Below, in pieces: positions 1 to 60,590 of a DNA stretch of 60,590 bases (the first letter of the stretch is position 1; every line of letters starts with the position of its first letter). A program made the position numbers and the translations under genes. The stretch is from a bacterium (GTDB lineage: Bacteria; Myxococcota_A; UBA9160; SZUA-336), in NCBI GenBank assembly GCA_024226335.1, contig JAAELY010000269.1, forward strand, positions 1 through 60,590, read 5' to 3'. Below the pieces are notes generated by a model. The model did not search any database. It saw only the letters and a program-made list of their open reading frames with translations, and was not told the DNA's origin.

Positions 1-144
1 ATCGTCGATCAGTGGTGTCCGACCCGGTCGTTGGCAGCGGCCTTCTTCTACAACTGGAAGCTCATGAGGTACACACACCCACACCGGTGCGGGCGAGGAC
101 ATCGCTGCACCCGAGAGGTCTAGACACCGGTCATAAGAGTCTTC
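1..144. other. Window edge, no gene recognised
   Basis: The stretch downstream of the VOC gene. The reading frames here do not resemble any family I know, and I see no promoter or strong terminator. A gene cut by the window edge cannot be excluded. Confidence 0.4.
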
Positions 145-564
145 CTACCAATTGCCCACATTGGGCAGTGACGCCCAGGGTTCCTGCGGGGCCAGTGCCC
201 CTCCCTCCTGCAGGAGTTCAATCGAGACATCGTCTGGTGAGCGCACAAATGCCATATAGCCATCGCGCGGCGGTCGATTGATCGTCACGCCACCATCCGC
301 CAATCTCTGGCACGTGGCGTAGATGTCCTTCACCGCGTACGCCAGGTGCCCGAAGCTGCGACCGGTTTCCAGCTTCTCGGGATCCCAGTTATAGGTCAAT
401 TCCAGTTGTACATCGGGATTGTCCTCAGCCGCCAGGAACACGAGAGTGAAACGCCCTGCCTCGATTTCGATTCGTCGCTGTTCGATCAAGCCTAGCTTGT
501 TGCAATAGAAATCCAGCGACACATCCAGATCGCTCACGCGAACCATCGTATGCAGAAATTTCAT
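145..564 (-). CDS. Glyoxalase I-like VOC protein
   Basis: A 139-residue protein of the vicinal-oxygen-chelate fold, closest by eye to lactoylglutathione lyase (GloA), which converts the methylglyoxal-glutathione hemithioacetal to S-lactoylglutathione. The typical opening FLHTMVRVSDLDVSLDFY, the mid-protein GRSFGHLAYAV and the late SIELLQ segments match the paired beta-alpha-beta modules. Candidate metal ligands are His5, Glu55 in QLELTYN, His73 in FGHLAY and the Glu of SIELLQ. The start follows GAGGGA by about 8 bases. It lies 16 bases after the GH3 gene on the same strand, so the two are probably cotranscribed. Methylglyoxal detoxification would suit a sugar-catabolic locus, but the substrate is not proven. 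Confidence 0.85.
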   Translation of the reverse strand: MKFLHTMVRVSDLDVSLDFYCNKLGLIEQRRIEIEAGRFTLVFLAAEDNPDVQLELTYNWDPEKLETGRSFGHLAYAVKDIYATCQRLADGGVTINRPPRDGYMAFVRSPDDVSIELLQEGGALAPQEPWASLPNVGNW

Positions 565-580
565 GTTTCGATTCCCTCTC

Positions 581-3034
581 TCAGGATTTCAATTCGAACG
601 AGGCACGAGCCCGGATGTCCCGGGACGAGCGACCCACGCGAACCTCGAACGCTCCCGGCTCTGCCACCCAGCCTGCGGTCGTCACGTCGAAGAACGAGAA
701 CGCTCGAGGACCGAGTTGGAGACTCAGGGTGCGGCTCTCGCCAGCGCGCAATAAGAGCTTCTCGAATGCTCGAAGCTCCTGTTCGGGTCGTGCAATACTC
801 GCCTCGGGGTCGCTGACGTAGACCTGAACGACCTCCTGCGCAACGCGGGAACCGGTATTGCGCACGTCGACACGCACTTCGATGCCATCACCCGGACCGA
901 TTTCTCTCGCACTGAGAGACATTCGATCGTACTCGAAAGAACCGTAGGAGAGCCCATGACCGAATGGGAACAGGGGTTCGACATCCTTCGTATCGTAGTA
1001 GCGATAGCCTACGAAAACGCCTTCGCCGTAGAAGACCTGCCCCTTCTCACCGGGGTAGTTGATGAAGGCCGGATTGTCCTCGAGCCGTTTTGGCAGGCTC
1101 AAGGGAAGGCGGCCGCCCGCATCCCGGTCACCGACCAGGACTTCGGCGAGTGCGTTGCCCAGTTCCTGCCCCGGATACCAGATCTGCAATACCGCGGGCA
1201 CCTTCGAGAGCCATTCCATGCGCAGTGGTGAGCCTGCGTTCAAGACGACGATCGTGCGGGGATTCGCCGCCGCAATCCGCTCGATCAGTTCCACCTGTCG
1301 ACCCGGCAATTCCATGTCGAGGCGATCGCGCCCTTCAGACTCCCAATCGGGATTCAGGCCAACGACGACGATCGCGACGTCCGCCCGATCCGCAGCGGCG
1401 ACAGCGCGCTCCATCAGGTCTTCTGGAACCGGCAGAAGCAGCCCCGCGCGCAGACCCGCGATAACGGGCGCGTCTTGCCGACTGTAGTCGATCTGCACGT
1501 CGTAACTCTGGCCCTGCTTCAGTTTGACACTGGCACTCACCTCGATGGTGCCCGCACCGAAGAAGCTCTCACCGCGCGTTTGCTGCGTCCAGTTGTCGAC
1601 CACCAGTTCGCCGTCGACGAGAATCCGGGTCTTCCCCGCACTGGTCAGGCTAAAAGTGTGCGCTCCGCTCTCGGGCGCGACCAGCGTTCCGGTGATGCGA
1701 GCAGAGAACGCAGACGGTTCGACACCCTTGGCAACTTCCCCGAACCAGGTCAGTTCAGCTTCGCTCATATTCGTAACGAACGCCGGATCACCTTCGAGTT
1801 CCGTGTTGTTGAAGTACTCGACCCGCAGTCCGGCTTCGCCTTCTGAGTGCGAGAGGTATCGATTGTCGAGTGCCGGTGTGAGCTTGTGGTTCGTACAGCC
1901 TGGCTCGTGCAGGATCTCGAGATCCGGCAATCGATCGCGAATGCCCTCGAGCGCCGATACGCGGTAGTGCGCCTTGACCTGGGCACTTCCGCCACCATGC
2001 ACGACCGCGACATCTGCATTCGGACCGATCACGGCCACACGCTGGAGTTTCTGAGGATCCAGCGGCAGTACCGCGGTGTCGTTCTTGAGCAGCACGAAGG
2101 ACTCGGCCGCGGCTTCACGCGCCAGTTCTCGGTGTTCCGGTCGATCGATCGCCTGCTCGGGCTTCTCTTCGGGATCCTCGAACACGCCAACACGATCGCG
2201 CAGCAGCAATAGCCGCCGCACTTTCTGGTCAATCGTTGCCTCTGTGACTTCTCCGCTGCGAATGGCTTCGAGTAGCTTGTCACCGTAGTGCCGAGCTGGT
2301 CCCGGCATCTCCAGATCAAGACCACCGTTCGCGCAGCCAGCGCTGCTATTGCTGCCGAACCAGTCGGAGATCACAAATCCATCGAATCCCCACTCATCGC
2401 GCAACACCGTGTTGAGCAGACGATCGTGCTCGCTGGCCCAGGTACCGTTGATCTTGTTGTACGCCGACATGATGCCCCAGGCTTCGGCCTCGCAGACCGC
2501 AGCCTCGAACGGAGGCAAGTAGATTTCCCGCAGGGCTCGTTCACCTACTTCAGAACTGATCGTGTGGCGCTCGAACTCGGAATCGTTGGCGACGTAGTGC
2601 TTGACTGTGGTTCCGATACCCTGTGATTGGACTCCCTGGACGAAGCGCACAGCGAGTCGCGCGCTGAGATACGGGTCCTCCGAATAACACTCGAAGTTTC
2701 GACCGGCCAGGGGTGAGCGTTGGATGTTCACAGTGGGCGCCAACAACACGTGTGCGGATTTGGTGCGCGTCTCTTCGGCCAGTGCGACGCCGACCCGCTC
2801 GAGCAGATCCGGGTTCCAGGTAGCACCCAACGCCGAGCCGCAGGGGAAGCACGCGGAGGTCATAGCGCCGCGAAACGCTCCGCCGCGCGCGCCGTTGGGA
2901 CCGTCGGTCACCTTGATGGGCGGAATTCCGAGTCGTTCGACCCCGGGTGCGTGCCACATATCTGACCCCGCGAGCATTTCGACCTTCTCGTCGAGGCTCA
3001 TCTCCGCCAACCACTGCTCAATCCTGGCTTCCAT
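581..3034 (-). CDS. GH3 beta-glucosidase with PA14 insert
   Basis: A glycoside hydrolase family 3 enzyme of about 817 residues that removes beta-linked terminal sugars, most often glucose, by a retaining mechanism. Visible parts are the N-terminal TIM barrel with KVTDGPNG and KHYVANDSE, the nucleophile Asp near residue 222 in GFVISDWFGS, an inserted PA14 domain at about residues 390-530 (GLRVEYFNN to VDNWTQQ), the alpha/beta sandwich and a C-terminal fibronectin III-like domain. No signal peptide is seen, so it probably acts in the cytoplasm. I place the start at the ATG at 3034 because AGGAGG sits 4 bases upstream; an in-frame GTG at 3049 would put that ribosome binding site inside the gene. 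It is divergent from the TetR gene, 98 bases away. Confidence 0.92.
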   Translation of the reverse strand: MEARIEQWLAEMSLDEKVEMLAGSDMWHAPGVERLGIPPIKVTDGPNGARGGAFRGAMTSACFPCGSALGATWNPDLLERVGVALAEETRTKSAHVLLAPTVNIQRSPLAGRNFECYSEDPYLSARLAVRFVQGVQSQGIGTTVKHYVANDSEFERHTISSEVGERALREIYLPPFEAAVCEAEAWGIMSAYNKINGTWASEHDRLLNTVLRDEWGFDGFVISDWFGSNSSAGCANGGLDLEMPGPARHYGDKLLEAIRSGEVTEATIDQKVRRLLLLRDRVGVFEDPEEKPEQAIDRPEHRELAREAAAESFVLLKNDTAVLPLDPQKLQRVAVIGPNADVAVVHGGGSAQVKAHYRVSALEGIRDRLPDLEILHEPGCTNHKLTPALDNRYLSHSEGEAGLRVEYFNNTELEGDPAFVTNMSEAELTWFGEVAKGVEPSAFSARITGTLVAPESGAHTFSLTSAGKTRILVDGELVVDNWTQQTRGESFFGAGTIEVSASVKLKQGQSYDVQIDYSRQDAPVIAGLRAGLLLPVPEDLMERAVAAADRADVAIVVVGLNPDWESEGRDRLDMELPGRQVELIERIAAANPRTIVVLNAGSPLRMEWLSKVPAVLQIWYPGQELGNALAEVLVGDRDAGGRLPLSLPKRLEDNPAFINYPGEKGQVFYGEGVFVGYRYYDTKDVEPLFPFGHGLSYGSFEYDRMSLSAREIGPGDGIEVRVDVRNTGSRVAQEVVQVYVSDPEASIARPEQELRAFEKLLLRAGESRTLSLQLGPRAFSFFDVTTAGWVAEPGAFEVRVGRSSRDIRARASFELKS

Positions 3035-3096
3035 CTGTCCTCCTGACACCCTTGATACAGGGTCCCGACCATCTTACAGCCCACACGCGAACGGGT

Positions 3097-3126
3097 TTGA
3101 CCTGCCTACCTGCGCGCAGGTAGGCT
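3097..3126 (+). promoter_or_regulatory. TetR-gene promoter with 22-bp palindromic operator
   Basis: The sequence shows TTGACC at 3097-3102 and a -10-like TAGGCT at 3121-3126. Between and over them lies a perfect 22-bp palindrome at 3104-3125, with half-site GCCTACCTGCG followed by its exact reverse complement. TetR-family dimers commonly bind such sites beside their own gene. A repressor here would block RNA polymerase at the TetR gene and the overlapping fusion gene. The -10 box ends 6 bases before the ATG and there is no ribosome binding site, so the transcript may be leaderless. Binding is inferred, not shown. Confidence 0.7.
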
Positions 3127-3132
3127 CGATCC

Positions 3133-3801
3133 ATGATTGCCCCGGCCGTCCTCAGTCCGCGAGCGACGCGAACTCGCACCGCGATCCTGGAAGCCGCAGA
3201 AGAGCTATTTGCGGCCAGGGGCCTGGCCGAGGCAAGGCTCGAAGACGTGGCTCTCGCCGTCGGAATTCGCCGCGCATCGATCATCTACTACTTCAAGGAC
3301 AAGGCGCAACTCTACGATGCCGTTCTCGGGAATGCGCTCGGCGACCTGTTCAGGCAGATCGAGAAAGCGCTCTCCGGTGAAGACGATTTGCGGGTTCGTA
3401 TGGAGAACGCAATCGCCGTCTGGACCGATTACATCGCCGGGCGACCGACTGCGGCTCGGCTTCTACTGCGTGAAATGGTGGGCGCCACCCCCGACCAGCC
3501 CCCGCGAATGCTGCGACACCTGCAACCTTTCCTGGAGATGTTCAGAAAGGTCGCCTCCGAGCATCGCGGCCCACGAGTGGTTTCCGACACCCTCTCTCCG
3601 ATCCACTTCGCGAGCGCAATCGCGGGAACCACGCTCTTCATGGTAGGCGCCCTTCCCGCCCTTCATCCCGATCTGGATTTCAATCCGCTCGAACCCGAAC
3701 AGTTGAAAGCGCAACGCGAAGTCGTTCTGCGCATTGCCAGTCGTCTTCTGGAGAGTCGTCAAGATGGCTCGAACGATCCCGCTTCCGGGATACGAACGTG
3801 A
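3133..3801 (+). CDS. TetR/AcrR family transcriptional regulator
   Basis: A 222-residue regulator. Residues about 14-60 form the TetR helix-turn-helix: AILEAAEELFAARG, then LEDVALAVGIRRASIIYYF, then KDKAQLYDAV. The remaining 160 residues are the helical ligand-binding and dimerisation domain, with the ligand unknown. Its stop codon overlaps the GTG start of the fusion gene (GTGA at 3798-3801), so the two are one transcriptional unit. The 22-bp palindrome 8 bases upstream is the likely operator. The most economical reading is that it represses itself and the fusion gene until a sugar-derived or aglycone ligand appears. Control of the divergent GH3 gene from the same site is possible but not required by the sequence. 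Confidence 0.9.
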   Translation: MIAPAVLSPRATRTRTAILEAAEELFAARGLAEARLEDVALAVGIRRASIIYYFKDKAQLYDAVLGNALGDLFRQIEKALSGEDDLRVRMENAIAVWTDYIAGRPTAARLLLREMVGATPDQPPRMLRHLQPFLEMFRKVASEHRGPRVVSDTLSPIHFASAIAGTTLFMVGALPALHPDLDFNPLEPEQLKAQREVVLRIASRLLESRQDGSNDPASGIRT

Positions 3802-6800
3802 AGCGCGATTACCTGATCGGACTCGACGCGGCCAGCACGAACGGCCACTGCGTTCTGGTAGACACTTCTGGTGAGACGATCGCGAGCGCAACGCGCAACT
3901 GGACGCCTGCACCCACCCCGAACTCCGCCAGCATGGGATTCGACCTGGACCTGGAGCTTATCTGGGAACAGTTCGGAGGAATGGTGCGCGAAGTCGTCGC
4001 GCGCGCCGCTGCAACCCCTGACCAGATCGTGGCGATCGCACCGACGGGCCAGGGCGAGTCACTGGTACTGCTGGATGCGGAGGGCCTCCCGCTGCTCGCG
4101 GTCCCGAGCCTCGACGTGCGCGCTATGGCCGAAGGTCTTCAACTCGCCGCAGCACGAGGAGACGAGCTTTTCCAGCGGGTCGGACGACGACCCATGCCGG
4201 TATTCGCGGGTCCTCGCATGGCCTGGTTCGCTCAGAGTCAACCCGCATTATGGAAGCGAGCAAGTACCTGGCTTTCGTTGTCGGATTGGCTCGTATACAG
4301 GATGTGTGGTGCGCGACTGACGGAACCATCGCAAGCGGGCGGAAGCTTGCTGATGAACCTGAAGACTCGCGACTGGGCCTGGGATATCGCCGAAGATCTC
4401 GGAATTCGAAGCAACCTGTTCCCCGATCTGGCTCGCTCCGGACAACATGCGGGCGTTCTCAGTAACGACGCTGCGAGGACACTCGGATTGCGGGCCGGAA
4501 TACCCGTCGCGGTCGGCGGCAACGCCATACAGTGCGGACTTCTCGGTTGTGGTGCGGTCTCACCCGACGACATCGCTGCGATCATCGGTGTCACGGGATC
4601 CGTTCAACAGGTCGTCAACCAGCCACTCTGTGACGCCGAAGGACGTATGTGGAGCGGCCATCACGTCATAGATGGAATGTGGGTACTCGAGAGCAATGCG
4701 GGCCTGGTCGGCAGCACACTCGAAGATCTCGGGCGCCTGATGTTCCCGGATAGCGCGATCGGCGCAGCCCGCCTGCTCGCCCTCGCAGGCGAATCGGTCC
4801 CGGGCGCCCACGGAGTATTGTCGACGCTCGGTTCCGGGGTCATGGATGCGCGCACGTTCGATCTGCCACTGGGCAATATCACGATGAGCGAACTGCCCGA
4901 TGTCGGTTCCGAGAATCGCCGCTCCGATCTTGCTCGCGCCATCGCAGAGGGACTCGCCTACGGAGTCCGTGCCAATATTGCCCAGGTACAGGCCGCGACG
5001 GGCAATGCCCAACCTCTCGTCCGGCTGGCCGGTGGCCTATCGCGCAGCAGGACCTGGTGTCAGATCCTTGCAGATGTTCTCAACGCCGAGGTCCAGGTGT
5101 GCGCCGTACCGGAAGCATCGGCACTCGGTGCTGCGATCTGCGCGGGCGTCGGAGCAGGCGTATTCCCGGACCTGAGTGAAGGAGCACAGGCGCTCAGCCG
5201 GATCGGCCGCAGTCACGCACCCGTTCCCGAAAACGCCTCCCGTTACTCCCACCTCTATGGGACCTGGGGCTTGCTGCAGGAGGAGCGCGCCTCGGCCGAT
5301 CGAATCGTGCGCTCGGTGACCCTGCAGGAGATCATGAGCAACGATCCAGGCCAGAGGCAGAGAGCCCCCTCGGAGACACGCCCACGCATCCTCGTTACCG
5401 CAGAACTCGACGAGAACGCGCTCGAGCAATTGCGCGCACTCGGCGATGTCGAGTACGCGAGCTACCGAGATGAACGCAGGCTTCTGATTGGGCCCGCACT
5501 GGTCAGGACGCTGCGCGGATTCGATATCTTCGTCACCCAGGTCGATGTCATCGACGTGGAAGCCCTGCATCAGCTTCCCGACCTCAGGGCGATCGTCGCG
5601 TGTCGCAACGACACGGTCAATATCGATGTCGAAGCTTGCAGCGCCCTCGGCATACCGGTGCTCTATGCGCCCGGGCGCAACGCAGATGCCGTCGCCGACC
5701 TGACGATTGCATTCCTGCTCATGCTATCGCGCCGGCTTCTGGAAGCCAACGCATTTCTGCGTCAACCCAATGGAGACGAGGGAGACATGGCTCGCATGGG
5801 TCATGCGTTTCGGAGCCTGCGGGGGCACGAGTTGTGGCGACAGACGGTCGGACTGATTGGCCTGGGTGCCGTTGGCCGAGCCGTCGCGAAACGTCTGGCG
5901 GGTTTCGGCTGCCGAGTGCTCGCATACGATCCGGAGATCTCACCTGAAGCGATTCTGCGCGGAGGAGGAGAACCGACGAACCTGCACGACCTGCTTCGCG
6001 AAAGCGATTTCGTGAGCCTGCACGCCGAGCTCACGAGCAGTTCTCGAGGCCTGCTGGATGAGGAACGGATCGCGCAGATGAAACCCGGCGCTTGCCTCAT
6101 CAACACGGCGCGCGGTGCACTCATCGACGAAGAAGCTCTCTACGATGCTTTGCGCAGCGGGGCGCTCGGCGGAGCAGCCCTCGATGCGTTCAGCGTGGAA
6201 CCGCCGGGCACCGATCACCCCTTGCTTCAACTTCCCAATGTCGTCGCCACACCCCACGTCGGAGGCAATACCTACGAAGTGGCCATGCATCAGAGCGAGA
6301 TCGTGGCCAGAGAGCTCGACTGCCTGCTCCGACGGGAGCGCCCGAGAGACATCGTGAATCCCGAAGTCCTGGACGGCTTCGATTTAGACGGCGACCGCCA
6401 CTCTCTAAGCGAGCAGGAATATCTGAAGCTGGCAGCCCGACCCGCTCCCACGATGTCGGACCTGGCGCAGCCTGCGAAAGCGCGGATTCACCGATCCGCG
6501 CCGCGCTCCGGTGCTCCAACCAGGACCCGCAACGCGATGCGGATCGCGCTTGAGAAGTTCGTGGCGGGTATGAGTTCAGACTCCGAAGTTCGAAGCTTTT
6601 CCGTCGACCAGGATTCGACCTTGATGTTCGTCATGGACGATCTCGATCTGGCTTTCTGGATCGCATTCAGGCACGGCTCGGTCAGTGGAGGCATAGGCGA
6701 ACCCCCAACAGGAGCAGACGTCTGTCTGCGTACGACTGCGGAAATGCTCGATGGTGTTCTGAGCAGACGCATCGACGGGGCCGAGATGGCCATGGAAGGA

Positions 6801-7595
6801 CGTCTGAGCATCTCCGGTGACGCGGTCAAAGCGATGGCGCTTCAACACCTGCGAGGCGAACTCAAACGCAACTACCTCGCCGCGCGCGCGGATTCGCCAG
6901 ATCCTGGAGACCTTTTCCTGACGACCGGAAGCGCGAGTCCTCACGGATCCAGAGGCTCAACCGACGGCAGCGCCGAGCGCTCAGCCATCGCAGAGATCGC
7001 CGAGGATCTGTTCTCGCAACGGCTGATCAGCGCAACCGGTGGCAATCTGAGTGTCCGTGATCCCGAACGCGATGCGATCTGGATCACCGCGAACCAGCCA
7101 CTCAAGAGCACAATCGAAACAGACTCCGTCGTTGCCCTCGATCTCGCGGGCCGAGTACTCGATCTCGATGCGCCTCCTCCTTCGAGCGAATACCCGATGC
7201 ACTGCGCAGTCTATCGCGCACTACCCGACGCGGGAGCCGTGATCCACAGCCACGCGCCAAACGCGACCGTCCTCGCAAACGCCGGGCTGCCATTCCTTCC
7301 GATCTCGACCGAGGCCGCCCAGTTCGACGACATCCCGCGCATTCCGTTCATCATGTCGGACTCCGAGAAGCTCGCAGAAGCCATCGCCGAAGCGATGCGC
7401 GATTGCCCTGCCCTGCTGATGCAGAATCACGGCCTTCTGGTCGCTGGCCGGACGCTGCGCCAGGCCGCGGACTTGATTGGAATCATCGAACACACCTGCG
7501 AAGTCATCCTGGGCGGATACGCGGTCGGAAAACCGCCAGCCGTTCTGCCAGAAGAGGTGCTCGCAACGCTACGCAAAACGAGAGTCGTCGTGTAA
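3798..7595 (+). CDS. Four-domain fusion: FGGY kinase, D-hydroxyacid dehydrogenase, SCP2-like, class II aldolase
   Basis: One 1265-residue frame with no internal stop. Residues about 1-500 are an FGGY carbohydrate kinase closest by eye to LsrK/fuculokinase, with a standard C-terminal nucleotide-site segment (LAGGLSRSRTWCQILADV, EASALGAA). However, the usual catalytic Asp of the GGGD motif is replaced: the sequence reads GGNAIQCG near residue 241. Residues about 528-860 are a D-2-hydroxyacid dehydrogenase with GLGAVGRA, Arg in NTARGAL, Glu in FSVEPP and His in TPHVGGN. Residues about 910-1030 resemble an SCP2 lipid-binding domain. Residues about 1060-1265 are a class II aldolase with all zinc ligands expected from FucA: Glu in SSEYPMH, both His in HSHAPN and His in QNHGLL. 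Probable role: processing of a ketose and its C2/C3 product. Substrate unknown. Confidence 0.85.
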   Translation: MKRDYLIGLDAASTNGHCVLVDTSGETIASATRNWTPAPTPNSASMGFDLDLELIWEQFGGMVREVVARAAATPDQIVAIAPTGQGESLVLLDAEGLPLLAVPSLDVRAMAEGLQLAAARGDELFQRVGRRPMPVFAGPRMAWFAQSQPALWKRASTWLSLSDWLVYRMCGARLTEPSQAGGSLLMNLKTRDWAWDIAEDLGIRSNLFPDLARSGQHAGVLSNDAARTLGLRAGIPVAVGGNAIQCGLLGCGAVSPDDIAAIIGVTGSVQQVVNQPLCDAEGRMWSGHHVIDGMWVLESNAGLVGSTLEDLGRLMFPDSAIGAARLLALAGESVPGAHGVLSTLGSGVMDARTFDLPLGNITMSELPDVGSENRRSDLARAIAEGLAYGVRANIAQVQAATGNAQPLVRLAGGLSRSRTWCQILADVLNAEVQVCAVPEASALGAAICAGVGAGVFPDLSEGAQALSRIGRSHAPVPENASRYSHLYGTWGLLQEERASADRIVRSVTLQEIMSNDPGQRQRAPSETRPRILVTAELDENALEQLRALGDVEYASYRDERRLLIGPALVRTLRGFDIFVTQVDVIDVEALHQLPDLRAIVACRNDTVNIDVEACSALGIPVLYAPGRNADAVADLTIAFLLMLSRRLLEANAFLRQPNGDEGDMARMGHAFRSLRGHELWRQTVGLIGLGAVGRAVAKRLAGFGCRVLAYDPEISPEAILRGGGEPTNLHDLLRESDFVSLHAELTSSSRGLLDEERIAQMKPGACLINTARGALIDEEALYDALRSGALGGAALDAFSVEPPGTDHPLLQLPNVVATPHVGGNTYEVAMHQSEIVARELDCLLRRERPRDIVNPEVLDGFDLDGDRHSLSEQEYLKLAARPAPTMSDLAQPAKARIHRSAPRSGAPTRTRNAMRIALEKFVAGMSSDSEVRSFSVDQDSTLMFVMDDLDLAFWIAFRHGSVSGGIGEPPTGADVCLRTTAEMLDGVLSRRIDGAEMAMEGRLSISGDAVKAMALQHLRGELKRNYLAARADSPDPGDLFLTTGSASPHGSRGSTDGSAERSAIAEIAEDLFSQRLISATGGNLSVRDPERDAIWITANQPLKSTIETDSVVALDLAGRVLDLDAPPPSSEYPMHCAVYRALPDAGAVIHSHAPNATVLANAGLPFLPISTEAAQFDDIPRIPFIMSDSEKLAEAIAEAMRDCPALLMQNHGLLVAGRTLRQAADLIGIIEHTCEVILGGYAVGKPPAVLPEEVLATLRKTRVVV

Positions 7596-7640
7596 GACGG
7601 GGTTTGAAGAACGGCGGAGCCGATCCAAAGCCACTTCGAA

Positions 7641-8189
7641 CTACGCTCGCTCCACGTATTTTCTTTCGCGGGTGTCGATCTTGAGCTTCTCGCCCCGATC
7701 GATGAAGCTCGGAACCTGAACCACGGCGCCGGTTTCCAGTGTGGCGGGCTTGAGGTTGCCCCCCTTCGCCACTGGGTCAGTCTCAGTCACTTCCAGAACG
7801 ACAAAATTCGGCAACTCCACACCGATCGGTTTGCCGTCGTGGAGCAGAACATCGACTTCGCAGTTCTCGGAGACCAGATCGACATTCTCGATCAGATCGC
7901 GCGCAATCTCGAACTGGTCGAACGATTCCTGATCCATGAACACCAATGTGTCTGCGTCTGGATACAGATACTGCATCTTGCGCTGGCTGACTTCGGCGGC
8001 TGGCAGACCTTCGCCGCTCTTGAGTGTGCGATCGATGACCGATCCCGAGATCAGGCTCTTCAGCTTCAGCCTCACGAAAGCTCCGCCTTTGCCCGGCTTC
8101 ACGTGCTGATACTGGGTGATGATGTGGGGCTGGCCGTCGATTTCGACGCGCGTGCCCGGCCGCATTTTCGAGGTGTCGATGAGCGCCAT
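7641..8189 (-). CDS. efp: Elongation factor P
   Basis: A 182-residue EF-P that relieves ribosomes stalled at polyproline stretches. All three OB/KOW domains are present. The modification loop reads HVKPGKGGAF, with Lys34 at the tip. In EpmA/EpmB species this Lys is beta-lysylated; no modification enzyme is visible here. The C-terminal domain ends in RGEKLKIDTRERKYVERA, close to the family consensus. It is convergent with the fusion gene, with 45 bases between stops, and stands alone as a housekeeping gene on the edge of the accessory locus. Confidence 0.97.
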   Translation of the reverse strand: MALIDTSKMRPGTRVEIDGQPHIITQYQHVKPGKGGAFVRLKLKSLISGSVIDRTLKSGEGLPAAEVSQRKMQYLYPDADTLVFMDQESFDQFEIARDLIENVDLVSENCEVDVLLHDGKPIGVELPNFVVLEVTETDPVAKGGNLKPATLETGAVVQVPSFIDRGEKLKIDTRERKYVERA

Positions 8190-8333
8190 GAGGCGGCGGA
8201 CGATAGCACGTCACGGAGCGGACGCGAACCGGCTGGCGAGGCTGTACACCCACGCTCGTGGCACACATGAAATCCGCGGTCAGAGAACTTCGAGCCTGGA
8301 GCATCGCCCGCAAAAGGCCCACACTGCACGGCC

Positions 8334-8672
8334 ATGAAGAAGACCGCCACCCTGGCCTGCCTGCTTGCCTGTCTCTGCCTTCCCGGCTGTGCCGTCTATC
8401 AGAATGTGGGCATCCTGAGCGAACCGGAAGGAGCCCAGATCTTCCTGGACGGCGAAGTCATCGGGGTGACGCCGGCCCGCTTGCGGATCCCACGCACGAC
8501 CGACCACTCGGTGTACCTGAAAAAGGAAGGCTTCAAACCCAAACTCGTGGTGTTGACCTTTCATTCGATGGACGATGGGATTCACTTCCTGACACCCGCA
8601 GACGTGGGCGCCCGCCTGTCTCCACTCGCAGATACGCTGGATCGAGATCTCGACGTCGAGATCGAAGAATGA
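8334..8672 (+). CDS. Small PEGA-domain lipoprotein
   Basis: A 112-residue predicted lipoprotein. The signal sequence ends in the lipobox LPGC with Cys19. Residues about 28-75 form one PEGA domain (ILSEPEGAQIFLDGEVIGVTPARLRIPR), a beta-sandwich common on bacterial surface and periplasmic proteins. A short acidic tail (LDRDLDVEIEE) follows. The function of such single-PEGA lipoproteins is unknown. It is followed by a gene-poor gap with an 18-bp inverted repeat. Confidence 0.8.
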   Translation: MKKTATLACLLACLCLPGCAVYQNVGILSEPEGAQIFLDGEVIGVTPARLRIPRTTDHSVYLKKEGFKPKLVVLTFHSMDDGIHFLTPADVGARLSPLADTLDRDLDVEIEE

Positions 8673-8736
8673 TCTTGACGGGCGACCCTAAGGGCTGCTA
8701 ATTCTCCTTTCGCTTAGCACTTCTGGCGAGGAATCT

Positions 8737-8856
8737 ATGACCGACCGACCCAAAAAGATCTCGACGATCTCCCAGGTCGACCGGTCCGTGCTGCGCCCGA
8801 GGGCATTCGTTAGGGCCGGATCGACCGTTCAGTCGGGAGGAAATCGCGTCCACTGA
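8737..8856 (+). CDS. Possible 39-residue basic small protein
   Basis: An ATG ORF preceded by GAGGAA with a short 3-base gap. The product starts MTDRPKKISTISQ and is basic, with no transmembrane helix and no family that I recognise. It sits between the PEGA lipoprotein and a strong inverted repeat. That would fit a small monocistronic gene with its own terminator, but an untranslated RNA or chance ORF is equally possible. Confidence 0.3.
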   Translation: MTDRPKKISTISQVDRSVLRPRAFVRAGSTVQSGGNRVH

Positions 8857-8876
8857 TTCGCCAGAAGCAGACCTCG

Positions 8877-8925
8877 AAATGCCGAAGGCCGCGGACGCGC
8901 AAGCGAACCGCGGCCTTCGGCATTT
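8877..8925 (+). terminator. Perfect 18-bp inverted repeat, probable terminator
   Basis: Arms AAATGCCGAAGGCCGCGG (8877-8894) and its exact complement (8908-8925) enclose a 13-base loop. The right arm ends in TTT only, so it is a weak intrinsic terminator by T-tract but a very stable hairpin. It works in either direction on paper. On the plus strand it would end the lipoprotein or small-ORF transcript before the MATE gene. Confidence 0.55.
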
Positions 8926-8990
8926 AACGCCTCGATCGACTCCGCCCAGACCGCGCATTCTGGCAGAGTCGGAATTCTCAGGAGCAGCAC

Positions 8991-10367
8991 GTGTCGACAA
9001 CGGCTCTAGAAAACGCGAACAAGGGCTCGGCCCAGGCGAGTGGTGCCGGAGGCCTGCGCGAGGTCGCCCTGCTCGCCTACCCAGTCATCCTGAACCAGAT
9101 GTCCCTGACCGCGATGGGAGTCGTCGACACCGCGATGGTCGGGCGTCTCGGCGCAACCGAACTAGCCGCAGTAGGCCTGGGCGGACTCTGGCTGTGGACG
9201 ACTCTGAGTTTTTTCCTGGGCACCTCGAGTGCGGTTCAGACCTTCGTCTCACAGGCAGACGGTGCCGGGGATCGCGATGCCCCCGGCTTCTGGAGCTGGC
9301 AGGCGTTGTACAGCCTCGTGCCACTGACGCTTCTCGCGATCTCGATCTTCTACGCGATCGCACCATGGCTGATGGCTCAACTCGGACCTTCGATCGGGAT
9401 GCAGGAGATCGCGGTCTCCTATATGCGACCGCGAATGTTCGGAGCTGGAGCCGTCACGGCGACCATGATCATGGCATCGTTCTTCCGAGGCCTGGGCGAC
9501 ACACGCACGCCGCTGTTCGCGACCCTGATCGCCAACGGGTGTAATGCAGTTCTCGACTACGGATTGATCTTCGGAGAGCTCGGCCTGCCCGAATGGGGCG
9601 CCGCCGGTGCGGGCGCAGCCACGGGAATCGCCGAATGGATCGGCTTCGCCTACCTGCTGATCGCTTTTCGCGGAAAGAACCTGTGCCAACGCCATCCGAC
9701 TCATGCCGTCGGGCTGTCGGTCCCTCATGTCCGTCGCCTGCTGCGAACGGGTCTGCCGATCGGCGGCCAGTGGGTCATGGGCATGCTGGCCTTCTCGGTC
9801 TTCTCGACGGTGATCGCACGCATGGGGGATGTGCAGATGGCGGCCAGCCAGGCCTTCATCGTTCTCTTGTCGCTTTCGTTCATGCAGGCCATCGGCATCT
9901 CATCGGCCGCATCGACGCTCGTCGGTCGCTACATCGGCGCCAAGGACTTCGAGGCGGCGCGGCGAAGCTTCCGCTCGGCGCAAAAACTGGCCGTACTGCT
10001 AGGAGGAATCCTCGCGGTCCTTTTCGTGTGCGCACCCGAGTTGCTCCTGCGGATCTTCATCAGCGACACCGAGGTCTTGATGCTGGGCGTGCCTCTGGTC
10101 TTGCTGGGCGCGACTTTTCAGTTCTTCGATTGTTTCGGCATCGTCGCGAGTGGATCGCTGCGCGGAGCCGGTGACACGAGTTGGCCGTTCTGGATGCAAG
10201 CCGCCCTGGAGTGGGGCCTGTTCCTGCCGATCGCCTGGTTGTTCGGTATCTGGCTCGATGGGGGCCTGTTCGGCGCATGGCTGGGCGGGACGATCTACGT
10301 GATCATCCTCGCCGGCGTGCTCGTCGCGCGTTTCCTTTCCGGTGCCTGGGAGACCATCGAGATCTGA
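8991..10367 (+). CDS. MATE family efflux transporter
   Basis: A 458-residue multidrug and toxin extrusion protein, an inner-membrane antiporter that expels cationic or hydrophobic compounds using an ion gradient. It shows about twelve hydrophobic segments in two homologous halves: MGVVDTAMVGRLGATELAAVGLG in the first half and GDVQMAASQAFIVLLSLSFM in the second, with the family signature FFRGLGDTRTPL / GSLRGAGDTSWPF repeated in each half. The GTG start is supported by AGGAG 7 bases upstream. Substrate unknown. It stands alone and is convergent with the hotdog gene. Confidence 0.93.
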   Translation: MSTTALENANKGSAQASGAGGLREVALLAYPVILNQMSLTAMGVVDTAMVGRLGATELAAVGLGGLWLWTTLSFFLGTSSAVQTFVSQADGAGDRDAPGFWSWQALYSLVPLTLLAISIFYAIAPWLMAQLGPSIGMQEIAVSYMRPRMFGAGAVTATMIMASFFRGLGDTRTPLFATLIANGCNAVLDYGLIFGELGLPEWGAAGAGAATGIAEWIGFAYLLIAFRGKNLCQRHPTHAVGLSVPHVRRLLRTGLPIGGQWVMGMLAFSVFSTVIARMGDVQMAASQAFIVLLSLSFMQAIGISSAASTLVGRYIGAKDFEAARRSFRSAQKLAVLLGGILAVLFVCAPELLLRIFISDTEVLMLGVPLVLLGATFQFFDCFGIVASGSLRGAGDTSWPFWMQAALEWGLFLPIAWLFGIWLDGGLFGAWLGGTIYVIILAGVLVARFLSGAWETIEI

Positions 10368-10398
10368 CTCAGAAGTCCCGGCGGGTTGCGGAGTTCCG

Positions 10399-11136
10399 CT
10401 ATGAGTTGGCCGCTGGAACCGCCTGACGGCCGGCGATCGAAATCCAGGTCGCGCGCGCCCGCGCGATGCACTCGCCGGTCGCGCGATGCAGCGCACAACC
10501 GGCAAAACCGCGGCGGCCTTCGAAAGCAATCTTCCAGGCCGAAACCACCAGTCGCTCGCCGATGCTCGCCTGCCCGCTCACTTCCACCGCCAGGCGGCCC
10601 AGCACCAGTGGTTCCAGAACCTTCGACGCCTCGTCCTCGAGCAGCGGGAATGCGCTGGTGCAATCGAGTGCAGCCCATAGAAACGCTTTGTCGACGAAAC
10701 CGTCGTCGCCGCCCAGAGACGTGTCCGGAATCCAGGGTGCCGCGGCGATCGAATCGACCATGCCCGGGTACACGCACAGGCCATCCCCCGGATGACGCCT
10801 GGGGCCGCAGACGAAACACTCGGGAAACGGATGGGTCTGAAAAGCGCGGCAACTTCCCTGTACGGCGAGCGCAGCTTCGAAATCGGGGGTCGGGGGAACC
10901 TCCAGTTCGAGTTCGCAGGGACAGACCGTCGCAAGATCGCGACCTCCGTCGCGCAACGCGAATCCCCCATCCTCGATTGCGCCAATTTCGAGCGCCCTGC
11001 CCAATGGAACCGGTGCCCGCAGTGTGACCTCCGCCGTTCCCCCGACATAACGCGCAAGTCGACCGGCCACATAACCACCGTTGCCTGTTTCGGGTGGCCC
11101 GCAGAAGCGAGGATCGATACTCAGGCGGTGGCTCAA
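10399..11136 (-). CDS. Hotdog-fold thioesterase-like protein, TTG start
   Basis: About 245 residues when started at the TTG at 11136. It resembles a conserved double-hotdog, thioesterase-like family: GPPETGNGGYVAGRLARY near the start, HPFPECFVCGPRR in the middle and VWAALDCTSAF-like residues (FLWAALDCTSAFPLL) later. The predicted role is acyl-CoA or acyl-ACP hydrolysis, from fold only. The open frame extends to 11244, but that extension is Arg-rich and overlaps the HAD gene by over 100 bases. The TTG overlaps the HAD stop as TTGA, which gives the standard short overlap of this genome. Translation is probably coupled to the HAD gene. Confidence 0.7.
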   Translation of the reverse strand: MSHRLSIDPRFCGPPETGNGGYVAGRLARYVGGTAEVTLRAPVPLGRALEIGAIEDGGFALRDGGRDLATVCPCELELEVPPTPDFEAALAVQGSCRAFQTHPFPECFVCGPRRHPGDGLCVYPGMVDSIAAAPWIPDTSLGGDDGFVDKAFLWAALDCTSAFPLLEDEASKVLEPLVLGRLAVEVSGQASIGERLVVSAWKIAFEGRRGFAGCALHRATGECIARARATWISIAGRQAVPAANS

Positions 11137-11789
11137 GCCCGAGCCACCGACCAGTTTTCGAGCGCACCGGGCAGAGCGGCGAGGTCGCGAAGACACAGAT
11201 CGGCACGCGCGGCCTCGGGGCGTCGAACGTGCGCGTACCCCCACGGTCCCCGCACCAGAAAGACCGACATCAACCCCGCCTCTGCTGCGGGAAGCACGTC
11301 ATTGTCGAGTCGGTCCCCGACGTAGGCGATCTCTCCGGCAGAGAAACCGGCGAACTCCACGATGCGCGCGAAGAATTCAGCCGACGGCTTTTCCACTCCC
11401 CAACTGCCCGAACTGGCAATCCCATCGATCTGCAGGCCCAAGAACGCCTGGCTGTGTTCGGCATGCGCCGGTTGGTTTCCCGCGACACCGATCCAAAAGC
11501 CGCGCTGCTTCAACTCAAGTATGCAATCGACGGCGTCGGGATACAGATCGTCGGCCCTATGCTCGTCGACGTGACCGGCCGCAGCCCGGCGCTTCTTCTC
11601 CAATTCAATATCCACTTCGGGACACAGGATCTCGAACACCCGTCGATGGTGTTCACCGCGATCGGCCGCCTGCCCGAGAACGCTGAAGAAGGTCAGATGG
11701 GAAATCCCGAGCCAGTCCGCCCAGCCCGCCCAGTAGCGGGTCTCGTCCACCAATGTCTCCCCTACGTCGAATACAACCGCTCGCACCAT
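11133..11789 (-). CDS. HAD-superfamily hydrolase
   Basis: A haloacid dehalogenase-like protein of 218 residues. Motif I is VVFDVGETLVDETRY: the nucleophile Asp is present, but the second Asp of the usual DxD is Gly, which weakens a phosphatase assignment. Motif II/III (GVAGNQPAHAE and KPSAEFFARIVE) and motif IV (IAYVGDRLDNDVLPAAEAGL) are intact. I start it at the ATG at 11789, since the longer frame opens with an unrelated TTG-led stretch. It overlaps the hotdog gene by TTGA. Substrate unknown. Confidence 0.85.
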   Translation of the reverse strand: MVRAVVFDVGETLVDETRYWAGWADWLGISHLTFFSVLGQAADRGEHHRRVFEILCPEVDIELEKKRRAAAGHVDEHRADDLYPDAVDCILELKQRGFWIGVAGNQPAHAEHSQAFLGLQIDGIASSGSWGVEKPSAEFFARIVEFAGFSAGEIAYVGDRLDNDVLPAAEAGLMSVFLVRGPWGYAHVRRPEAARADLCLRDLAALPGALENWSVARA

Positions 11790-12016
11790 GGCGCGCAGTC
11801 TCGTGTTCCTGCCCCAAGCTGGCAAGCGCCCGGCCAGGAACTCGACCCAGGACCGCGTTCGCTAGTTCAGAGTGGCCGTTTACGAGGGTGAAAATTCCAG
11901 AAAAAATCAGAAAAATCTCAACTGCCCGATTTCACTGACTGGGCGTTCAGGTGCTTGCTGAACATTCACAACCTCCCCAGAACGGCGCAGACCGAGTTAG
12001 GCGAACAAACGAGGGG

Positions 12017-12103
12017 ATGAGCAGCGACGGCATGCGACGATTCACCACATTGCGCGGGTTCTCGCCTTCACGCGGCAGTTTCACCATATTGCGCCCTGAG
12101 TGA
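12017..12103 (+). CDS. Possible 28-residue ORF with internal repeat
   Basis: The ATG is directly preceded by GAGGGG, with almost no spacing. The peptide contains RRFTTLRG and later GSFTILRP, which are encoded by the imperfect direct repeat and lie 13 codons apart in frame. It is upstream of the two hairpins. This could be a leader peptide, a small protein or chance. Confidence 0.2.
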   Translation: MSSDGMRRFTTLRGFSPSRGSFTILRPE

Positions 12104-12162
12104 CGACCCTGCTAAATTGGTGTCTCTTCCCTTCCAAGAGAAGCAGACATAGGCCAAGAGAA

Positions 12163-12241
12163 CTGCTCTCAGGATTATCCCTTCCGGAGAGCAGGCAAAT
12201 TGACACGGCAGCGTTTCCCGCGCTGTCGTGTCTTGCATTTT
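12163..12241 (+). terminator. Two adjacent hairpins, second one terminator-like
   Basis: Hairpin 1: CTGCTCTC (12163-12170) pairs with GAGAGCAG (12187-12194). Hairpin 2: GACACGGCAGCG (12202-12213) pairs with CGCTGTCGTGTC (12221-12232) with one G-T wobble, followed by TTGCATTTT. The T-rich tail favours plus-strand termination. In addition CCTGCT at 12109 could pair with AGCAGG at 12190, giving an alternative fold. That is suggestive of a structured small RNA. Confidence 0.45.
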
Positions 12242-12316
12242 GGGGCCCTGTCCAATTCCCGCGGTCCGGGCGCCGCACCCCCCGGATTCCCCCAGCGGAG
12301 ACGGCCGTGACCAGCT

Positions 12317-12823
12317 TCAGACGGCAAGCCGCAGGCGGTAGTAGTACTCGACAGAAGCGCTCAGATCCCCCAGTTCGCGCGTCTCGGAACCGCGCGAAAA
12401 GCCTCGCCGCTCGTAGAAATGATGGGCCGTTTCGAAGCGTGTGTCGCTCCACAGGTCGACGAATTCCGCTCCCCGGCGAGTCGCTTCACGCTCGATTAGC
12501 GAGCACAACTCCGAGCCCAGGCCTCTCTTGCGCTGTGCATCGGCGACGTAGAGCTTGCGCAACTCGATGCCGGAGACGGCCTGCGCAGGAAGCCAGCCGA
12601 CACTCCCCACGACGCTGCGCTGCGCGTCTTCTGCGATCCAGAACTCGCCCCCACCTCGTTTGAAGTGCGTGGCGATCTCGAGTAGTTCGGGCGCTTCGTT
12701 TTCGACGTCGAGTACACATCCCGGGTACTCGTCGAAGACCGCACGAATCAAGGAGATGAGGCCGGGACCGTCCTCATCCCGCGCCGCTCGTACGTTCACT
12801 GCATCGGACACAGGAAAGAGCAT
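12317..12823 (-). CDS. GNAT-family N-acetyltransferase
   Basis: A 168-residue acetyltransferase. The acetyl-CoA binding motif A is clear: LRKLYVADAQRKRGLGSEL, followed by a helix and YERRGFSRGSE, the usual motif B. GNAT enzymes of this length acetylate small amines or protein N-termini; the substrate cannot be told. It is transcribed away from the CAP-domain gene's start region, on the same strand and 30 bases downstream of that gene's stop, so it may be its operon partner. Confidence 0.88.
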   Translation of the reverse strand: MLFPVSDAVNVRAARDEDGPGLISLIRAVFDEYPGCVLDVENEAPELLEIATHFKRGGGEFWIAEDAQRSVVGSVGWLPAQAVSGIELRKLYVADAQRKRGLGSELCSLIEREATRRGAEFVDLWSDTRFETAHHFYERRGFSRGSETRELGDLSASVEYYYRLRLAV

Positions 12824-12853
12824 AGCTCGCTGCGCCAGACGACGCGCAGGCCC

Positions 12854-13345
12854 CTATTGGGTCATGAACAGCTGGACGTAAAGAGTGCGACCGTCGACAG
12901 TCTCGACGACGGCCACACCGGTTCGGTTGAATGCGGGATTCAGAAGATTCTCTCGGTGGTCCCGCGAGGCTTGCCATTCCTGCATGACGTCTTTCAGGCG
13001 GTCGCCGCTAGCGCTAGAGGCTGCGAGGTTCTCGGCCAGAAGACTGAATCCGGCAATCCCGGCTTTTTGCACGCGATCCAGAGGGCTCTCGCCTTTTGGG
13101 TTTACGTGGCTGACGAAATGGTTCAACGCCATGTCTTGCGCGTGGGCGCGCGCGACTTTCCCAAGATCCGAATTGCCTTGAAGGGGAATCAGATGGTGCT
13201 CCGTGCGCAACTGATTCACGCGCTTGACCAGTTCCGCTTCGGGTCCGGCGAGTGCGGACAGAGGGCGTGTACTCAGCCAGATGACGGCACCAAAGCCCAG
13301 GGTGAAGCAGAGTGCGGCGCGAAGCGCAGTCGTGAGCGCGCTCAT
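12854..13345 (-). CDS. CAP/SCP-domain secreted protein (YkwD-like)
   Basis: A 163-residue protein with an N-terminal hydrophobic signal or anchor segment (ALRAALCFTLGFGAVIWL) and one CAP domain. Family marks are HAQDMALNHFVSHVNPKGESP, AENLA, and the closing WQASRDHRENLLNPAFNRTGVAV. CAP proteins are exported and of varied or unknown function; some bind lipids or peptidoglycan. The start ATG overlaps the stop of the upstream repeat lipoprotein gene (ATGA at 13342-13345), which predicts coupled translation and a shared role at the cell surface. Confidence 0.88.
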   Translation of the reverse strand: MSALTTALRAALCFTLGFGAVIWLSTRPLSALAGPEAELVKRVNQLRTEHHLIPLQGNSDLGKVARAHAQDMALNHFVSHVNPKGESPLDRVQKAGIAGFSLLAENLAASSASGDRLKDVMQEWQASRDHRENLLNPAFNRTGVAVVETVDGRTLYVQLFMTQ

Positions 13346-14601
13346 GACCGGGGGGCTTCCTTCCCCTTTTCGAATTTCATATCGGAGTTCAGGTTGCGCC
13401 GCACGAGCTTGCCATTCTTGTAGAAAGACTCCACGTCGGCCGAACCGTCAAAATCCAGATCCTCGTGCTTCTCTGCGAGATCTCCGTCGAGATAAGTCGA
13501 TATGACGTCCGGGCGGCCATCTCCGTTGCGGTCCTCTTCTTCGCGAACCAGCTTTCCACCCTCGTAGGTCAGGATGAGGTCCCGGAAGCCGTCGCCATCC
13601 CTGTCGGTCTCGTTGCGCACGAGTTCACCCGCCTCGTAGAAGCTCCAGGCATCGGACTGACCGTCTGCATCGGAGTCGGAGCGGCGCCGGGCCGGCTGCC
13701 CGTCCTTGTAGATGGTCACGGTCTCGAGCGAGCCGTCGCCGTTCAGGTCTTCCTCGCTCCGGGAGATCGAACCGTCCGGACCGTAGAACACGTTGCGATC
13801 GGGTCGACCATCGTAGTCATCGTCGATCACCTCGCGCACGACGCGTCCGTTGCGCCGGTGACTCCACAGATCTGCTTGTCCGTCGCGATTGCGGTCCGCG
13901 GTGTCCGGCGCATTCAGCGGAGCACGGGTCGAAGGGTGTCCCGCAGGCAAGGGGGGCGAAGAGGCTTCACCGCTCCGTCGCCGCTCGAGGGATGCCTGCA
14001 GTGCCGCCAGTTCGGCCTCGATCGAGTTCATTCCCGGCTCGCGGCGCGCGGGATTGCGCTCGCGCGCCCGGTTCACCAGTTCGTCCTTCAGTCGTTCGTT
14101 TTCCCGGACGATTCGCGCTCGTTCGGCATCGTCGGGGGTCGGGGAGTACACCCCACTTTCAGGCGCAGCCTCCGTCCTCGGATTCTCACGGTCCGCCTGA
14201 GATTCATCGGCTTTCTCGTGGATCGTCTTGCCGAAGATCCAGAACGGATAACCGAGTAGCGCACCGGGTGCGGGGAATTGCTTCAACTTGGAATCGCCCT
14301 CGATCGAGCCGCTGCTACCGCTGATCATCGCCGTGTTGCCAGCGGGACTTCCCGAACCCGAGCCACTCGACGAACCAGAACTGGTTCCGGGTTGACCGTT
14401 CGACGAAGCCGAGGTCGAGCCACTGGGCCCACCCGCCACGCCGGGCATCCCCACTCCGCCCTGGCCGGGGTAGATGATTCGCCCACCCATGCCGTTCGCG
14501 ATCTCGGGACGCTGGGAGGTACTGTCGTTCTGGTAGCCCAGGGCACACGCCGCGAGCGAACCCGATAGAACGATGATCGTCAGTTGCTTTAGACAGCGCA
14601 T
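13342..14601 (-). CDS. Lipoprotein with EF-hand/TSP3-like acidic repeats
   Basis: 419 residues. The signal ends in the lipobox LAAC (Cys19 or 20). A Gly/Ser-rich linker follows, then a charged segment, and from about residue 220 onward about seven repeats of the pattern D-x-(D/N)-x-D-G-x-x-D. Examples are DRNRDGQADLWS, DDDYDGRPDRNVFY, DADGQSDAWSFY and DRDGDGFRDLILTY, each followed by a Y-x-x-G-x-L-V hairpin. Spaced acidic loops of this kind bind calcium in thrombospondin type 3 and EF-hand-like proteins; here that is inference. It forms a two-gene unit with the CAP protein. Confidence 0.75.
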   Translation of the reverse strand: MRCLKQLTIIVLSGSLAACALGYQNDSTSQRPEIANGMGGRIIYPGQGGVGMPGVAGGPSGSTSASSNGQPGTSSGSSSGSGSGSPAGNTAMISGSSGSIEGDSKLKQFPAPGALLGYPFWIFGKTIHEKADESQADRENPRTEAAPESGVYSPTPDDAERARIVRENERLKDELVNRARERNPARREPGMNSIEAELAALQASLERRRSGEASSPPLPAGHPSTRAPLNAPDTADRNRDGQADLWSHRRNGRVVREVIDDDYDGRPDRNVFYGPDGSISRSEEDLNGDGSLETVTIYKDGQPARRRSDSDADGQSDAWSFYEAGELVRNETDRDGDGFRDLILTYEGGKLVREEEDRNGDGRPDVISTYLDGDLAEKHEDLDFDGSADVESFYKNGKLVRRNLNSDMKFEKGKEAPRS

Positions 14602-14728
14602 CGATATCCTTTCGTCGCTCTCCTACGAAGCCGAACACGAACTCCACACCGAGTGGATGCAAACCTCAAACCACCGGCGCTCGAAAACCGACTTCCGGAC
14701 AGATACGCCCCGGACTGCCGATGAAATG

Positions 14729-14752
14729 CACACCTGCTTCGCAGCGGGTGTG
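14729..14752 (-). terminator. Weak hairpin after the 14809-15693 gene
   Basis: CACACC (14729-14734) pairs with GGTGTG (14747-14752), with further TGC/GCA pairing inside. Read on the minus strand it is followed by GCATTTCAT. It lies 57 bases beyond the stop of the hypothetical gene and could end that transcript. Confidence 0.3.
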
Positions 14753-14808
14753 AAAACCCGTGCGCGGTCTGGATGCTTCGAGGGACTTTGTTTCCGCTCG
14801 CTTGCCGT

Positions 14809-15693
14809 TCAGGGAATCAACAGCGTTTCAACGCTGCGGTCGTTCCACCAGACAGAGATGGGCTGCGACAGGTCGAAGTGAGCGGGAATAACGAAGTACC
14901 CCAGAGCGAGCGCACCCTCGGGAATCAGTCCCGCCTCACCGACCAGGAAGGCCACCTCGTGGCTGTCCAACGGATCGGGGCGGAAGGTCTTTCCAGACTG
15001 CGTCACGAAAAAGTTCGGATGAAACTCGCTCTCGATCGGGGCGCTGGCCGTGAAAGCGAGCACGCGCCGCTCCGCCGACTCCTCGCCGAGTGCGCCGAGT
15101 ACCAGCGACTCGAACGAATGCGAGTGCGAAATCAGGATCTTGAGGATCTCGTGTCCGCGCACATCCTCGACGGCAATCTGCGCGGGCGCAGTCTCCTGGC
15201 GCAAGCTCACCAGACGCACCAGGTCGCGCATCTCGTTTTCGCTGAGAGCGACCATCGAAGACCCGACGCCCGGCGTCGGCTGTTCGGGAGCGAGAGTGGT
15301 GCGCTCGAGGGGAGCGCTGGCTTCGGGCGCGGACCGCAGATTCTTGGTGCGCTCTGCCTTGTCTTGGCTACGCGCCGCATGCGCCGCCCGGATCTTCCTG
15401 GCCGCTTCGAGCAGGTTGTACGGGTTGTTGGGATTGCGAGCTTTTTGATCCACTTCCCAGGTGTACGGGTGCGGCATGTACTCCGGCCGGATCGGCGGAA
15501 TTTCAGTTGCTCTGACGAAGCGCGGATTGGCGCACGGCGCACTCGACCGCTGCTGGACGATGAACATACTGCCGTCGGGGCATACGCCGGAAACGGATTC
15601 GGCCAGCGCAGCAGGTGCTGCGGCGCTGAGAATCAGGCTCGCGAGCGCGAGGCGGGCGACCTGTCCGGGGCGTTGTCGGCAGAGACGGAACAT
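14809..15693 (-). CDS. Exported protein of unknown function
   Basis: 294 residues. An N-terminal signal peptide (hydrophobic LALASLILSAAAPAALA, with cleavage after ALA) is followed by SVSGVCPDGSMFIVQ with two Cys likely to form a disulphide (GVCPDGS...SAPCANP). A Pro- and Glu-rich middle carries ISHSHSFESLVLGALGEESAE, and the C-terminal third is beta-rich. I do not recognise a family. It is a single gene with its own promoter-like box directly upstream. It is probably periplasmic. Confidence 0.7.
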   Translation of the reverse strand: MFRLCRQRPGQVARLALASLILSAAAPAALAESVSGVCPDGSMFIVQQRSSAPCANPRFVRATEIPPIRPEYMPHPYTWEVDQKARNPNNPYNLLEAARKIRAAHAARSQDKAERTKNLRSAPEASAPLERTTLAPEQPTPGVGSSMVALSENEMRDLVRLVSLRQETAPAQIAVEDVRGHEILKILISHSHSFESLVLGALGEESAERRVLAFTASAPIESEFHPNFFVTQSGKTFRPDPLDSHEVAFLVGEAGLIPEGALALGYFVIPAHFDLSQPISVWWNDRSVETLLIP

Positions 15694-15699
15694 ATCGCA

Positions 15700-15705
15700 A
15701 TCATA
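15700..15705 (-). promoter_or_regulatory. -10 box for the 14809-15693 gene
   Basis: TATGAT on the minus strand ends 6 bases before the ATG at 15693. No ribosome binding site lies between, so the transcript may begin at the start codon. I see no clear -35 at 17 bases. Confidence 0.4.
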
Positions 15706-15825
15706 ACACGCCGAGGGGTCGTAAATAGCCGAATTAGTTCAGCTTTTTTCGATTCGCCCATTCCGGAACCCGGCTGCGCAGTTGCCCGGAATGCCTGCGG
15801 ATGGATTGCACTCTGACGTTGGGTT

Positions 15826-16644
15826 TCAGGCTCGCCTGTTTGCGCGTCGCGCGCGCAGGGCCTGCGCACGCATCCGATCGATGGCGGCCTGCTCGCCGGG
15901 GTTCAGCGGTCGCCAGTCTCCGGGCTTCAGCCCGCGCAGGCGCAGGGGACCAAAGCGCACCCGCAACAAGCGCCGGACGGGATGACCGACGGCCTGCATC
16001 ATGTAGCGAATCTGTCGGCGCCGCCCCTGAATCAGGGTCATCTCCAGAATCGTGCGCGCCTCATCCCGTTGTACGATGGATACCTCGCACGGTGCCGTCG
16101 TCTCACCTTCGATTTCGATCCCACTGCCGAGTTTGCGCAACGAGTCCGCCTTGACCATACCGTCGACGGTCACCTTGTAGGTACGAGGCACTTCGAACGA
16201 GGGGTGCAGGAGAGCCTGCGCGGCTTCTCCATCGTTGGTCAGGAGGATCAGCCCCTCGCTCGCCGAATCGAGCCGCCCAACCGGAAACAGCCGCTCCTTG
16301 CCCGGAATGAGGTCCAGCACGGTCTTCTTGGCGTGCGGGTCGCGGGTCGTGGTCACGATACCCCGGGGCTTGTAGAGCAACAGGTAGCGGACCTGGGCGC
16401 GTCGGGGCAGACGCCGGCCATCGACCGTGATGCGATCGCTGGAAGCATCCGCACGGGCTCCGAGTTCCTTGACCACCACGCCGTTCACGCGCACTCGCCC
16501 GTCGATTATGAACTGCTCTGCGGCGCGGCGCGAAGCAATGCCCGCGGCTGCGATCAGCTTCTGCAGACGCTCCCCGGGCGGAGCCTCAGGCGGATGCGTC
16601 CTCTTCTTCCGGCTGCTCTTCGCCGGTCCATTCTGAGGTCGCAT
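15826..16644 (-). CDS. rluB: 23S rRNA pseudouridine synthase, RluB/RsuA family
   Basis: About 272 residues. It converts a uridine of rRNA to pseudouridine. The N-terminal S4 domain reads ERLQKLIAAAGIASRRAAEQFIIDGRVRVNG, and the catalytic Asp is in GRLDSASEGLILLTNDG, followed by RRRQIRYMMQAVGHPVRRLLR. The open frame continues far upstream into scpB, but only as a shadow. The ATG at 16644 is preceded by AGGAG at 10 bases and gives a normal basic N-tail, at the price of a 59-base overlap with scpB. It is last in the xerD-cca-scpA-scpB-rluB operon, a common gene order. Confidence 0.88.
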   Translation of the reverse strand: MRPQNGPAKSSRKKRTHPPEAPPGERLQKLIAAAGIASRRAAEQFIIDGRVRVNGVVVKELGARADASSDRITVDGRRLPRRAQVRYLLLYKPRGIVTTTRDPHAKKTVLDLIPGKERLFPVGRLDSASEGLILLTNDGEAAQALLHPSFEVPRTYKVTVDGMVKADSLRKLGSGIEIEGETTAPCEVSIVQRDEARTILEMTLIQGRRRQIRYMMQAVGHPVRRLLRVRFGPLRLRGLKPGDWRPLNPGEQAAIDRMRAQALRARRANRRA

Positions 16645-17341
16645 CCGTTTCGATCTCCTCGAGCACTTCGGGCTCGTCGTCTTCTGCTGCGCCGGCCTCG
16701 AGTTCCGACTGCGCATCGTCCGGATCATCATCTGGCGAGTCGAGATCCGCTGAGTCGGCGTCCTGCTCGGAGAGCCCGTTTCCGCTGGCCTCTTCGATCG
16801 ATACGCCCGACTCGACGGCCATACTCTCGATCTCGCGCAGAGATGGCAAGTCCCGAAGCGATGCCAGGCCGAATAACTGCAGGAAATTCGTGGTCGTGCC
16901 ATACAGGCTCGGCCGGCCCGGCGCGTCCCGGCGCCCCAGGATGCGCACGAGATCGCGCTCCAGAAGGCTCTTGAGAATCGCACCGCAGTCCACGCTGCGC
17001 AGTTCCTCGAGTTCGGCACGCGTCAGCGGCTGCTTGTAGGAGATCACGGCGAGACACTCCAGGGCCGCGCGAGAGAGCCGCACCTTCCGCTCCGGCTGCG
17101 CCGCCCGCAGTACCGGCCCGTACTCAGGACGCGTGCGGAACTGGTAGCCACCCGCGACCTCCGCGATCTGGTAGGGGCGCCCGTCTTTGTCCAGTTGCGT
17201 GTTGATCGCCTTCACAGCCTCGGCGATCTTCGCCGGTGTCATGTCCTTGAACACACGGCGAATCCGCTGAGGACTCGTCGGGGTGTTCGACGCGAAGATC
17301 AGCGCTTCGAGCGCCGGAGAAACGGTATCGATCGCGCTCAT
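16586..17341 (-). CDS. scpB: Segregation and condensation protein B
   Basis: 251 residues. ScpB dimers bind ScpA and bridge SMC heads in the chromosome-organising condensin complex. Two winged-helix domains span about residues 1-185: ALEALIFASNTPTSPQRI, then LSRAALECLAVISYKQPLTRAELEELRSVD, then LLERDLVRILGRRDAPGRPSLYGTT. A highly acidic tail of about 60 residues follows (EDADSADLDSPDDDPDD). The start is 3 bases after the scpA stop. No smc gene is in the window. Confidence 0.95.
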   Translation of the reverse strand: MSAIDTVSPALEALIFASNTPTSPQRIRRVFKDMTPAKIAEAVKAINTQLDKDGRPYQIAEVAGGYQFRTRPEYGPVLRAAQPERKVRLSRAALECLAVISYKQPLTRAELEELRSVDCGAILKSLLERDLVRILGRRDAPGRPSLYGTTTNFLQLFGLASLRDLPSLREIESMAVESGVSIEEASGNGLSEQDADSADLDSPDDDPDDAQSELEAGAAEDDEPEVLEEIETDATSEWTGEEQPEEEDASA

Positions 17342-17344
17342 CGG

Positions 17345-18277
17345 CTACTCCTCGGCCGGCTCGTCAGAGTCGGGCTCTTGGTCCGGAACCACGGCGTTGG
17401 CTTCCCCTTCCTCCACGTCTCCCGCCATCTCCGCTTCCGCCCGTTCGGCCGCAGCCGCGATTTCGGAGTCGTCGGGGCCGCCCTCGACAGCCAAACGCAC
17501 GCGAACGGGCCCGTAGGGCTGGCCCTTTTCCGAGAGGTTCTGGAAGATGCGCAGCGCCTGGATCTTGGCCAGTTCCAGGATCGATAGGAAGGTGACGACG
17601 ACGTGTTCACGCGTCAGTGGGGCATCTCCCTGTTCGAGCAACTCTTCGAACAAGATCGTGCCCTGGCCGGTTTCGCGCAGCGCATCCATGACCGCGACGA
17701 TCCGATCCTTCAGCGTGACCCGTTCGAGCGCGACCTGATGATGGCGCTCCTCGGCGGGGATCTTGTCGAGCACCCTTCGCATGGCCTCGACGAGACTGAA
17801 CATGCTGACGACCAGAACCTCGTCGGGCCTGGGCATTTCGCTCAGATCGGGTTGCACCTCGAACACGTCGCGACCCAGGAGAGGTCGTTCACCCAGTTCG
17901 CCGGCGACCTCCTTGAAACGGGCGAACTCCGCAATTCGACGGGCGAGTTCGGCCCGCGGATCCTCGCCTTCGTCGGAGTCCAGAGCATCCGGGTCCGGAG
18001 GCAGGAGCAGACGGGACTTGATGTGCGCCAGCGTTGCAGCCATCAGCAGGTACTCAGCCGCAATGTCGATATCGAGCATGCGCATGAGATCGAGGTACTC
18101 GATGTACTGCTGGGAGATCAGCGCGATCGGGATATCGCTGATATCGACTTCGTTCGAACGAATCAGATGCAGCAAAAGGTCGAGCGGGCCCTCGAACGCG
18201 GGCAGCTTGACTGCGCATGAGTGGCGCACGACCGTGTAGGCCTGCGCGGAAGATGTGTCCTGGACAGCTTGAATCAC
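17345..18277 (-). CDS. scpA: Segregation and condensation protein A
   Basis: 310 residues. It is the kleisin subunit that links the SMC heads. The N-terminal helical domain shows the hallmark LPAFEGPLDLLLHLIRSNEVDISDIPIALISQQYIEYL, then AAEYLLMAATLAHIKSRLLLP. The C-terminal winged helix includes ILFEELLEQGDAPLTREHVVVTFLSILELAKIQALRIFQ. It has a long acidic, Ala-rich C-terminal tail like its partner ScpB, perhaps an adaptation of this lineage. It is between cca and scpB. Confidence 0.95.
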   Translation of the reverse strand: MIQAVQDTSSAQAYTVVRHSCAVKLPAFEGPLDLLLHLIRSNEVDISDIPIALISQQYIEYLDLMRMLDIDIAAEYLLMAATLAHIKSRLLLPPDPDALDSDEGEDPRAELARRIAEFARFKEVAGELGERPLLGRDVFEVQPDLSEMPRPDEVLVVSMFSLVEAMRRVLDKIPAEERHHQVALERVTLKDRIVAVMDALRETGQGTILFEELLEQGDAPLTREHVVVTFLSILELAKIQALRIFQNLSEKGQPYGPVRVRLAVEGGPDDSEIAAAAERAEAEMAGDVEEGEANAVVPDQEPDSDEPAEE

Positions 18278-18312
18278 GTTGGTTCGACGGGGCTACGCCG
18301 TACGAATCCAGA

Positions 18313-19587
18313 CTACCCCATCCGACGATGACCGGCCAACCAGCGACGAGCCCAGGCAATATTCACCGGCTGCCCGTCGAGCGACCGGCGCCGGGCGCTG
18401 CGCAGCAGGCCTCCGATCTCCGGGCCGCGCGCACCCCATCTTCGGGCGGTATGCCCGTCGATCGGATCGGGGGTGCAGCGCAGCTCGTCGACATAGCGAT
18501 CGAGTCTTCGGGCGGACGCAGCGGGCAGCGAGCAACGCAGCGAGAGCAGCGCGGGCTCGGACAGTCCAGCGAGCAGCGCGTCCAGGCGCCCGGGAGCGAG
18601 CTCTGTGGAAAGGGTGCGGGCGCGCCTGGCCTGGCGCGAAACATCGGCCTCGATTGCCTCGGCAGGTCGACCGTGCCAGCCCAGCCGAGCGGCAATCGCA
18701 GTTCGGCGGGTTTTCGGCTGGCCCGCGACCAGAAGGCGCAGTCCGGCATCTCTGAGATCATCAGGGAGCGCTGCGGGTCGCTCGGACTCCAGGCGGTCGA
18801 AGCGCCCCAGCGGACTGTGAGCACTCGTTTCCAGCGACCAGCCGCGAACCAGAGCAGACAGAATCCCCAGACGCTCGGTCTCGCCCGCCGCACGTGCGGA
18901 TGACGTCTCCAGCAACAGGCGTTCCAGTTCGTGCTGAACGCGATCGCCGCTGATCCGATCGAGTTGCCGCTCGCTCAGCGCTTCGACGACCAGATCGCGG
19001 GTCGATCTTTCGAGTCGAAATCCGAGACGTGCCGCGTACCGCGCTGCGCGCAACAGGCGCGTCGGATCGTCTGCGAAGCTCCGATCGTGCAATACGCGCA
19101 GGCGCCGGCGATCCAGATCGGCGAGGCCCCCCAGGGGATCGACCAGCCACGCGCCAGAATGCGAATTCAGCGGCAGAGCCATGGCATTGATCGAAAAATC
19201 GCGACGCGGCAGGTCCGCGAGCAGATCCGCAGGTTTCACGCTAGGCAAGGCTCCGGGGGACGCATAGCGTTCACTGCGCGCGCGAGACAGATCCAGGTGC
19301 ACGCCCGGACACTCAATCGTCGCGGTAAGGAATCGGGCGCGTACGAGCGCGCGGGCATTGAGCCGTTTCGCCAGCGCGCGCGCGATCGGTGCGAGTTGGT
19401 CGGAAAGCAGCACATCGACGTCGACAACGGGCCGTTCCAGGAGGAGATCGCGAACCGGGCCGCCGACCAGCCAGATTCGCGCGCCGACGCGAGCCGCCTC
19501 CTCGATCAACACGCGCAAGCCGGCGTACTGGCTTCCAAGAGCGCTGCGCAGGCGTTTGCGCAGCGGACCCGCGCGCATCTCGCTCAT
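18313..19587 (-). CDS. CCA tRNA nucleotidyltransferase / poly(A) polymerase family
   Basis: 424 residues, class II nucleotidyltransferase. The head reads WLVGGPVRDLLLERPVVDVDVLL, with GGxVRD and the metal-binding DxD. It is followed by RRDFSINAMALPL and the RNA-binding DPTRLLRAARYAARLGFRLE. These enzymes add or repair the CCA end of tRNA, or add poly(A) to RNA; the two activities cannot be separated by eye. It overlaps xerD by 4 bases (ATGA) and precedes scpA by 35 bases. Confidence 0.9.
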   Translation of the reverse strand: MSEMRAGPLRKRLRSALGSQYAGLRVLIEEAARVGARIWLVGGPVRDLLLERPVVDVDVLLSDQLAPIARALAKRLNARALVRARFLTATIECPGVHLDLSRARSERYASPGALPSVKPADLLADLPRRDFSINAMALPLNSHSGAWLVDPLGGLADLDRRRLRVLHDRSFADDPTRLLRAARYAARLGFRLERSTRDLVVEALSERQLDRISGDRVQHELERLLLETSSARAAGETERLGILSALVRGWSLETSAHSPLGRFDRLESERPAALPDDLRDAGLRLLVAGQPKTRRTAIAARLGWHGRPAEAIEADVSRQARRARTLSTELAPGRLDALLAGLSEPALLSLRCSLPAASARRLDRYVDELRCTPDPIDGHTARRWGARGPEIGGLLRSARRRSLDGQPVNIAWARRWLAGHRRMG

Positions 19588-20480
19588 CGACGCGAGCCGC
19601 GCGGATGACGCTGATCGACCAGATCGCGCAACCGCTTGCGACTCACGTGCGTGTAGATCTCGGTCGTGCCGATGTCTGCATGCCCGAGCATCTCTTGAAC
19701 TACGCGCAAATCCGCTCCCCCCTCCAGAAGGTGGGTTGCGAAGGAGTGGCGCAATACGTGGGGTGTGAGCTTGTGCGCGATGCCGATCCGGAGCCCGTAG
19801 TGGCGAATGCGATACCAGATGGCCTGGCGCGTGATGCAGGTCCCGCGACGGCTCACGAAGACGAAGGGCACCCGGTCGTCGCGGACCCAGCGCGGGCGTA
19901 CTTCTTCGAGATAGCGGCGCATCCAGAGCACGGCAGGCTCTCCGAGGAAAGCCAGACGCTGACGGCGGCCTTTGCCGAAAACCGTGCAGGTGTGCGATGA
20001 AAGCTGCAGATCGGCGAGGCGAAGACTCGTCAGTTCCGAAACGCGCAGGCCCGCTGCGTACATCAGTTCGAGAATGGCGCGATCGCGCAGCCCGAGGGCG
20101 GAGTCATCGGGTTGCGCGATCAGCGAACGCACTTCTTCCAGGCTCAGCACCTTGGGGACCTTGCGCCCCTGTTTGGGTCGTGCCAGATCGGCACACGGGT
20201 CCGTATGCAGCTCGCCTTCCGCTCGCAGATAAGCGAGCAGGTGCGAGATCGCCGAGAGCGCGCGAGCGCGGGTGGATGCGGCCCGGCCCAGTTCGTCGAG
20301 TCGCGCCAGATGCTCGCGCAGCGCCGCGGGATCGATCTGTTTTACCCCGCAGTCACCCACGCTCCCGACCAGCGCCGACAGGTCTCGCCCGTAGGCCTCA
20401 ATGGTCGCGGGGGCCAGTCCCCGTTCCACGGCCAGATGCGTCAGAAATGCGTCGATCGCGGTGTGCAGCTTCAAGCTCAA
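19584..20480 (-). CDS. xerD: Site-specific tyrosine recombinase XerD-like
   Basis: 298 residues. It resolves chromosome dimers at dif with XerC. The N-terminal SAM-like domain is at about residues 5-90. The catalytic domain has Arg in GLRVSELTSLRLADL, Lys in FGKGRRQR, HxxR in HVLRHSFATHLLEGGADLRVVQEMLGH and Tyr in EIYTHVSR. It opens with TTG at 20480; a second TTG two codons later (20474) is better spaced from AAAGGG. It heads the operon. XerC and a dif site are not seen in the window. Confidence 0.92.
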   Translation of the reverse strand: MSLKLHTAIDAFLTHLAVERGLAPATIEAYGRDLSALVGSVGDCGVKQIDPAALREHLARLDELGRAASTRARALSAISHLLAYLRAEGELHTDPCADLARPKQGRKVPKVLSLEEVRSLIAQPDDSALGLRDRAILELMYAAGLRVSELTSLRLADLQLSSHTCTVFGKGRRQRLAFLGEPAVLWMRRYLEEVRPRWVRDDRVPFVFVSRRGTCITRQAIWYRIRHYGLRIGIAHKLTPHVLRHSFATHLLEGGADLRVVQEMLGHADIGTTEIYTHVSRKRLRDLVDQRHPRGSRR

Positions 20481-20603
20481 CCCTTTGGATCGAAGACGCT
20501 AGATCGCCCGATCCCCCCTCCACATTGTGTAACACCCACCCGCGATGCCAACCAGACTCTCCTCGCTCTGGGATTTTTCAACCACATCTCGATGCAAATC
20601 GGC

Positions 20604-20609
20604 GATAAT
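20604..20609 (+). promoter_or_regulatory. Possible -10 box for the cyclophilin gene
   Basis: GATAAT lies 39 bases before the GTG start, with GGAGGG as the ribosome binding site between them. The -35 is not clear. Confidence 0.35.
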
Positions 20610-20648
20610 CCCGATCGGCCTTTCTAAGTCTCCCGGAGGGAACCGATC

Positions 20649-21332
20649 GTGTACTTGCGAAGCATCGGCCTGGCACTGCTGTGTCTGGTTCTGGCCAGCC
20701 CCGCGGCAGCGCGCAGCCGCGTCGACATCCAGACCGATCTCGGACTGATCGGGATCGAACTCTTCGACGAGGTCACCCCGGCCAACGTCCAGAATTTCCT
20801 GAACTACGTGAACGACGGGGACTACACCAACTCGTTCATCCACCGGGCGATTCCCGGATTCATCATCCAGGGCGGTGCATTCACCTTTCAGGCTAACTCG
20901 TTCTTCGTCGTCCCCAGCGACCCTCCGGTCACCGGAGAGGTGGGGATTTCGAATACCCGGGGAACGATCGCCATAGCACTGCCGAGCGATCCAAACGGGA
21001 TTCCACTCCCCGACGCAGGCACGAGCAGCTGGTTCATCAATCTGGCCGATAACACCGGCCTCGACCCGCATTTCACGGTGTTCGGAGAGGTCATCGTCGG
21101 AATGGACGTGGTCGACGCGATCTCGGTACTGCCCACGATCGTCCTGAACCCGCTGAGCACGGAGAATCCGCTGAAGAACTGGACCGTCGAAGATCCACTC
21201 GTGTTCGCCGACCACCTGGTCTTCAGCCCGGCTGCGACGGAGGTCTCGCTACCTGCGCTTCCCCCGATCGGTTTCGGCGCATTGCTGCTCGGCACGCTGG
21301 CGCTGCTCTGCTTCGGGCTCCGGCGCACCTGA
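20649..21332 (+). CDS. Exported cyclophilin-type prolyl isomerase with C-terminal sorting tail
   Basis: 227 residues. A signal peptide (ending SPAAARS) is followed by a cyclophilin domain: VDIQTDLGLIGIELFDEVTP, the active-site stretch FIHRAIPGFIIQGG and SSWFINLADN, VFGEVIVGMDVVDAI. It catalyses cis-trans isomerisation of prolyl bonds during protein folding outside the cytoplasm. The last 30 residues are VSLPALPPIGFGALLLGTLALLCFGLRR: a Pro-rich motif, one hydrophobic helix and Arg-Arg, the architecture of PEP-CTERM/MYXO-CTERM sorting tails. It starts with GTG after GGAGGG. It is a single gene, convergent with glnD. Confidence 0.85.
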   Translation: MYLRSIGLALLCLVLASPAAARSRVDIQTDLGLIGIELFDEVTPANVQNFLNYVNDGDYTNSFIHRAIPGFIIQGGAFTFQANSFFVVPSDPPVTGEVGISNTRGTIAIALPSDPNGIPLPDAGTSSWFINLADNTGLDPHFTVFGEVIVGMDVVDAISVLPTIVLNPLSTENPLKNWTVEDPLVFADHLVFSPAATEVSLPALPPIGFGALLLGTLALLCFGLRRT

Positions 21333-21353
21333 CCCGACTCGGGTTTCAGGGAG

Positions 21354-24062
21354 CTACCCGGCCCCGCGCCGAACCTGTTGAATCGCGTCGAGCAGGGCCT
21401 CTTCCACGAAGACCAGTCGCTCGGGATCCGAGATCTTGAGGCCGTTCTCGGTCACAGAGAAGGCATCTGTGGCGCGATCCGACCTCGTCGATGCCCGCGA
21501 CACGACGATCTCCAGGCCCAGTTCGCTCAAAGTGCTCGTGATGTCATACAGCAAGGCTTCGCGATCCGGTGCCGATACGTCGATGATCGTGTAGAAGTCC
21601 GAGTCTTCGTTCGTGATCTGCACACTGGGTGCCTGGACGCGCATGACGGGCGTCAGCGCTCTGGGTTGCGAACTCGCATCCACCCGGCCCTGTTCGAGCG
21701 CGCGACTCAAACGCGCGGCGATACGTTCACGCTCCGCAGTATCTTCCTCGGCCCCCCCTGCGATCGGGTTCACCTTGAAAATCTCGATCGCGTTTCCGTC
21801 CCGGGTCGTATACGCGTGTGCCGAAAGGATACCGTGACGAAACACGCTCAACACACCACTGACTAGCGAGAACAGACCCGGGCGGTCGCGGGCGATCACA
21901 ACCAGGCCCCAGAACGGCGCATCGTCTTCGCTCGAGCCACCGAAGCTATAGACCCCGAATGGCGTCTTGGATTGGGCAAATTCGACCGCGGCGTTCAGAT
22001 GGGCTTTGATTTCATCGGCTTCGTGATCGAGCAGATAACGTTGCGGCATCTGCTCGAGAAAACTCTCTGCGAGCCCAACTCCGATTCCCGCTTCGATCGC
22101 CTGCTCAACGACGTCTTCCCGGGTCGCAGCGGCGCGATTCATGGCACGCTCGAGCACGAAACTCTTCCCGTCACGCCGAGCCCCCGCCTCGAACCACTCT
22201 GCGGTGTTGCGGTAGAGTTGATCCAGAAGCTTGGCCTTCCAACTGGTCCAGGCTTCCGCGGATGTACTGCGAATATCGGAAACGGTAAGCAGGTAGAGCA
22301 GACGCAAACGCGAACGACTGCCGCACTTGCGCGCGAGGTTCTCGATCAAACGGTGGTCGTTCACGTCCCGCTGATCTGCCATTTCGCTCATGCTCAGGTG
22401 GTGCCGGACCAGGAATTCGACGAGTTCCGCACCTTCATCGTCCAGACCCAGGCGCTTCGCAATCGCGGGCATCATCGTTGCGCCTTTTTCCGAGTGCCCA
22501 CCCCCCAGACCCTTGCCAATATCGTGAAACAGGCAGGTCAGATACAGAAGATAGGGCGAGCGCACTTCGCGCATCAGCTCCGTCGCCAGGGGAAGTTCCT
22601 GGCGATAGACGCCCTTCACAATGCGCCTCAACTGCTCCACCAGGAACAGGGAGTGAATATCAACGGTATAGGTGTGGTAGAGGTCCTGCTGCCACAGGCC
22701 GACCAAACGCGCGAACTCTGGAATGTATGCGCCTAACAAACCCACTTCGTCCATGAGTTCCAGCATGCGATAGACACGCGCCGGCGCGTTGAGCATTCGA
22801 CGGAAAAGGTCGGCGGCTTCGGGATCGCTGCGGAATTCGTCATCGACCAGATCGAGGTGTTCACGGATGTAGCGCTGGGCGCGCGGAGAGATATCCACAT
22901 CGTGGTGCTGGGCGATTGCAAAGGCGGACATCAAGCGCATGGGACGTTCCACCAACATCGAGGAGCGGGGAATCTCCAGGTGCTTGCCGACGATCGCGAA
23001 ACCTTCCGCCACCGACTGCGTCTGACGACTGGCGCGACCGGTCTTCTGCCTGCGAACTTCCGCGGTGTGCCCGATGACGCGGTCGTTCACTCGCTGGATC
23101 ACTCGCGCGTGCAGATAGTAGTGACGCATGAGGTCCTCGACCGCGAGAACCTCTTTAGTGGTTTCGAACCCGAGTGTCTCGGCCAGGCGCTCCTGCGCGT
23201 CGAAGTGCAATCGGTCGTCCTTGCGGCCACTGCGGTGCAACTCGTTGCGCAGACGCCATACGAAGTCCAGCGACCGCTCGAGGTCGGCGAGTTCGCGACT
23301 GTCGATGAAGCCGTGCACGTGAAGGTGCTCAGCCCGACGCACTTCCCAGATTGCAACACGGGCGATCCAGAGCGCGGTGTGGTAGTCGCGCAAGCCTCCG
23401 ACACTTTCCCGCAGGTTCGGCTGCAGCAGGTACAGGGACTCTCCGAAGGCCTTGTGACGCTCGGCCTGCTCGGCAATTTTGCCTCGAATAAAGTCATCAC
23501 TGTGGTCTTTGAGGTGCGCGCGCACGGTCCGTTCGAGTTCGGCATAAAGCCCCGGATCCCCGATCAGGAAGCGCGCGTCGAGCAATGACGTGAGAGTGGA
23601 GAGATCCTCTCGCCCAACGCGCATGCAGTCATTGATCGTACGGGTGGCATCGGCAATGGGAAGCTTCGCATCCCAGAAGCGATGAGTGAGCGCCTCTGCA
23701 ATCGTTTCGACATACGGATTGATCTTTCCCCGGTACAAGAACAAGAGGTCAATATCGGAACCAAGGGATAGTTCACGTCGCCCGTAGCCGCCTGTCGCAA
23801 TCACGGCAAGTCGGAAGTTGAGCCGCGGAAAGTGTTCGAAGTAGTGATCTTCAGTCAGGCGAAAAAGCTTGCGGATCAAGCGATCGATCAGTTCCGCATG
23901 TTCTTCGTTCACACGCCGGGCGGGTGCGCCCTCGTCGTGCAGCTTGAGCAGATACTCGCGCACGGCATCGAGGTACGCGCGCAGGAACGGGTTGAGGTGC
24001 GCGGATGACGGACCCGAAGGGGACTTCCCCACCTTGAAGAAGTCATCGCAGACCGGCTGCAT
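21354..24062 (-). CDS. glnD: [Protein-PII] uridylyltransferase/uridylyl-removing enzyme
   Basis: About 902 residues, the usual length. GlnD senses glutamine and adds or removes UMP on PII proteins to set nitrogen assimilation. The nucleotidyltransferase domain has ATGGYGRRELSLGSDIDLLFLY. The HD domain has LFHDIGKGLGGGHSEKGA. Two ACT domains follow (GLVVIARDRPGLFSLVSGVL and IDVSAPDREALLYDITSTL). The start is the ATG at 24062, one base after the amidase stop; the frame extends upstream only as a shadow. It forms a unit with mutS and amiC. Confidence 0.96.
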   Translation of the reverse strand: MQPVCDDFFKVGKSPSGPSSAHLNPFLRAYLDAVREYLLKLHDEGAPARRVNEEHAELIDRLIRKLFRLTEDHYFEHFPRLNFRLAVIATGGYGRRELSLGSDIDLLFLYRGKINPYVETIAEALTHRFWDAKLPIADATRTINDCMRVGREDLSTLTSLLDARFLIGDPGLYAELERTVRAHLKDHSDDFIRGKIAEQAERHKAFGESLYLLQPNLRESVGGLRDYHTALWIARVAIWEVRRAEHLHVHGFIDSRELADLERSLDFVWRLRNELHRSGRKDDRLHFDAQERLAETLGFETTKEVLAVEDLMRHYYLHARVIQRVNDRVIGHTAEVRRQKTGRASRQTQSVAEGFAIVGKHLEIPRSSMLVERPMRLMSAFAIAQHHDVDISPRAQRYIREHLDLVDDEFRSDPEAADLFRRMLNAPARVYRMLELMDEVGLLGAYIPEFARLVGLWQQDLYHTYTVDIHSLFLVEQLRRIVKGVYRQELPLATELMREVRSPYLLYLTCLFHDIGKGLGGGHSEKGATMMPAIAKRLGLDDEGAELVEFLVRHHLSMSEMADQRDVNDHRLIENLARKCGSRSRLRLLYLLTVSDIRSTSAEAWTSWKAKLLDQLYRNTAEWFEAGARRDGKSFVLERAMNRAAATREDVVEQAIEAGIGVGLAESFLEQMPQRYLLDHEADEIKAHLNAAVEFAQSKTPFGVYSFGGSSEDDAPFWGLVVIARDRPGLFSLVSGVLSVFRHGILSAHAYTTRDGNAIEIFKVNPIAGGAEEDTAERERIAARLSRALEQGRVDASSQPRALTPVMRVQAPSVQITNEDSDFYTIIDVSAPDREALLYDITSTLSELGLEIVVSRASTRSDRATDAFSVTENGLKISDPERLVFVEEALLDAIQQVRRGAG

Positions 24063-24063
24063 T

Positions 24064-25209
24064 TCAGCGCTCGGCAACGACGCTGCGCGCGTGGTGCTCC
24101 CGATAACCGACGATGCCTCCTGCAATACCTCGCGCCGCGGCGCGGGCAAACCCAGGAGTCTTCAGATTTCGGGCTTCATTCCGGTTCGAAACGAAGCCGA
24201 CTTCGACGAGTACCGCTGGCATATTCGCCTGGAAGAGTACCAGGAATGGCCCCCGCTTGACGCCCAGGTTGCGGGTCCCGCGAAACTTCTTGCCCAGGCT
24301 GCCCAGCAGCGAGGTCTGGACGGACTGGGCGAGTCGAGCGGCGAAGCGTTCGTTGTAGCCGAGCCGCAGTGACGCCAGGATCTTCTGCAGTTCGCTGAGC
24401 TGGCCGACCGTCGTGCCGTTCTCTCGAGCCGCTACCCGCGCCGTCTGGCGATCGTAGCGGGTGTCGAGCAGATAGGTCTCAACGCCATGGGTCCGTTTAT
24501 CGGGCGAGGCATTCGCGTGAATCGACAGAAACACATCGGCGTGCAGCTTGTTCGCAATCGCGGTTCGCTTCTCCAGCGAGATGAACACGTCCTTCTCGCG
24601 AGTCATGAAGACCTCGAAACCCGCGCGCTCGAGTTGCTTGCGCAACTCCTTGGAGATCTCCAGCACCACCTTCTTTTCTTGCACTCTGCCTGAACCGATC
24701 GCCCCTGGATCCTTTCCTCCATGGCCTGGGTCGATCACGATGCGACGAACGGGGCGGCTGTCGAAATCCTCTCCTCCGTACGACTTTACCTGCTTGGGCG
24801 CAGGCTTTCCGTTGAAGACATCGGCGACGATGCGAAACGGCTTCTGCAGATGGAAGACGCGATGCCCTGCATCGCGACCATCGAGTTCCATGACCACTCG
24901 GGCGCGCTTGAGCATGTTCTGTCCGCCCCGCACGGTTCGCACGGGCGAATCCTTCGTACCGGCGAGCGGTTCGCGATTGGGCGCTTCGATCCAGGTGTCC
25001 TCGATGTCAATGTAGAAACGGGGAGGATTCGACAACTCGTGAATCTCGTATTGCGCCTCGCGCGAGAGTTCGATCACCACGCGCGTGTGCGTTTCATGAT
25101 CGAAGAGACGGATCTCCTCCACCTGTCCGAGACCGTCCGGTCGCGTGGCTGCGACCAGTACAAAACCGGAAAGCAATATCCAACCCGCAATGAGGCGTCG
25201 CCGCTTCAA
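24064..25209 (-). CDS. amiC: N-acetylmuramoyl-L-alanine amidase with AMIN domain, TTG start
   Basis: About 381 residues. It cuts the stem peptide from muramic acid to split septal peptidoglycan. A basic signal peptide (KRRRLIAGWILLSGFVLVAA) is followed by an AMIN domain at about residues 30-135. The amidase_3 domain has zinc ligands His in IDPGHGGKDPG, Glu in KVVLEISKEL and His in LSIHANASP, and the catalytic Glu in AVLVEVGFVSN. The start is TTG at 25209, overlapping the mutS stop as TTGA, with GAGGAGAAGGG as ribosome binding site. Confidence 0.92.
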   Translation of the reverse strand: MKRRRLIAGWILLSGFVLVAATRPDGLGQVEEIRLFDHETHTRVVIELSREAQYEIHELSNPPRFYIDIEDTWIEAPNREPLAGTKDSPVRTVRGGQNMLKRARVVMELDGRDAGHRVFHLQKPFRIVADVFNGKPAPKQVKSYGGEDFDSRPVRRIVIDPGHGGKDPGAIGSGRVQEKKVVLEISKELRKQLERAGFEVFMTREKDVFISLEKRTAIANKLHADVFLSIHANASPDKRTHGVETYLLDTRYDRQTARVAARENGTTVGQLSELQKILASLRLGYNERFAARLAQSVQTSLLGSLGKKFRGTRNLGVKRGPFLVLFQANMPAVLVEVGFVSNRNEARNLKTPGFARAAARGIAGGIVGYREHHARSVVAER

Positions 25210-27782
25210 CCCTTCTCCTCGATCAACTGCTTCAGGCGCTGGAGTTCGACGATTGCTTCGATAGGCGTCATCCGCTCGGGATCGAGGGCGCGCAGCGCTT
25301 CTCGCACGGCATCGCTCTCGGGTGTTCCAGTGGAGAACAACCCCAACTGCGCGGGTGGGCGCTCGCCGGGACCGCGCGCCAATCGCGGAGTTCCGCTTTC
25401 GTCGAACTCGCCCCCCTCCAAATTCGCAAGGATCTCTCTCGCTCGCCGAATCACTTGAGGGGGGAGACCGGCGTAACGCGCTACTTCGATTCCGTAACTG
25501 CGACTGGCCGCACCCGACTCCATGTGCCGCAGGAAGAGGATCTCTCCATCCCTCTCTACACAGCTGAAGTGAAAGTTCCGAACTCCCGACTTCGTTCGGG
25601 CCAGGTCCGCCAGTTCGTGATAGTGAGTCGCGAAGATGACTCGACAACGCAACCCCGGGGAATCGTGAAGGTATTCGGCTACAGCCCAGGCAATCGAAAG
25701 TCCGTCGAAAGTCGAAGTCCCGCGCCCGATCTCATCGAGCAGAACCAGGCTTCGGGCGCTCCCTTCCTTCAGGATGGTGGCGGTTTCCCGCATCTCGACC
25801 ATGAAGGTGCTCTCGCCCGTCGCCAACGAGTCCGAGGCCCCCACGCGTGTGAAGATGCGATCGGCCAGACCGATGCGCGCGCGCCGCGCCGGCACGAAGG
25901 CTCCCATCTGGGCCAGCAGGACGAGCAGCCCGACCTGTCGCAGCAGAGTCGATTTTCCGGCCATGTTCGGACCCGTCAGGATGATCGAACGACCGGCTTC
26001 GGTGTCGTTCGGGTCCGCGTCCATGATCAGGTCGTTGGCGATGAAACCATCGCGGACGAAGGTCTCGACGACCGGATGGCGTGCGCCCTCGACCTCGATC
26101 CGCAGCGAGTCATCGACCTCTGGACACACGTAGTCGCGTTCGCGAGCGACCTGGGCCAGCGAGTGAACCACATCGAGGTCCGCGATCTCGCGCGCCACTC
26201 CCCGAGCCAGTTCGACTCGCTCACCCACGAATCCGCGGGTTTGCTGGAGCACCCGGGACTCCGCGGCGGCCGCCCGCTCGCGGCCGCGAAGCACGACACC
26301 CTCCCAGCGCTCGAGTTCATCGGTGGTGAAGCGCTCCGCATTCGCCGTCGTCTGCTTGCGTCGGTATTCCTCCGGCACCAGATCGGCCTTCGCCTTGCCG
26401 ACCTCGATGCTGTAGCCGAAGACGCGATTGTATTTGACCCGCAGAGTCTGGATGCCCGTGCGCTCGCGTTCTCGCAACTCGAGATCGGCGAAGTAGGCGT
26501 TGCCTTCTTCCCCTTCACTCCGGATCTGATCGACCTGATCGTCGACGCCGTCGCGGATATAGCCGATATACGGTTCACCGCGCGGCGGATTCGGCGGTTC
26601 GTCGACCAGCACGCGCTCGAGTTCTGCGCAGATCTCCGTCAGCGGGTTGCTCAAGGCCTCGACTTCATGCACCCGTCCCACACCGCTAAGCGACTCCCGC
26701 AACGCCGCGACATCGCGCGGCGACGTACCGGGCAACCCGACCCGCGTCAGGCGTCGCTCCAGGTCTCCTACCCCGCGCAACGCCTCCGAAAGGGCCTGGC
26801 GCCGGCTGTCGGGCTCCATCCAGCTACGGATCCGCTCCTGGCGTTCGCGAATGCGCGACAACTGAATCAGCGGCTCACCGATCCAGTTCGCCAGGCGTCG
26901 TCGGCCCATCGGTGTGCGCGTTCGATCCAGGAGTTCGAAAACGGTTCCGCGCTTGCCACCGTCCTGCAGGTTCTGAAACAACTCGAGATGGCGCCGCGTC
27001 GAGGCGTCGAGCAGAAGAGTGTCTGCGGCAGTGTAGAAGCGCAGACCGGTCAATTGATCGAGTGCCGCGGGCTGCAGACTCGCGACCGTCGACCAGAGCG
27101 CAGCCGCCGCTCGGGCCGCGACGTCGGTCGCATCTTCATCCAGACCTTCGGGCAAGCGACCCACGCGTTTTGCGACGCTTTCAGGATCGAAGTCCAGACT
27201 CGAAGTCGCCCTCACGGGCGCGCGGGTTACAAGAGATTTCTCTGAAGATCGCGCGACGATCTCGCGTGCGGAGACACGATCCAGTTCCGCTTCGAAGACT
27301 TCCCTGCGTTCGGTCTCCGTGGCGCAGAACTCTCCGGTCGATACGTCCAGGTAGGCCAGGCCGTAGCGCCCTTCTTCGCAGAGCACCGCCGCCAGATAGT
27401 TCGCCCCGCTGCCGTCGAGCCGCTCATTGCTCGCCACCAGTCCGGGCGTAACGACCTCGACGATTTCGCGACGCACCAGGCCTTTTGCCTGCTTGGGGTC
27501 TTCGGTCTGCTCTCCGATGGCCACCGAGTGCCCCGCCGCCAGCAGCTTGCGGATATAGCCCTCGACCGCGTGAAAGGGCATGCCGCACATCGGCACGGGA
27601 TTGGTCGTGTCCTTGTCGCGCGTCGTCAGCACCAGATCGAGGATCGGCGCCACCCGCTCCGCGTCTTCGGCAAAGAGTTCGTAGAAATCACCCATCCGAA
27701 AAAGCAGAACCGCGTCGCCCGCCTGCTCCTTGAGCGCGCGGTACTGCTGCATCATGGGTGTCGTCGTCCTGGACTTCGCCAT
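25206..27782 (-). CDS. mutS: DNA mismatch repair protein MutS
   Basis: 858 residues, full length. It binds mismatched bases and starts repair with MutL. The mismatch-binding motif is FRMGDFYELFAEDA near residue 32, with the Phe-x-Glu wedge. Walker A is TGPNMAGKSTLLRQ, Walker B is LVLLDEIGRGTSTFDG, and the helix-turn-helix dimer region is SYGIEVARYAGLPPQVIRRAREIL. The ATG is preceded by GGGGAGG. It heads the mutS-amiC-glnD unit and is divergent from the membrane-protein gene, with 54 bases between them. Confidence 0.97.
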   Translation of the reverse strand: MAKSRTTTPMMQQYRALKEQAGDAVLLFRMGDFYELFAEDAERVAPILDLVLTTRDKDTTNPVPMCGMPFHAVEGYIRKLLAAGHSVAIGEQTEDPKQAKGLVRREIVEVVTPGLVASNERLDGSGANYLAAVLCEEGRYGLAYLDVSTGEFCATETERREVFEAELDRVSAREIVARSSEKSLVTRAPVRATSSLDFDPESVAKRVGRLPEGLDEDATDVAARAAAALWSTVASLQPAALDQLTGLRFYTAADTLLLDASTRRHLELFQNLQDGGKRGTVFELLDRTRTPMGRRRLANWIGEPLIQLSRIRERQERIRSWMEPDSRRQALSEALRGVGDLERRLTRVGLPGTSPRDVAALRESLSGVGRVHEVEALSNPLTEICAELERVLVDEPPNPPRGEPYIGYIRDGVDDQVDQIRSEGEEGNAYFADLELRERERTGIQTLRVKYNRVFGYSIEVGKAKADLVPEEYRRKQTTANAERFTTDELERWEGVVLRGRERAAAAESRVLQQTRGFVGERVELARGVAREIADLDVVHSLAQVARERDYVCPEVDDSLRIEVEGARHPVVETFVRDGFIANDLIMDADPNDTEAGRSIILTGPNMAGKSTLLRQVGLLVLLAQMGAFVPARRARIGLADRIFTRVGASDSLATGESTFMVEMRETATILKEGSARSLVLLDEIGRGTSTFDGLSIAWAVAEYLHDSPGLRCRVIFATHYHELADLARTKSGVRNFHFSCVERDGEILFLRHMESGAASRSYGIEVARYAGLPPQVIRRAREILANLEGGEFDESGTPRLARGPGERPPAQLGLFSTGTPESDAVREALRALDPERMTPIEAIVELQRLKQLIEEKG

Positions 27783-27836
27783 GCGTGGCCCCTCCCCCGA
27801 ACCTCATCTTAGCGGCTCCTCGGGTACGATCGCGTC

Positions 27837-28406
27837 GTGAACACCCCGGCCCATCTGATTCTCGGGCTCGCCGCTCTGGGCAAGGGGCCCCGCCGCGAGT
27901 GGAATCTAGCCATCGCCGCGGGCTCTTTGGTGCCCGACGTTGCGATGTTCGGGTTTTTCTTCTGGCAGAGCTTCGTACTTCAGCATCCACAGGCCCAGAT
28001 CTGGGAAACGGAGTATTTCCGCGGCGATTGGCAGCTGTTCTTCGACCTTTTCAACTCGATTCCGGCGGCGGCTCTCGGGGCGATCCTCGCCTGGTGGAAG
28101 GGATGGGAGCGGACGCGGGTCTTCTTCCTCGCCGTGATCCTGCACTGCCTGGTCGACCTGGGTCTGCACCACGACGACGGACACCGGCATTTCCTGCCGT
28201 TCTCGGAATTCCGCTTCTCGAGCCCCGTGTCCTACTGGGATCCCGCGTACAACGGCGCCTGGGGTGCTGCGCTGGAGAGCATCACAGTGGTGGCCGGTAG
28301 CGCTTTGCTCTGGACACGCTCGAAAAACCGGATCGCCCGCGCTGGCTTGCTGGCGCTGTGCGCATTGCAGGGCCTGGGTTTCGGTGCGGCCTACCTAGGG
28401 CATTGA
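27837..28406 (+). CDS. Multi-pass membrane protein of unknown function
   Basis: 189 residues with about five hydrophobic segments. Conserved-looking polar features are NTPAHLILG at the N-terminus and LHCLVDLGLHHDDGHRHFLPF, a His/Asp cluster beside a membrane helix that resembles membrane-bound metal-dependent hydrolases such as the YdjM type. This is fold-level guesswork. The GTG start has TACGAT 6 bases upstream and no ribosome binding site, so it may be translated from a leaderless transcript. It lies just before the aromatic leader region. Confidence 0.65.
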   Translation: MNTPAHLILGLAALGKGPRREWNLAIAAGSLVPDVAMFGFFFWQSFVLQHPQAQIWETEYFRGDWQLFFDLFNSIPAAALGAILAWWKGWERTRVFFLAVILHCLVDLGLHHDDGHRHFLPFSEFRFSSPVSYWDPAYNGAWGAALESITVVAGSALLWTRSKNRIARAGLLALCALQGLGFGAAYLGH

Positions 28407-28438
28407 CTCCGATCCCCTCTGTGGGCGAGGATGTGCTC

Positions 28439-28501
28439 ATGAAGTTGTTCTTTGGCTGGTTTAGCTGCGCATACGCCCACGGGGTGCTGGGAGACGTGTA
28501 G
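28439..28501 (+). CDS. Aromatic-rich leader peptide of DAHP synthase gene
   Basis: A 20-residue ORF, ATG to TAG, with GAGG 8 bases upstream. It reads MKLFFGWFSCAYAHG and a short tail, with three Phe, one Trp and one Tyr among the first twelve residues. Its stop lies 27 bases before a strong intrinsic terminator, and a DAHP synthase gene follows. This is the layout of ribosome-mediated attenuation: a shortage of charged Phe, Trp or Tyr tRNA would stall the ribosome and let transcription pass. The arrangement is read directly; the mechanism is inferred. Confidence 0.75.
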   Translation: MKLFFGWFSCAYAHGVLGDV

Positions 28502-28528
28502 GACCGGTCAGAGTCACAAACGAATCCA

Positions 28529-28563
28529 AGGCCCCGGGAGAAACCTCTCGGGGCCTTTTTTTT
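28529..28563 (+). terminator. Intrinsic terminator/attenuator ahead of DAHP synthase
   Basis: A 12-bp stem, AGGCCCCGGGAG (28529-28540) with CTCTCGGGGCCT (28545-28556) and one G-T wobble, has a 4-base loop and runs into eight T residues (28556-28563). It lies between the leader peptide and the ATG at 28606. A competing pairing is possible between CGGGGT near 28480 and GCCCCG in the left arm, but it is only 6 bp. Confidence 0.85.
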
Positions 28564-28605
28564 GCCTTCACACCGTTTTGGCCCGGCCAGAACCAGGAGA
28601 TCGAC

Positions 28606-29697
28606 ATGCGGGAAGCCATCGAACCAGAACTCGCCGACAGAGAGGACGCGCTGCCGTCGCCTCGCCGGGCGCGGGCGCGGGTAGCGGGCTCCAAACGCAC
28701 GGCTCAGGTCGTGAAACGCGGTCGGCGCGAGATCGAAGCCGCCCTACGGGGTCGCGATCCGCGACTCCTGGTGATCGTGGGCCCCTGTTCCATCCACGAC
28801 CGCGAATCTGCCCTGGAATACGCGCACCGCCTAGCCAAGCTGGCCCGCGCGACCCGGGAGAGCCTGATCATCGCGATGCGTACCTACTTCGAAAAACCGC
28901 GCACCACGGTCGGCTGGAAGGGTCTGCTCAACGACCCCGATCTCGACGGATCGTGCAAAATCGGGCGCGGCCTCTTGCTGGCCCGTCAGATTCTGGCCGA
29001 AGTCAATGAACTCGGCCTGCCCTGCGCGAGTGAGGTGCTCGACCCGATCACTCCGCACTATCTGGGCGATCTGCTGAGCTGGGCCGCGATCGGTGCTCGT
29101 ACGAGCGAGAGCCAGGTGCACCGCGAACTCGCGAGCGGGCTTGCCATGCCCGTGGGTTTCAAGAACGGCACGGGTGGAGCCCTCGAGATCGCTCGAGATG
29201 CGATCCAGGCCGCCCGGAGTCCTCACAGATCACTCGGTATCGACATGGAGGGTCGGGTGGCACGGCAGCGCCGTGAAGGCAACCCTAACGGGCACCTGGT
29301 GTTGCGCGGCGGCGCCTCAGGCCCCAACCACACCGGCGAACACATCGAACGCGGAGCAGAACTCGTAAGAGAACTCGCCGGTGCCCCGATCCTGGAACGC
29401 CCGATCCTGGTCGATTGCTCGCACGACAACTCGGGCAAGGACCCGGCGCTTCAGGCGCAGGTCTGTCGAGCGGTCGTCTCCGCCGACGGCCCGCACCCGT
29501 CGCTATTGGGCGTATTGCTCGAAAGCCATCTCTTCGAGGGGCGTCAGGACTGGCGACCCGACACACGACTCGAGTACGGGGTATCGCTGACCGATCCCTG
29601 CCTGGGCTGGGAGCAGACAGAGGAGCTGATCCTCCACCTGGCGGAAGCCTCCGCCTCGAAACCGCGCCGCCGAGCGGGTACCCTGGCAACCGCTTGA
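28606..29697 (+). CDS. aroG: 3-deoxy-7-phosphoheptulonate (DAHP) synthase, class I
   Basis: 363 residues. It condenses phosphoenolpyruvate and erythrose-4-phosphate, the first step of the shikimate pathway. The family marks are LLVIVGPCSIHDRESALEYA, MRTYFEKPRTTVGWKGLLNDP, GLPCASEVLDPITPHYL, the active-site SESQVHRELASGL-like stretch, GFKNGTGG and ILVDCSHDNSGKDP. It is of the AroF/AroG/AroH type, which is feedback-regulated by one aromatic amino acid; which one cannot be read by eye. AGGAG lies upstream of the ATG. The leader and terminator predict attenuation control. Confidence 0.95.
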   Translation: MREAIEPELADREDALPSPRRARARVAGSKRTAQVVKRGRREIEAALRGRDPRLLVIVGPCSIHDRESALEYAHRLAKLARATRESLIIAMRTYFEKPRTTVGWKGLLNDPDLDGSCKIGRGLLLARQILAEVNELGLPCASEVLDPITPHYLGDLLSWAAIGARTSESQVHRELASGLAMPVGFKNGTGGALEIARDAIQAARSPHRSLGIDMEGRVARQRREGNPNGHLVLRGGASGPNHTGEHIERGAELVRELAGAPILERPILVDCSHDNSGKDPALQAQVCRAVVSADGPHPSLLGVLLESHLFEGRQDWRPDTRLEYGVSLTDPCLGWEQTEELILHLAEASASKPRRRAGTLATA

Positions 29698-29709
29698 TCG
29701 GAGGGACAC

Positions 29710-30183
29710 GTGACAGATCGCCCGTTTCGCATTCTCGGACTGCAACAGATCGCCGTCGGCTCGACTGACAAGGCTGCACTGGTTCACCTTTGGATCGACC
29801 TCTTCGGCCTGAGTCTGACCGGGAACAAACGCTTGGAATCGGAGAACGTCGACGAGGACATCGCCACAACCGGTGCAGGAGCGTTCAAGGTCGAAGTCGA
29901 TCTCATGCAACCGATCGACGCAGAGGCGCGGCCCAAGGTCCACGAGCCGCCCCTGAACCACGTCGGATTGTGGGTCGATGACCTGGCCGCAGCCGTCGAT
30001 TGGCTGAGCGATCAGGGAATGCGCTTCGCTCCCGGCGGGATCCGTCAGGGAGCCTCGGGGTACGACGTCTGCTTCATCCACCCGAAAGGAAATGACGAGT
30101 TCCCTCTGTCCGGGCAGGGAGTCCTGATCGAGTTGGTCCAGGCCCCCGACGAAGTCATCCGCGCCCACGACGGAGTTTCCTGA
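29710..30183 (+). CDS. VOC-family protein
   Basis: 157 residues of the glyoxalase/bleomycin-resistance fold: [25 protein letters not shown], then [25 protein letters not shown], then [12 protein letters not shown]. The candidate metal ligands are Gln (LQQIAV), the His in LNHVGL and the Glu in LIELVQ. Such proteins include methylmalonyl-CoA epimerases and lyases; the insert [11 protein letters not shown] is not one I can place. It starts with GTG 12 bases after the DAHP synthase stop and is probably cotranscribed with it. Confidence 0.8.
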
Positions 30184-30225
30184 ACCGCCTGTCCGCCTGT
30201 CCGCCGAAAGGGCGGGAATCGCACA

Positions 30226-31101
30226 TCAGTCGGCTTCGACGCGCACCGAACCCCCAGAGGTCTTGAGTTCCAGCAAGGGCCCTCCGCCGTTCACATGACC
30301 TTCGATACGGCCTCGGCGCACCTCCCCGTGCAGATCGAACTCGTCGTCGACCGAAACTCGGCCGGCGCTGGTCCGGGCTTCCAGATCGAAATGCGCCTCT
30401 GATTCGACGCGGACCTCGATGCTGCCTCCGGAAGTCACGATCTCGCCTTCGGGCTGCGCGTTGAAGCGCACGGACACCGAACCACCGCTGGTCTTGGCAA
30501 AGACCGGGCCGCCCACCTCGTGAATCCGCAGACTTCCACCCGAGCTGCGCACATCGATTCTGCCAGTCACCTGCGAAACGCTGACCCGCCCCCCAGACGT
30601 GCGCGCGTCCAGATCCCCTACCACGTCCGCAACCTGAACCGTGCCGCCCGAAGTACGGATCTCGACGGACCCGAGCACGTTCTGGACGTCGACGTTGCCA
30701 CCGCCGGTGCGCAACTCGGCGCTCCCGCCGAGTTCTTCGACCTCGATGTGGCCACCCGAAGTGCGCGCGTCGACGGAATACCTCTCCGGCACGCGAATCC
30801 GCACGCGAACCCGTGTTCCGCCGAACCACTGAAACCAACCACCCGAGCTACCGCGTAGTTTCGAATCCTTGCCGTCGCTGGTCAGCTCGAACTCTGCACG
30901 GGCCGAACCCACGCCGGTCGCGCTGGTCTCGACACGAACCTCTTCCTCCGAGTGGGTTTCGATCTCGATCGAGCCCGAACTCAGGTTGACGTCGAGCTTT
31001 CCCCCGGACTGTACGGGCACGCTCTTGTTCAACTCGTCGGCGAAAGAGATCGCCGGGATCGAAAGAACCAACAGGCTAGCTGCGATAAGTGCGTGTTTCA
31101 T
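30226..31101 (-). CDS. DUF4097-type beta-repeat exported protein
   Basis: 291 residues with a signal peptide (LIAASLLVLSIPAISFA). The rest is a run of short beta repeats, each about 18-20 residues, with the core SGGxVxVxxVxGxIDVRTSGG seen at least eight times. This is the right-handed beta-solenoid pattern of DUF4097/putative adhesin proteins. They are exported, often with transport or envelope-stress genes, and have no firm function. It is a paralogue of the next gene, 9 bases away. Confidence 0.82.
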   Translation of the reverse strand: MKHALIAASLLVLSIPAISFADELNKSVPVQSGGKLDVNLSSGSIEIETHSEEEVRVETSATGVGSARAEFELTSDGKDSKLRGSSGGWFQWFGGTRVRVRIRVPERYSVDARTSGGHIEVEELGGSAELRTGGGNVDVQNVLGSVEIRTSGGTVQVADVVGDLDARTSGGRVSVSQVTGRIDVRSSGGSLRIHEVGGPVFAKTSGGSVSVRFNAQPEGEIVTSGGSIEVRVESEAHFDLEARTSAGRVSVDDEFDLHGEVRRGRIEGHVNGGGPLLELKTSGGSVRVEAD

Positions 31102-31110
31102 ATCGCCCTC

Positions 31111-32082
31111 CTAACGCCGGCCCACGCGGATCGTTCCGCGCGCCGTGTATACCCGAAGCAGAGGACCGCCACCGTTGATCGGCCCGAGGTAGCGATCGCT
31201 GGCCTTTTTCGAGCGGCGCTTGACCAGTCCGGGAGCCAGCTCAACGCTGCCTTCCCGCGCCTGCGCGTCGAGTTGGGCTCCGGCGTGATCGGGAAAGGCC
31301 ACCACGATCGAACCCCGCCTGGTATCGATCTTGCCCGCCGGTTCCGCCGAAAACAGCACGTAGACTGCGCCGCGCTCGGTCACCGCGTGGACGGGCCCCC
31401 GAACCTCGCGCAACTGAAGCTCGCCTTCATCTGTTCGGAGCTTGACTTCGCCGTTGACGTGACGCAGGGAGATGTTGCCAATCCCATTGCGCGCTTCGAC
31501 ATTTCCGTCGACCCACTCGAGTTCGATCGAACCCTGCGTCGCGCGAATCAGCGCGTCGCCCTTCGCCTCGTCGACCCGCACATCGCCAGTACCCGTACGG
31601 AGTTGTAGATCGCCCACCGTACCGCGAACCTCGATCGAAGCATCGGTCGTGCGAGCGCGGACCGAACCGTGCACGTCCTCGATCCGGATCGGTCCCGAGG
31701 CCGAACGAAGATCGAGCGAGAAGTCGCGCGGTACCCAGACCCGGACCGCGACGGTGGGCCCCCCGAACAACCAGGACATCAACCCGCCCGCACGTCCGTA
31801 GATCCGGACGTTGTTCCCGTCCTGCTCGACGCGGAACATGACGGTGGAGGCCCCCAGGCCCGTGAGGTCAGCGACGGCGTACACCTCGTCGGCATCGTGG
31901 GAACGGACCTCGAGACTGACCCGATCCGCGCGCGCCTCTTCGCCCATGTCCAGATCCAATTGCAACGAGCCTCCAGGTTTCACCGGAATTCGTTGATCCA
32001 GATCCTGTGCCCACGCGCTACCGGGCAGTGTCAAACACAGCGCGAGTGCGCATAGCGCCAGAATCGTGCTTCTTCCGGTCAC
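31111..32082 (-). CDS. DUF4097-type beta-repeat exported protein, paralogue
   Basis: 323 residues starting at the GTG at 32082, which follows AAAGG and opens a good signal peptide (TILALCALALCLTLPGSAWA). The longer frame to 32181 puts the signal peptide inside the protein, so I reject it. Its repeats (SIEVRGTVGDLQLRTGTGDVRVDEAKGD) match those of the downstream gene, and the mature start QDLDQRIPVKPGGSLQLDL parallels LNKSVPVQSGGKLDVNL. The pair looks like a tandem duplication that has diverged widely. Confidence 0.8.
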   Translation of the reverse strand: MTGRSTILALCALALCLTLPGSAWAQDLDQRIPVKPGGSLQLDLDMGEEARADRVSLEVRSHDADEVYAVADLTGLGASTVMFRVEQDGNNVRIYGRAGGLMSWLFGGPTVAVRVWVPRDFSLDLRSASGPIRIEDVHGSVRARTTDASIEVRGTVGDLQLRTGTGDVRVDEAKGDALIRATQGSIELEWVDGNVEARNGIGNISLRHVNGEVKLRTDEGELQLREVRGPVHAVTERGAVYVLFSAEPAGKIDTRRGSIVVAFPDHAGAQLDAQAREGSVELAPGLVKRRSKKASDRYLGPINGGGPLLRVYTARGTIRVGRR

Positions 32083-32195
32083 TAGAGCCTTTCTATAGCA
32101 ATCCGCATGCCACGCCAGGACGCTAGCAGATCCCGCCCGAGCAGTGTCGAGCGCAGCCTGAGTGCTGCAGAGGGAAGACACGAGGTTGCAGTCGC

Positions 32196-33943
32196 TCAGC
32201 GCCCAGCGGCTCGTGCTGGAATCGCGCCCGAGCTGCGAGAGGATGGCGACAGGCCGAGCCGGGCGGCCACTGCGAGCGCTTCTTTGCGGGTGGGCAGGCT
32301 CAAGCTGATGCCCCGCGAGTGAATCAAGGCCCTGTAGGCTCGGGTCTGACCCGATAGCGACGCCGCCAGGAATTCGACTCCCTCTTCGACTCCCTCTTCG
32401 ACCCCCTCTTCGACCCCCTCAGCCCCGTTCGAGTCGATTGCGTGCGAAGCGATTCTGGGGCGCGCGTGCTCGGCGATCACCAGGATCAGAGCGAAGCGAT
32501 TCGATTCGAGCGAAGCCGGGGCGACCTCGTCCAGAAGCAACGCCTCGCTGACGTCGCTGCGATCGAGAGCAAACACCGGAGTCTCCTGGGCGACGGCGCT
32601 CTCCCACTCGGGGTGATCCATCGAAACCACGACACAGGGGGGACATCCGAGCGCGCTGATCGCGTCGGGAAAAACGCCGTCGCTCCCCACTGGCGCAAAA
32701 CGCCTGAACTCCAGAGTATCGGTGTGGGAGGAGGACGAAACTCGAGCTGGCACATGCGCGTTCGAGTCCTCTGCTACGAGCGACGCCCGGTTCTGCAGGC
32801 GCGCGTCGCGGCCTCGACGCACTTCAAGAGGATTTGAATGCCCGGGATCTTCACCCGCTTGCGTCGGCGCGCCGATGACTGGACCGGTCGACGGCAACAC
32901 CGTCCGTCGCTCTGGCGATCGAGTTGGCGCTTCCACTACAACGCGGCGCACGTCCAGTCCGCGTCTTGCAAGCCGCGCGGGAACCCCTTCGGCACCCAGC
33001 ATCGCGCCCACAGGCAAGAGAGCCAGTTGCATCCCGGGTGAGTCCGAGAGCACGAAGAGACGCTCCGCGTAGCGTGCGGCGAGTCCATCCACCAGCTGCT
33101 CCCAGGAGCGATCGAAGGAGCTTTCGCGGCGCCGCAAGCGAGCGACCAGGTCTTCGGCAGCCGACAGATCACCACTGGTGACGGCCTCTTCGAATACCAC
33201 AGGCATGCGCGAGAGCCGTTTCCGATTCTCGATCGTGAAGCGCAGAAGCGCGACCGAAGTCTGATCGCCTAACTCACCGACCCTGGCATAACGCTCTTCC
33301 AGATCTTCGATCTCGACGATCGTCTTGATACCGCGCGCGCCAGTAGCTCACGGTGCAACGAATACTGTTCGTCGAAGCCGCGACCTTCGCAGAAAGTCCA
33401 CTCCACCCACCCCTGGGCATACCACGGACGGAACGAATCGAGGGAATCTCCTTCCTGGCCCGCTCCCACCAACAGGCTGCGAAGCCCCGCGTGAGTCGAC
33501 TCATCGAGTAGATCCGGCAGCTTCTTGCGCCGAAGCCAGCGATTCCTGTCCACCGCGCTGGCAACGCGCTCTGCGAATCCGGGGCGCAGATCGTCGACGG
33601 AAACAATCAAGGTATCGGCGGAGTCGAAGACTCGCTCGATCGCTGAGGGAAGTTCAGTGACGGGCTGACGTCCATAATCCAATTCGGCGATCACGTAGAG
33701 AACGCTGTCGGGGTGGTCAAATCGGGTGACCTCCCACATCGGCAACGCACGTTGCCCGGGCGCGAGCCGCTGGACGGGCTGGACGGTAGACGTCGCGCCG
33801 CGGGCCCTGCGTTCAGGCGGGTCGAGCGCGCTCGAAACAGATGGCAGAACCGCGATGAACAGCAGAAACCCAACCCGCACGAGCAAGGGAGCGCAGAACT
33901 CTCGGCTCCCGATCTGGCTCAGCCAGCAACCCCAGCGAATCAA
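32196..33943 (-). pseudogene. TraB/GumN-family gene broken by a frameshift
   Basis: Two adjacent frames together make one exported TraB/GumN-like protein. The first part starts at TTG 33943 with a signal peptide (LLVRVGFLLFIAVLPSVSSA) and runs through MWEVTRFDHPDSVLYVIAEL to FDEQYSLHRELLARA. The second part continues with GIKTIVEIEDLEERYARVGELGDQ, the matching family segment, but in another frame. The switch is at the alternating GC run 33332-33341. Removing two bases there restores the frame. The C-terminal 200 residues are a low-complexity extension with tandem repeats. Assembly error, pseudogene or phase variation cannot be told apart. Confidence 0.65.
32373..32420 (-). repeat. Four copies of a 12-bp tandem repeat
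   Basis: The unit TTCGACTCCCTC occurs twice, then TTCGACCCCCTC twice, head to tail, in frame with the second half of the TraB/GumN gene, where it encodes EGVE repeats. Copy-number changes would keep the frame. Confidence 0.9.
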
Positions 33944-34141
33944 GAACTCTCCCCTTCCCTCTCGCCTTCTTCTCGATTTCCTCGGGCTTTCCGTCTCCCG
34001 ATCTTCGGCCAGGCGTCAGTCGCCGTCCGGATCCAAGGACCGGTAGAAGGCTAGCCCGCATCTCGCAACAGGTCACGAGTGAGGAAGAAGGGGCGGGGGA
34101 GGGGACGGAATGACGACTCGATACCGAAGCGTGAAGACGGG
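33944..34141. other. Spacer between lapB and TraB-like gene
   Basis: About 200 bases, rich in purines on one strand. No strong terminator or promoter is seen. GGGGAGAG at about 33950 is the ribosome binding site of the TraB-like gene. Confidence 0.4.
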
Positions 34142-35227
34142 TCAGACGAAGCTGTCCCATTCGCCGCACTGCGGGCAGCGCCAGTGCAGCTCCGTATCTT
34201 GAGTACCGCAGTTGAAGCACTGGAGCTTGCGCCGGTCTATCGGCATGCGATCCAGGAGCTCCTCGAAAGCCTTCAGAGCCTCCCCTTCGCGTTGTTCAGC
34301 CAAGAGCACGCGTCCCAGCTCCGCAGACGCCGCGAGCGCATCTTGTCGACTCTCGATCTCGCCGCGCAACAACGCAATCGCATCGTCGCTGCGCTTCTGT
34401 TCGATCATGCAACGCGCCAGCCAGACGACAACCTCGCGGTCGTCGGGAACCGCCTTGCGCTGCTCGAGCAGAAGTTTTTCCAGACCCGCAAGATCTCCGG
34501 CACTTCCAAACGCATCCCACAAGCGCGGATACAAGATCATGCCGATCATCGGGTGCATGGACAGGGTGCGCTTCCAGAAGCCGATGGCCTTGGCCGGCTT
34601 GTTCTCACGCATGCGCTGGTCACCGAGTTCCACATACGCTTCAGCGCAGCTCTTGTCCTGGCCCAGTGAGCGCTTGAACGCCTTTCGCGCCTCCGATTCT
34701 TCGCCCTGCTGGACCTTCTCGCGCCCGATACCCACCCAGAGGTGCGCCAGCGTCGCAGGCGTCCGCTTGTCGCGACGCCCGATTCGCTTGCGAATCTGCA
34801 AGGCTTCTTCCCACGCACCCGTCTCCACGTGAATCCGCTCCAGTTCGCGCAAAGCCTGCAGATTGTTCGGATCTACTTCGAGCAGTTCGCCAAACGATGC
34901 AGCCGCACGCTTCAAGAAGCCACCGCTGCGAAAATCGAGTGCCAGGCCCAGGAGCGCTTCGAATCTCATCTGCTCGGAAAGGTCATGCTGCAGAAGCAGG
35001 TTCTGATGGACCTGGATGGCGCGACCGACTTCACCCCGCGCCCGGTACAGATTGGCCAAGGCCATGTACACGTCCGACGATGAAGAATCCAGACGGGCGG
35101 CTTCGGCCAGTGCACCTTCAGCGGCGGGCAGGTCTCCCGCCAGCACCAGATGCAACGCGGTTCGCATCTGCGAGGTCGCGGTGCCCGGAGCCGAGCGCCG
35201 CTTTCGTCGCCGGAAACCGAACGCCAT
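34142..35227 (-). CDS. lapB: LapB-like tetratricopeptide protein with rubredoxin-type knuckle
   Basis: 361 residues. LapB (YciM) controls LPS synthesis by steering LpxC to the FtsH protease. Multiple TPR helices cover residues about 20-330 (SDVYMALANLYRARGEVGRAIQVHQNLL and later repeats). The C-terminus carries the diagnostic metal-binding pair CFNCGTQDTELHWRCPQCGEWDSF. The N-terminal membrane anchor of E. coli LapB is not obvious here: the protein opens with FGFRRRKRRSAPG. It directly follows lapA, as in enterobacteria, which supports the assignment. Confidence 0.85.
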   Translation of the reverse strand: MAFGFRRRKRRSAPGTATSQMRTALHLVLAGDLPAAEGALAEAARLDSSSSDVYMALANLYRARGEVGRAIQVHQNLLLQHDLSEQMRFEALLGLALDFRSGGFLKRAAASFGELLEVDPNNLQALRELERIHVETGAWEEALQIRKRIGRRDKRTPATLAHLWVGIGREKVQQGEESEARKAFKRSLGQDKSCAEAYVELGDQRMRENKPAKAIGFWKRTLSMHPMIGMILYPRLWDAFGSAGDLAGLEKLLLEQRKAVPDDREVVVWLARCMIEQKRSDDAIALLRGEIESRQDALAASAELGRVLLAEQREGEALKAFEELLDRMPIDRRKLQCFNCGTQDTELHWRCPQCGEWDSFV

Positions 35228-35233
35228 CGCCCG

Positions 35234-35554
35234 CTAGACCTCGCCGGCCTGCTTCTCGGTCGCCTCGTCGTTGAGCGGTAGCGTTCGCAGACCGTGAACT
35301 TCCTGCTCCAACTTCGTCACCTGCTTGCCCGAGCGACGCACCTGCAGGCGCATCGAAACGAGTGGCCAGGTAAAGACCCCGACGGTGAGTGCCGCACCGA
35401 GCAGGGCTGAACCGAGCAATGACATCCAGAGCGGAGCGCCCTCGATGATATGAAAACCCAGATCGACGGGCACCTCGGCTGGATTGCGGCTTACGAACAC
35501 GCTCACGCCGACGATCACGAGAGCCAGAAGTATGAATGTGGTCCAGATTTTCAC
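35234..35554 (-). CDS. lapA: LapA (DUF1049) inner-membrane protein
   Basis: 106 residues with two transmembrane helices (TTFILLALVIVGVSVFVS and LWMSLLGSALLGAALTVGVFTW) and a cytoplasmic coiled tail. This is the LapA/YciS pattern and it pairs with LapB in LPS assembly. The stop lies 6 bases before lapB and the start overlaps the HIT gene's stop (ATGA). Confidence 0.85.
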   Translation of the reverse strand: MKIWTTFILLALVIVGVSVFVSRNPAEVPVDLGFHIIEGAPLWMSLLGSALLGAALTVGVFTWPLVSMRLQVRRSGKQVTKLEQEVHGLRTLPLNDEATEKQAGEV

Positions 35555-36090
35555 GACTTGGAAAGCTCCTGAAACTGGGGCAACAACCGCTCGTAGGTTC
35601 GCTCGAGGTGTTCTGGAATGACGCGAACCTCTCCGAGTGCCGTCATGAAGTTTGTATCTCCGTTCCAGCGTGGAACGACGTGAAAGTGAAGATGCTCCGC
35701 AAAACCCGCGCCGCCCGCGGCGCCCAGATTCGCACCGATGTTCATACCTTCACAATCATACGTCTTTCGCAAAATCCGGGCTGTATCGGCGATGCGAGCC
35801 ATGAGTTCAGACAAGCTCGCTGCGTCGACCCGCTCGATCTCGCCGCAGTGAAGATGTGGCGCCACCATGAGATGGCCCGCCGCGTACGGGTAGCGGTTGA
35901 GCAGCACGATGGAGCGCTCACCGCGGTGCAGGATCAGCCGCTCGGCTGCGGACGCCGAAGACGGCCCATCACCAGACGCCGAAGATGGCGTGTCATCCGC
36001 TGTCGTGCAGAAGATGCAGCCCCGGGGCCCCTTCGCGGACTCGATGTACTCCATCCGCCACGGAGCCCAGAGGGGCCTGCTATCGCTCAC
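35551..36090 (-). CDS. HIT-family hydrolase/phosphorylase
   Basis: 179 residues. The histidine triad is HLHFHVVPRW near residue 135, with GMNIGANLGAAGGAGFAEHLH preceding it. The N-terminal LWAPWRMEYIESAKGPRGCIFC fits the Ap4A phosphorylase-like HIT branch, with a Cys pair that may bind metal. Residues about 28-48 (DDTPSSASGDGPSSASAAE) are a short repetitive insert. Enzymes of this group split diadenosine polyphosphates or nucleotide amidates. It lies between ihf and lapA. Confidence 0.9.
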   Translation of the reverse strand: MSDSRPLWAPWRMEYIESAKGPRGCIFCTTADDTPSSASGDGPSSASAAERLILHRGERSIVLLNRYPYAAGHLMVAPHLHCGEIERVDAASLSELMARIADTARILRKTYDCEGMNIGANLGAAGGAGFAEHLHFHVVPRWNGDTNFMTALGEVRVIPEHLERTYERLLPQFQELSKS

Positions 36091-36092
36091 GC

Positions 36093-36419
36093 TCAGGAAA
36101 CGGAGCTCGCGTGGCCCGGCTCGGTGCTCTCTTGCCTGCGCTTGCTCTCGATCCGTTCCTTGAGCTCTTTACCCACCTTGAAGAACGGCGTGCGCTTGGC
36201 AGGAATCTTCACTTCCTGACCGGTCTTCGGGTTCCGACCTTCGCGCGCCTCGCGCACTTTGATCTGGAAGCTGCCAAAGCCACGGATCTCGATCCGGTCT
36301 CCCTGACGCAGGGAGTCGGTCATGCAGTCGAAAATCGTATTGACGACGGTCTCGGTATCCTTCTTGGAGATCAAGGGTACCTGCGCCGCTACGCGTTCGA
36401 TCAGATCGCTCTTCGTCAT
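36093..36419 (-). CDS. ihfB: Integration host factor beta-like DNA-binding protein
   Basis: 108 residues of the HU/IHF fold. It bends DNA as a dimer. The conserved arms read RIEIRGFGSFQIKVREAREGRNPKTGQEVKIPAKRTPFFKVGKELKE. It comes just after rpsA, where ihfB is found in proteobacteria; a HU subunit is the alternative. The last 15 residues (ESTEPGHASSVS) extend beyond the usual end. Confidence 0.9.
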   Translation of the reverse strand: MTKSDLIERVAAQVPLISKKDTETVVNTIFDCMTDSLRQGDRIEIRGFGSFQIKVREAREGRNPKTGQEVKIPAKRTPFFKVGKELKERIESKRRQESTEPGHASSVS

Positions 36420-36467
36420 CCCGAGAACTCCCCCACAGATCGCTTCGGGCTTCTCCGCCCTCCGCCC

Positions 36468-38213
36468 CTACTCCTCGTCATCCGGCGAATCACCGGCGAG
36501 GCGATTTCGGTCCGCCTGCGTCAGCAGGTCACCCAGCGTGGCCGTCTGAGTGCGCGATTGCTGTGCAACGCGCTTGATGGCCTCGCGCTCTTCGCGGTCG
36601 TGAATGGCGCGCATCGACAAGGCGATCTTCTGCTCCGCAGCATCGACTCGCACGATCAGCGCCTCGACCTCGTCCCCCTCCTTTACGACGTCGCGAATAT
36701 TCTCGACGTCCTGGCCAACCTCGGAGGAGTAGACCAGACCTTCAATACCTTCTTCGATCTCCACGAACACACCGAAGTCGGCAATGCTGGTGGCCTTGCC
36801 CTTGATCTTGGTGCCGATCGGATACTTCGTGGGCATGTCCTCCCACGGATTCCGCTCGATTTGCTTGATACCCAGGGAGAATTTCTCGCCTTCGGTATCG
36901 ACCTTGAGCACGACGGCTTCAACCTCGTCGCCCTTCTTGTACAGATCCTTCGGGTCGCGGACTTTTTGCGTCCACGAGATATCGGAAACGTGCACGAGAC
37001 CGTCGATGCCGTCCTCGATTCCGAGGAAGACGCCGAAGTTGGTGACGTTGCGAACCACACCCTTGACCCGCATACCCGCCGGATAACGCTCTTCGAGGAG
37101 CGACCACGGATTCGGCTCGATCTGCTTCATGCCGAGCGAAACCTTGCGATTGCCCTCGTCGACCTCGAGCACGAGCACATCGACTTCGTCGCCGATCGCC
37201 ACCACCTTCGAGGGGTGCTTCACGCGCTTGGTCCAGCTCATCTCGGAGATGTGGATCAGACCCTCGATTCCCGGCTCCAACTCGACGAATGCGCCGTAGT
37301 CGGCCAGAGAGACGACCTTCCCGTGGATGCGCAGACCGACTGGATAGCGGTCGGTCACATTGATCCACGGATCGGGCTGGGTCTGCTTGAGGCCCAGGCT
37401 GACCCGCTCGCTCTCCCCGTCGAACTTCAGAACGCGCACGCGAACCTGATCGCCTACCTGGAACAGTTCAGAGGGATGCGCGATGCGACCCCACGACATG
37501 TCGGTGATGTGCAATAGACCGTCGATGCCGCCCAGATCGATGAACGCACCGTAGTCGGTGATGTTCTTGACGATCCCCTCGACGACCAGGCCTTCCTGAA
37601 GAATATCGAGCGTCTTGTCGCGCAGCGACTGGCGTTCGGTCTCGAGCAACGCCCGGCGCGACAGAACGATATTGCCGCGGCGTTTGTTGAACTTGATGAT
37701 CTTGAACTTGTGCGTCTCACCAATCATACGGTCGAGATTTCGCACCGGTCGAAGATCTACCTGGCTGCCGGGCAGGAATGCCTTGACGCCGTCCAGGTTG
37801 ACCGAAAGGCCTCCCTTGACGCGTCCGTTGATCACGCCCTCGACGACCTTTCCGTCATCGTGCGCTTCGGCGAGTTGATCCCAGATTCGCAGGCGATCTG
37901 CCTTCTCCTTGGAAAGGACGACCAGACCGTCATCGTTTTCTGCGCGCTCGACGAGAACTTCGACCTTCTGGCCGGGCTCGATGCGCGCGATCCCGCCCGC
38001 GTCCGCGAATTCCCAAGTAGCGATCATGCCTTCGGATTTGCACCCGACGTCAACCAGCACATGCTCGGGATCCACACTGAGCACGGTGCCCTCTACCACC
38101 TGTCCTTCTTTGACCAAAGTGGCGCTGTTCTCGAAGAGATCGGCAAAGCTCTCCTCATCGATCACTGCGGGCGGTGTATTCGTCGGTTCTGCGGTTTGCA
38201 CTTCGTCGGCCAT
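36468..38213 (-). CDS. rpsA: 30S ribosomal protein S1
   Basis: 581 residues with six S1 RNA-binding domains. Later repeats are very alike: VVKNITDYGAFIDLGGIDGLLHITDMSW, VVSLADYGAFVELEPGIEGLIHISEMSW, VVRNVTNFGVFLGIEDGIDGLVHVSDISW and TSIADFGVFVEIEEGIEGLVYSSEVG. S1 brings mRNAs with weak ribosome binding sites to the 30S subunit. Its ATG lies one base after the tyrA stop codon and is preceded by AAAGG, so it seems coupled to the aromatic genes. Confidence 0.97.
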   Translation of the reverse strand: MADEVQTAEPTNTPPAVIDEESFADLFENSATLVKEGQVVEGTVLSVDPEHVLVDVGCKSEGMIATWEFADAGGIARIEPGQKVEVLVERAENDDGLVVLSKEKADRLRIWDQLAEAHDDGKVVEGVINGRVKGGLSVNLDGVKAFLPGSQVDLRPVRNLDRMIGETHKFKIIKFNKRRGNIVLSRRALLETERQSLRDKTLDILQEGLVVEGIVKNITDYGAFIDLGGIDGLLHITDMSWGRIAHPSELFQVGDQVRVRVLKFDGESERVSLGLKQTQPDPWINVTDRYPVGLRIHGKVVSLADYGAFVELEPGIEGLIHISEMSWTKRVKHPSKVVAIGDEVDVLVLEVDEGNRKVSLGMKQIEPNPWSLLEERYPAGMRVKGVVRNVTNFGVFLGIEDGIDGLVHVSDISWTQKVRDPKDLYKKGDEVEAVVLKVDTEGEKFSLGIKQIERNPWEDMPTKYPIGTKIKGKATSIADFGVFVEIEEGIEGLVYSSEVGQDVENIRDVVKEGDEVEALIVRVDAAEQKIALSMRAIHDREEREAIKRVAQQSRTQTATLGDLLTQADRNRLAGDSPDDEE

Positions 38214-38214
38214 A

Positions 38215-39075
38215 CTACCTTTGTCGGTCTCCTGTTCGTTCTAGCCTTTCCAGGCTCGCCTGGGCGTTTTGCAGTACTTCTTCCAGCACTGCCCGATCTT
38301 CTCGCCCCAAGGCGTCGACGATCAGTCCCAAATTCTTTTCAAACCGGGCAATTTCTTCGGTTACCCGGCTACGATTCATGAGCAAAATCTCGCACCACAG
38401 CTTGGGGTTGGCGCGTGCGATGCGGATGAAATCGCGCAACCCCGGACCCGCGAGGCGAAGCCCCTCTTCTCCGGGCAGCCCCTGAGCGAATGCGAAGGCT
38501 ATCACGTGCGGCGCATGAGAGAGAACCGCGGTGAGAGCGTCGTGCTCCTCAGGTGTCTTCCGGACCGTAAATGTGCCTAAACCCTGCCAGAATTGCTCGA
38601 TTCGGTCCACAATTTCAGGGGGTTCGGGCCCGCTCACGGTGATGATGCAGGGAGCATCTTGCAACAGATCCGCCCGGGCTGCGCCAAATCCAGCCTCGTG
38701 ACTCCCCGCCATCGGGTGCGCTCCCACACACCTCTCCGGATGCCGCAGGCAGCGCCGAGCGGCCTCGGCCGTAGGCACCTTCACGCTGGCCGTATCCGTG
38801 ATCAGCGTCGCTTCCCCTAGATGGGGGTCCAGATCCTTCAATACCGGGTCGAGTTGCTCGACGGGAATCGCCAGTACGATCAGATCGGCCCAGGCGGCGG
38901 CTTCGGCAAGAGGCACGATCTCAAAGCCCTCGATGGCGTCCCGGCCGGGATCGACCCCTCGAACCTCCGCAGCCAGACCGCGATCCCGCGCCGCCAATGC
39001 CACCGAGCCCCCGATCAGCCCCATGCCGACCACGGCCACGCGCTCGAATAAAGGCTGCGAACGGGTTCCGCTCAA
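38215..39075 (-). CDS. tyrA: Prephenate dehydrogenase, TTG start
   Basis: About 286 residues. It oxidises and decarboxylates prephenate to 4-hydroxyphenylpyruvate for tyrosine synthesis. The NAD-binding loop is VAVVGMGLIGGSVALAARDRG; later marks are GAHPMAGSHEAGFGAAR and the His-containing LTAVLSHAPHVIAFAFA. No ACT domain follows. The start is TTG at 39075, overlapping the hisC stop as TTGA; the longer frame upstream is an Arg-rich shadow of hisC. Unlike many relatives it is not fused to, or followed by, aroA. Confidence 0.92.
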   Translation of the reverse strand: MSGTRSQPLFERVAVVGMGLIGGSVALAARDRGLAAEVRGVDPGRDAIEGFEIVPLAEAAAWADLIVLAIPVEQLDPVLKDLDPHLGEATLITDTASVKVPTAEAARRCLRHPERCVGAHPMAGSHEAGFGAARADLLQDAPCIITVSGPEPPEIVDRIEQFWQGLGTFTVRKTPEEHDALTAVLSHAPHVIAFAFAQGLPGEEGLRLAGPGLRDFIRIARANPKLWCEILLMNRSRVTEEIARFEKNLGLIVDALGREDRAVLEEVLQNAQASLERLERTGDRQR

Positions 39076-40172
39076 GCGCGAATCTCGGCTTCGAGCGCGC
39101 TGAGAAAGCGCTCGTTCTCTTCGGGCAGACCGACGGTCACGCGCAGATGTCGCTTCAAGCCGAAGCCCGCCATCGGCCGGGTGATCACGCCATGGCGAAG
39201 CAGCCCCTGATAGACCGCGCCGGCATCGTCTCCGACATCGACCAGCAGAAAGTTCGCATCGCTCGGCGTGCAGCTCAATCCGAGTCGCTCCAAACCAGCC
39301 GCGAGAGCATCGATACCGGCGTGGGTCAACTCGCGAACCCGGGCCACGTGTTCCACATCGCTCAGGGCACCGATCGCCGCAGCCTGCGCCAGGCTGTTCA
39401 CGTTGAAGGGATGGCGCGCGCGCTCGAGATAGGAAATGAGTTCCGGATCGCCAACGACATAGCCAATGCGCAAGCCCGCCAGTCCGTAGATCTTCGAAAA
39501 CGTTCGCAACGAGACGAGCGTCGTTCGCCGCGCAATCGCTTTGAGCGTGTCGGGGAAGTCGGGACGGCGCACGTACTCCAGATAGGCCTCGTCCGCGACC
39601 AACACGACGTGTTCCGGCAACTCGTCGACGAGACGCGAAAACTCGGCCTCGCCGATCGAGGTGCCGGTAGGATTGTTTGGGTTCGCCAAAAACAGCAACT
39701 TCGTCTTGTCGGTGACCGCAGCGAGCAACGCGCCGACATCGCTTTTGTATTCGGCGTCGGTCGGGACCGGGACGGAGACCGCGCCCATTCCCTGCGCCAC
39801 GATCGGGTACATCGCAAAACTCGGCCAGGCAAATACAATCTCGTCGCCCGGTGCAACGAAGCACTTGGCCAGCACCTCGAGGAGTTCATCCGAACCACAG
39901 CCGAAGGTGAGCGAATCTCCCGTCACACCGAGTTTCGTCGCGAGCGCTTCGCGCAGGTGAAAACAAGAACCATCCGGGTAGCGATTGAGCTCCTCCGTCG
40001 TCGCGTGCAGTGCTTCGACCGCGCGCAACGAGGGCCCAAGTGGGGACTCGTTCGAAGCGAGCTTGATCGAATCCGCGATGCCGAGCTCGCGTTCGAGTTC
40101 GTCGATCGGTTTGCCGGGTTGGTAGGGATCGAGATCGCGAATATGCGGATTCACGAGTTCTTTCAACTTCAT
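39072..40172 (-). CDS. hisC: Histidinol-phosphate/aromatic aminotransferase
   Basis: 366 residues, fold-type I PLP enzyme. The Schiff-base lysine lies in SLRTFSKIYGLAGLRIGYVVG, with LASNESPLGPS near the start and NPNNPTGT in the middle. HisC acts in histidine synthesis and often also as an aromatic aminotransferase. Its position between pheA and tyrA suggests that it aminates phenylpyruvate and 4-hydroxyphenylpyruvate here. ATGA overlap with pheA. Confidence 0.93.
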   Translation of the reverse strand: MKLKELVNPHIRDLDPYQPGKPIDELERELGIADSIKLASNESPLGPSLRAVEALHATTEELNRYPDGSCFHLREALATKLGVTGDSLTFGCGSDELLEVLAKCFVAPGDEIVFAWPSFAMYPIVAQGMGAVSVPVPTDAEYKSDVGALLAAVTDKTKLLFLANPNNPTGTSIGEAEFSRLVDELPEHVVLVADEAYLEYVRRPDFPDTLKAIARRTTLVSLRTFSKIYGLAGLRIGYVVGDPELISYLERARHPFNVNSLAQAAAIGALSDVEHVARVRELTHAGIDALAAGLERLGLSCTPSDANFLLVDVGDDAGAVYQGLLRHGVITRPMAGFGLKRHLRVTVGLPEENERFLSALEAEIRA

Positions 40173-41260
40173 ACCAACGTCTCCGCCTGCGGATAGCTGC
40201 CAAGCACTTTCACGAAATCACAACGCGGGCGCAGCGATTCGATCGCTGCTCCGACACGCTCGTCGTCGACGTGACCTTCGAAGTCACAGAAGAACACGTA
40301 TTCCCAGGCCCGCGCTTTCGTCGGCCTCGACTCGATGCGCGTCAGATTCACATCGTGCTCCGCAAACGGTTCGAGCGCCTTGTACAGGGCACCGGAAAGA
40401 TCGCGCTTGATGGAGAACAGCAGGGAAGTGATGTCGCGTTCGCTGCGCTTCGGCGGCGTCTTGCTGATCACCAGGAAGCGCGTCGTGTTGTTCGGGTTGT
40501 CTTCGATACCCGATTGCACCGACTCGAGTCCGTACAGACCCGCAGCAAGTGAACTCGCGATCGCGGCACTCGTATCGTCCCGCGCCGCCTGCTCCGCCGC
40601 GAACGCGGTCGAGGGCGAAGACTCCTGCGTCGCGTTGGGCATATTCAAGGCCAGCCAACCGCGACATTGCGCCAGCCCCTGGGGGTGCGAGCGGACGGTC
40701 TTGATCTTGTGCAGGTCGCCGCTCTTCGAGAGCAGATCGTGGTGGATCGCAACGTGGATCTCAGCGCAAATGGTCACCGGAGACTCGACGAAGAGATCGA
40801 GTGTGTGGCTCACCACGCCTTCATTGGAGTTCTCGACCGGCACCACACCGAACTCGGCGGTGTCGTTCTCGACCTGCTCGAAGATCTCGGCAGTCGTCGC
40901 GGCCGGCAGGAGTTCGGCCATCCTGCCAAATTGCTGGATCGCGGCCTGATGGGTGTAGGTGGCCGGTGGCCCCAGGTAGGCGACGCTCACGCCGCGCTGT
41001 AGCGAGATCGATGCGGAGATGATCTCGCGAAAGACGTTGCGGATCGCATCCGAGGGAAACGGCCCCGGATTCTGCCGTTCGAGACGCTCGAAGATGTCGA
41101 GTTCGCGTCCGGGGACGAACGGCGTGGAATCGTCGGCCGCCTTGAGACGGCCGATTTCGGCATTGCAGCCCGCTCGCTGGTTGAGCAGATCGAGGATCTG
41201 ATCGTCGATGCGATCGATCCGCTCCCGCATTTCGCCAATCGGTTTTTCCACATCGCTCAC
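40169..41260 (-). CDS. pheA: Bifunctional chorismate mutase / prephenate dehydratase
   Basis: About 363 residues. An AroQ-type chorismate mutase helix bundle (RERIDRIDDQILDLLNQRAGCNAEIGRLK) comes first, then the prephenate dehydratase domain (VAYLGPPATYTHQAA, FGVVPVENSNEGVVSHTLDLF), then an ACT domain with the phenylalanine-binding ESRP in LTRIESRPTKARAWEYVFFCD. It makes phenylpyruvate and is probably inhibited by Phe. I start it at GTG 41260, preceded by AAGG, because the frame upstream runs through the promoter. Confidence 0.95.
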   Translation of the reverse strand: MSDVEKPIGEMRERIDRIDDQILDLLNQRAGCNAEIGRLKAADDSTPFVPGRELDIFERLERQNPGPFPSDAIRNVFREIISASISLQRGVSVAYLGPPATYTHQAAIQQFGRMAELLPAATTAEIFEQVENDTAEFGVVPVENSNEGVVSHTLDLFVESPVTICAEIHVAIHHDLLSKSGDLHKIKTVRSHPQGLAQCRGWLALNMPNATQESSPSTAFAAEQAARDDTSAAIASSLAAGLYGLESVQSGIEDNPNNTTRFLVISKTPPKRSERDITSLLFSIKRDLSGALYKALEPFAEHDVNLTRIESRPTKARAWEYVFFCDFEGHVDDERVGAAIESLRPRCDFVKVLGSYPQAETLV

Positions 41261-41284
41261 GTTACCGCCCTTCGAAGCGCGCCG

Positions 41285-41313
41285 ATGATACCCCAGAGGT
41301 CCGGCATTGCCAA
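41285..41313 (-). promoter_or_regulatory. Sigma-70-type promoter of pheA-hisC-tyrA-rpsA
   Basis: On the minus strand, TTGGCA (41308-41313) and TATCAT (41285-41290) are separated by 17 bases, close to consensus. The start point falls about 20 bases before the pheA GTG, which leaves room for its ribosome binding site. Confidence 0.7.
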
Positions 41314-41374
41314 TATTTCTCAATGATCACAGCGCCTTACGGGATGACCCGGACTCGGAGCAGATTGGACTGGT

Positions 41375-41380
41375 TATACT
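41375..41380 (+). promoter_or_regulatory. -10 box of coaE
   Basis: TATACT ends 7 bases before the coaE ATG. There is no ribosome binding site in between, so a leaderless mRNA is likely if this box is used. The -35 is weak. Confidence 0.45.
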
Positions 41381-41387
41381 GCGGCCC

Positions 41388-42047
41388 ATGAGCGAAAGAA
41401 GATCTAGCAGCCGCTTGATCGGCCTGACCGGAGGCATCGGAACGGGCAAATCGCGCGTCGCGAAGCTGCTCGAAGAACTGGGTGCGGCGATCGAGTGTTC
41501 CGACCTGATCGTGCGCGAACTCCAGGCTCCGGGAGGCGCTGGACTGCTGGCCATCGCCGAGCACTTTGGCAACACCTATCTGACAGCGGCTGGAGAACTC
41601 GATCGCGCAAAGCTCGGAGACCTGGTCTTTAGCGACCCCGAGGCTCGCCAGGTGCTCAACGGCATCATCCACCCGCTCGTGTTCGGGGAATTCGACCGTC
41701 GAATTCAACGGCACCGCAGCGCCGAGGTGCAGGTGATCGTGATCGACATCCCGCTGCTGCTCGAAGGCAAACAGGCCGGACGCGGCAGCGGTGCGCTGCT
41801 CCCCTTTGACGAGATCGTTCTGGTCTACGCGCGCGAGGAACAACAACTCCGGCGCGTCATGGAACGCGACGGCTTGCCCGAAAAAGATGCGCTCGCGCGC
41901 ATCCGTTCGCAGCTCTCGATCGAGGAAAAGCGGGCCTTGAGCGACGTGATCATCGACAATAGTGTGGACTGGGAGAAGACCGACAGGCAGGTGCGCGAAC
42001 TATACGAGACCTGGCTCAACGCTTCGCCGACCTCATCGCCTCACTGA
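41388..42047 (+). CDS. coaE: Dephospho-CoA kinase
   Basis: About 219 residues. It performs the last step of CoA synthesis, phosphorylating the 3'-hydroxyl of dephospho-CoA. The P-loop is LIGLTGGIGTGKSRVAKLLEELG, followed by DLIVRELQAPG, the DIPLLLEGK lid stretch, and RIRSQLSIEEKRALSDVIIDNS. I use the ATG at 41388 because the frame upstream of it lacks family similarity and runs through the promoter. The last 32 bases overlap the 3' end of trpA on the other strand. Confidence 0.95.
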   Translation: MSERRSSSRLIGLTGGIGTGKSRVAKLLEELGAAIECSDLIVRELQAPGGAGLLAIAEHFGNTYLTAAGELDRAKLGDLVFSDPEARQVLNGIIHPLVFGEFDRRIQRHRSAEVQVIVIDIPLLLEGKQAGRGSGALLPFDEIVLVYAREEQQLRRVMERDGLPEKDALARIRSQLSIEEKRALSDVIIDNSVDWEKTDRQVRELYETWLNASPTSSPH

Positions 42048-42822
42048 GAGAGCGCACGAACCCGCTCGCAGAAGCGATCGCCTCGGCGCGATCCTTCGCA
42101 GCCGCAATTCGACTCACCAGCGCACTACCGACGATCACTCCATCGCACATACGAGCGACATCGACAGCATGCTCGGGCGTCGAGATCCCGAAGCCCACGC
42201 AGACGGGCGCGTCCGTCACCCGTCGGACCTTGGCGACGAGATGCGCGAGGTCGGGCGGCAGTTCGTTGCGCGCACCGGTCACACCCGTGGTCGACACGCA
42301 ATACACGAAGCCGCGACTCAGCGACGCGATCTGCACGACTCGCTCGGGCGTGCTGGTCGGTGCGATCAACAGGATGCGATGCACGTCCTTCGCCTCGCAA
42401 GCGCGGCTCAGATCGGCACCCTCCTCGTGAGGCGCATCCACGATGATCAGTCCGTCGATCCCGGAAGCCGCGCACTCCGCCACTGTCTGGTCCTCTCCGC
42501 GGGCCAGCACATTGTTCAGGTAACCCATCGCGACAAGCGGTACGTCGGTGAGTTTGCGCACGCGCGCGCACATCGCCAGGACGCCCGCCAGAGTCGTGCC
42601 CGCAGCGACCGCACGCGCCGAGGACGCCTGGATGGTCGGCCCCTCCGCAATCGGGTCGCTATGAGGGACGCCGAGTTCGACTATATCAGCGCCGGCGGCG
42701 GCGAGTTCGGGGATCAACTCTTCTGTGGTCTCGAGATCCGGATCACCGGCCGTCACGAAGACGATCAGTGCCGCGCGATTTTCGGCCCGGGTCCGCTCGA
42801 ACACGGCATCGATGCGATTCAT
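42016..42822 (-). CDS. trpA: Tryptophan synthase alpha chain
   Basis: 268 residues. It cleaves indole-3-glycerol phosphate and passes indole to TrpB. Catalytic Glu and Asp are in [21 protein letters not shown]; the loop [11 protein letters not shown] and [10 protein letters not shown] bind the phosphate. The ATG at 42822 overlaps the stop of the trpF::trpB gene. It is last in the operon, and its 3' end overlaps convergent coaE. Confidence 0.96.
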
Positions 42823-44615
42823 CGGCGCTTCTCCAGCAGCAGGCGAGCTTCGGCTACGTCTTTGTCCCCGCGTCCGCACAGGTTTACGATCACGAGGGTG
42901 TCCTCGCCGTAGTCCGCCGCGCGTTTGCGCAACTCAGCGATCGCATGCGACGGCTCGAAGGCGGGAATGATGCCCTCCTTCTGCGATAAGTAGACGAAAG
43001 CGTCGAGTGCCTCGTCGTCGGTCGCAGCGGAATAGATGGCGCGACCTGAATCCTTGTACAACGAGTGCTCCGGACCCACGCCCGGGTAGTCCAGACCCGC
43101 CGAGATGGAATGTGCGGGAAAGACCTGGCCGGAGTCATCCTGAAGCAGATAGGACATGCTTCCGTGCAGGACTCCGGGGCTTCCCGCCGTAAGCGGTGCG
43201 CTATGCCGCCCCTTCTGCATGCCCTCACCAGCCGCTTCGACGCCGATCATCTTCACGCCCTCATCGCCAAAGAACGGATGGAAAAGCCCGATTGCGTTAC
43301 TGCCTCCGCCCACACAGGCGTACAGGTAATCGGGCAAGCGCCCTTCTGCCGCCAGAATCTGTTCACGCGCCTCCTGTCCGATGATCGCCTGAAGATCTCG
43401 AACCAGAAGCGGGTACGGGTGAGGTCCAGCAGCGGACCCGATCAGATAGTAGGTGTCGAGTACATTCGTAGCCCAGTCACGCAGGGCTTCACTCATCGCG
43501 TCCTTGAGCGTGCGTGTGCCCGACGTGACCGCGTGGACCTTGGCCCCGAGCAATTCCATGCGGAATACATTCAGGGCCTGCCGACGCGTGTCTTCTTCAC
43601 CCATGAAGACTTCACATTGCAGGCCGTAGCGCGCGCACGCAGTCGCAGTTGCCACACCGTGCTGACCGGCACCCGTCTCCGCGATGATGCGCGTCTTGCC
43701 CATACGCTTTGCAATCAGCGCCTGGCCAATCGCGTTATTGATCTTGTGCGCGCCGGTGTGGGCAAGTTCGTCGCGTTTGAAATAGACCCGGCAACCGAGG
43801 TCCTCGCTGATACGCCGCGCGAAGTACAACGGCGTGGGTCGTCCGACGTATTCCTTGCGCTCGGCGGCGAGTTCTTGCCAGAAGCTCGGATCTTCGCGCA
43901 ACGCTTCGTACGCGTCGGTCAACTGCTCCGTAGCCGGGACCAGGGTCTCTGGCACATAGCGCCCGCCGAAGATTCCGAAATAGCCGCGCGGATCCGGACG
44001 ATCGCGTTCGGACTCGACGGAGTGCGCTAGCGCGACGAACTCCCGGACGGCTTTCCGGTCCTTGCGGCCCGGAGCCGACTCGAGTCGCGACGAAGCATCG
44101 ACACCGTGCGGCAGGGCGCTTCTCGCCGCGTCCTCGACGTTGTCCGCGGCGAGTCCTCCTGCGATCCAGACTCGCCGGCCCCTGGATTCCAACGAACGCG
44201 CCCGCGTGTAATCCCAGGATTCACCACTCCCTCCCCCGGAGGGATGATCGAGCATCAGGTCGATGCGCGGGTAGCGATCGGCGAGCTCCTCGACACCGTC
44301 CTGCGCCGCGAGCACCTTGATGACCGGAAACGGAAGCTTCCCCACGTAATCTGGCGACTCATCGCCGTGCAGTTGCACCACGTCGAGGCCCACTTCTTCG
44401 ACCAGCTCGGCCACTCGTTCGACGGGCGCATCCTGAAACACGCCGACACGCACGACACGACCCGCGACCGCTGCACTGATCGCGCGTGCGGTCTCGAGAT
44501 CCAGTGCGCGAGGCGTACCGTCCACGAAGTTCAAGCCGATCGCGTCAACTCCGGCTTCGACCGCAGCTTGGGCGTCCTCCACTCGGGTAATTCCGCAGAC
44601 CTTGACCTGGATCAT
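42819..44615 (-). CDS. trpFB: TrpF-TrpB fusion: PRA isomerase and tryptophan synthase beta
   Basis: One 598-residue frame. Residues 1-200 are phosphoribosylanthranilate isomerase with the catalytic Cys in [11 protein letters not shown] and Asp in [18 protein letters not shown] short linker ([13 protein letters not shown]) leads to tryptophan synthase beta at about residues 210-598: [14 protein letters not shown], the PLP lysine in [25 protein letters not shown] and [10 protein letters not shown]. Both halves keep their catalytic residues. Each catalyses one step of tryptophan synthesis, separated by TrpC. It starts at ATGA, overlapping trpC. Confidence 0.95.
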
Positions 44616-45391
44616 GCCATTCCTCTCAACTTCGCCAGCGCCATTCCTGGATCCGGCTGCTTCATCAACGCCTCGCCGACCAGGAATGCGTGCACCCCTT
44701 CGGATTGGAGTTCCCGCAGAGTCGTCGCGTCGGACAGTCCGCTCTCACTCACGATCGTGCGGCCACCGAGATGCGGCAGGAGTTCTCGTGTCACTGCGAT
44801 ATCCGTGGAAAAACTGCGCAGGTCGCGATTGTTCACACCCACGATGCGTGCGTCGAGGCGCACCGCCCGCTCGAGTTCCGTCCGGTCGTGGACTTCGACG
44901 AGTACGTCGAGCCCGATTTCGCGCGCAGTCTGGTACAGATCGGCGAGCCTGGAATCGTCGAGTGCCGCCACGATCAGCAAGACGGCATCCGCGTTCGCGG
45001 CACGAGCTTCAAAGATCTGTATCGCGTCGACCGTGAAATCCTTGCGCAACACGGGCAGCGAGCACGCACCCCGCGCTGCCTTCAAGTCCGAGAGGTTGCC
45101 CTGGAAGAATGCCGTGTCGGTGAGTACCGAAAGGGCTGCCGCCCCGGCCGCTTCGTAGGCCTTTGCGATCTCGGCCGAATCCGCTCCTGCGCGGATCTCA
45201 CCCTTCGAAGGGGAAGCCCGTTTGAACTCGGAGATCACGCGCGGTGCCTCGCTGTCGCGAAGAGCGTTCTCGAAAGCGCGTGCCGGAGGCGCCGCTTCAG
45301 CTCGCTCGCGCATGGCAGACAGGCCCTCATCGCGGCGCAGTGCAGCGACCTCCTGAGCCTTTCGCTCGAGGATTTCATCGAGGATCGTCAT
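44612..45391 (-). CDS. trpC: Indole-3-glycerol-phosphate synthase
   Basis: 259 residues, TIM barrel. It closes the indole ring. The marks are [74 protein letters not shown] and VSESGLS. ATGA overlaps connect it to both trpD and trpF::B. Confidence 0.96.
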
Positions 45392-46401
45392 TGCGCCGCT
45401 TGCGTGAACGCGACGAAGCGTTCCAGAACGCCCCGCGCCCTGCCCTGATCGATCGACTCGGCCGCCAGCCTCGCTCCTTCAGGCAGTTCGACAGCCCGAC
45501 CCGCCACACAAAGCGCGGCGCCGGCGTTCAGCAACACGACATTGCGCCGTGGCCCTCGTTCTCCGCCCAGAATGCTGCGCGCGATCTCGGCATTCTCCAG
45601 GGCATCTCCGCCTTCGAGATCCGATGCAGACGCCGCCGGGAAAATCTCGCCCGGACGGATGGAAGCGACGATGTGCTCCCCCGTATCGTAGCGATGCACG
45701 TGGGTCGGGGCGTTGAGCGAAATCTCATCCAACCCGTCTTCCCCGTGCACCACCCAGACCACCTCCGCGCCTAGTTCGACTAGCGCGGCGAGCGTGGGTT
45801 CGAGCAGGGACGCATCGGCAACGCCGACGAGCTGTCGCTTCACACCCATGGGATTGGTCAGTGGGCCGAGACGATTGAAGATCGTGCGCACGCCGAGCTT
45901 CGCGCGGATCGGTCCGACCCGGGCCATGGCGGGATGACAGGCGCGGGCGAACAGAAAGCCGATTCCGACTTCGCGCACGCATTCGGCCATGCGCTCGGGG
46001 GCCGTATCCAGACGCACTCCGAGCGCCTCGAGGACTTCAGCGCTTCCACACTTGCTGCTCGCAGCCCGATTGCCGTGTTTGGCGACCGGCACACCCAACC
46101 CGGCAACGACGAGAGCCGAAACCGTGGAGATGTTGAAACTATTGGAACCGTCCCCTCCGGTACCGCACGTGTCGATCGCGCCCTCCGGAGCTGGCGGGAG
46201 GGAAACGGCCAGTTCACGCATCGCCTGGGCCGCGCCCGTGACTTCATCGACGGTCTCACCGCGGGTTCGCAAGGCCGCAAGCAGTCCGGCAATCTCCAGA
46301 TCGTCGCCCTCTCCGTTCATCACGGCGACGATCAGAGCGCGCATCTCTGCGCGCGGAATCTCGTTTCCCGAAATCACGCGCTCGAGTACTTCCCGAATCA
46401 C
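45388..46401 (-). CDS. trpD: Anthranilate phosphoribosyltransferase
   Basis: 337 residues. It transfers phosphoribose to anthranilate. The family motifs are [52 protein letters not shown] (read in parts) and [20 protein letters not shown]. The GTG start overlaps the trpG stop as GTGA. It is not fused to trpG, unlike in E. coli. Confidence 0.96.
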
Positions 46402-46988
46402 GCCGCGCGCTCCGTCAAACCCGCAACGCGTAGAAAACCGGCAAGCAATGCCTTGCCCTGGCCGGTCAGAATCGATTCGGGATGGAATTGCACCCCGATC
46501 ACGATATCTCGCACATGCCGCACAGCCATGATCTCGCCGTCTTCGGTGTGCGCGGTGACGATCAGTTCGTCGGGCAGATCCGCGACGGCCAGTGAGTGAT
46601 AGCGGGTCGCCTCAAACGGATTGGGCAGCCCCTCGAAGATCCCGCGTCCGTCGTGGCTCACCATCGAGGTCTTGCCGTGCATCAGGTGCTTGGCCGCCAC
46701 CACGCGTCCGCCATAGGCCACCGCGATCGACTGGTGCCCGAGACACACGCCCAGGATCGGCAGACGCCCCGCGTACCGCTTGACGGTTTCGACGCTGATG
46801 CCCGCTTCCTTCGGAGTGCACGGGCCGGGCGAGATGATGATGGCCTCGGCGTCGCGCTCCCCGACCTGCTCCACGCCTATCTTGTCATTGCGCACCACGT
46901 CGCAGTCCGCACCGAGTTCACCCAGGTACTGGACCAGGTTGTAGGTGAAGGAGTCGTAGTTGTCGATTACGAGAAGGCGCATCTTCAC
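46398..46988 (-). CDS. trpG: Anthranilate synthase glutamine amidotransferase subunit
   Basis: 196 residues. It releases ammonia from glutamine for TrpE. The catalytic Cys is in [12 protein letters not shown], with the His-Glu pair in [11 protein letters not shown]. The N-terminal [22 protein letters not shown] is typical. It may also serve p-aminobenzoate synthesis (PabA), which cannot be told from sequence alone. Confidence 0.96.
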
Positions 46989-48484
46989 TTTCCCCGGCCG
47001 GCCAGCAGGACCGCGCGCAGCGGCGCACCCGCCTTGTGGCCAGCTTCCTCGAACTCCGCCTGCGGATCGGAATCAGCGACGACTCCACCGCCGGCTTGAA
47101 CGTGAATCTTGCCGTCCTTGGCCAGCAGGGTGCGGATGGCAATGCACATATCCATATTGCCGTGATGATCGAAGTAGCCGACGCAACCGCCGTAGAGACC
47201 GCGGCGATCGGTCTCCATCTCTTCGATGATTTCCATTGCGCGCACCTTGGGCGCACCGGTGAGCGTGCCCGCCGGAAAGGTCGCGCGCAACAGATCGATC
47301 GCATCGAGACCGTGACGGAGTTTGCCGCGCACATTCGAAACGATGTGCATGACGTGCGAGTAACGCTCGATCACCTTGAATTCGTCGACGACGACCGAAC
47401 CCACCTCCGCCACTCGTCCGATGTCATTGCGGCCGAGATCGACCAGCATCACGTGCTCGGCCAACTCCTTGGGGTCTTCGAGAAGCGAGCGTTCATGCTC
47501 GTGGTCTTCTTGAGGAGTCGCGCCGCGAGCGCGGGTTCCGGCGATCGGACGCAACTCGATCTCGTCCCCTTCGAGTCGCACGAGAATCTCCGGCGATGAA
47601 CCCAGAACCACGTGGTCCTGACAGCGCACGAAGAACAGGTACGGCGACGGATTGAGCACGCGCAACTGCCGATAGACGGGGAACGGATCCGTCGTCATGG
47701 GCAGGCTCAAGCGATGCGAAGGGACCACCTGGAAGATATCCCCGGCCTGGATGTACTCTTTACAGCGCTCGACCATTTCGTGATAGCGCTCGCGAGTCGT
47801 ATTGGACACGGGCGTCTGGGTCGCTTCGCTGCCCACCGATGAAACCTGTTCGGGAACCGGCCCCGATAGCTTGGCGGTGATTGCGTCGATCTCTGCCAGG
47901 CCCCGCTCATAGACCGCGTCGATTTCCGATAACTCGTCGATTTCGACGGGATGAATGATGCTCAGGCGCTGGTGGTAGCCATCGTGCACGAGCACGGTGC
48001 GAGGAATCGTGAAATAGCAATCAGGCACGCCGAGGGTGTCCGGATTGTCCTCGGGCAACTCCTCGACGTAGCGCACCCAGTCGTAACTGACGTACCCGAC
48101 GGCCCCGCCGGAAAACCGCGGCAGACCCGGCAACTCCAGAGGCCGGGTCTCGGCTATGAGCGCACGCAGGTGATCGAGTGGATCCTCCCGGTGCTCAGCA
48201 GCCAGTTGGATTCGCTCGATACGCTCGCCCCGCTGGATCTCGACCTGGCCGTTGCGGGCGATGAAACGCGCACGCGCGCCAACACCGATGAAGCTGAAGC
48301 GCCCGCGACGTTCCTCACTCTCGGCAGACTCGAGCAAGAAAGACGTAGCTCCGTCGTCTACCTTGAGGAAGACCGCAAGCGGGGTGTCGAGGTCTGCTAG
48401 AACCTCGCGAACGAGCGGAACGGTAGAACCTCGACCAGCCTGCCGAGCAAGGGCCGAGAACGAGTCACGATCGGGCCGGACCAT
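46985..48484 (-). CDS. trpE: Anthranilate synthase component I
   Basis: 499 residues. It converts chorismate to anthranilate. The tryptophan-feedback motif LLESA is at about residue 50 ([15 protein letters not shown]). The catalytic domain has [31 protein letters not shown] and [19 protein letters not shown]. The ATG at 48484 follows GAGGA by 8 bases; the ATG at 48517 in the same frame has no such site. No leader peptide is visible in the 63-base gap to lptD. Confidence 0.95.
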
Positions 48485-48547
48485 GGTGCGTTCCTCATAG
48501 GGCCGGGAGATTCCCATAGGAAGCCAGCCACGTCAACCTGGAAGCGT

Positions 48548-50977
48548 TCAGCGACGCTCGCGCTCCTTGCGACGCCGGACCCGCGAACGCTGACCGAATC
48601 CCGCAAGCCGCAACTCCAGGCTGAAGCGCGTCTCCGAGGGACGGGTTCGATGCTCGATCTGCGCCAGGAGATCCCAACAACGGCAATCAGACCCGAGCTG
48701 GAAACCGATCCGGCCTGCACTCGAGGAGGACTGATTGAGTGCGACGAAACCGCTCGCGAAGATTTCGAGCCTGCGCGATACGACGAGTACCGAGTCCAGG
48801 CCGATCTGGCTCACCTTCGTCCCGTCGTCGTACTCATCGTAGATTGCGTTCTGTCGCACGAAATTCTCGAATGTCAGTACGCGGTCACGCAGATAGCGAT
48901 AGCTCAGTCCCAGGAGATGCCCCCGCGCTGAATCCCAGCGTGCCGATGCAAATGCTTCATCCACTCGGGTAGTTTCGGGGTCCCAACCAGCTTCGCCCCG
49001 GAACTCGAAGTCTTTCCACGGCCTGACCAGCCCGTCGGCAAATACACGGGTGTTCTCGCTCCGGTCGAAATCGTAACCCGCGCCCACGCGGATCTCGCCG
49101 AGAAGTTGTGGAACCCTTCCGCCATCGAAGGAAGGTCCGTAGAAGCGGTTTCCGATCTGATACTGGAGGATGCGTTCGTCTTCGACGCGATCGGTGGGAT
49201 TGCGAGTCAGGAGTCGGGCGTCGCCGTCGATCAGACGCCGCGCCCCGGAAGACAGGGCGGGCAGGAATAGCGGGTTGCGGTTCTGGGATGGGGTCGACAC
49301 CGCGACCAGAGTGACGCGCGGTTCGACGATATGGCGCATCGGCAGCGAGCGAAACGTCATCGACTTGGCGAAGCGAGTGCGCACGTCGAAACGACCGGTC
49401 CACATCTCCCGTCGCTCGGTCTCGCCGACGTCGGGAAAATAGAGCGTTTCCCGATAGCCCAGTTCGCTGAGTGTTTCGAATACACCAAGACGCTGTGGAA
49501 GACTCAGATGGGGATAGATATCCAGCCGATGCCCTCTGTCGGCCAGGAGTTCGCCTTCCTGGTAGAAGCCATCGCCCTCGGAGCGATCCCTCCCCAGCGA
49601 AGCGGCGTTGTCATTGTGATGGTCCGCGAGCGGATCAAGGAATCCGTTCCCGTCCGGTTCCTCGCCATCGAATAACCCGTCTCGGCCGGTATCGAAGAAC
49701 TGGCCGTTCAAGGGCGTGTGCCCGCTCTTGCTCGACCGCCCGTCCCATTGATGGAAGTAGGTGTAACGGGAATCAAAGCCGAATCGCAGCGGCGATCCCG
49801 CGATGGGCCTCGGCAGGCGCGAAAGGCGTACATCGGGGAGGCGTTGCAGCAGGAAATCATCGCGATCGAGATCCGATGGGCTCTGCAGATCGTCGATCAT
49901 GGCGGTCTCGACACCCGCGTACAGACCCCAGTCGGCGTGACTGGCCCAGGCGGTGGATTCCAGGAAGCGACTATTGCGCAGTTCGCGCGGGAGATCGTCG
50001 AAATCGACCACGTACTGGTTGTCACTGACGCCTTTGAGATCGAGACCAAAGCGAGCGCGATCGGTCAGCGGTTGAGAGTGCTGCCACCAATACGCCCAGC
50101 GATTGTCACTGAATGGCGTCTCGAAATCGTCGGGCGATACCTCGTCATCCCCGGGCAGAACCGCTAGACCGGCGGCCCCGGCTGATTCTGAGCCGAACAC
50201 GTACTCGATCTCGGCAGCTCCCTTTACTCCGCGCTTGGCAAACCATGTGGGACGCAAGATCAGATTGACCTGCTCCCCAAGCGTCATGAAGAAAGGCAAC
50301 TCGACCTCGGCACCACCGCGACCAGAAGCCGAAAAAGATGGCAATAGCAATCCCGTCTGGCGCTCGGTCTTGGCGGGAAACGCGATGAAGGGCAGATAGA
50401 AGACGGGCACATCCAGGACACGAAACTTCAAGTGCTTTCCGACGGCGTAACCGCCGATATCGATCTTGGCGTCCTCGACCTCGAGTTCCCAGGGCCGCGG
50501 CTTCGCGTCCCCGGGGCAGCGGCAAGTCGTGAACATCCCCTTCTCGAGCGAGTAGGAGTTGGGTCCACTGCGCTGCAATGCATCGCCACGCACGACGAAG
50601 CCCGGCGTGGGCGTATCGAGCGAAGCCCGGGTGGCCATCGCCACCATGGAACGGAGATCGACCGCTATGAAATCGGCTTCCACCGTGTCCGTCGCGTCGA
50701 CCATGCGCACATGACCGCTGGCCACACCTACACGCGTCGTCCCATTGAATACGAGCCAATCGGTGGCCAGCGTGCGGCCGTCGCTCTGCTCGACTCTCAC
50801 ATTGCCCGACGCCTCATAGACGTCGGTATTCCGGTCGTAGCGGACCTCGTCCGCGGTCAGGTCGAAGTCAGTGGAGCCGAGATTCTCGCGCAGGGGATCC
50901 GCCTGGGCGAAGGCGGTCGCGGGCGCAACGAACAAGAGGAATGCCCCCAACAGAAGGGCGCGGAAGCGACGGTGCAT
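48548..50977 (-). CDS. lptD: LPS-assembly protein LptD
   Basis: 809 residues. It is the outer-membrane barrel that inserts LPS, with LptE. A signal peptide (ALLLGAFLLFVAPATAFA) is followed by the OstA-like periplasmic domain at about residues 30-150 (DEVRYDRNTDVYEASGNVRVEQSDGRTLATDWLVFN). A long beta-barrel domain follows, from VFYLPFIAFPAKTERQTGLLLPSF to the C-terminus. A Cys pair in TTCRCPG matches disulphide-forming cysteines. The very basic end (RSRVRRRKERERR) is unusual for a barrel. It is upstream of trpE on the same strand. Confidence 0.92.
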   Translation of the reverse strand: MHRRFRALLLGAFLLFVAPATAFAQADPLRENLGSTDFDLTADEVRYDRNTDVYEASGNVRVEQSDGRTLATDWLVFNGTTRVGVASGHVRMVDATDTVEADFIAVDLRSMVAMATRASLDTPTPGFVVRGDALQRSGPNSYSLEKGMFTTCRCPGDAKPRPWELEVEDAKIDIGGYAVGKHLKFRVLDVPVFYLPFIAFPAKTERQTGLLLPSFSASGRGGAEVELPFFMTLGEQVNLILRPTWFAKRGVKGAAEIEYVFGSESAGAAGLAVLPGDDEVSPDDFETPFSDNRWAYWWQHSQPLTDRARFGLDLKGVSDNQYVVDFDDLPRELRNSRFLESTAWASHADWGLYAGVETAMIDDLQSPSDLDRDDFLLQRLPDVRLSRLPRPIAGSPLRFGFDSRYTYFHQWDGRSSKSGHTPLNGQFFDTGRDGLFDGEEPDGNGFLDPLADHHNDNAASLGRDRSEGDGFYQEGELLADRGHRLDIYPHLSLPQRLGVFETLSELGYRETLYFPDVGETERREMWTGRFDVRTRFAKSMTFRSLPMRHIVEPRVTLVAVSTPSQNRNPLFLPALSSGARRLIDGDARLLTRNPTDRVEDERILQYQIGNRFYGPSFDGGRVPQLLGEIRVGAGYDFDRSENTRVFADGLVRPWKDFEFRGEAGWDPETTRVDEAFASARWDSARGHLLGLSYRYLRDRVLTFENFVRQNAIYDEYDDGTKVSQIGLDSVLVVSRRLEIFASGFVALNQSSSSAGRIGFQLGSDCRCWDLLAQIEHRTRPSETRFSLELRLAGFGQRSRVRRRKERERR

Positions 50978-51037
50978 CGGCCACTTCTACCTGTAGGCCG
51001 GCTCCAAAGCAAGCGGCGTGTGTGCCGCCCATCCGGT

Positions 51038-51625
51038 TCAGAAACGGGTGATCGCCTCGAGTTCACTGGCTTCGAGGACGGTCAACTGATCGTCCACCAG
51101 CCCGAGCATGCGCCGATCGAGCAGTTCCCGAAGACAGTGATACGCCTCATGGATCGGCAATCCCGAGGCTTCGGCCAGATCGCGCAGACGGCCCTTGACC
51201 GAAGCGGGCCCCTCACCCGAAATCATGCGCGCCAGAATCGAACTGGCGAGGGCACGATGGGCGGGTGTGATCTCGGACGACTCGACCTCTTCGGCCGCGG
51301 GTCGGTCGGCTCGGGCCGCGAGAGTCTGGATCAGGCGGTAGTTGAACTCGGGGCATTCGCGGCACAGGCGCTCGACCAACTTCGGCGCCAACACGAGCAC
51401 CGAGACATCCCCCTCGGCAACGACGCGATGGGGATTGGGCCGCGAGAGCAGCGCAGTGGTCTCTCCGAAGATCTCTCCGGGGCCGAGGACGTATTCGACA
51501 CTGGGGGATTCGCACTGCACCAGGACATTGCCCGAACGCACCACGTAGAGTTCGAGTCGTTCAGACCCTCGCTCCGCTATACAATCGCCCGCCGAAAACA
51601 GGCGCTCGATCTCTTCGGCCTTCAT
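51038..51625 (-). CDS. Cyclic-nucleotide-binding-type regulator (CRP-like)
   Basis: 195 residues. An N-terminal cNMP-binding beta roll (ERLELYVVRSGNVLVQCESP, LGPGEIFGETTALLSRPNPHRVVAEGDVSVLVL) is followed by a C-terminal domain with a plausible winged helix (KGRLRDLAEASGLPIHEAYHCLRELLDRRMLGL). The Arg and Ser that bind cAMP phosphate are not obvious, so the ligand is open. It lies 60 bases upstream of lptD on the same strand. Confidence 0.85.
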   Translation of the reverse strand: MKAEEIERLFSAGDCIAERGSERLELYVVRSGNVLVQCESPSVEYVLGPGEIFGETTALLSRPNPHRVVAEGDVSVLVLAPKLVERLCRECPEFNYRLIQTLAARADRPAAEEVESSEITPAHRALASSILARMISGEGPASVKGRLRDLAEASGLPIHEAYHCLRELLDRRMLGLVDDQLTVLEASELEAITRF

Positions 51626-51756
51626 ACACCCCGCCGTATAGAACCCGTCCTTCCCACGATCGACGCAACGGAAGTCAAGATTTAGCGGTAGCTGCAGGAA
51701 TCCAACGGGGTCCGATTCGGCGGGTCTGGTGACCGGAACTGGCGCGGAATTGCGAA

Positions 51757-52245
51757 TCAGGGCAAGTGGCGAGCCAGTACCTCGGCCAGTTCTTCGCGAT
51801 CGTGGTAGCCAGGGGCGAGTCGTTCTCGCACGGTCCCGTCAGGGCCGAGCACCAGATGGTAGGGGAATTGCTGGGCGCCATAGGTCATTGCCAGGTCCAG
51901 ATCCGCCAGCGCCACGGGATAGAGTACGCCCTTGTCGCGAACCCACTTCGCGATCACCTCTTTGGGCTCCGTGTCCACAGAAATGGCGAGCAACTCGACA
52001 CCGCGATCCTTGTGGGCATTCCAGACTGCATTGAGTTCGGGGATTTCACGAACGCACGGTGTGCACCAGGTGGCCCAGAAGTCGATCAATACGATCTTGC
52101 CGCGCAGGCTGTCCAGGCTGACGCTCACGCCATCAAGGCGCTTCAGGGCCAGGGGGGGCGCAAGTTCCGCCTCTGGCTTCGGAGTATCGGGCGTGCAGCT
52201 CGCACAGACCAGGAGCGTGATCGCGCTGAGAAAGAAGCTCTTCAT
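51757..52245 (-). CDS. TlpA/ResA-like thioredoxin lipoprotein
   Basis: 162 residues. The start is the ATG at 52245, giving a signal (SFFLSAITLLVCASC) with lipobox CASC. The thioredoxin fold carries the active CxxC in DFWATWCTPCVREIPELNAVW. It probably reduces disulphides in exported proteins, such as apo-cytochrome c, at the membrane. Anchored TlpA/ResA proteins are typical for this. It is a single gene. Confidence 0.9.
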   Translation of the reverse strand: MKSFFLSAITLLVCASCTPDTPKPEAELAPPLALKRLDGVSVSLDSLRGKIVLIDFWATWCTPCVREIPELNAVWNAHKDRGVELLAISVDTEPKEVIAKWVRDKGVLYPVALADLDLAMTYGAQQFPYHLVLGPDGTVRERLAPGYHDREELAEVLARHLP

Positions 52246-52361
52246 GGCCTGATTACGCGTCAGCACCCGCCGGGTTACGCGATTCTCGAACGAATCGAGC
52301 GCAGTACCCCGGAGGCCGAAGCAGAGTCGACCCGAACCATTGGATCATCTCGAGCGGGTTC

Positions 52362-52712
52362 CTAGTTGGGAAGCCCGGAGAGATACTCAGGATCCTGCCC
52401 GGTGAAACTCAGCGACTTCTCGAAAGTCAAATGCTCCGGGACGACGGAGTAATCACCGCGCACCGCCGGTTGCACGATCGCGCGGGCCACATCCGTGCGG
52501 CCGCCCGTGACGCACCAGGCCAGGCCCCCTGTGATCGAACCTGCGACCGCGTAGAGCACCTTGGCAGGCCCATACACCAGGTTCACCACAGCCGTTGCGA
52601 GCCCCAGACCAAACTCTGTAGCAGCGGGACGCGCTGCCTGAGCCGTTCCAGGAAGAGCGGCTGTGATGGTTATCAACGCACTGAGCACCATGGAGATCGT
52701 CGTGTTCTTCAT
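52362..52712 (-). CDS. Small exported protein of unknown function
   Basis: 116 residues. It has a signal peptide (MVLSALITITAALPGTAQA), then a Gly/Ala-rich hydrophobic stretch (EFGLGLATAVVNLVYGPAKVLYAVAGSITGGLAWCVTGG), then a short polar tail. It could be a small membrane-associated protein. It lies 14 bases downstream of dtd. Confidence 0.6.
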   Translation of the reverse strand: MKNTTISMVLSALITITAALPGTAQAARPAATEFGLGLATAVVNLVYGPAKVLYAVAGSITGGLAWCVTGGRTDVARAIVQPAVRGDYSVVPEHLTFEKSLSFTGQDPEYLSGLPN

Positions 52713-52726
52713 CGCGGCGAAGCTAG

Positions 52727-53176
52727 CTAAAACTGCTTGCGTGTGTCGAGCAGCAACGTCACAGGACCTTCATTACACAACTCGACACTCATCTTCGCGC
52801 GAAAGCGTCCGGTGGTCACAGGTGCACCGAGCTGACGAGCGTGACTCACGAGCAGTTCGATCAGGGGTTCGGCCTGCTCGGGCGGCGCCGCGTCGGCCCA
52901 CCCGGGGCGGCGTCCCTTGCGGCAGTCGCCCATAAGAGTGAACTGCGACACGACGCCGAGCATCTCTCCAGCTTCGAGGAGCGACCGGTTCATTCGCCCC
53001 TCGGAATCGGGCAGGATTCGCAGGTGGACGAGTTTCTCGGCGAGTAGGCGCGCGTCTTCCTCCCGGTCCTCGTGCGCCACTCCCACCAACGCCAGAACAC
53101 CGTCCTCCATCTGGCCAACCGTCTCGCCATCGACCGTCACCGACGCTCGGCTCACGCGCTGGGCGACGGCTCTCAC
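52727..53176 (-). CDS. dtd: D-aminoacyl-tRNA deacylase
   Basis: 149 residues. It removes D-amino acids (and Gly from tRNA-Ala) from tRNA. The signature motifs SQFTLMGDCRKGRRPGW and NEGPVTLLLDT form the cross-subunit active site. The GTG start overlaps the dcd stop as GTGA. Confidence 0.95.
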   Translation of the reverse strand: MRAVAQRVSRASVTVDGETVGQMEDGVLALVGVAHEDREEDARLLAEKLVHLRILPDSEGRMNRSLLEAGEMLGVVSQFTLMGDCRKGRRPGWADAAPPEQAEPLIELLVSHARQLGAPVTTGRFRAKMSVELCNEGPVTLLLDTRKQF

Positions 53177-53688
53177 GGGGAATCCTGATCAGCGAACTTG
53201 CCCGAATAGACGGCTTCCCCCTCACAGCGCTGCAACACGATCTGGCAGATCCGGATCCCCGGATGGATGGCGAGTTGTGCGCTCGAGACATTGCTCATCT
53301 CGAGCACCTGGTGATTCGCAACACCCGGATGCACGAATCCGGACGTGACGTGAACCGTGAGACCCAGTCGTGCGATGCGACTGCGCCCTTCCAGCCAGCC
53401 GCAGATATCCGGTGGGAGAAAGATCCGTTCGAGTGTGACGCCGTGAACCGTGTGCCCCGGATCCAGAACATATGGACGCTCGAACGGGATGACTTCAGTC
53501 TCGGGTTCGGACTCGCCGTCGTCCGTGACCTGTACGGGGCCGTTTTGGTGCAATCGGAGCACCCTCAACTCGGAGCCCAGATGCAGATCGATGGAGGCGG
53601 GGCCGATCTGATCGCGGCCAAGGGGTTCCACCCGCAGTCGCCCGCTCTCGAGTTCGCGGATGATCGAATCCCTGGTCAAGACACTCAT
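53173..53688 (-). CDS. dcd: dCTP deaminase
   Basis: About 171 residues. It makes dUTP from dCTP for thymidine synthesis. ELRVLRLHQN, the region RSRIARLGLTVHVTSGFVHPG and the catalytic Glu in NHQVLEMSNVSS match the family, and LAIHPGIRICQIVLQR follows. It starts at ATG 53688 after GGGGGA. Close relatives include bifunctional dCTP deaminase/dUTPases, so that activity is possible. Confidence 0.9.
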   Translation of the reverse strand: MSVLTRDSIIRELESGRLRVEPLGRDQIGPASIDLHLGSELRVLRLHQNGPVQVTDDGESEPETEVIPFERPYVLDPGHTVHGVTLERIFLPPDICGWLEGRSRIARLGLTVHVTSGFVHPGVANHQVLEMSNVSSAQLAIHPGIRICQIVLQRCEGEAVYSGKFADQDSP

Positions 53689-53809
53689 CGCCAGTCCCCC
53701 CGGAGGGGAACTTCGCGGTCCGCTGCGGGATGTCAAGGCGGCGACTCGATGCGCTGATCCCGACCAGACCTTTCACACGAGCGCTGCGACGGACTGCTAG
53801 GCTTGCGGC

Positions 53810-54595
53810 ATGCATCCCTACTTCGATTCCTCCCGACCCCACCTCTTCGGTCATCGCGGCGCGAGTGGCGAGGCACCCGAAAACACCCTGCCCGCTTTCG
53901 AGCGCGCCTGGAGTGAGGGTGTTCCGTATCTCGAGATGGATTGTCATGCCAGCAGCGACGGCGAAATACTGATCTTTCACGACGCGGACCTGGCGCGAAC
54001 CAGCGACGGCGAAGGCCCACTGAAAGAGCACAGCTTCGCGGAATTGCAGCGCCTCGATGCGGGCTACCACTTTTCCCCGGATGCGGGTCGAACTCACCCC
54101 TTTCGGGCTGCGGGTGTGCGCATTCCGAAGCTGAGCCAGGTACTCGACGCGTTTCCCGAGGCGCGTATCAATCTGGAGATCAAACAGGAGGAGCCGGAGA
54201 TCGCCGAAGAAGTCGTGCGTCTGCTCGTGCGCGCGGGCGCTCTGGATCGCACTCTGCTCGCAGCCGAAGAAGAGTCGATCATGGAGAGGCTCCGCAAGCT
54301 GGATCCGGGCACGGCCCTGGGCTCTTCCCTGGCGGACTGTATCGCCTTCGTGCAGGCGGCCGCAGAAGATCGCATGGACAGCTTCCAACCGCGGGGCGAT
54401 GCCTTGCAGATTCCGGCCACGGCCTTGGGAAAACCACTGGTAACCAAAGAACTGGTCGCAGCCGCCCACCACCATGGCCTTCTGGTCCATGTCTGGACGA
54501 TCAACGATCCGGCCGAAATGAAAAAGCTGCTTGCGCTGGGCGTCGACGGCTTGATGTCGGACTTTCCCGGGCGATTGATCGAAACGGTCGGCTGA
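53810..54595 (+). CDS. ugpQ: Glycerophosphodiester phosphodiesterase
   Basis: 261 residues. It hydrolyses glycerophosphodiesters to glycerol-3-phosphate and an alcohol. Motifs are FGHRGASGEAPENTLPAFERAWSEG and YLEMDCHASSDGEILIFHDADL, with the general base His and the metal-binding Glu/Asp; INLEIKQEEPE and VHVWTINDPAEMKKLLALGVDGLMSDFP follow. No signal peptide is visible, so it is cytoplasmic like UgpQ. Convergent with queG, with 8 bases between stops. Confidence 0.93.
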   Translation: MHPYFDSSRPHLFGHRGASGEAPENTLPAFERAWSEGVPYLEMDCHASSDGEILIFHDADLARTSDGEGPLKEHSFAELQRLDAGYHFSPDAGRTHPFRAAGVRIPKLSQVLDAFPEARINLEIKQEEPEIAEEVVRLLVRAGALDRTLLAAEEESIMERLRKLDPGTALGSSLADCIAFVQAAAEDRMDSFQPRGDALQIPATALGKPLVTKELVAAAHHHGLLVHVWTINDPAEMKKLLALGVDGLMSDFPGRLIETVG

Positions 54596-54603
54596 GCTCT
54601 CGT

Positions 54604-55692
54604 CTATCCCGAACTCTCGATACGGTCGCGCGCCCACGACGCCGCCTCGGCCAACACCGGATCGTCGTGTTCCAGGTACGGCTCGACGCGGGACAGGAGA
54701 GCCACATCGCGCAGATTGCCAGCAGCCACGAGCGCATTGCGGCGCAGACCCGCCAGTTTGGCGCGTTTGATGGATGATCTGCGAAGCCGAACGCGCAGAG
54801 CCTCATCGTCGAGATCGAGCAACTCTGCAATCGACGGTGCATACCATTCGGGGCGCGGTTCGAAGCAAGCGTCTTCGCTCAGCGGCCGGGCACTGCGCCG
54901 ATTCCAGGGGCAAACTTCCTGACACAGATCACAGCCGAGCAAGTGATCGCCCACGCCTTCGCGTAGATCACGCGGTATCGCACCGCGATTCTCGATCGTC
55001 AGGTACGCGATACAGCGTCGCGCATCCAGCACTCCCGGTTGCACGAAGGCGCCGGTCGGACACGCATCCAGACATGCACGACAACTACCGCAATGGTCCA
55101 CCGCGGGCGCATCCGGAGCAATCTGCAGATCGGTCAGCACGACTCCCAGGAACAGATAGGAACCGAGTTCTCGATCGATCGCACAGGCATTCCGGCCAAT
55201 CCATCCGACGCCGGCCCGCTGCGCGAGCAAGCGCTCCGGTACCGGCCCGGTGTCAACATAGGGTTTGAACTTCGCATCCGGCTGCTCCGCTGAAAGCGCC
55301 GCCACGAGTTCCTCCAGTCGTCGGGACACGATCTGGTGATAATCGTCGCCCCACGCATAGCGCGAAACCCAGCCCGATCCCGGCGCTCGTGGTGCACTCG
55401 AATCGGCAGCACCGGTATCGTAGGGAACGGCCGCCACGATCGCGGAACGAGCCCCGGGCAGCACGAGGGTCAGGTCTTCGCGCTCTTCGAGTCGCCGCCC
55501 GATGTAGTGCATCTCGCCGGCGTAGCCGCGTTCGACCCATTCGCGCACACGCCGGGCCTCCGGATAGTTCGCAACGGCGGCCACCCCGATCCGCGAGAGA
55601 CCGTGCTCCTGTGCCAACTCAGTCAGGCGTTCGCGCAAGATTGCGGGCGCGTGTTCGCTGGCTTTCCCTGCCGCTGCTACGTTTTCGCTCAT
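54604..55692 (-). CDS. queG: Epoxyqueuosine reductase
   Basis: About 362 residues. It performs the last step of tRNA queuosine synthesis, with cobalamin and two 4Fe-4S clusters. The ferredoxin motifs are [16 protein letters not shown] and [12 protein letters not shown], with the C-terminal HEAT-like region after them. The family N-terminal part includes [32 protein letters not shown]. The ATG at 55692 (MSENVAAAG) is chosen; the upstream frame would run through the divergent gene. Confidence 0.94.
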
Positions 55693-55711
55693 GTGGGGAA
55701 GAGATCGATTC

Positions 55712-56302
55712 ATGGGCCGGGCCGGGCTGCTCTGCACGCTCGCGGTGTTCTGCAGTTGCGCGTATCAGGTGCTTCCGATGGGCGAGAGTCCGCCGGCTTT
55801 GAGTCCGCCCGATCCACCGTTGCGCCTGACGGTAGCAGTTCGCGAAGGCTCCTTCGATCAATCAAACCTGAACGGCGATGCCATCGTCGCCCACTTTGCC
55901 GACGAACTGCGACAGAGCCGGGTTTTCGAGGGCGTGATGCACCCGATGCCAGCGGACATCGACCCGATGTGGCAACTGGAACTTTCGGCGAGCGACGGAG
56001 GCGTGGAACCCGACTCGAATTTCTGGAAGGGGTTCTTCACCCAGGCCGTGCCTCCGGTCGCGATCTTCGTCTACTTCCAGAACGACTACACACTGGAGCT
56101 TCAAGCGCTGCTCTTGAAGAACCGGAAACTGGTCGAGACCTACCGCGCCCGTTCGACGATCCGCCACCGCTACCAGATCTACGCCAACAAGAAGCGCATG
56201 CAAACCGAGGCGCTAGACACGTTGGCGCGCACGGCAACACGTCAGGTGCTGGCCGAACTCAAGCGAGACGCAGACCGACTCCGACGCGAGAATTCCTTCT
56301 AG
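55712..56302 (+). CDS. Lipoprotein of unknown function
   Basis: 196 residues from the ATG at 55712, which follows GGAAGAG by 8 bases. The signal ([14 protein letters not shown]) has a lipobox ending at Cys. The body has [35 protein letters not shown] and a hydrophobic [15 protein letters not shown]. The pattern resembles outer-membrane lipoproteins that form small assemblies, but I cannot name the family. It is divergent from queG; the two start codons are only 19 bases apart. Confidence 0.6.
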
Positions 56303-56934
56303 CAGGTCGCGCTCCGGTCTTCGCGGGTCAACAGAAACCAACTGCCCAGGTCCTTGCCCCTGCGCGCGGCCGAGCCAATCGTCACGTGCTCCGATACGCG
56401 CCGCATCGTATCGACCATATATCCGTAGACGAAACGAGAAAGGCCGGCATCGTTGCGTCGGATCTCCGGCCATTGCTCGGGCCGGGTGACTGGCAATAGT
56501 GTGTAGTCGATCAGCACTTCGCGCCGCGATTCGTCGTCTCGCGCCACGAAAAAACCGGGACCGGTGACGGCCACGAGGGCACGGCGAGGCTGGAAATTGA
56601 AGCCGTACAAGGCCTCGGGCCGTTTCGGCTCCATGTTCGCCGGTCGACAGAAGCGCTTCTCGAAATCGGAAAACAACGGCAGCGAGTTGTGGCCGAAATG
56701 GCGAACCTGTTCGAGATCTCCGCAAACGGAAGGAACGAAATCGGCCAGTTCGAGTTCCGCAATACCTTCGACCGCTTCGTAGAGGGCGCGCTGATCCGTG
56801 CGACCCACGGCGCGAATCGCGGCCACGCGTTCTCCGTGCGCAAGCGCATCGAGAAAACTCGCGATCGCTCGGGGCCGGATCGGCCGCTCGCGCAGCCGAC
56901 CGACCAGTTCAGCTCCGGGTGAACTCACCGGCAT
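56299..56934 (-). CDS. Unknown conserved-looking protein in dehydratase operon
   Basis: 211 residues. No signal peptide and no family I know. Visible stretches are LRERPIRPRAIASFLDALAHGERVAAI at the N-terminus, FGHNSLPLFSDFEKRFCRPAN, and YTLLPVTRPEQWPEIRRNDAGLSRFVYGYMVDTMRRVSEHV. The start overlaps the MaoC stop by one base (TGATG), so it is coupled to the dehydratase pair and may act on acyl thioester metabolism. Its 3' end overlaps the convergent lipoprotein gene by 4 bases. Confidence 0.6.
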   Translation of the reverse strand: MPVSSPGAELVGRLRERPIRPRAIASFLDALAHGERVAAIRAVGRTDQRALYEAVEGIAELELADFVPSVCGDLEQVRHFGHNSLPLFSDFEKRFCRPANMEPKRPEALYGFNFQPRRALVAVTGPGFFVARDDESRREVLIDYTLLPVTRPEQWPEIRRNDAGLSRFVYGYMVDTMRRVSEHVTIGSAARRGKDLGSWFLLTREDRSATC

Positions 56935-57350
56935 CAGTCGAAGACGACGAACGCCTCGCCCGGCGTCGTCTTCTTGCCCTCACCATTTTCCGTCCAGATC
57001 TTCAACTGCGCCAGCTTTTGCCCGCCCTCTTCGAATTTCTTCGCCACCGTGCCTTTGCACGTGACGGGCTGGTCGGGCATGTCCATGCCCCGGTACTGGC
57101 AGGACAGTTTCTGGATTCGACCGTTGTGGCCGAGCCAGTTCGACACCAGTTCTCCCAACGCCGCGTACTTGAAACGACCGTGCACGATGATCGATCCAAT
57201 CTGTTTGGCCTGCGGGAAGGCGTAGTCGTGATGAAGTGGGTTGAAATCGCCAGAACCGGCGGCGTATTTCACGAGTTGCGTGACCCCCGGCTTCTTCTCG
57301 AGCACCGGCAGTTCTTGTCCCTCTGAAATCGTGTCCCAGGTAACAGCCAT
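56934..57350 (-). CDS. MaoC-like hydratase/dehydratase subunit
   Basis: 138 residues, hotdog fold. The hydratase motif reads YAAGSGDFNPLHHDYAFPQAKQIGSIIVHG, with the catalytic Asp and His. It lies 12 bases after the FAS1-like partner and probably pairs with it to hydrate or dehydrate acyl-CoA/ACP, as in the HadAB/HadBC systems of mycobacteria. Confidence 0.85.
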   Translation of the reverse strand: MAVTWDTISEGQELPVLEKKPGVTQLVKYAAGSGDFNPLHHDYAFPQAKQIGSIIVHGRFKYAALGELVSNWLGHNGRIQKLSCQYRGMDMPDQPVTCKGTVAKKFEEGGQKLAQLKIWTENGEGKKTTPGEAFVVFD

Positions 57351-57362
57351 GGTCTTGAACCC

Positions 57363-57857
57363 CTAGTAGAAGATCGCCTGCGAAGTCTGCTTCGCGACGA
57401 GCTTTCCGGTCTGCTGGTTGGTGTATGTGGTTTCGTTGGTCACGAGCAACATCTTGCCCAGACTCCCGCTCTGACGAACGGTCAGATCGGCAACCTTGCT
57501 GACGACCGTCAGCGTGTCACCGGCGCAGACCTGGTCGAAATACTCGGTCTCGGTGCCACCGTCGAGCAAACCTGGCAGGCCGTGATCGACCCGTGGCTGG
57601 CCATCGACGGGACCGCTGAACGTGTCACTGGATCGACCGGGAATGAACACGGGCGTACCCAGATAACAGGGCGGCGCCGGCAGACTCTTGTAGCCGGCCT
57701 TTTGCGCCGCATCGACATCGAAATACACTGGATCGGTGTAGCCAACACCGCGCGCGAAAGCGCGAATGCTGGTGGTCGTGACTTCCGAGGTCCAGGGCGG
57801 TGATTCCTTGCCGATGCTCTCTCTCATCGCATCGCTGATCTCGAACTCCTTGGCCAT
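57363..57857 (-). CDS. FAS1-like dehydratase domain, partner of MaoC
   Basis: About 164 residues starting at ATG 57857, which follows GGAGATCC. The hotdog N-domain reads FARGVGYTDPVYFDVDAAQKAGYKSLPAPPCYLG, and the C-part has GGTETEYFDQVCAGDTLTVVSKVADL and GKMLLVTNETTYTNQQTGKLVAK. It lacks the catalytic NPLH motif, as expected of a structural subunit beside a MaoC partner. Confidence 0.85.
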   Translation of the reverse strand: MAKEFEISDAMRESIGKESPPWTSEVTTTSIRAFARGVGYTDPVYFDVDAAQKAGYKSLPAPPCYLGTPVFIPGRSSDTFSGPVDGQPRVDHGLPGLLDGGTETEYFDQVCAGDTLTVVSKVADLTVRQSGSLGKMLLVTNETTYTNQQTGKLVAKQTSQAIFY

Positions 57858-58081
57858 GGGATCTCCGTCGCTTGCGGTGGGTAACTTGCGCACGCTCGCT
57901 TTTGGACCCACCGACTGGGGACTCTTCGAATTCGCGGCGCGCGCTGCGCCGTATTCTAACAGGATGCGCGGAATGTCCGGCTCGAGCCCGCGAGCACAGC
58001 GCGGAGCGTTGGCGCGCTCAGCGCGGATGGCCGAGCATACGCAGCCACGCCGCGCCGGTGCGCGCGAGGAGCCGCTTGGAC

Positions 58082-58585
58082 ATGAGTCGCGACCGTTCGG
58101 ATTCCCTATTGACCCCGGAACAGGTCCTGGATCGCTTCAGCGACGGGCCGCAGACGGGCGTGTTCACGGACGGCAGTTGCGAGGGCAATCCGGGTCCGGG
58201 TGGCTGGGGTTTCGTGCACGTCGAGGACGGCGAGATCCTCGCGCGAGACCACGGCTTCGATGCCGACACCACGAACAACCGCATGGAGTTGCAGGCTCTG
58301 ATCGAGGCCTACCGGAGTCTTCCCGGAGACGCCAAGCTCACGATCTATTCGGACAGCCGACTCTGCGTCGACACGATCAATCAGTGGGCTGCGGGCTGGG
58401 AAAAGCGGGGCTGGCGGCGCAAGGGCGGGCCGGTGAAGAATCTGGAACTGGTCAAACAGCTATACGCGCTTTCCAAGGAACATCGGGGCGTGGAACTGCG
58501 TTGGATCCGCGCTCACGATGGCTCCCTCTGGAACGAATACGTGGATGCGCTCGCATCCAGCTATATGCGAGACCCGCGCGCCTGA
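58082..58585 (+). CDS. rnhA: Ribonuclease HI
   Basis: 167 residues from ATG 58082. It cuts the RNA strand of RNA-DNA hybrids. The catalytic acids are in GVFTDGSCEGNPGPGGWGF, NNRMELQALIEAY, YSDSRLCVDTINQW and EYVDALA; the His loop is RAHDGSLWNEY. The longer frame from 57872 is an Arg-rich shadow. A short extension (MSRDRSDSLLTPEQVLDRFSDG) precedes the core. It is divergent from the dehydratase genes. Confidence 0.93.
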   Translation: MSRDRSDSLLTPEQVLDRFSDGPQTGVFTDGSCEGNPGPGGWGFVHVEDGEILARDHGFDADTTNNRMELQALIEAYRSLPGDAKLTIYSDSRLCVDTINQWAAGWEKRGWRRKGGPVKNLELVKQLYALSKEHRGVELRWIRAHDGSLWNEYVDALASSYMRDPRA

Positions 58586-58606
58586 GCCCCAGGGCTCAGC
58601 GCGGGC

Positions 58607-59323
58607 TCAGACGGGAATCAGAGCGCCGCGAACGGAAATCGCCGCATCACTGCTCAGCCATTGGATGACTGATGCAATTTCGCCCGGGGCCGTCCAGGTC
58701 GAGAAGTCGGCGTCGGGCATGGCGGCACGATTCGCAGGCGTGTCGATCGTAGTCGGGACCACGGCGTTGACCCTCACCCCGGAACCGGCCAGCTCGTTTT
58801 GCAGGCTCCGAGTGAGCGCGACCAGCGACGCCTTCGACGCGCTATAGGCCGCGATTCCAGCCGGACAGTCGAGCGCCGCCTGCGATGCGATATTGACGAT
58901 GCTCCCGGAAACGCGCGCGATCATTCCCGGAACGACGGCCGCGCTCATGGCCGCAACGGTGCGCACGTTGATCCGGTACATAGCGTCCCAGAGTTCGAGA
59001 TCGGTCTCGTGAACCGGCGCGCCACCGCCAAAGCCACCGACGCCGTTGACCAGCACGTGTACCTCGCCCGCGACCCGAACCAGTTCGCGCGCGTCGGCCG
59101 ATTCGGCAACATCGGCCTCGAATAGCATCAGCCGACCCGCATCGACCTCGGCAGAATGGGCGGAGTGAACGCACTCGACCTCGTCCTTGTCGATCCACGG
59201 CAGTACGACCCGATCGCCATCGGCGAGAAAGGCCTCGAGCAACGCGCGGCCCAGGGCTCCGGTTCCGCCGGTGATGAGGGTCGTCCGTCCCGACTGTTGC
59301 TTCGGCATCATCCTTCCAAGCAT
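58607..59323 (-). CDS. Short-chain dehydrogenase/reductase
   Basis: 238 residues, Rossmann fold. The nucleotide motif is TLITGGTGALGRALLEAF, then LVNGVGGFGGG, the catalytic Ser in NIASQAALDCP and Tyr-x-x-x-Lys in YSASKASLVALTRSL. SDRs reduce or oxidise many carbonyls; the substrate is open. The start could also be one of two ATGs 5-6 codons later (after GGAAGG). It is convergent with rnhA. Confidence 0.9.
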   Translation of the reverse strand: MLGRMMPKQQSGRTTLITGGTGALGRALLEAFLADGDRVVLPWIDKDEVECVHSAHSAEVDAGRLMLFEADVAESADARELVRVAGEVHVLVNGVGGFGGGAPVHETDLELWDAMYRINVRTVAAMSAAVVPGMIARVSGSIVNIASQAALDCPAGIAAYSASKASLVALTRSLQNELAGSGVRVNAVVPTTIDTPANRAAMPDADFSTWTAPGEIASVIQWLSSDAAISVRGALIPV

Positions 59324-59624
59324 ACGCGAAGGCGGCTCCGGTCGGACCGAAACGCCAGAAAGAGCGTCTGGGCAGGGACCGGAAACAAGATTCTCGCAGC
59401 TCCAGTTTCAGATTCCGAATGTGAACCTAAGTATCTAATTTTTCAGCCTTTTAGAGAGGTTTTCAACGATGGCATCCCCACGGTCGTATCTGAATATGCT
59501 GGACGAATGCACGCTCCTTGCGTATATCAGTTGAGCGCGCAGACTCTGGGTATCCCCTCCACCCCGGAGACGCTCCCTGAGTTGAAGTCGGCGCATCGAT
59601 TCAACGACCGATTCAGGAGTTCCG
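59324..59624. other. 301-base gap before the methyltransferase gene
   Basis: A relatively A+T-rich stretch (about 59410-59470) that could hold a promoter, and one 21-residue ORF (59469-59534). AGGAG at about 59614 is the ribosome binding site of the next gene. Otherwise nothing is recognised. Confidence 0.4.
59469..59534 (+). CDS. Possible 21-residue upstream ORF
   Basis: ATG preceded by GAGG at 9 bases. The peptide (MASPRSYLNMLDE...) ends in a hydrophobic LLAYIS and stops at TGA. It could be a leader peptide for the methyltransferase gene 90 bases downstream or a chance ORF. Confidence 0.2.
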   Translation: MASPRSYLNMLDECTLLAYIS

Positions 59625-60455
59625 ATGAGTGCCCCCGCAGAGAGTGTACTGCGACGCCCTGTTCTGAAACCAAGTGCAGAACTCCCCCAGATGCGGGTAT
59701 TTCTGCCGGAACCGGGTAACCCGGCGAACGGACCGCTGTCCGCAGGCCGCGAGGCAACATTTTGCATCGTGGAAGACGGCGCGACGGAACGCCAGGTGCG
59801 TTTCAAGGGCGATCCGCATCTCTGGGAATGGCCCGGCGTCTACGAGCACCTCGTGCGAGACCTGCTGCGCGGAAACGCACCAGCCGCCGTTTGTCGATTG
59901 CTGGAACGGGCCATCCGAGCCAGCGGGGAACGACCCGAAACGCTGCGAGCCATCGATCTGGTCGCGGGTAACGGCTGGGTGGGACAGGAACTCAACGCGA
60001 TCGGAATCAACGAAATCATCGGTATTGACGCCTCGGCCGCAGCGGCCGCAGCAGCCGAGCGAGACCATCCGGGCGCCCATTCTGAATTCCGCGTGCTCGA
60101 TATCCGGCGCCTGAGCGAAGCGCAGCGCGATGAACTCATGGGCTTCGATTTCAACAGCCTGATCTGCATCGAACCTCTGGCGGTTGAAGAACCGCCGCCC
60201 AATGCTTTCACCGAAGCTTTCAATCTGCTGGCTCCGGATGGCTGGGTCGCCTTCCATCTGCACGCCGGTTCAGCCGAAGGCGGACGAGACTCGCGCTTCG
60301 CGCATACGGTTCATCGCATGATCCGGAGCCGAGCGCTGCACGTGCACACGCAGCAGCGCTACCGCCATCGCTTCACCACACACGGAAGCCCGTTGTTCCA
60401 CGTCGCGGTGATCGGTCGCAAGACGCGAGACTTCGAACCGGGCGAGCCCAGCTAG
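59625..60455 (+). CDS. SAM-dependent methyltransferase, class I-like
   Basis: 276 residues. The SAM-binding segment is AIDLVAGNGWVGQELNAIGINEIIGIDASAAA, followed by LICIEPLAVEEPP and LNLLAPDGWVAFHLHA-like strands. The N-terminal 60 residues are unlike usual methyltransferases. The motif I here reads DLVAGNGWVG, a variant of the E/DxGxGxG consensus. The substrate is unknown; a protein, small molecule or lipid target is possible. Confidence 0.75.
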   Translation: MSAPAESVLRRPVLKPSAELPQMRVFLPEPGNPANGPLSAGREATFCIVEDGATERQVRFKGDPHLWEWPGVYEHLVRDLLRGNAPAAVCRLLERAIRASGERPETLRAIDLVAGNGWVGQELNAIGINEIIGIDASAAAAAAAERDHPGAHSEFRVLDIRRLSEAQRDELMGFDFNSLICIEPLAVEEPPPNAFTEAFNLLAPDGWVAFHLHAGSAEGGRDSRFAHTVHRMIRSRALHVHTQQRYRHRFTTHGSPLFHVAVIGRKTRDFEPGEPS

Positions 60456-60590
60456 GGAACCTCTGCACAGGGAGGCTGCGGCTGCGAAGCGCGATGCATC
60501 CGCCTGCGCTGCGTCGCGCGACCCTCTGCAGATCTACGGATCTGCGATCGGATCACGCTTCTTGCTCAGGCGGCGACTCCCGCTTCTCGC
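60456..60590. other. Window end, no gene recognised
   Basis: Contains the short inverted repeat CAGATC-TACG-GATCTG at 60529-60544 and a repeated CCTCTGCA (60462, 60523). Too short to interpret. Confidence 0.3.

Follow-up and report, generated by a model that had tools for sequence, protein, structure and literature searches.

A conserved four-part bacterial fusion of FGGY kinase, 2-hydroxyacid dehydrogenase, SCP2-like and class II aldolase parts: a possible role in lipid-tail processing

Introduction

Several described enzymes resemble single pieces of the protein reported here. The autoinducer-2 kinase LsrK is a stand-alone FGGY kinase, while class II aldolases such as the L-fuculose- and ribulose-1-phosphate aldolases cut sugar phosphates. 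In bifunctional rhamnulose-1-phosphate aldolase/dehydrogenases of the RhaEW type, a class II aldolase is fused to a short-chain dehydrogenase (SDR), and neither a kinase nor an SCP2 part is present, unlike in the fusion studied here. SCP2-like parts joined to a catalytic part occur in sec-alkylsulfatase (PDB 4av7) and likewise in MFE-2 and SCP-x. Steroid side-chain enzymes (Ltp2-ChsH2 DUF35, Sal-Shy and CasG) have homologues that adjoin the fusion gene in relatives without being part of the fusion; in the papers searched, no link of these enzymes to FGGY kinases was found.

The window analysed is a stretch of 60,590 nucleotides (contig JAAELY010000269.1, assembly GCA_024226335.1) from a bacterium of the Myxococcota_A. 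It encodes a protein built of parts from known families in an undescribed four-part combination: no described protein with this architecture was found in the open-licence papers searched, which agrees with the novelty of domain order put forward in the initial annotation.

Results and Discussion

A single frame encodes four enzyme and binding parts

The fusion gene is a frame of 1265 codons, all open, and its GTG start shares four bases (GTGA, 3798-3801) with the stop of a TetR-family gene. The features of the locus are listed below.

3133..3801, + strand: TetR-family regulator, 222 aa (PF00440 TetR_N, 5e-12), with a four-base overlap with the fusion start
3798..7595, + strand: four-part fusion protein, 1265 aa, GTG start
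3798..5297, + strand: FGGY carbohydrate-kinase part, residues 1-500 (PF00370, PF02782; PDB 5ya0, E 3.8e-65)
4524..4526, + strand: codon GCC, Ala243, at the FGGY catalytic Asp position (family alignment, LsrK alignment, DNA)
5379..6377, + strand: D-2-hydroxyacid dehydrogenase part, residues 528-860 (PF00389, PF02826)
6621..6851, + strand: SCP2-like lipid-binding part, residues 942-1018 (PF02036, 3e-6; PDB 4av7, E 7e-4)
6984..7508, + strand: class II aldolase part, residues 1063-1237 (PF00596, 1.9e-45; PDB 6btd, 4.4e-21)

The initial annotation had claimed four parts in this order within one frame and had proposed an hmmscan-type check. Pfam matched every part above its gathering score and in the order claimed: FGGY_N (residues 5-250, 3.6e-37) and FGGY_C (366-452, 4.6e-18), 2-Hacid_dh (531-854, 3.1e-12) and 2-Hacid_dh_C (637-822, 1.9e-55), SCP2 (942-1018, 27.9 bits against a cut-off of 21.3) and Aldolase_II (1063-1237). 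Among the best 25 NCBIfam models matched, none spans more than one part of the fusion.

The dehydrogenase part carries a complete NAD-binding motif (GLGAVG at about residues 688-693, plus D711), and the Arg, Glu and His claimed at first are R603, E801 and H820, invariant in the family alignment. All of these are common to D-3-phosphoglycerate dehydrogenase and glyoxylate reductase, from which the part differs in being fused and in scoring below all equivalog cut-offs.

Similarly, the aldolase zinc and catalytic residues that had been claimed are present and conserved, the catalytic Glu and the three zinc His being E1131, H1150, H1152 and H1211, so that all metal ligands are kept. With the L-fuculose-/ribulose-1-phosphate aldolases, to which its PDB match, fuculose-phosphate aldolase 6btd, belongs, the part has in common the fold, the zinc ligands, the catalytic Glu and two motifs characteristic of sugar-phosphate aldolases, TGGN and SSE. 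Retention of these two motifs would make sense of a kinase on the same chain. Scores against the corresponding equivalogs are nevertheless far below cut-off (NF053831, 102.7 against 300; NF005302, 98.7 against 264; overall about 100-114 bits of 264-300), and the TPSG of these aldolases is replaced by TPSQLFKGDL in the fusion family and by TANQPLKSTI in the window. A Ser of the fusion aldolase aligns with what we take to be the proton donor of FucA, Tyr113. Elsewhere, L040 (8824-10534, - strand) has an aldolase gene of its own, which overlaps an enoyl-CoA hydratase-like gene and whose product shares 63% identity with the corresponding part of the L052 fusion.

SCP2 was matched in 21/23 family members, with a best value of 8e-14, and the two exceptions are short forms ending before SCP2; a chance match was thereby ruled out. 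Alkyl_sulf_C was matched in 15 of the 23. The joining of a catalytic part to an SCP2-like part is as in the alkylsulfatase, yet the catalytic parts of the SCP2-containing lipid enzymes (alkylsulfatase, MFE-2, SCP-x) are unrelated to those of the fusion. Single-sequence structure models of window pieces gave pLDDT values of 48 and 36 and were too poor for use.

Ala replaces the FGGY catalytic Asp in the window copy

LsrK, the nearest solved relative, aligns with the whole length of the kinase part and shares MR and DAR-type motifs with the fusion orthologues, yet scores against the LsrK equivalog NF008187, whose cut-off is 528, are 272-275 bits (272.3 for the window protein). The family motif GG-x-D-TQ reads GGNAIQ in the window copy, which places Ala243 at the position of the catalytic Asp. 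This Asp is kept in all 31 other family kinases covering the site, the window copy being the sole exception, and LsrK also has it. The site is the equivalent of SePSK D221. The SePSK mutants D8A, T11A and D221A were much less active with D-ribulose, and the same paper reports this effect for the matching residues of xylulose kinase and glycerol kinase from E. coli (PMC4880283). Within the DxGT phosphate loop that contains SePSK D8 and T11, D10 is kept; at position 13 the window copy has Ser, and most of the family has Gly. The ATP-site GG motif is retained. Since three neighbouring residues differ at GGNAIQ, a single sequencing error is unlikely.

The window copy has thus probably lost the ability to phosphorylate, and its annotation as an active kinase should be avoided. 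As the DxGT Thr is missing from the whole family, the orthologue kinases could be weak too, and their activity is putative. With Ala in place of the catalytic Asp, the window protein is probably not a complete one-polypeptide pathway. The ketose pathway on one polypeptide, as it had been proposed, is not supported for this protein: the kinase lacks its Asp, the neighbourhood described below points to lipid, and a 2-hydroxyacid dehydrogenase is not a classical step of ketose breakdown.

The fusion recurs in related genomes

Orthologues with the same fusion had been named as support to look for, and about twenty genomes from the class of the window organism contain the four-part protein, with 43-51% identity over nearly the whole length. 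Typical orthologues lie at 8313-12137 in L023 and at 8016-11849 in L052. A strong match of some form is present in 27/91 genomes of the class and in one genome of another class of the same phylum. The window genome is in draft form, in 556 contigs, which would leave room for separate genes joined by the assembly or for a frame open by chance, but the recurrence of the four-part frame in about twenty independent genomes, including the single-contig assembly G347, rules out such a join and makes this explanation negligible.

Shorter forms exist without aldolase (L031, L034, L060) or with kinase and dehydrogenase only, lacking both SCP2 and aldolase (L033, L061). They nest within the clade of fused forms in a dehydrogenase tree, which suggests loss of parts. 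In L038 (G008:C39) the match is interrupted by stops, and its kinase and dehydrogenase parts do not share a frame; this copy is probably broken.

Unfused kinase genes were found in L066, L067 and L068. L066 (about 9100-12450) and L070 (1-2829, - strand) hold separate adjoining genes for class II aldolase, 2-hydroxyacid dehydrogenase and LsrK-like kinase; both sets are without SCP2, and the L066 set has an SDR-like gene alongside. At about 31-33% identity, a Streptomyces atratus plasmid carries unfused FGGY kinase, 2-hydroxyacid dehydrogenase and aldolase next to a regulator with a sugar-binding domain, and Rubrobacter and Halarchaeum plasmids carry unfused kinase and dehydrogenase. The side-by-side occurrence of the trio in L066/L070 and in Streptomyces atratus indicates that the three activities belong together. 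A scan of genome contigs with the single window protein returned one weak aldolase match and nothing else, and a scan of viral contigs with the family alignment returned no match.

Lipid-type genes surround the fusion in relatives

The typical order in several relatives is DUF35 (zf-ChsH2/OB_ChsH2), thiolase-fold protein, TetR, P450, fusion and acyl-CoA ligase; some relatives also carry a second ligase gene upstream. The TetR gene is found at the same place in L023, L024, L028, L034, L052, L053, L054 and L058. The best PDB matches of the thiolase-fold neighbour are Ltp2 (6ok1, 2.3e-59) and a nonspecific lipid-transfer protein (9myr), and its motif is YDGF where TcLtp2 has YDHF and CtSal has YDCY (PMC12329534). 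The ligase downstream of the fusion matches the steroid-24-oyl-CoA synthetase CasG model NF052580 with 664 bits against a cut-off of 750. Among 91 genomes, the top eight ligases, which share 64-100% identity with the query ligase, each sit immediately downstream of a fusion; those ranked next, at 62% identity or below, do not lie beside one. The CasG-like ligase, whose score comes close to the model's cut-off, an Ltp2/Sal-like protein with DUF35, and P450 are co-located in relatives, for example in L058 and L028, and are absent around the window copy.

This operon does not surround every relative, an idea we rejected: many fusions lie elsewhere, those in L026, L029, L056, L057 and L059 having other neighbours, and the module also occurs fusion-free. 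A TetR-P450 pair with a CasG-like ligase nearby and no fusion was seen in L076, L077 and L078 (G024, G329 and G353, one genus), so that the lipid-type module appears older or wider than the fusion. Between P450 and the fusion there was no significant association (10/30 versus 11/61, p 0.12). In the window, TetR is the sole operon neighbour retained; the window genome (G000) has no P450 orthologue at a 1e-60 threshold, and its nearest ligase relative is on another contig.

Possible processing of lipid tails

We tentatively favour a reading in which the family enzymes hold a lipid substrate while phosphorylating, oxidising and cutting its hydroxylated tail. The fusion, its conservation and conserved neighbours, the intact dehydrogenase and aldolase residues and the missing Asp are established; we infer the substrate class, the step order and the use of SCP2 as lipid holder. 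The substrate would be lipid-like, with its hydrophobic body gripped by the SCP2 part. The FGGY kinase part would add phosphate to a hydroxyl of the oxidised or polyol tail, and the NAD-dependent dehydrogenase part would interconvert hydroxyl and keto groups on the tail. A retro-aldol cut by the aldolase part would then give two products, a small fragment bearing the phosphate and an aldehyde. After oxidation, the aldehyde could pass to the CasG-like acyl-CoA synthetase, whose gene follows immediately downstream. The window copy has probably lost the kinase step, and this protein may use dehydrogenase and aldolase only, on a differently supplied substrate, or its old role may be fading.

Retention of SCP2 in nearly all members, the lipid-type operon, the co-location of the ligase, the sugar-phosphate motifs of the aldolase, the unfused trio of L066 and L070 and the L040 aldolase beside its enoyl-CoA hydratase-like neighbour speak for lipid-tail processing; the neighbourhood of lipid-type genes argues for lipid rather than plain sugar catabolism and would explain the presence of SCP2. 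On the other side, relatives of known function among FGGY kinases, 2-hydroxyacid dehydrogenases and class II aldolases have small, hydrophilic substrates. The fusion-free TetR-P450-ligase module and the non-significant P450 association argue against a tight operon link, and the family-wide lack of the DxGT Thr, the short forms without aldolase or SCP2, the varied neighbours and the window copy with TetR only also tell against this reading. The main rival, a close one that we hold to be possible if a little less so, is a small-sugar or sugar-acid pathway: a one-polypeptide route for a free ketose, a sugar acid or an autoinducer-2-like compound, in which SCP2 would serve as spacer, dimerisation part or membrane anchor. 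It fits the best matches of the parts (LsrK, PGDH/glyoxylate reductase, fuculose-/ribulose-1-phosphate aldolase) and the unfused sets lacking SCP2, namely L066/L070 and the FGGY and 2-hydroxyacid dehydrogenase pairs of the Halarchaeum, Rubrobacter and Streptomyces plasmids, of which the Streptomyces set includes an aldolase and the regulator with a sugar-binding domain. It accounts less well for the retention of SCP2, for relatives' neighbours that are of lipid type with no sugar transporter seen among them, and for the co-occurrence of the closest ligase orthologues with the fusion.

As to the window protein itself, the chances are about even that it is a partly dead or re-used copy with an inactive kinase and lost or moved operon partners, mainly the dehydrogenase being under selection. 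Ala243 and the state of the P450 and ligase genes in the window genome agree with this, as do deviations at near-invariant columns, which number 10/68 in FGGY, 5/24 in SCP2 and 24/98 in the aldolase versus 10/113 in the dehydrogenase. The intact 1265-codon frame, the ATP-site GG motif and the full set of aldolase metal ligands weigh against it, and the FGGY end branch is no longer than usual (0.66; median 0.61), so that re-use is as possible as decay. By sequence, the kinase of this copy is nonetheless likelier inactive than active.

If lipid-tail processing is correct, the conserved linkage of a lipid-binding part with the sugar-type chemistry of kinase and aldolase, often within an apparent operon for lipid side chains, suggests an undescribed bacterial removal of hydroxylated lipid tails, and the fusion gene offers a single-gene handle on this hypothesis. 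A narrower version, in which the family trims the tail of polyol lipids such as bacteriohopanetetrol, seems improbable to us. Such a substrate would be chemically coherent: oxidation at C34 and phosphorylation at C35 could be followed by a retro-aldol cut between C33 and C32, giving DHAP and a C32 hopanoid aldehyde, and the side chain of the derived C32 acid would be the same as that of a C24 bile acid, suited to the CasG-like ligase and the Ltp2/Sal-like aldolase. It would then provide an enzymatic source of the C32 hopanoic acids of soils and sediments. Against it, the 2-hydroxyacid dehydrogenase is no obvious polyol dehydrogenase. The hopanoid synthesis gene hpnH did not co-occur with the fusion (9/30 versus 16/61, p 0.80), and neither hpnH nor hopene cyclase was found in the window genome; both results oppose a role in hopanoid synthesis, the lack of hpnH association being neutral on breakdown.

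Two other frames of the window were noted. Upstream of the fusion and on the opposite strand, a large frame (581-3049, - strand) looks like a family 3 beta-glucosidase. Inside a tryptophan operon, a 598-aa frame (42819-44615, - strand) has a TrpF-like start and is long enough for a TrpF-TrpB fusion.
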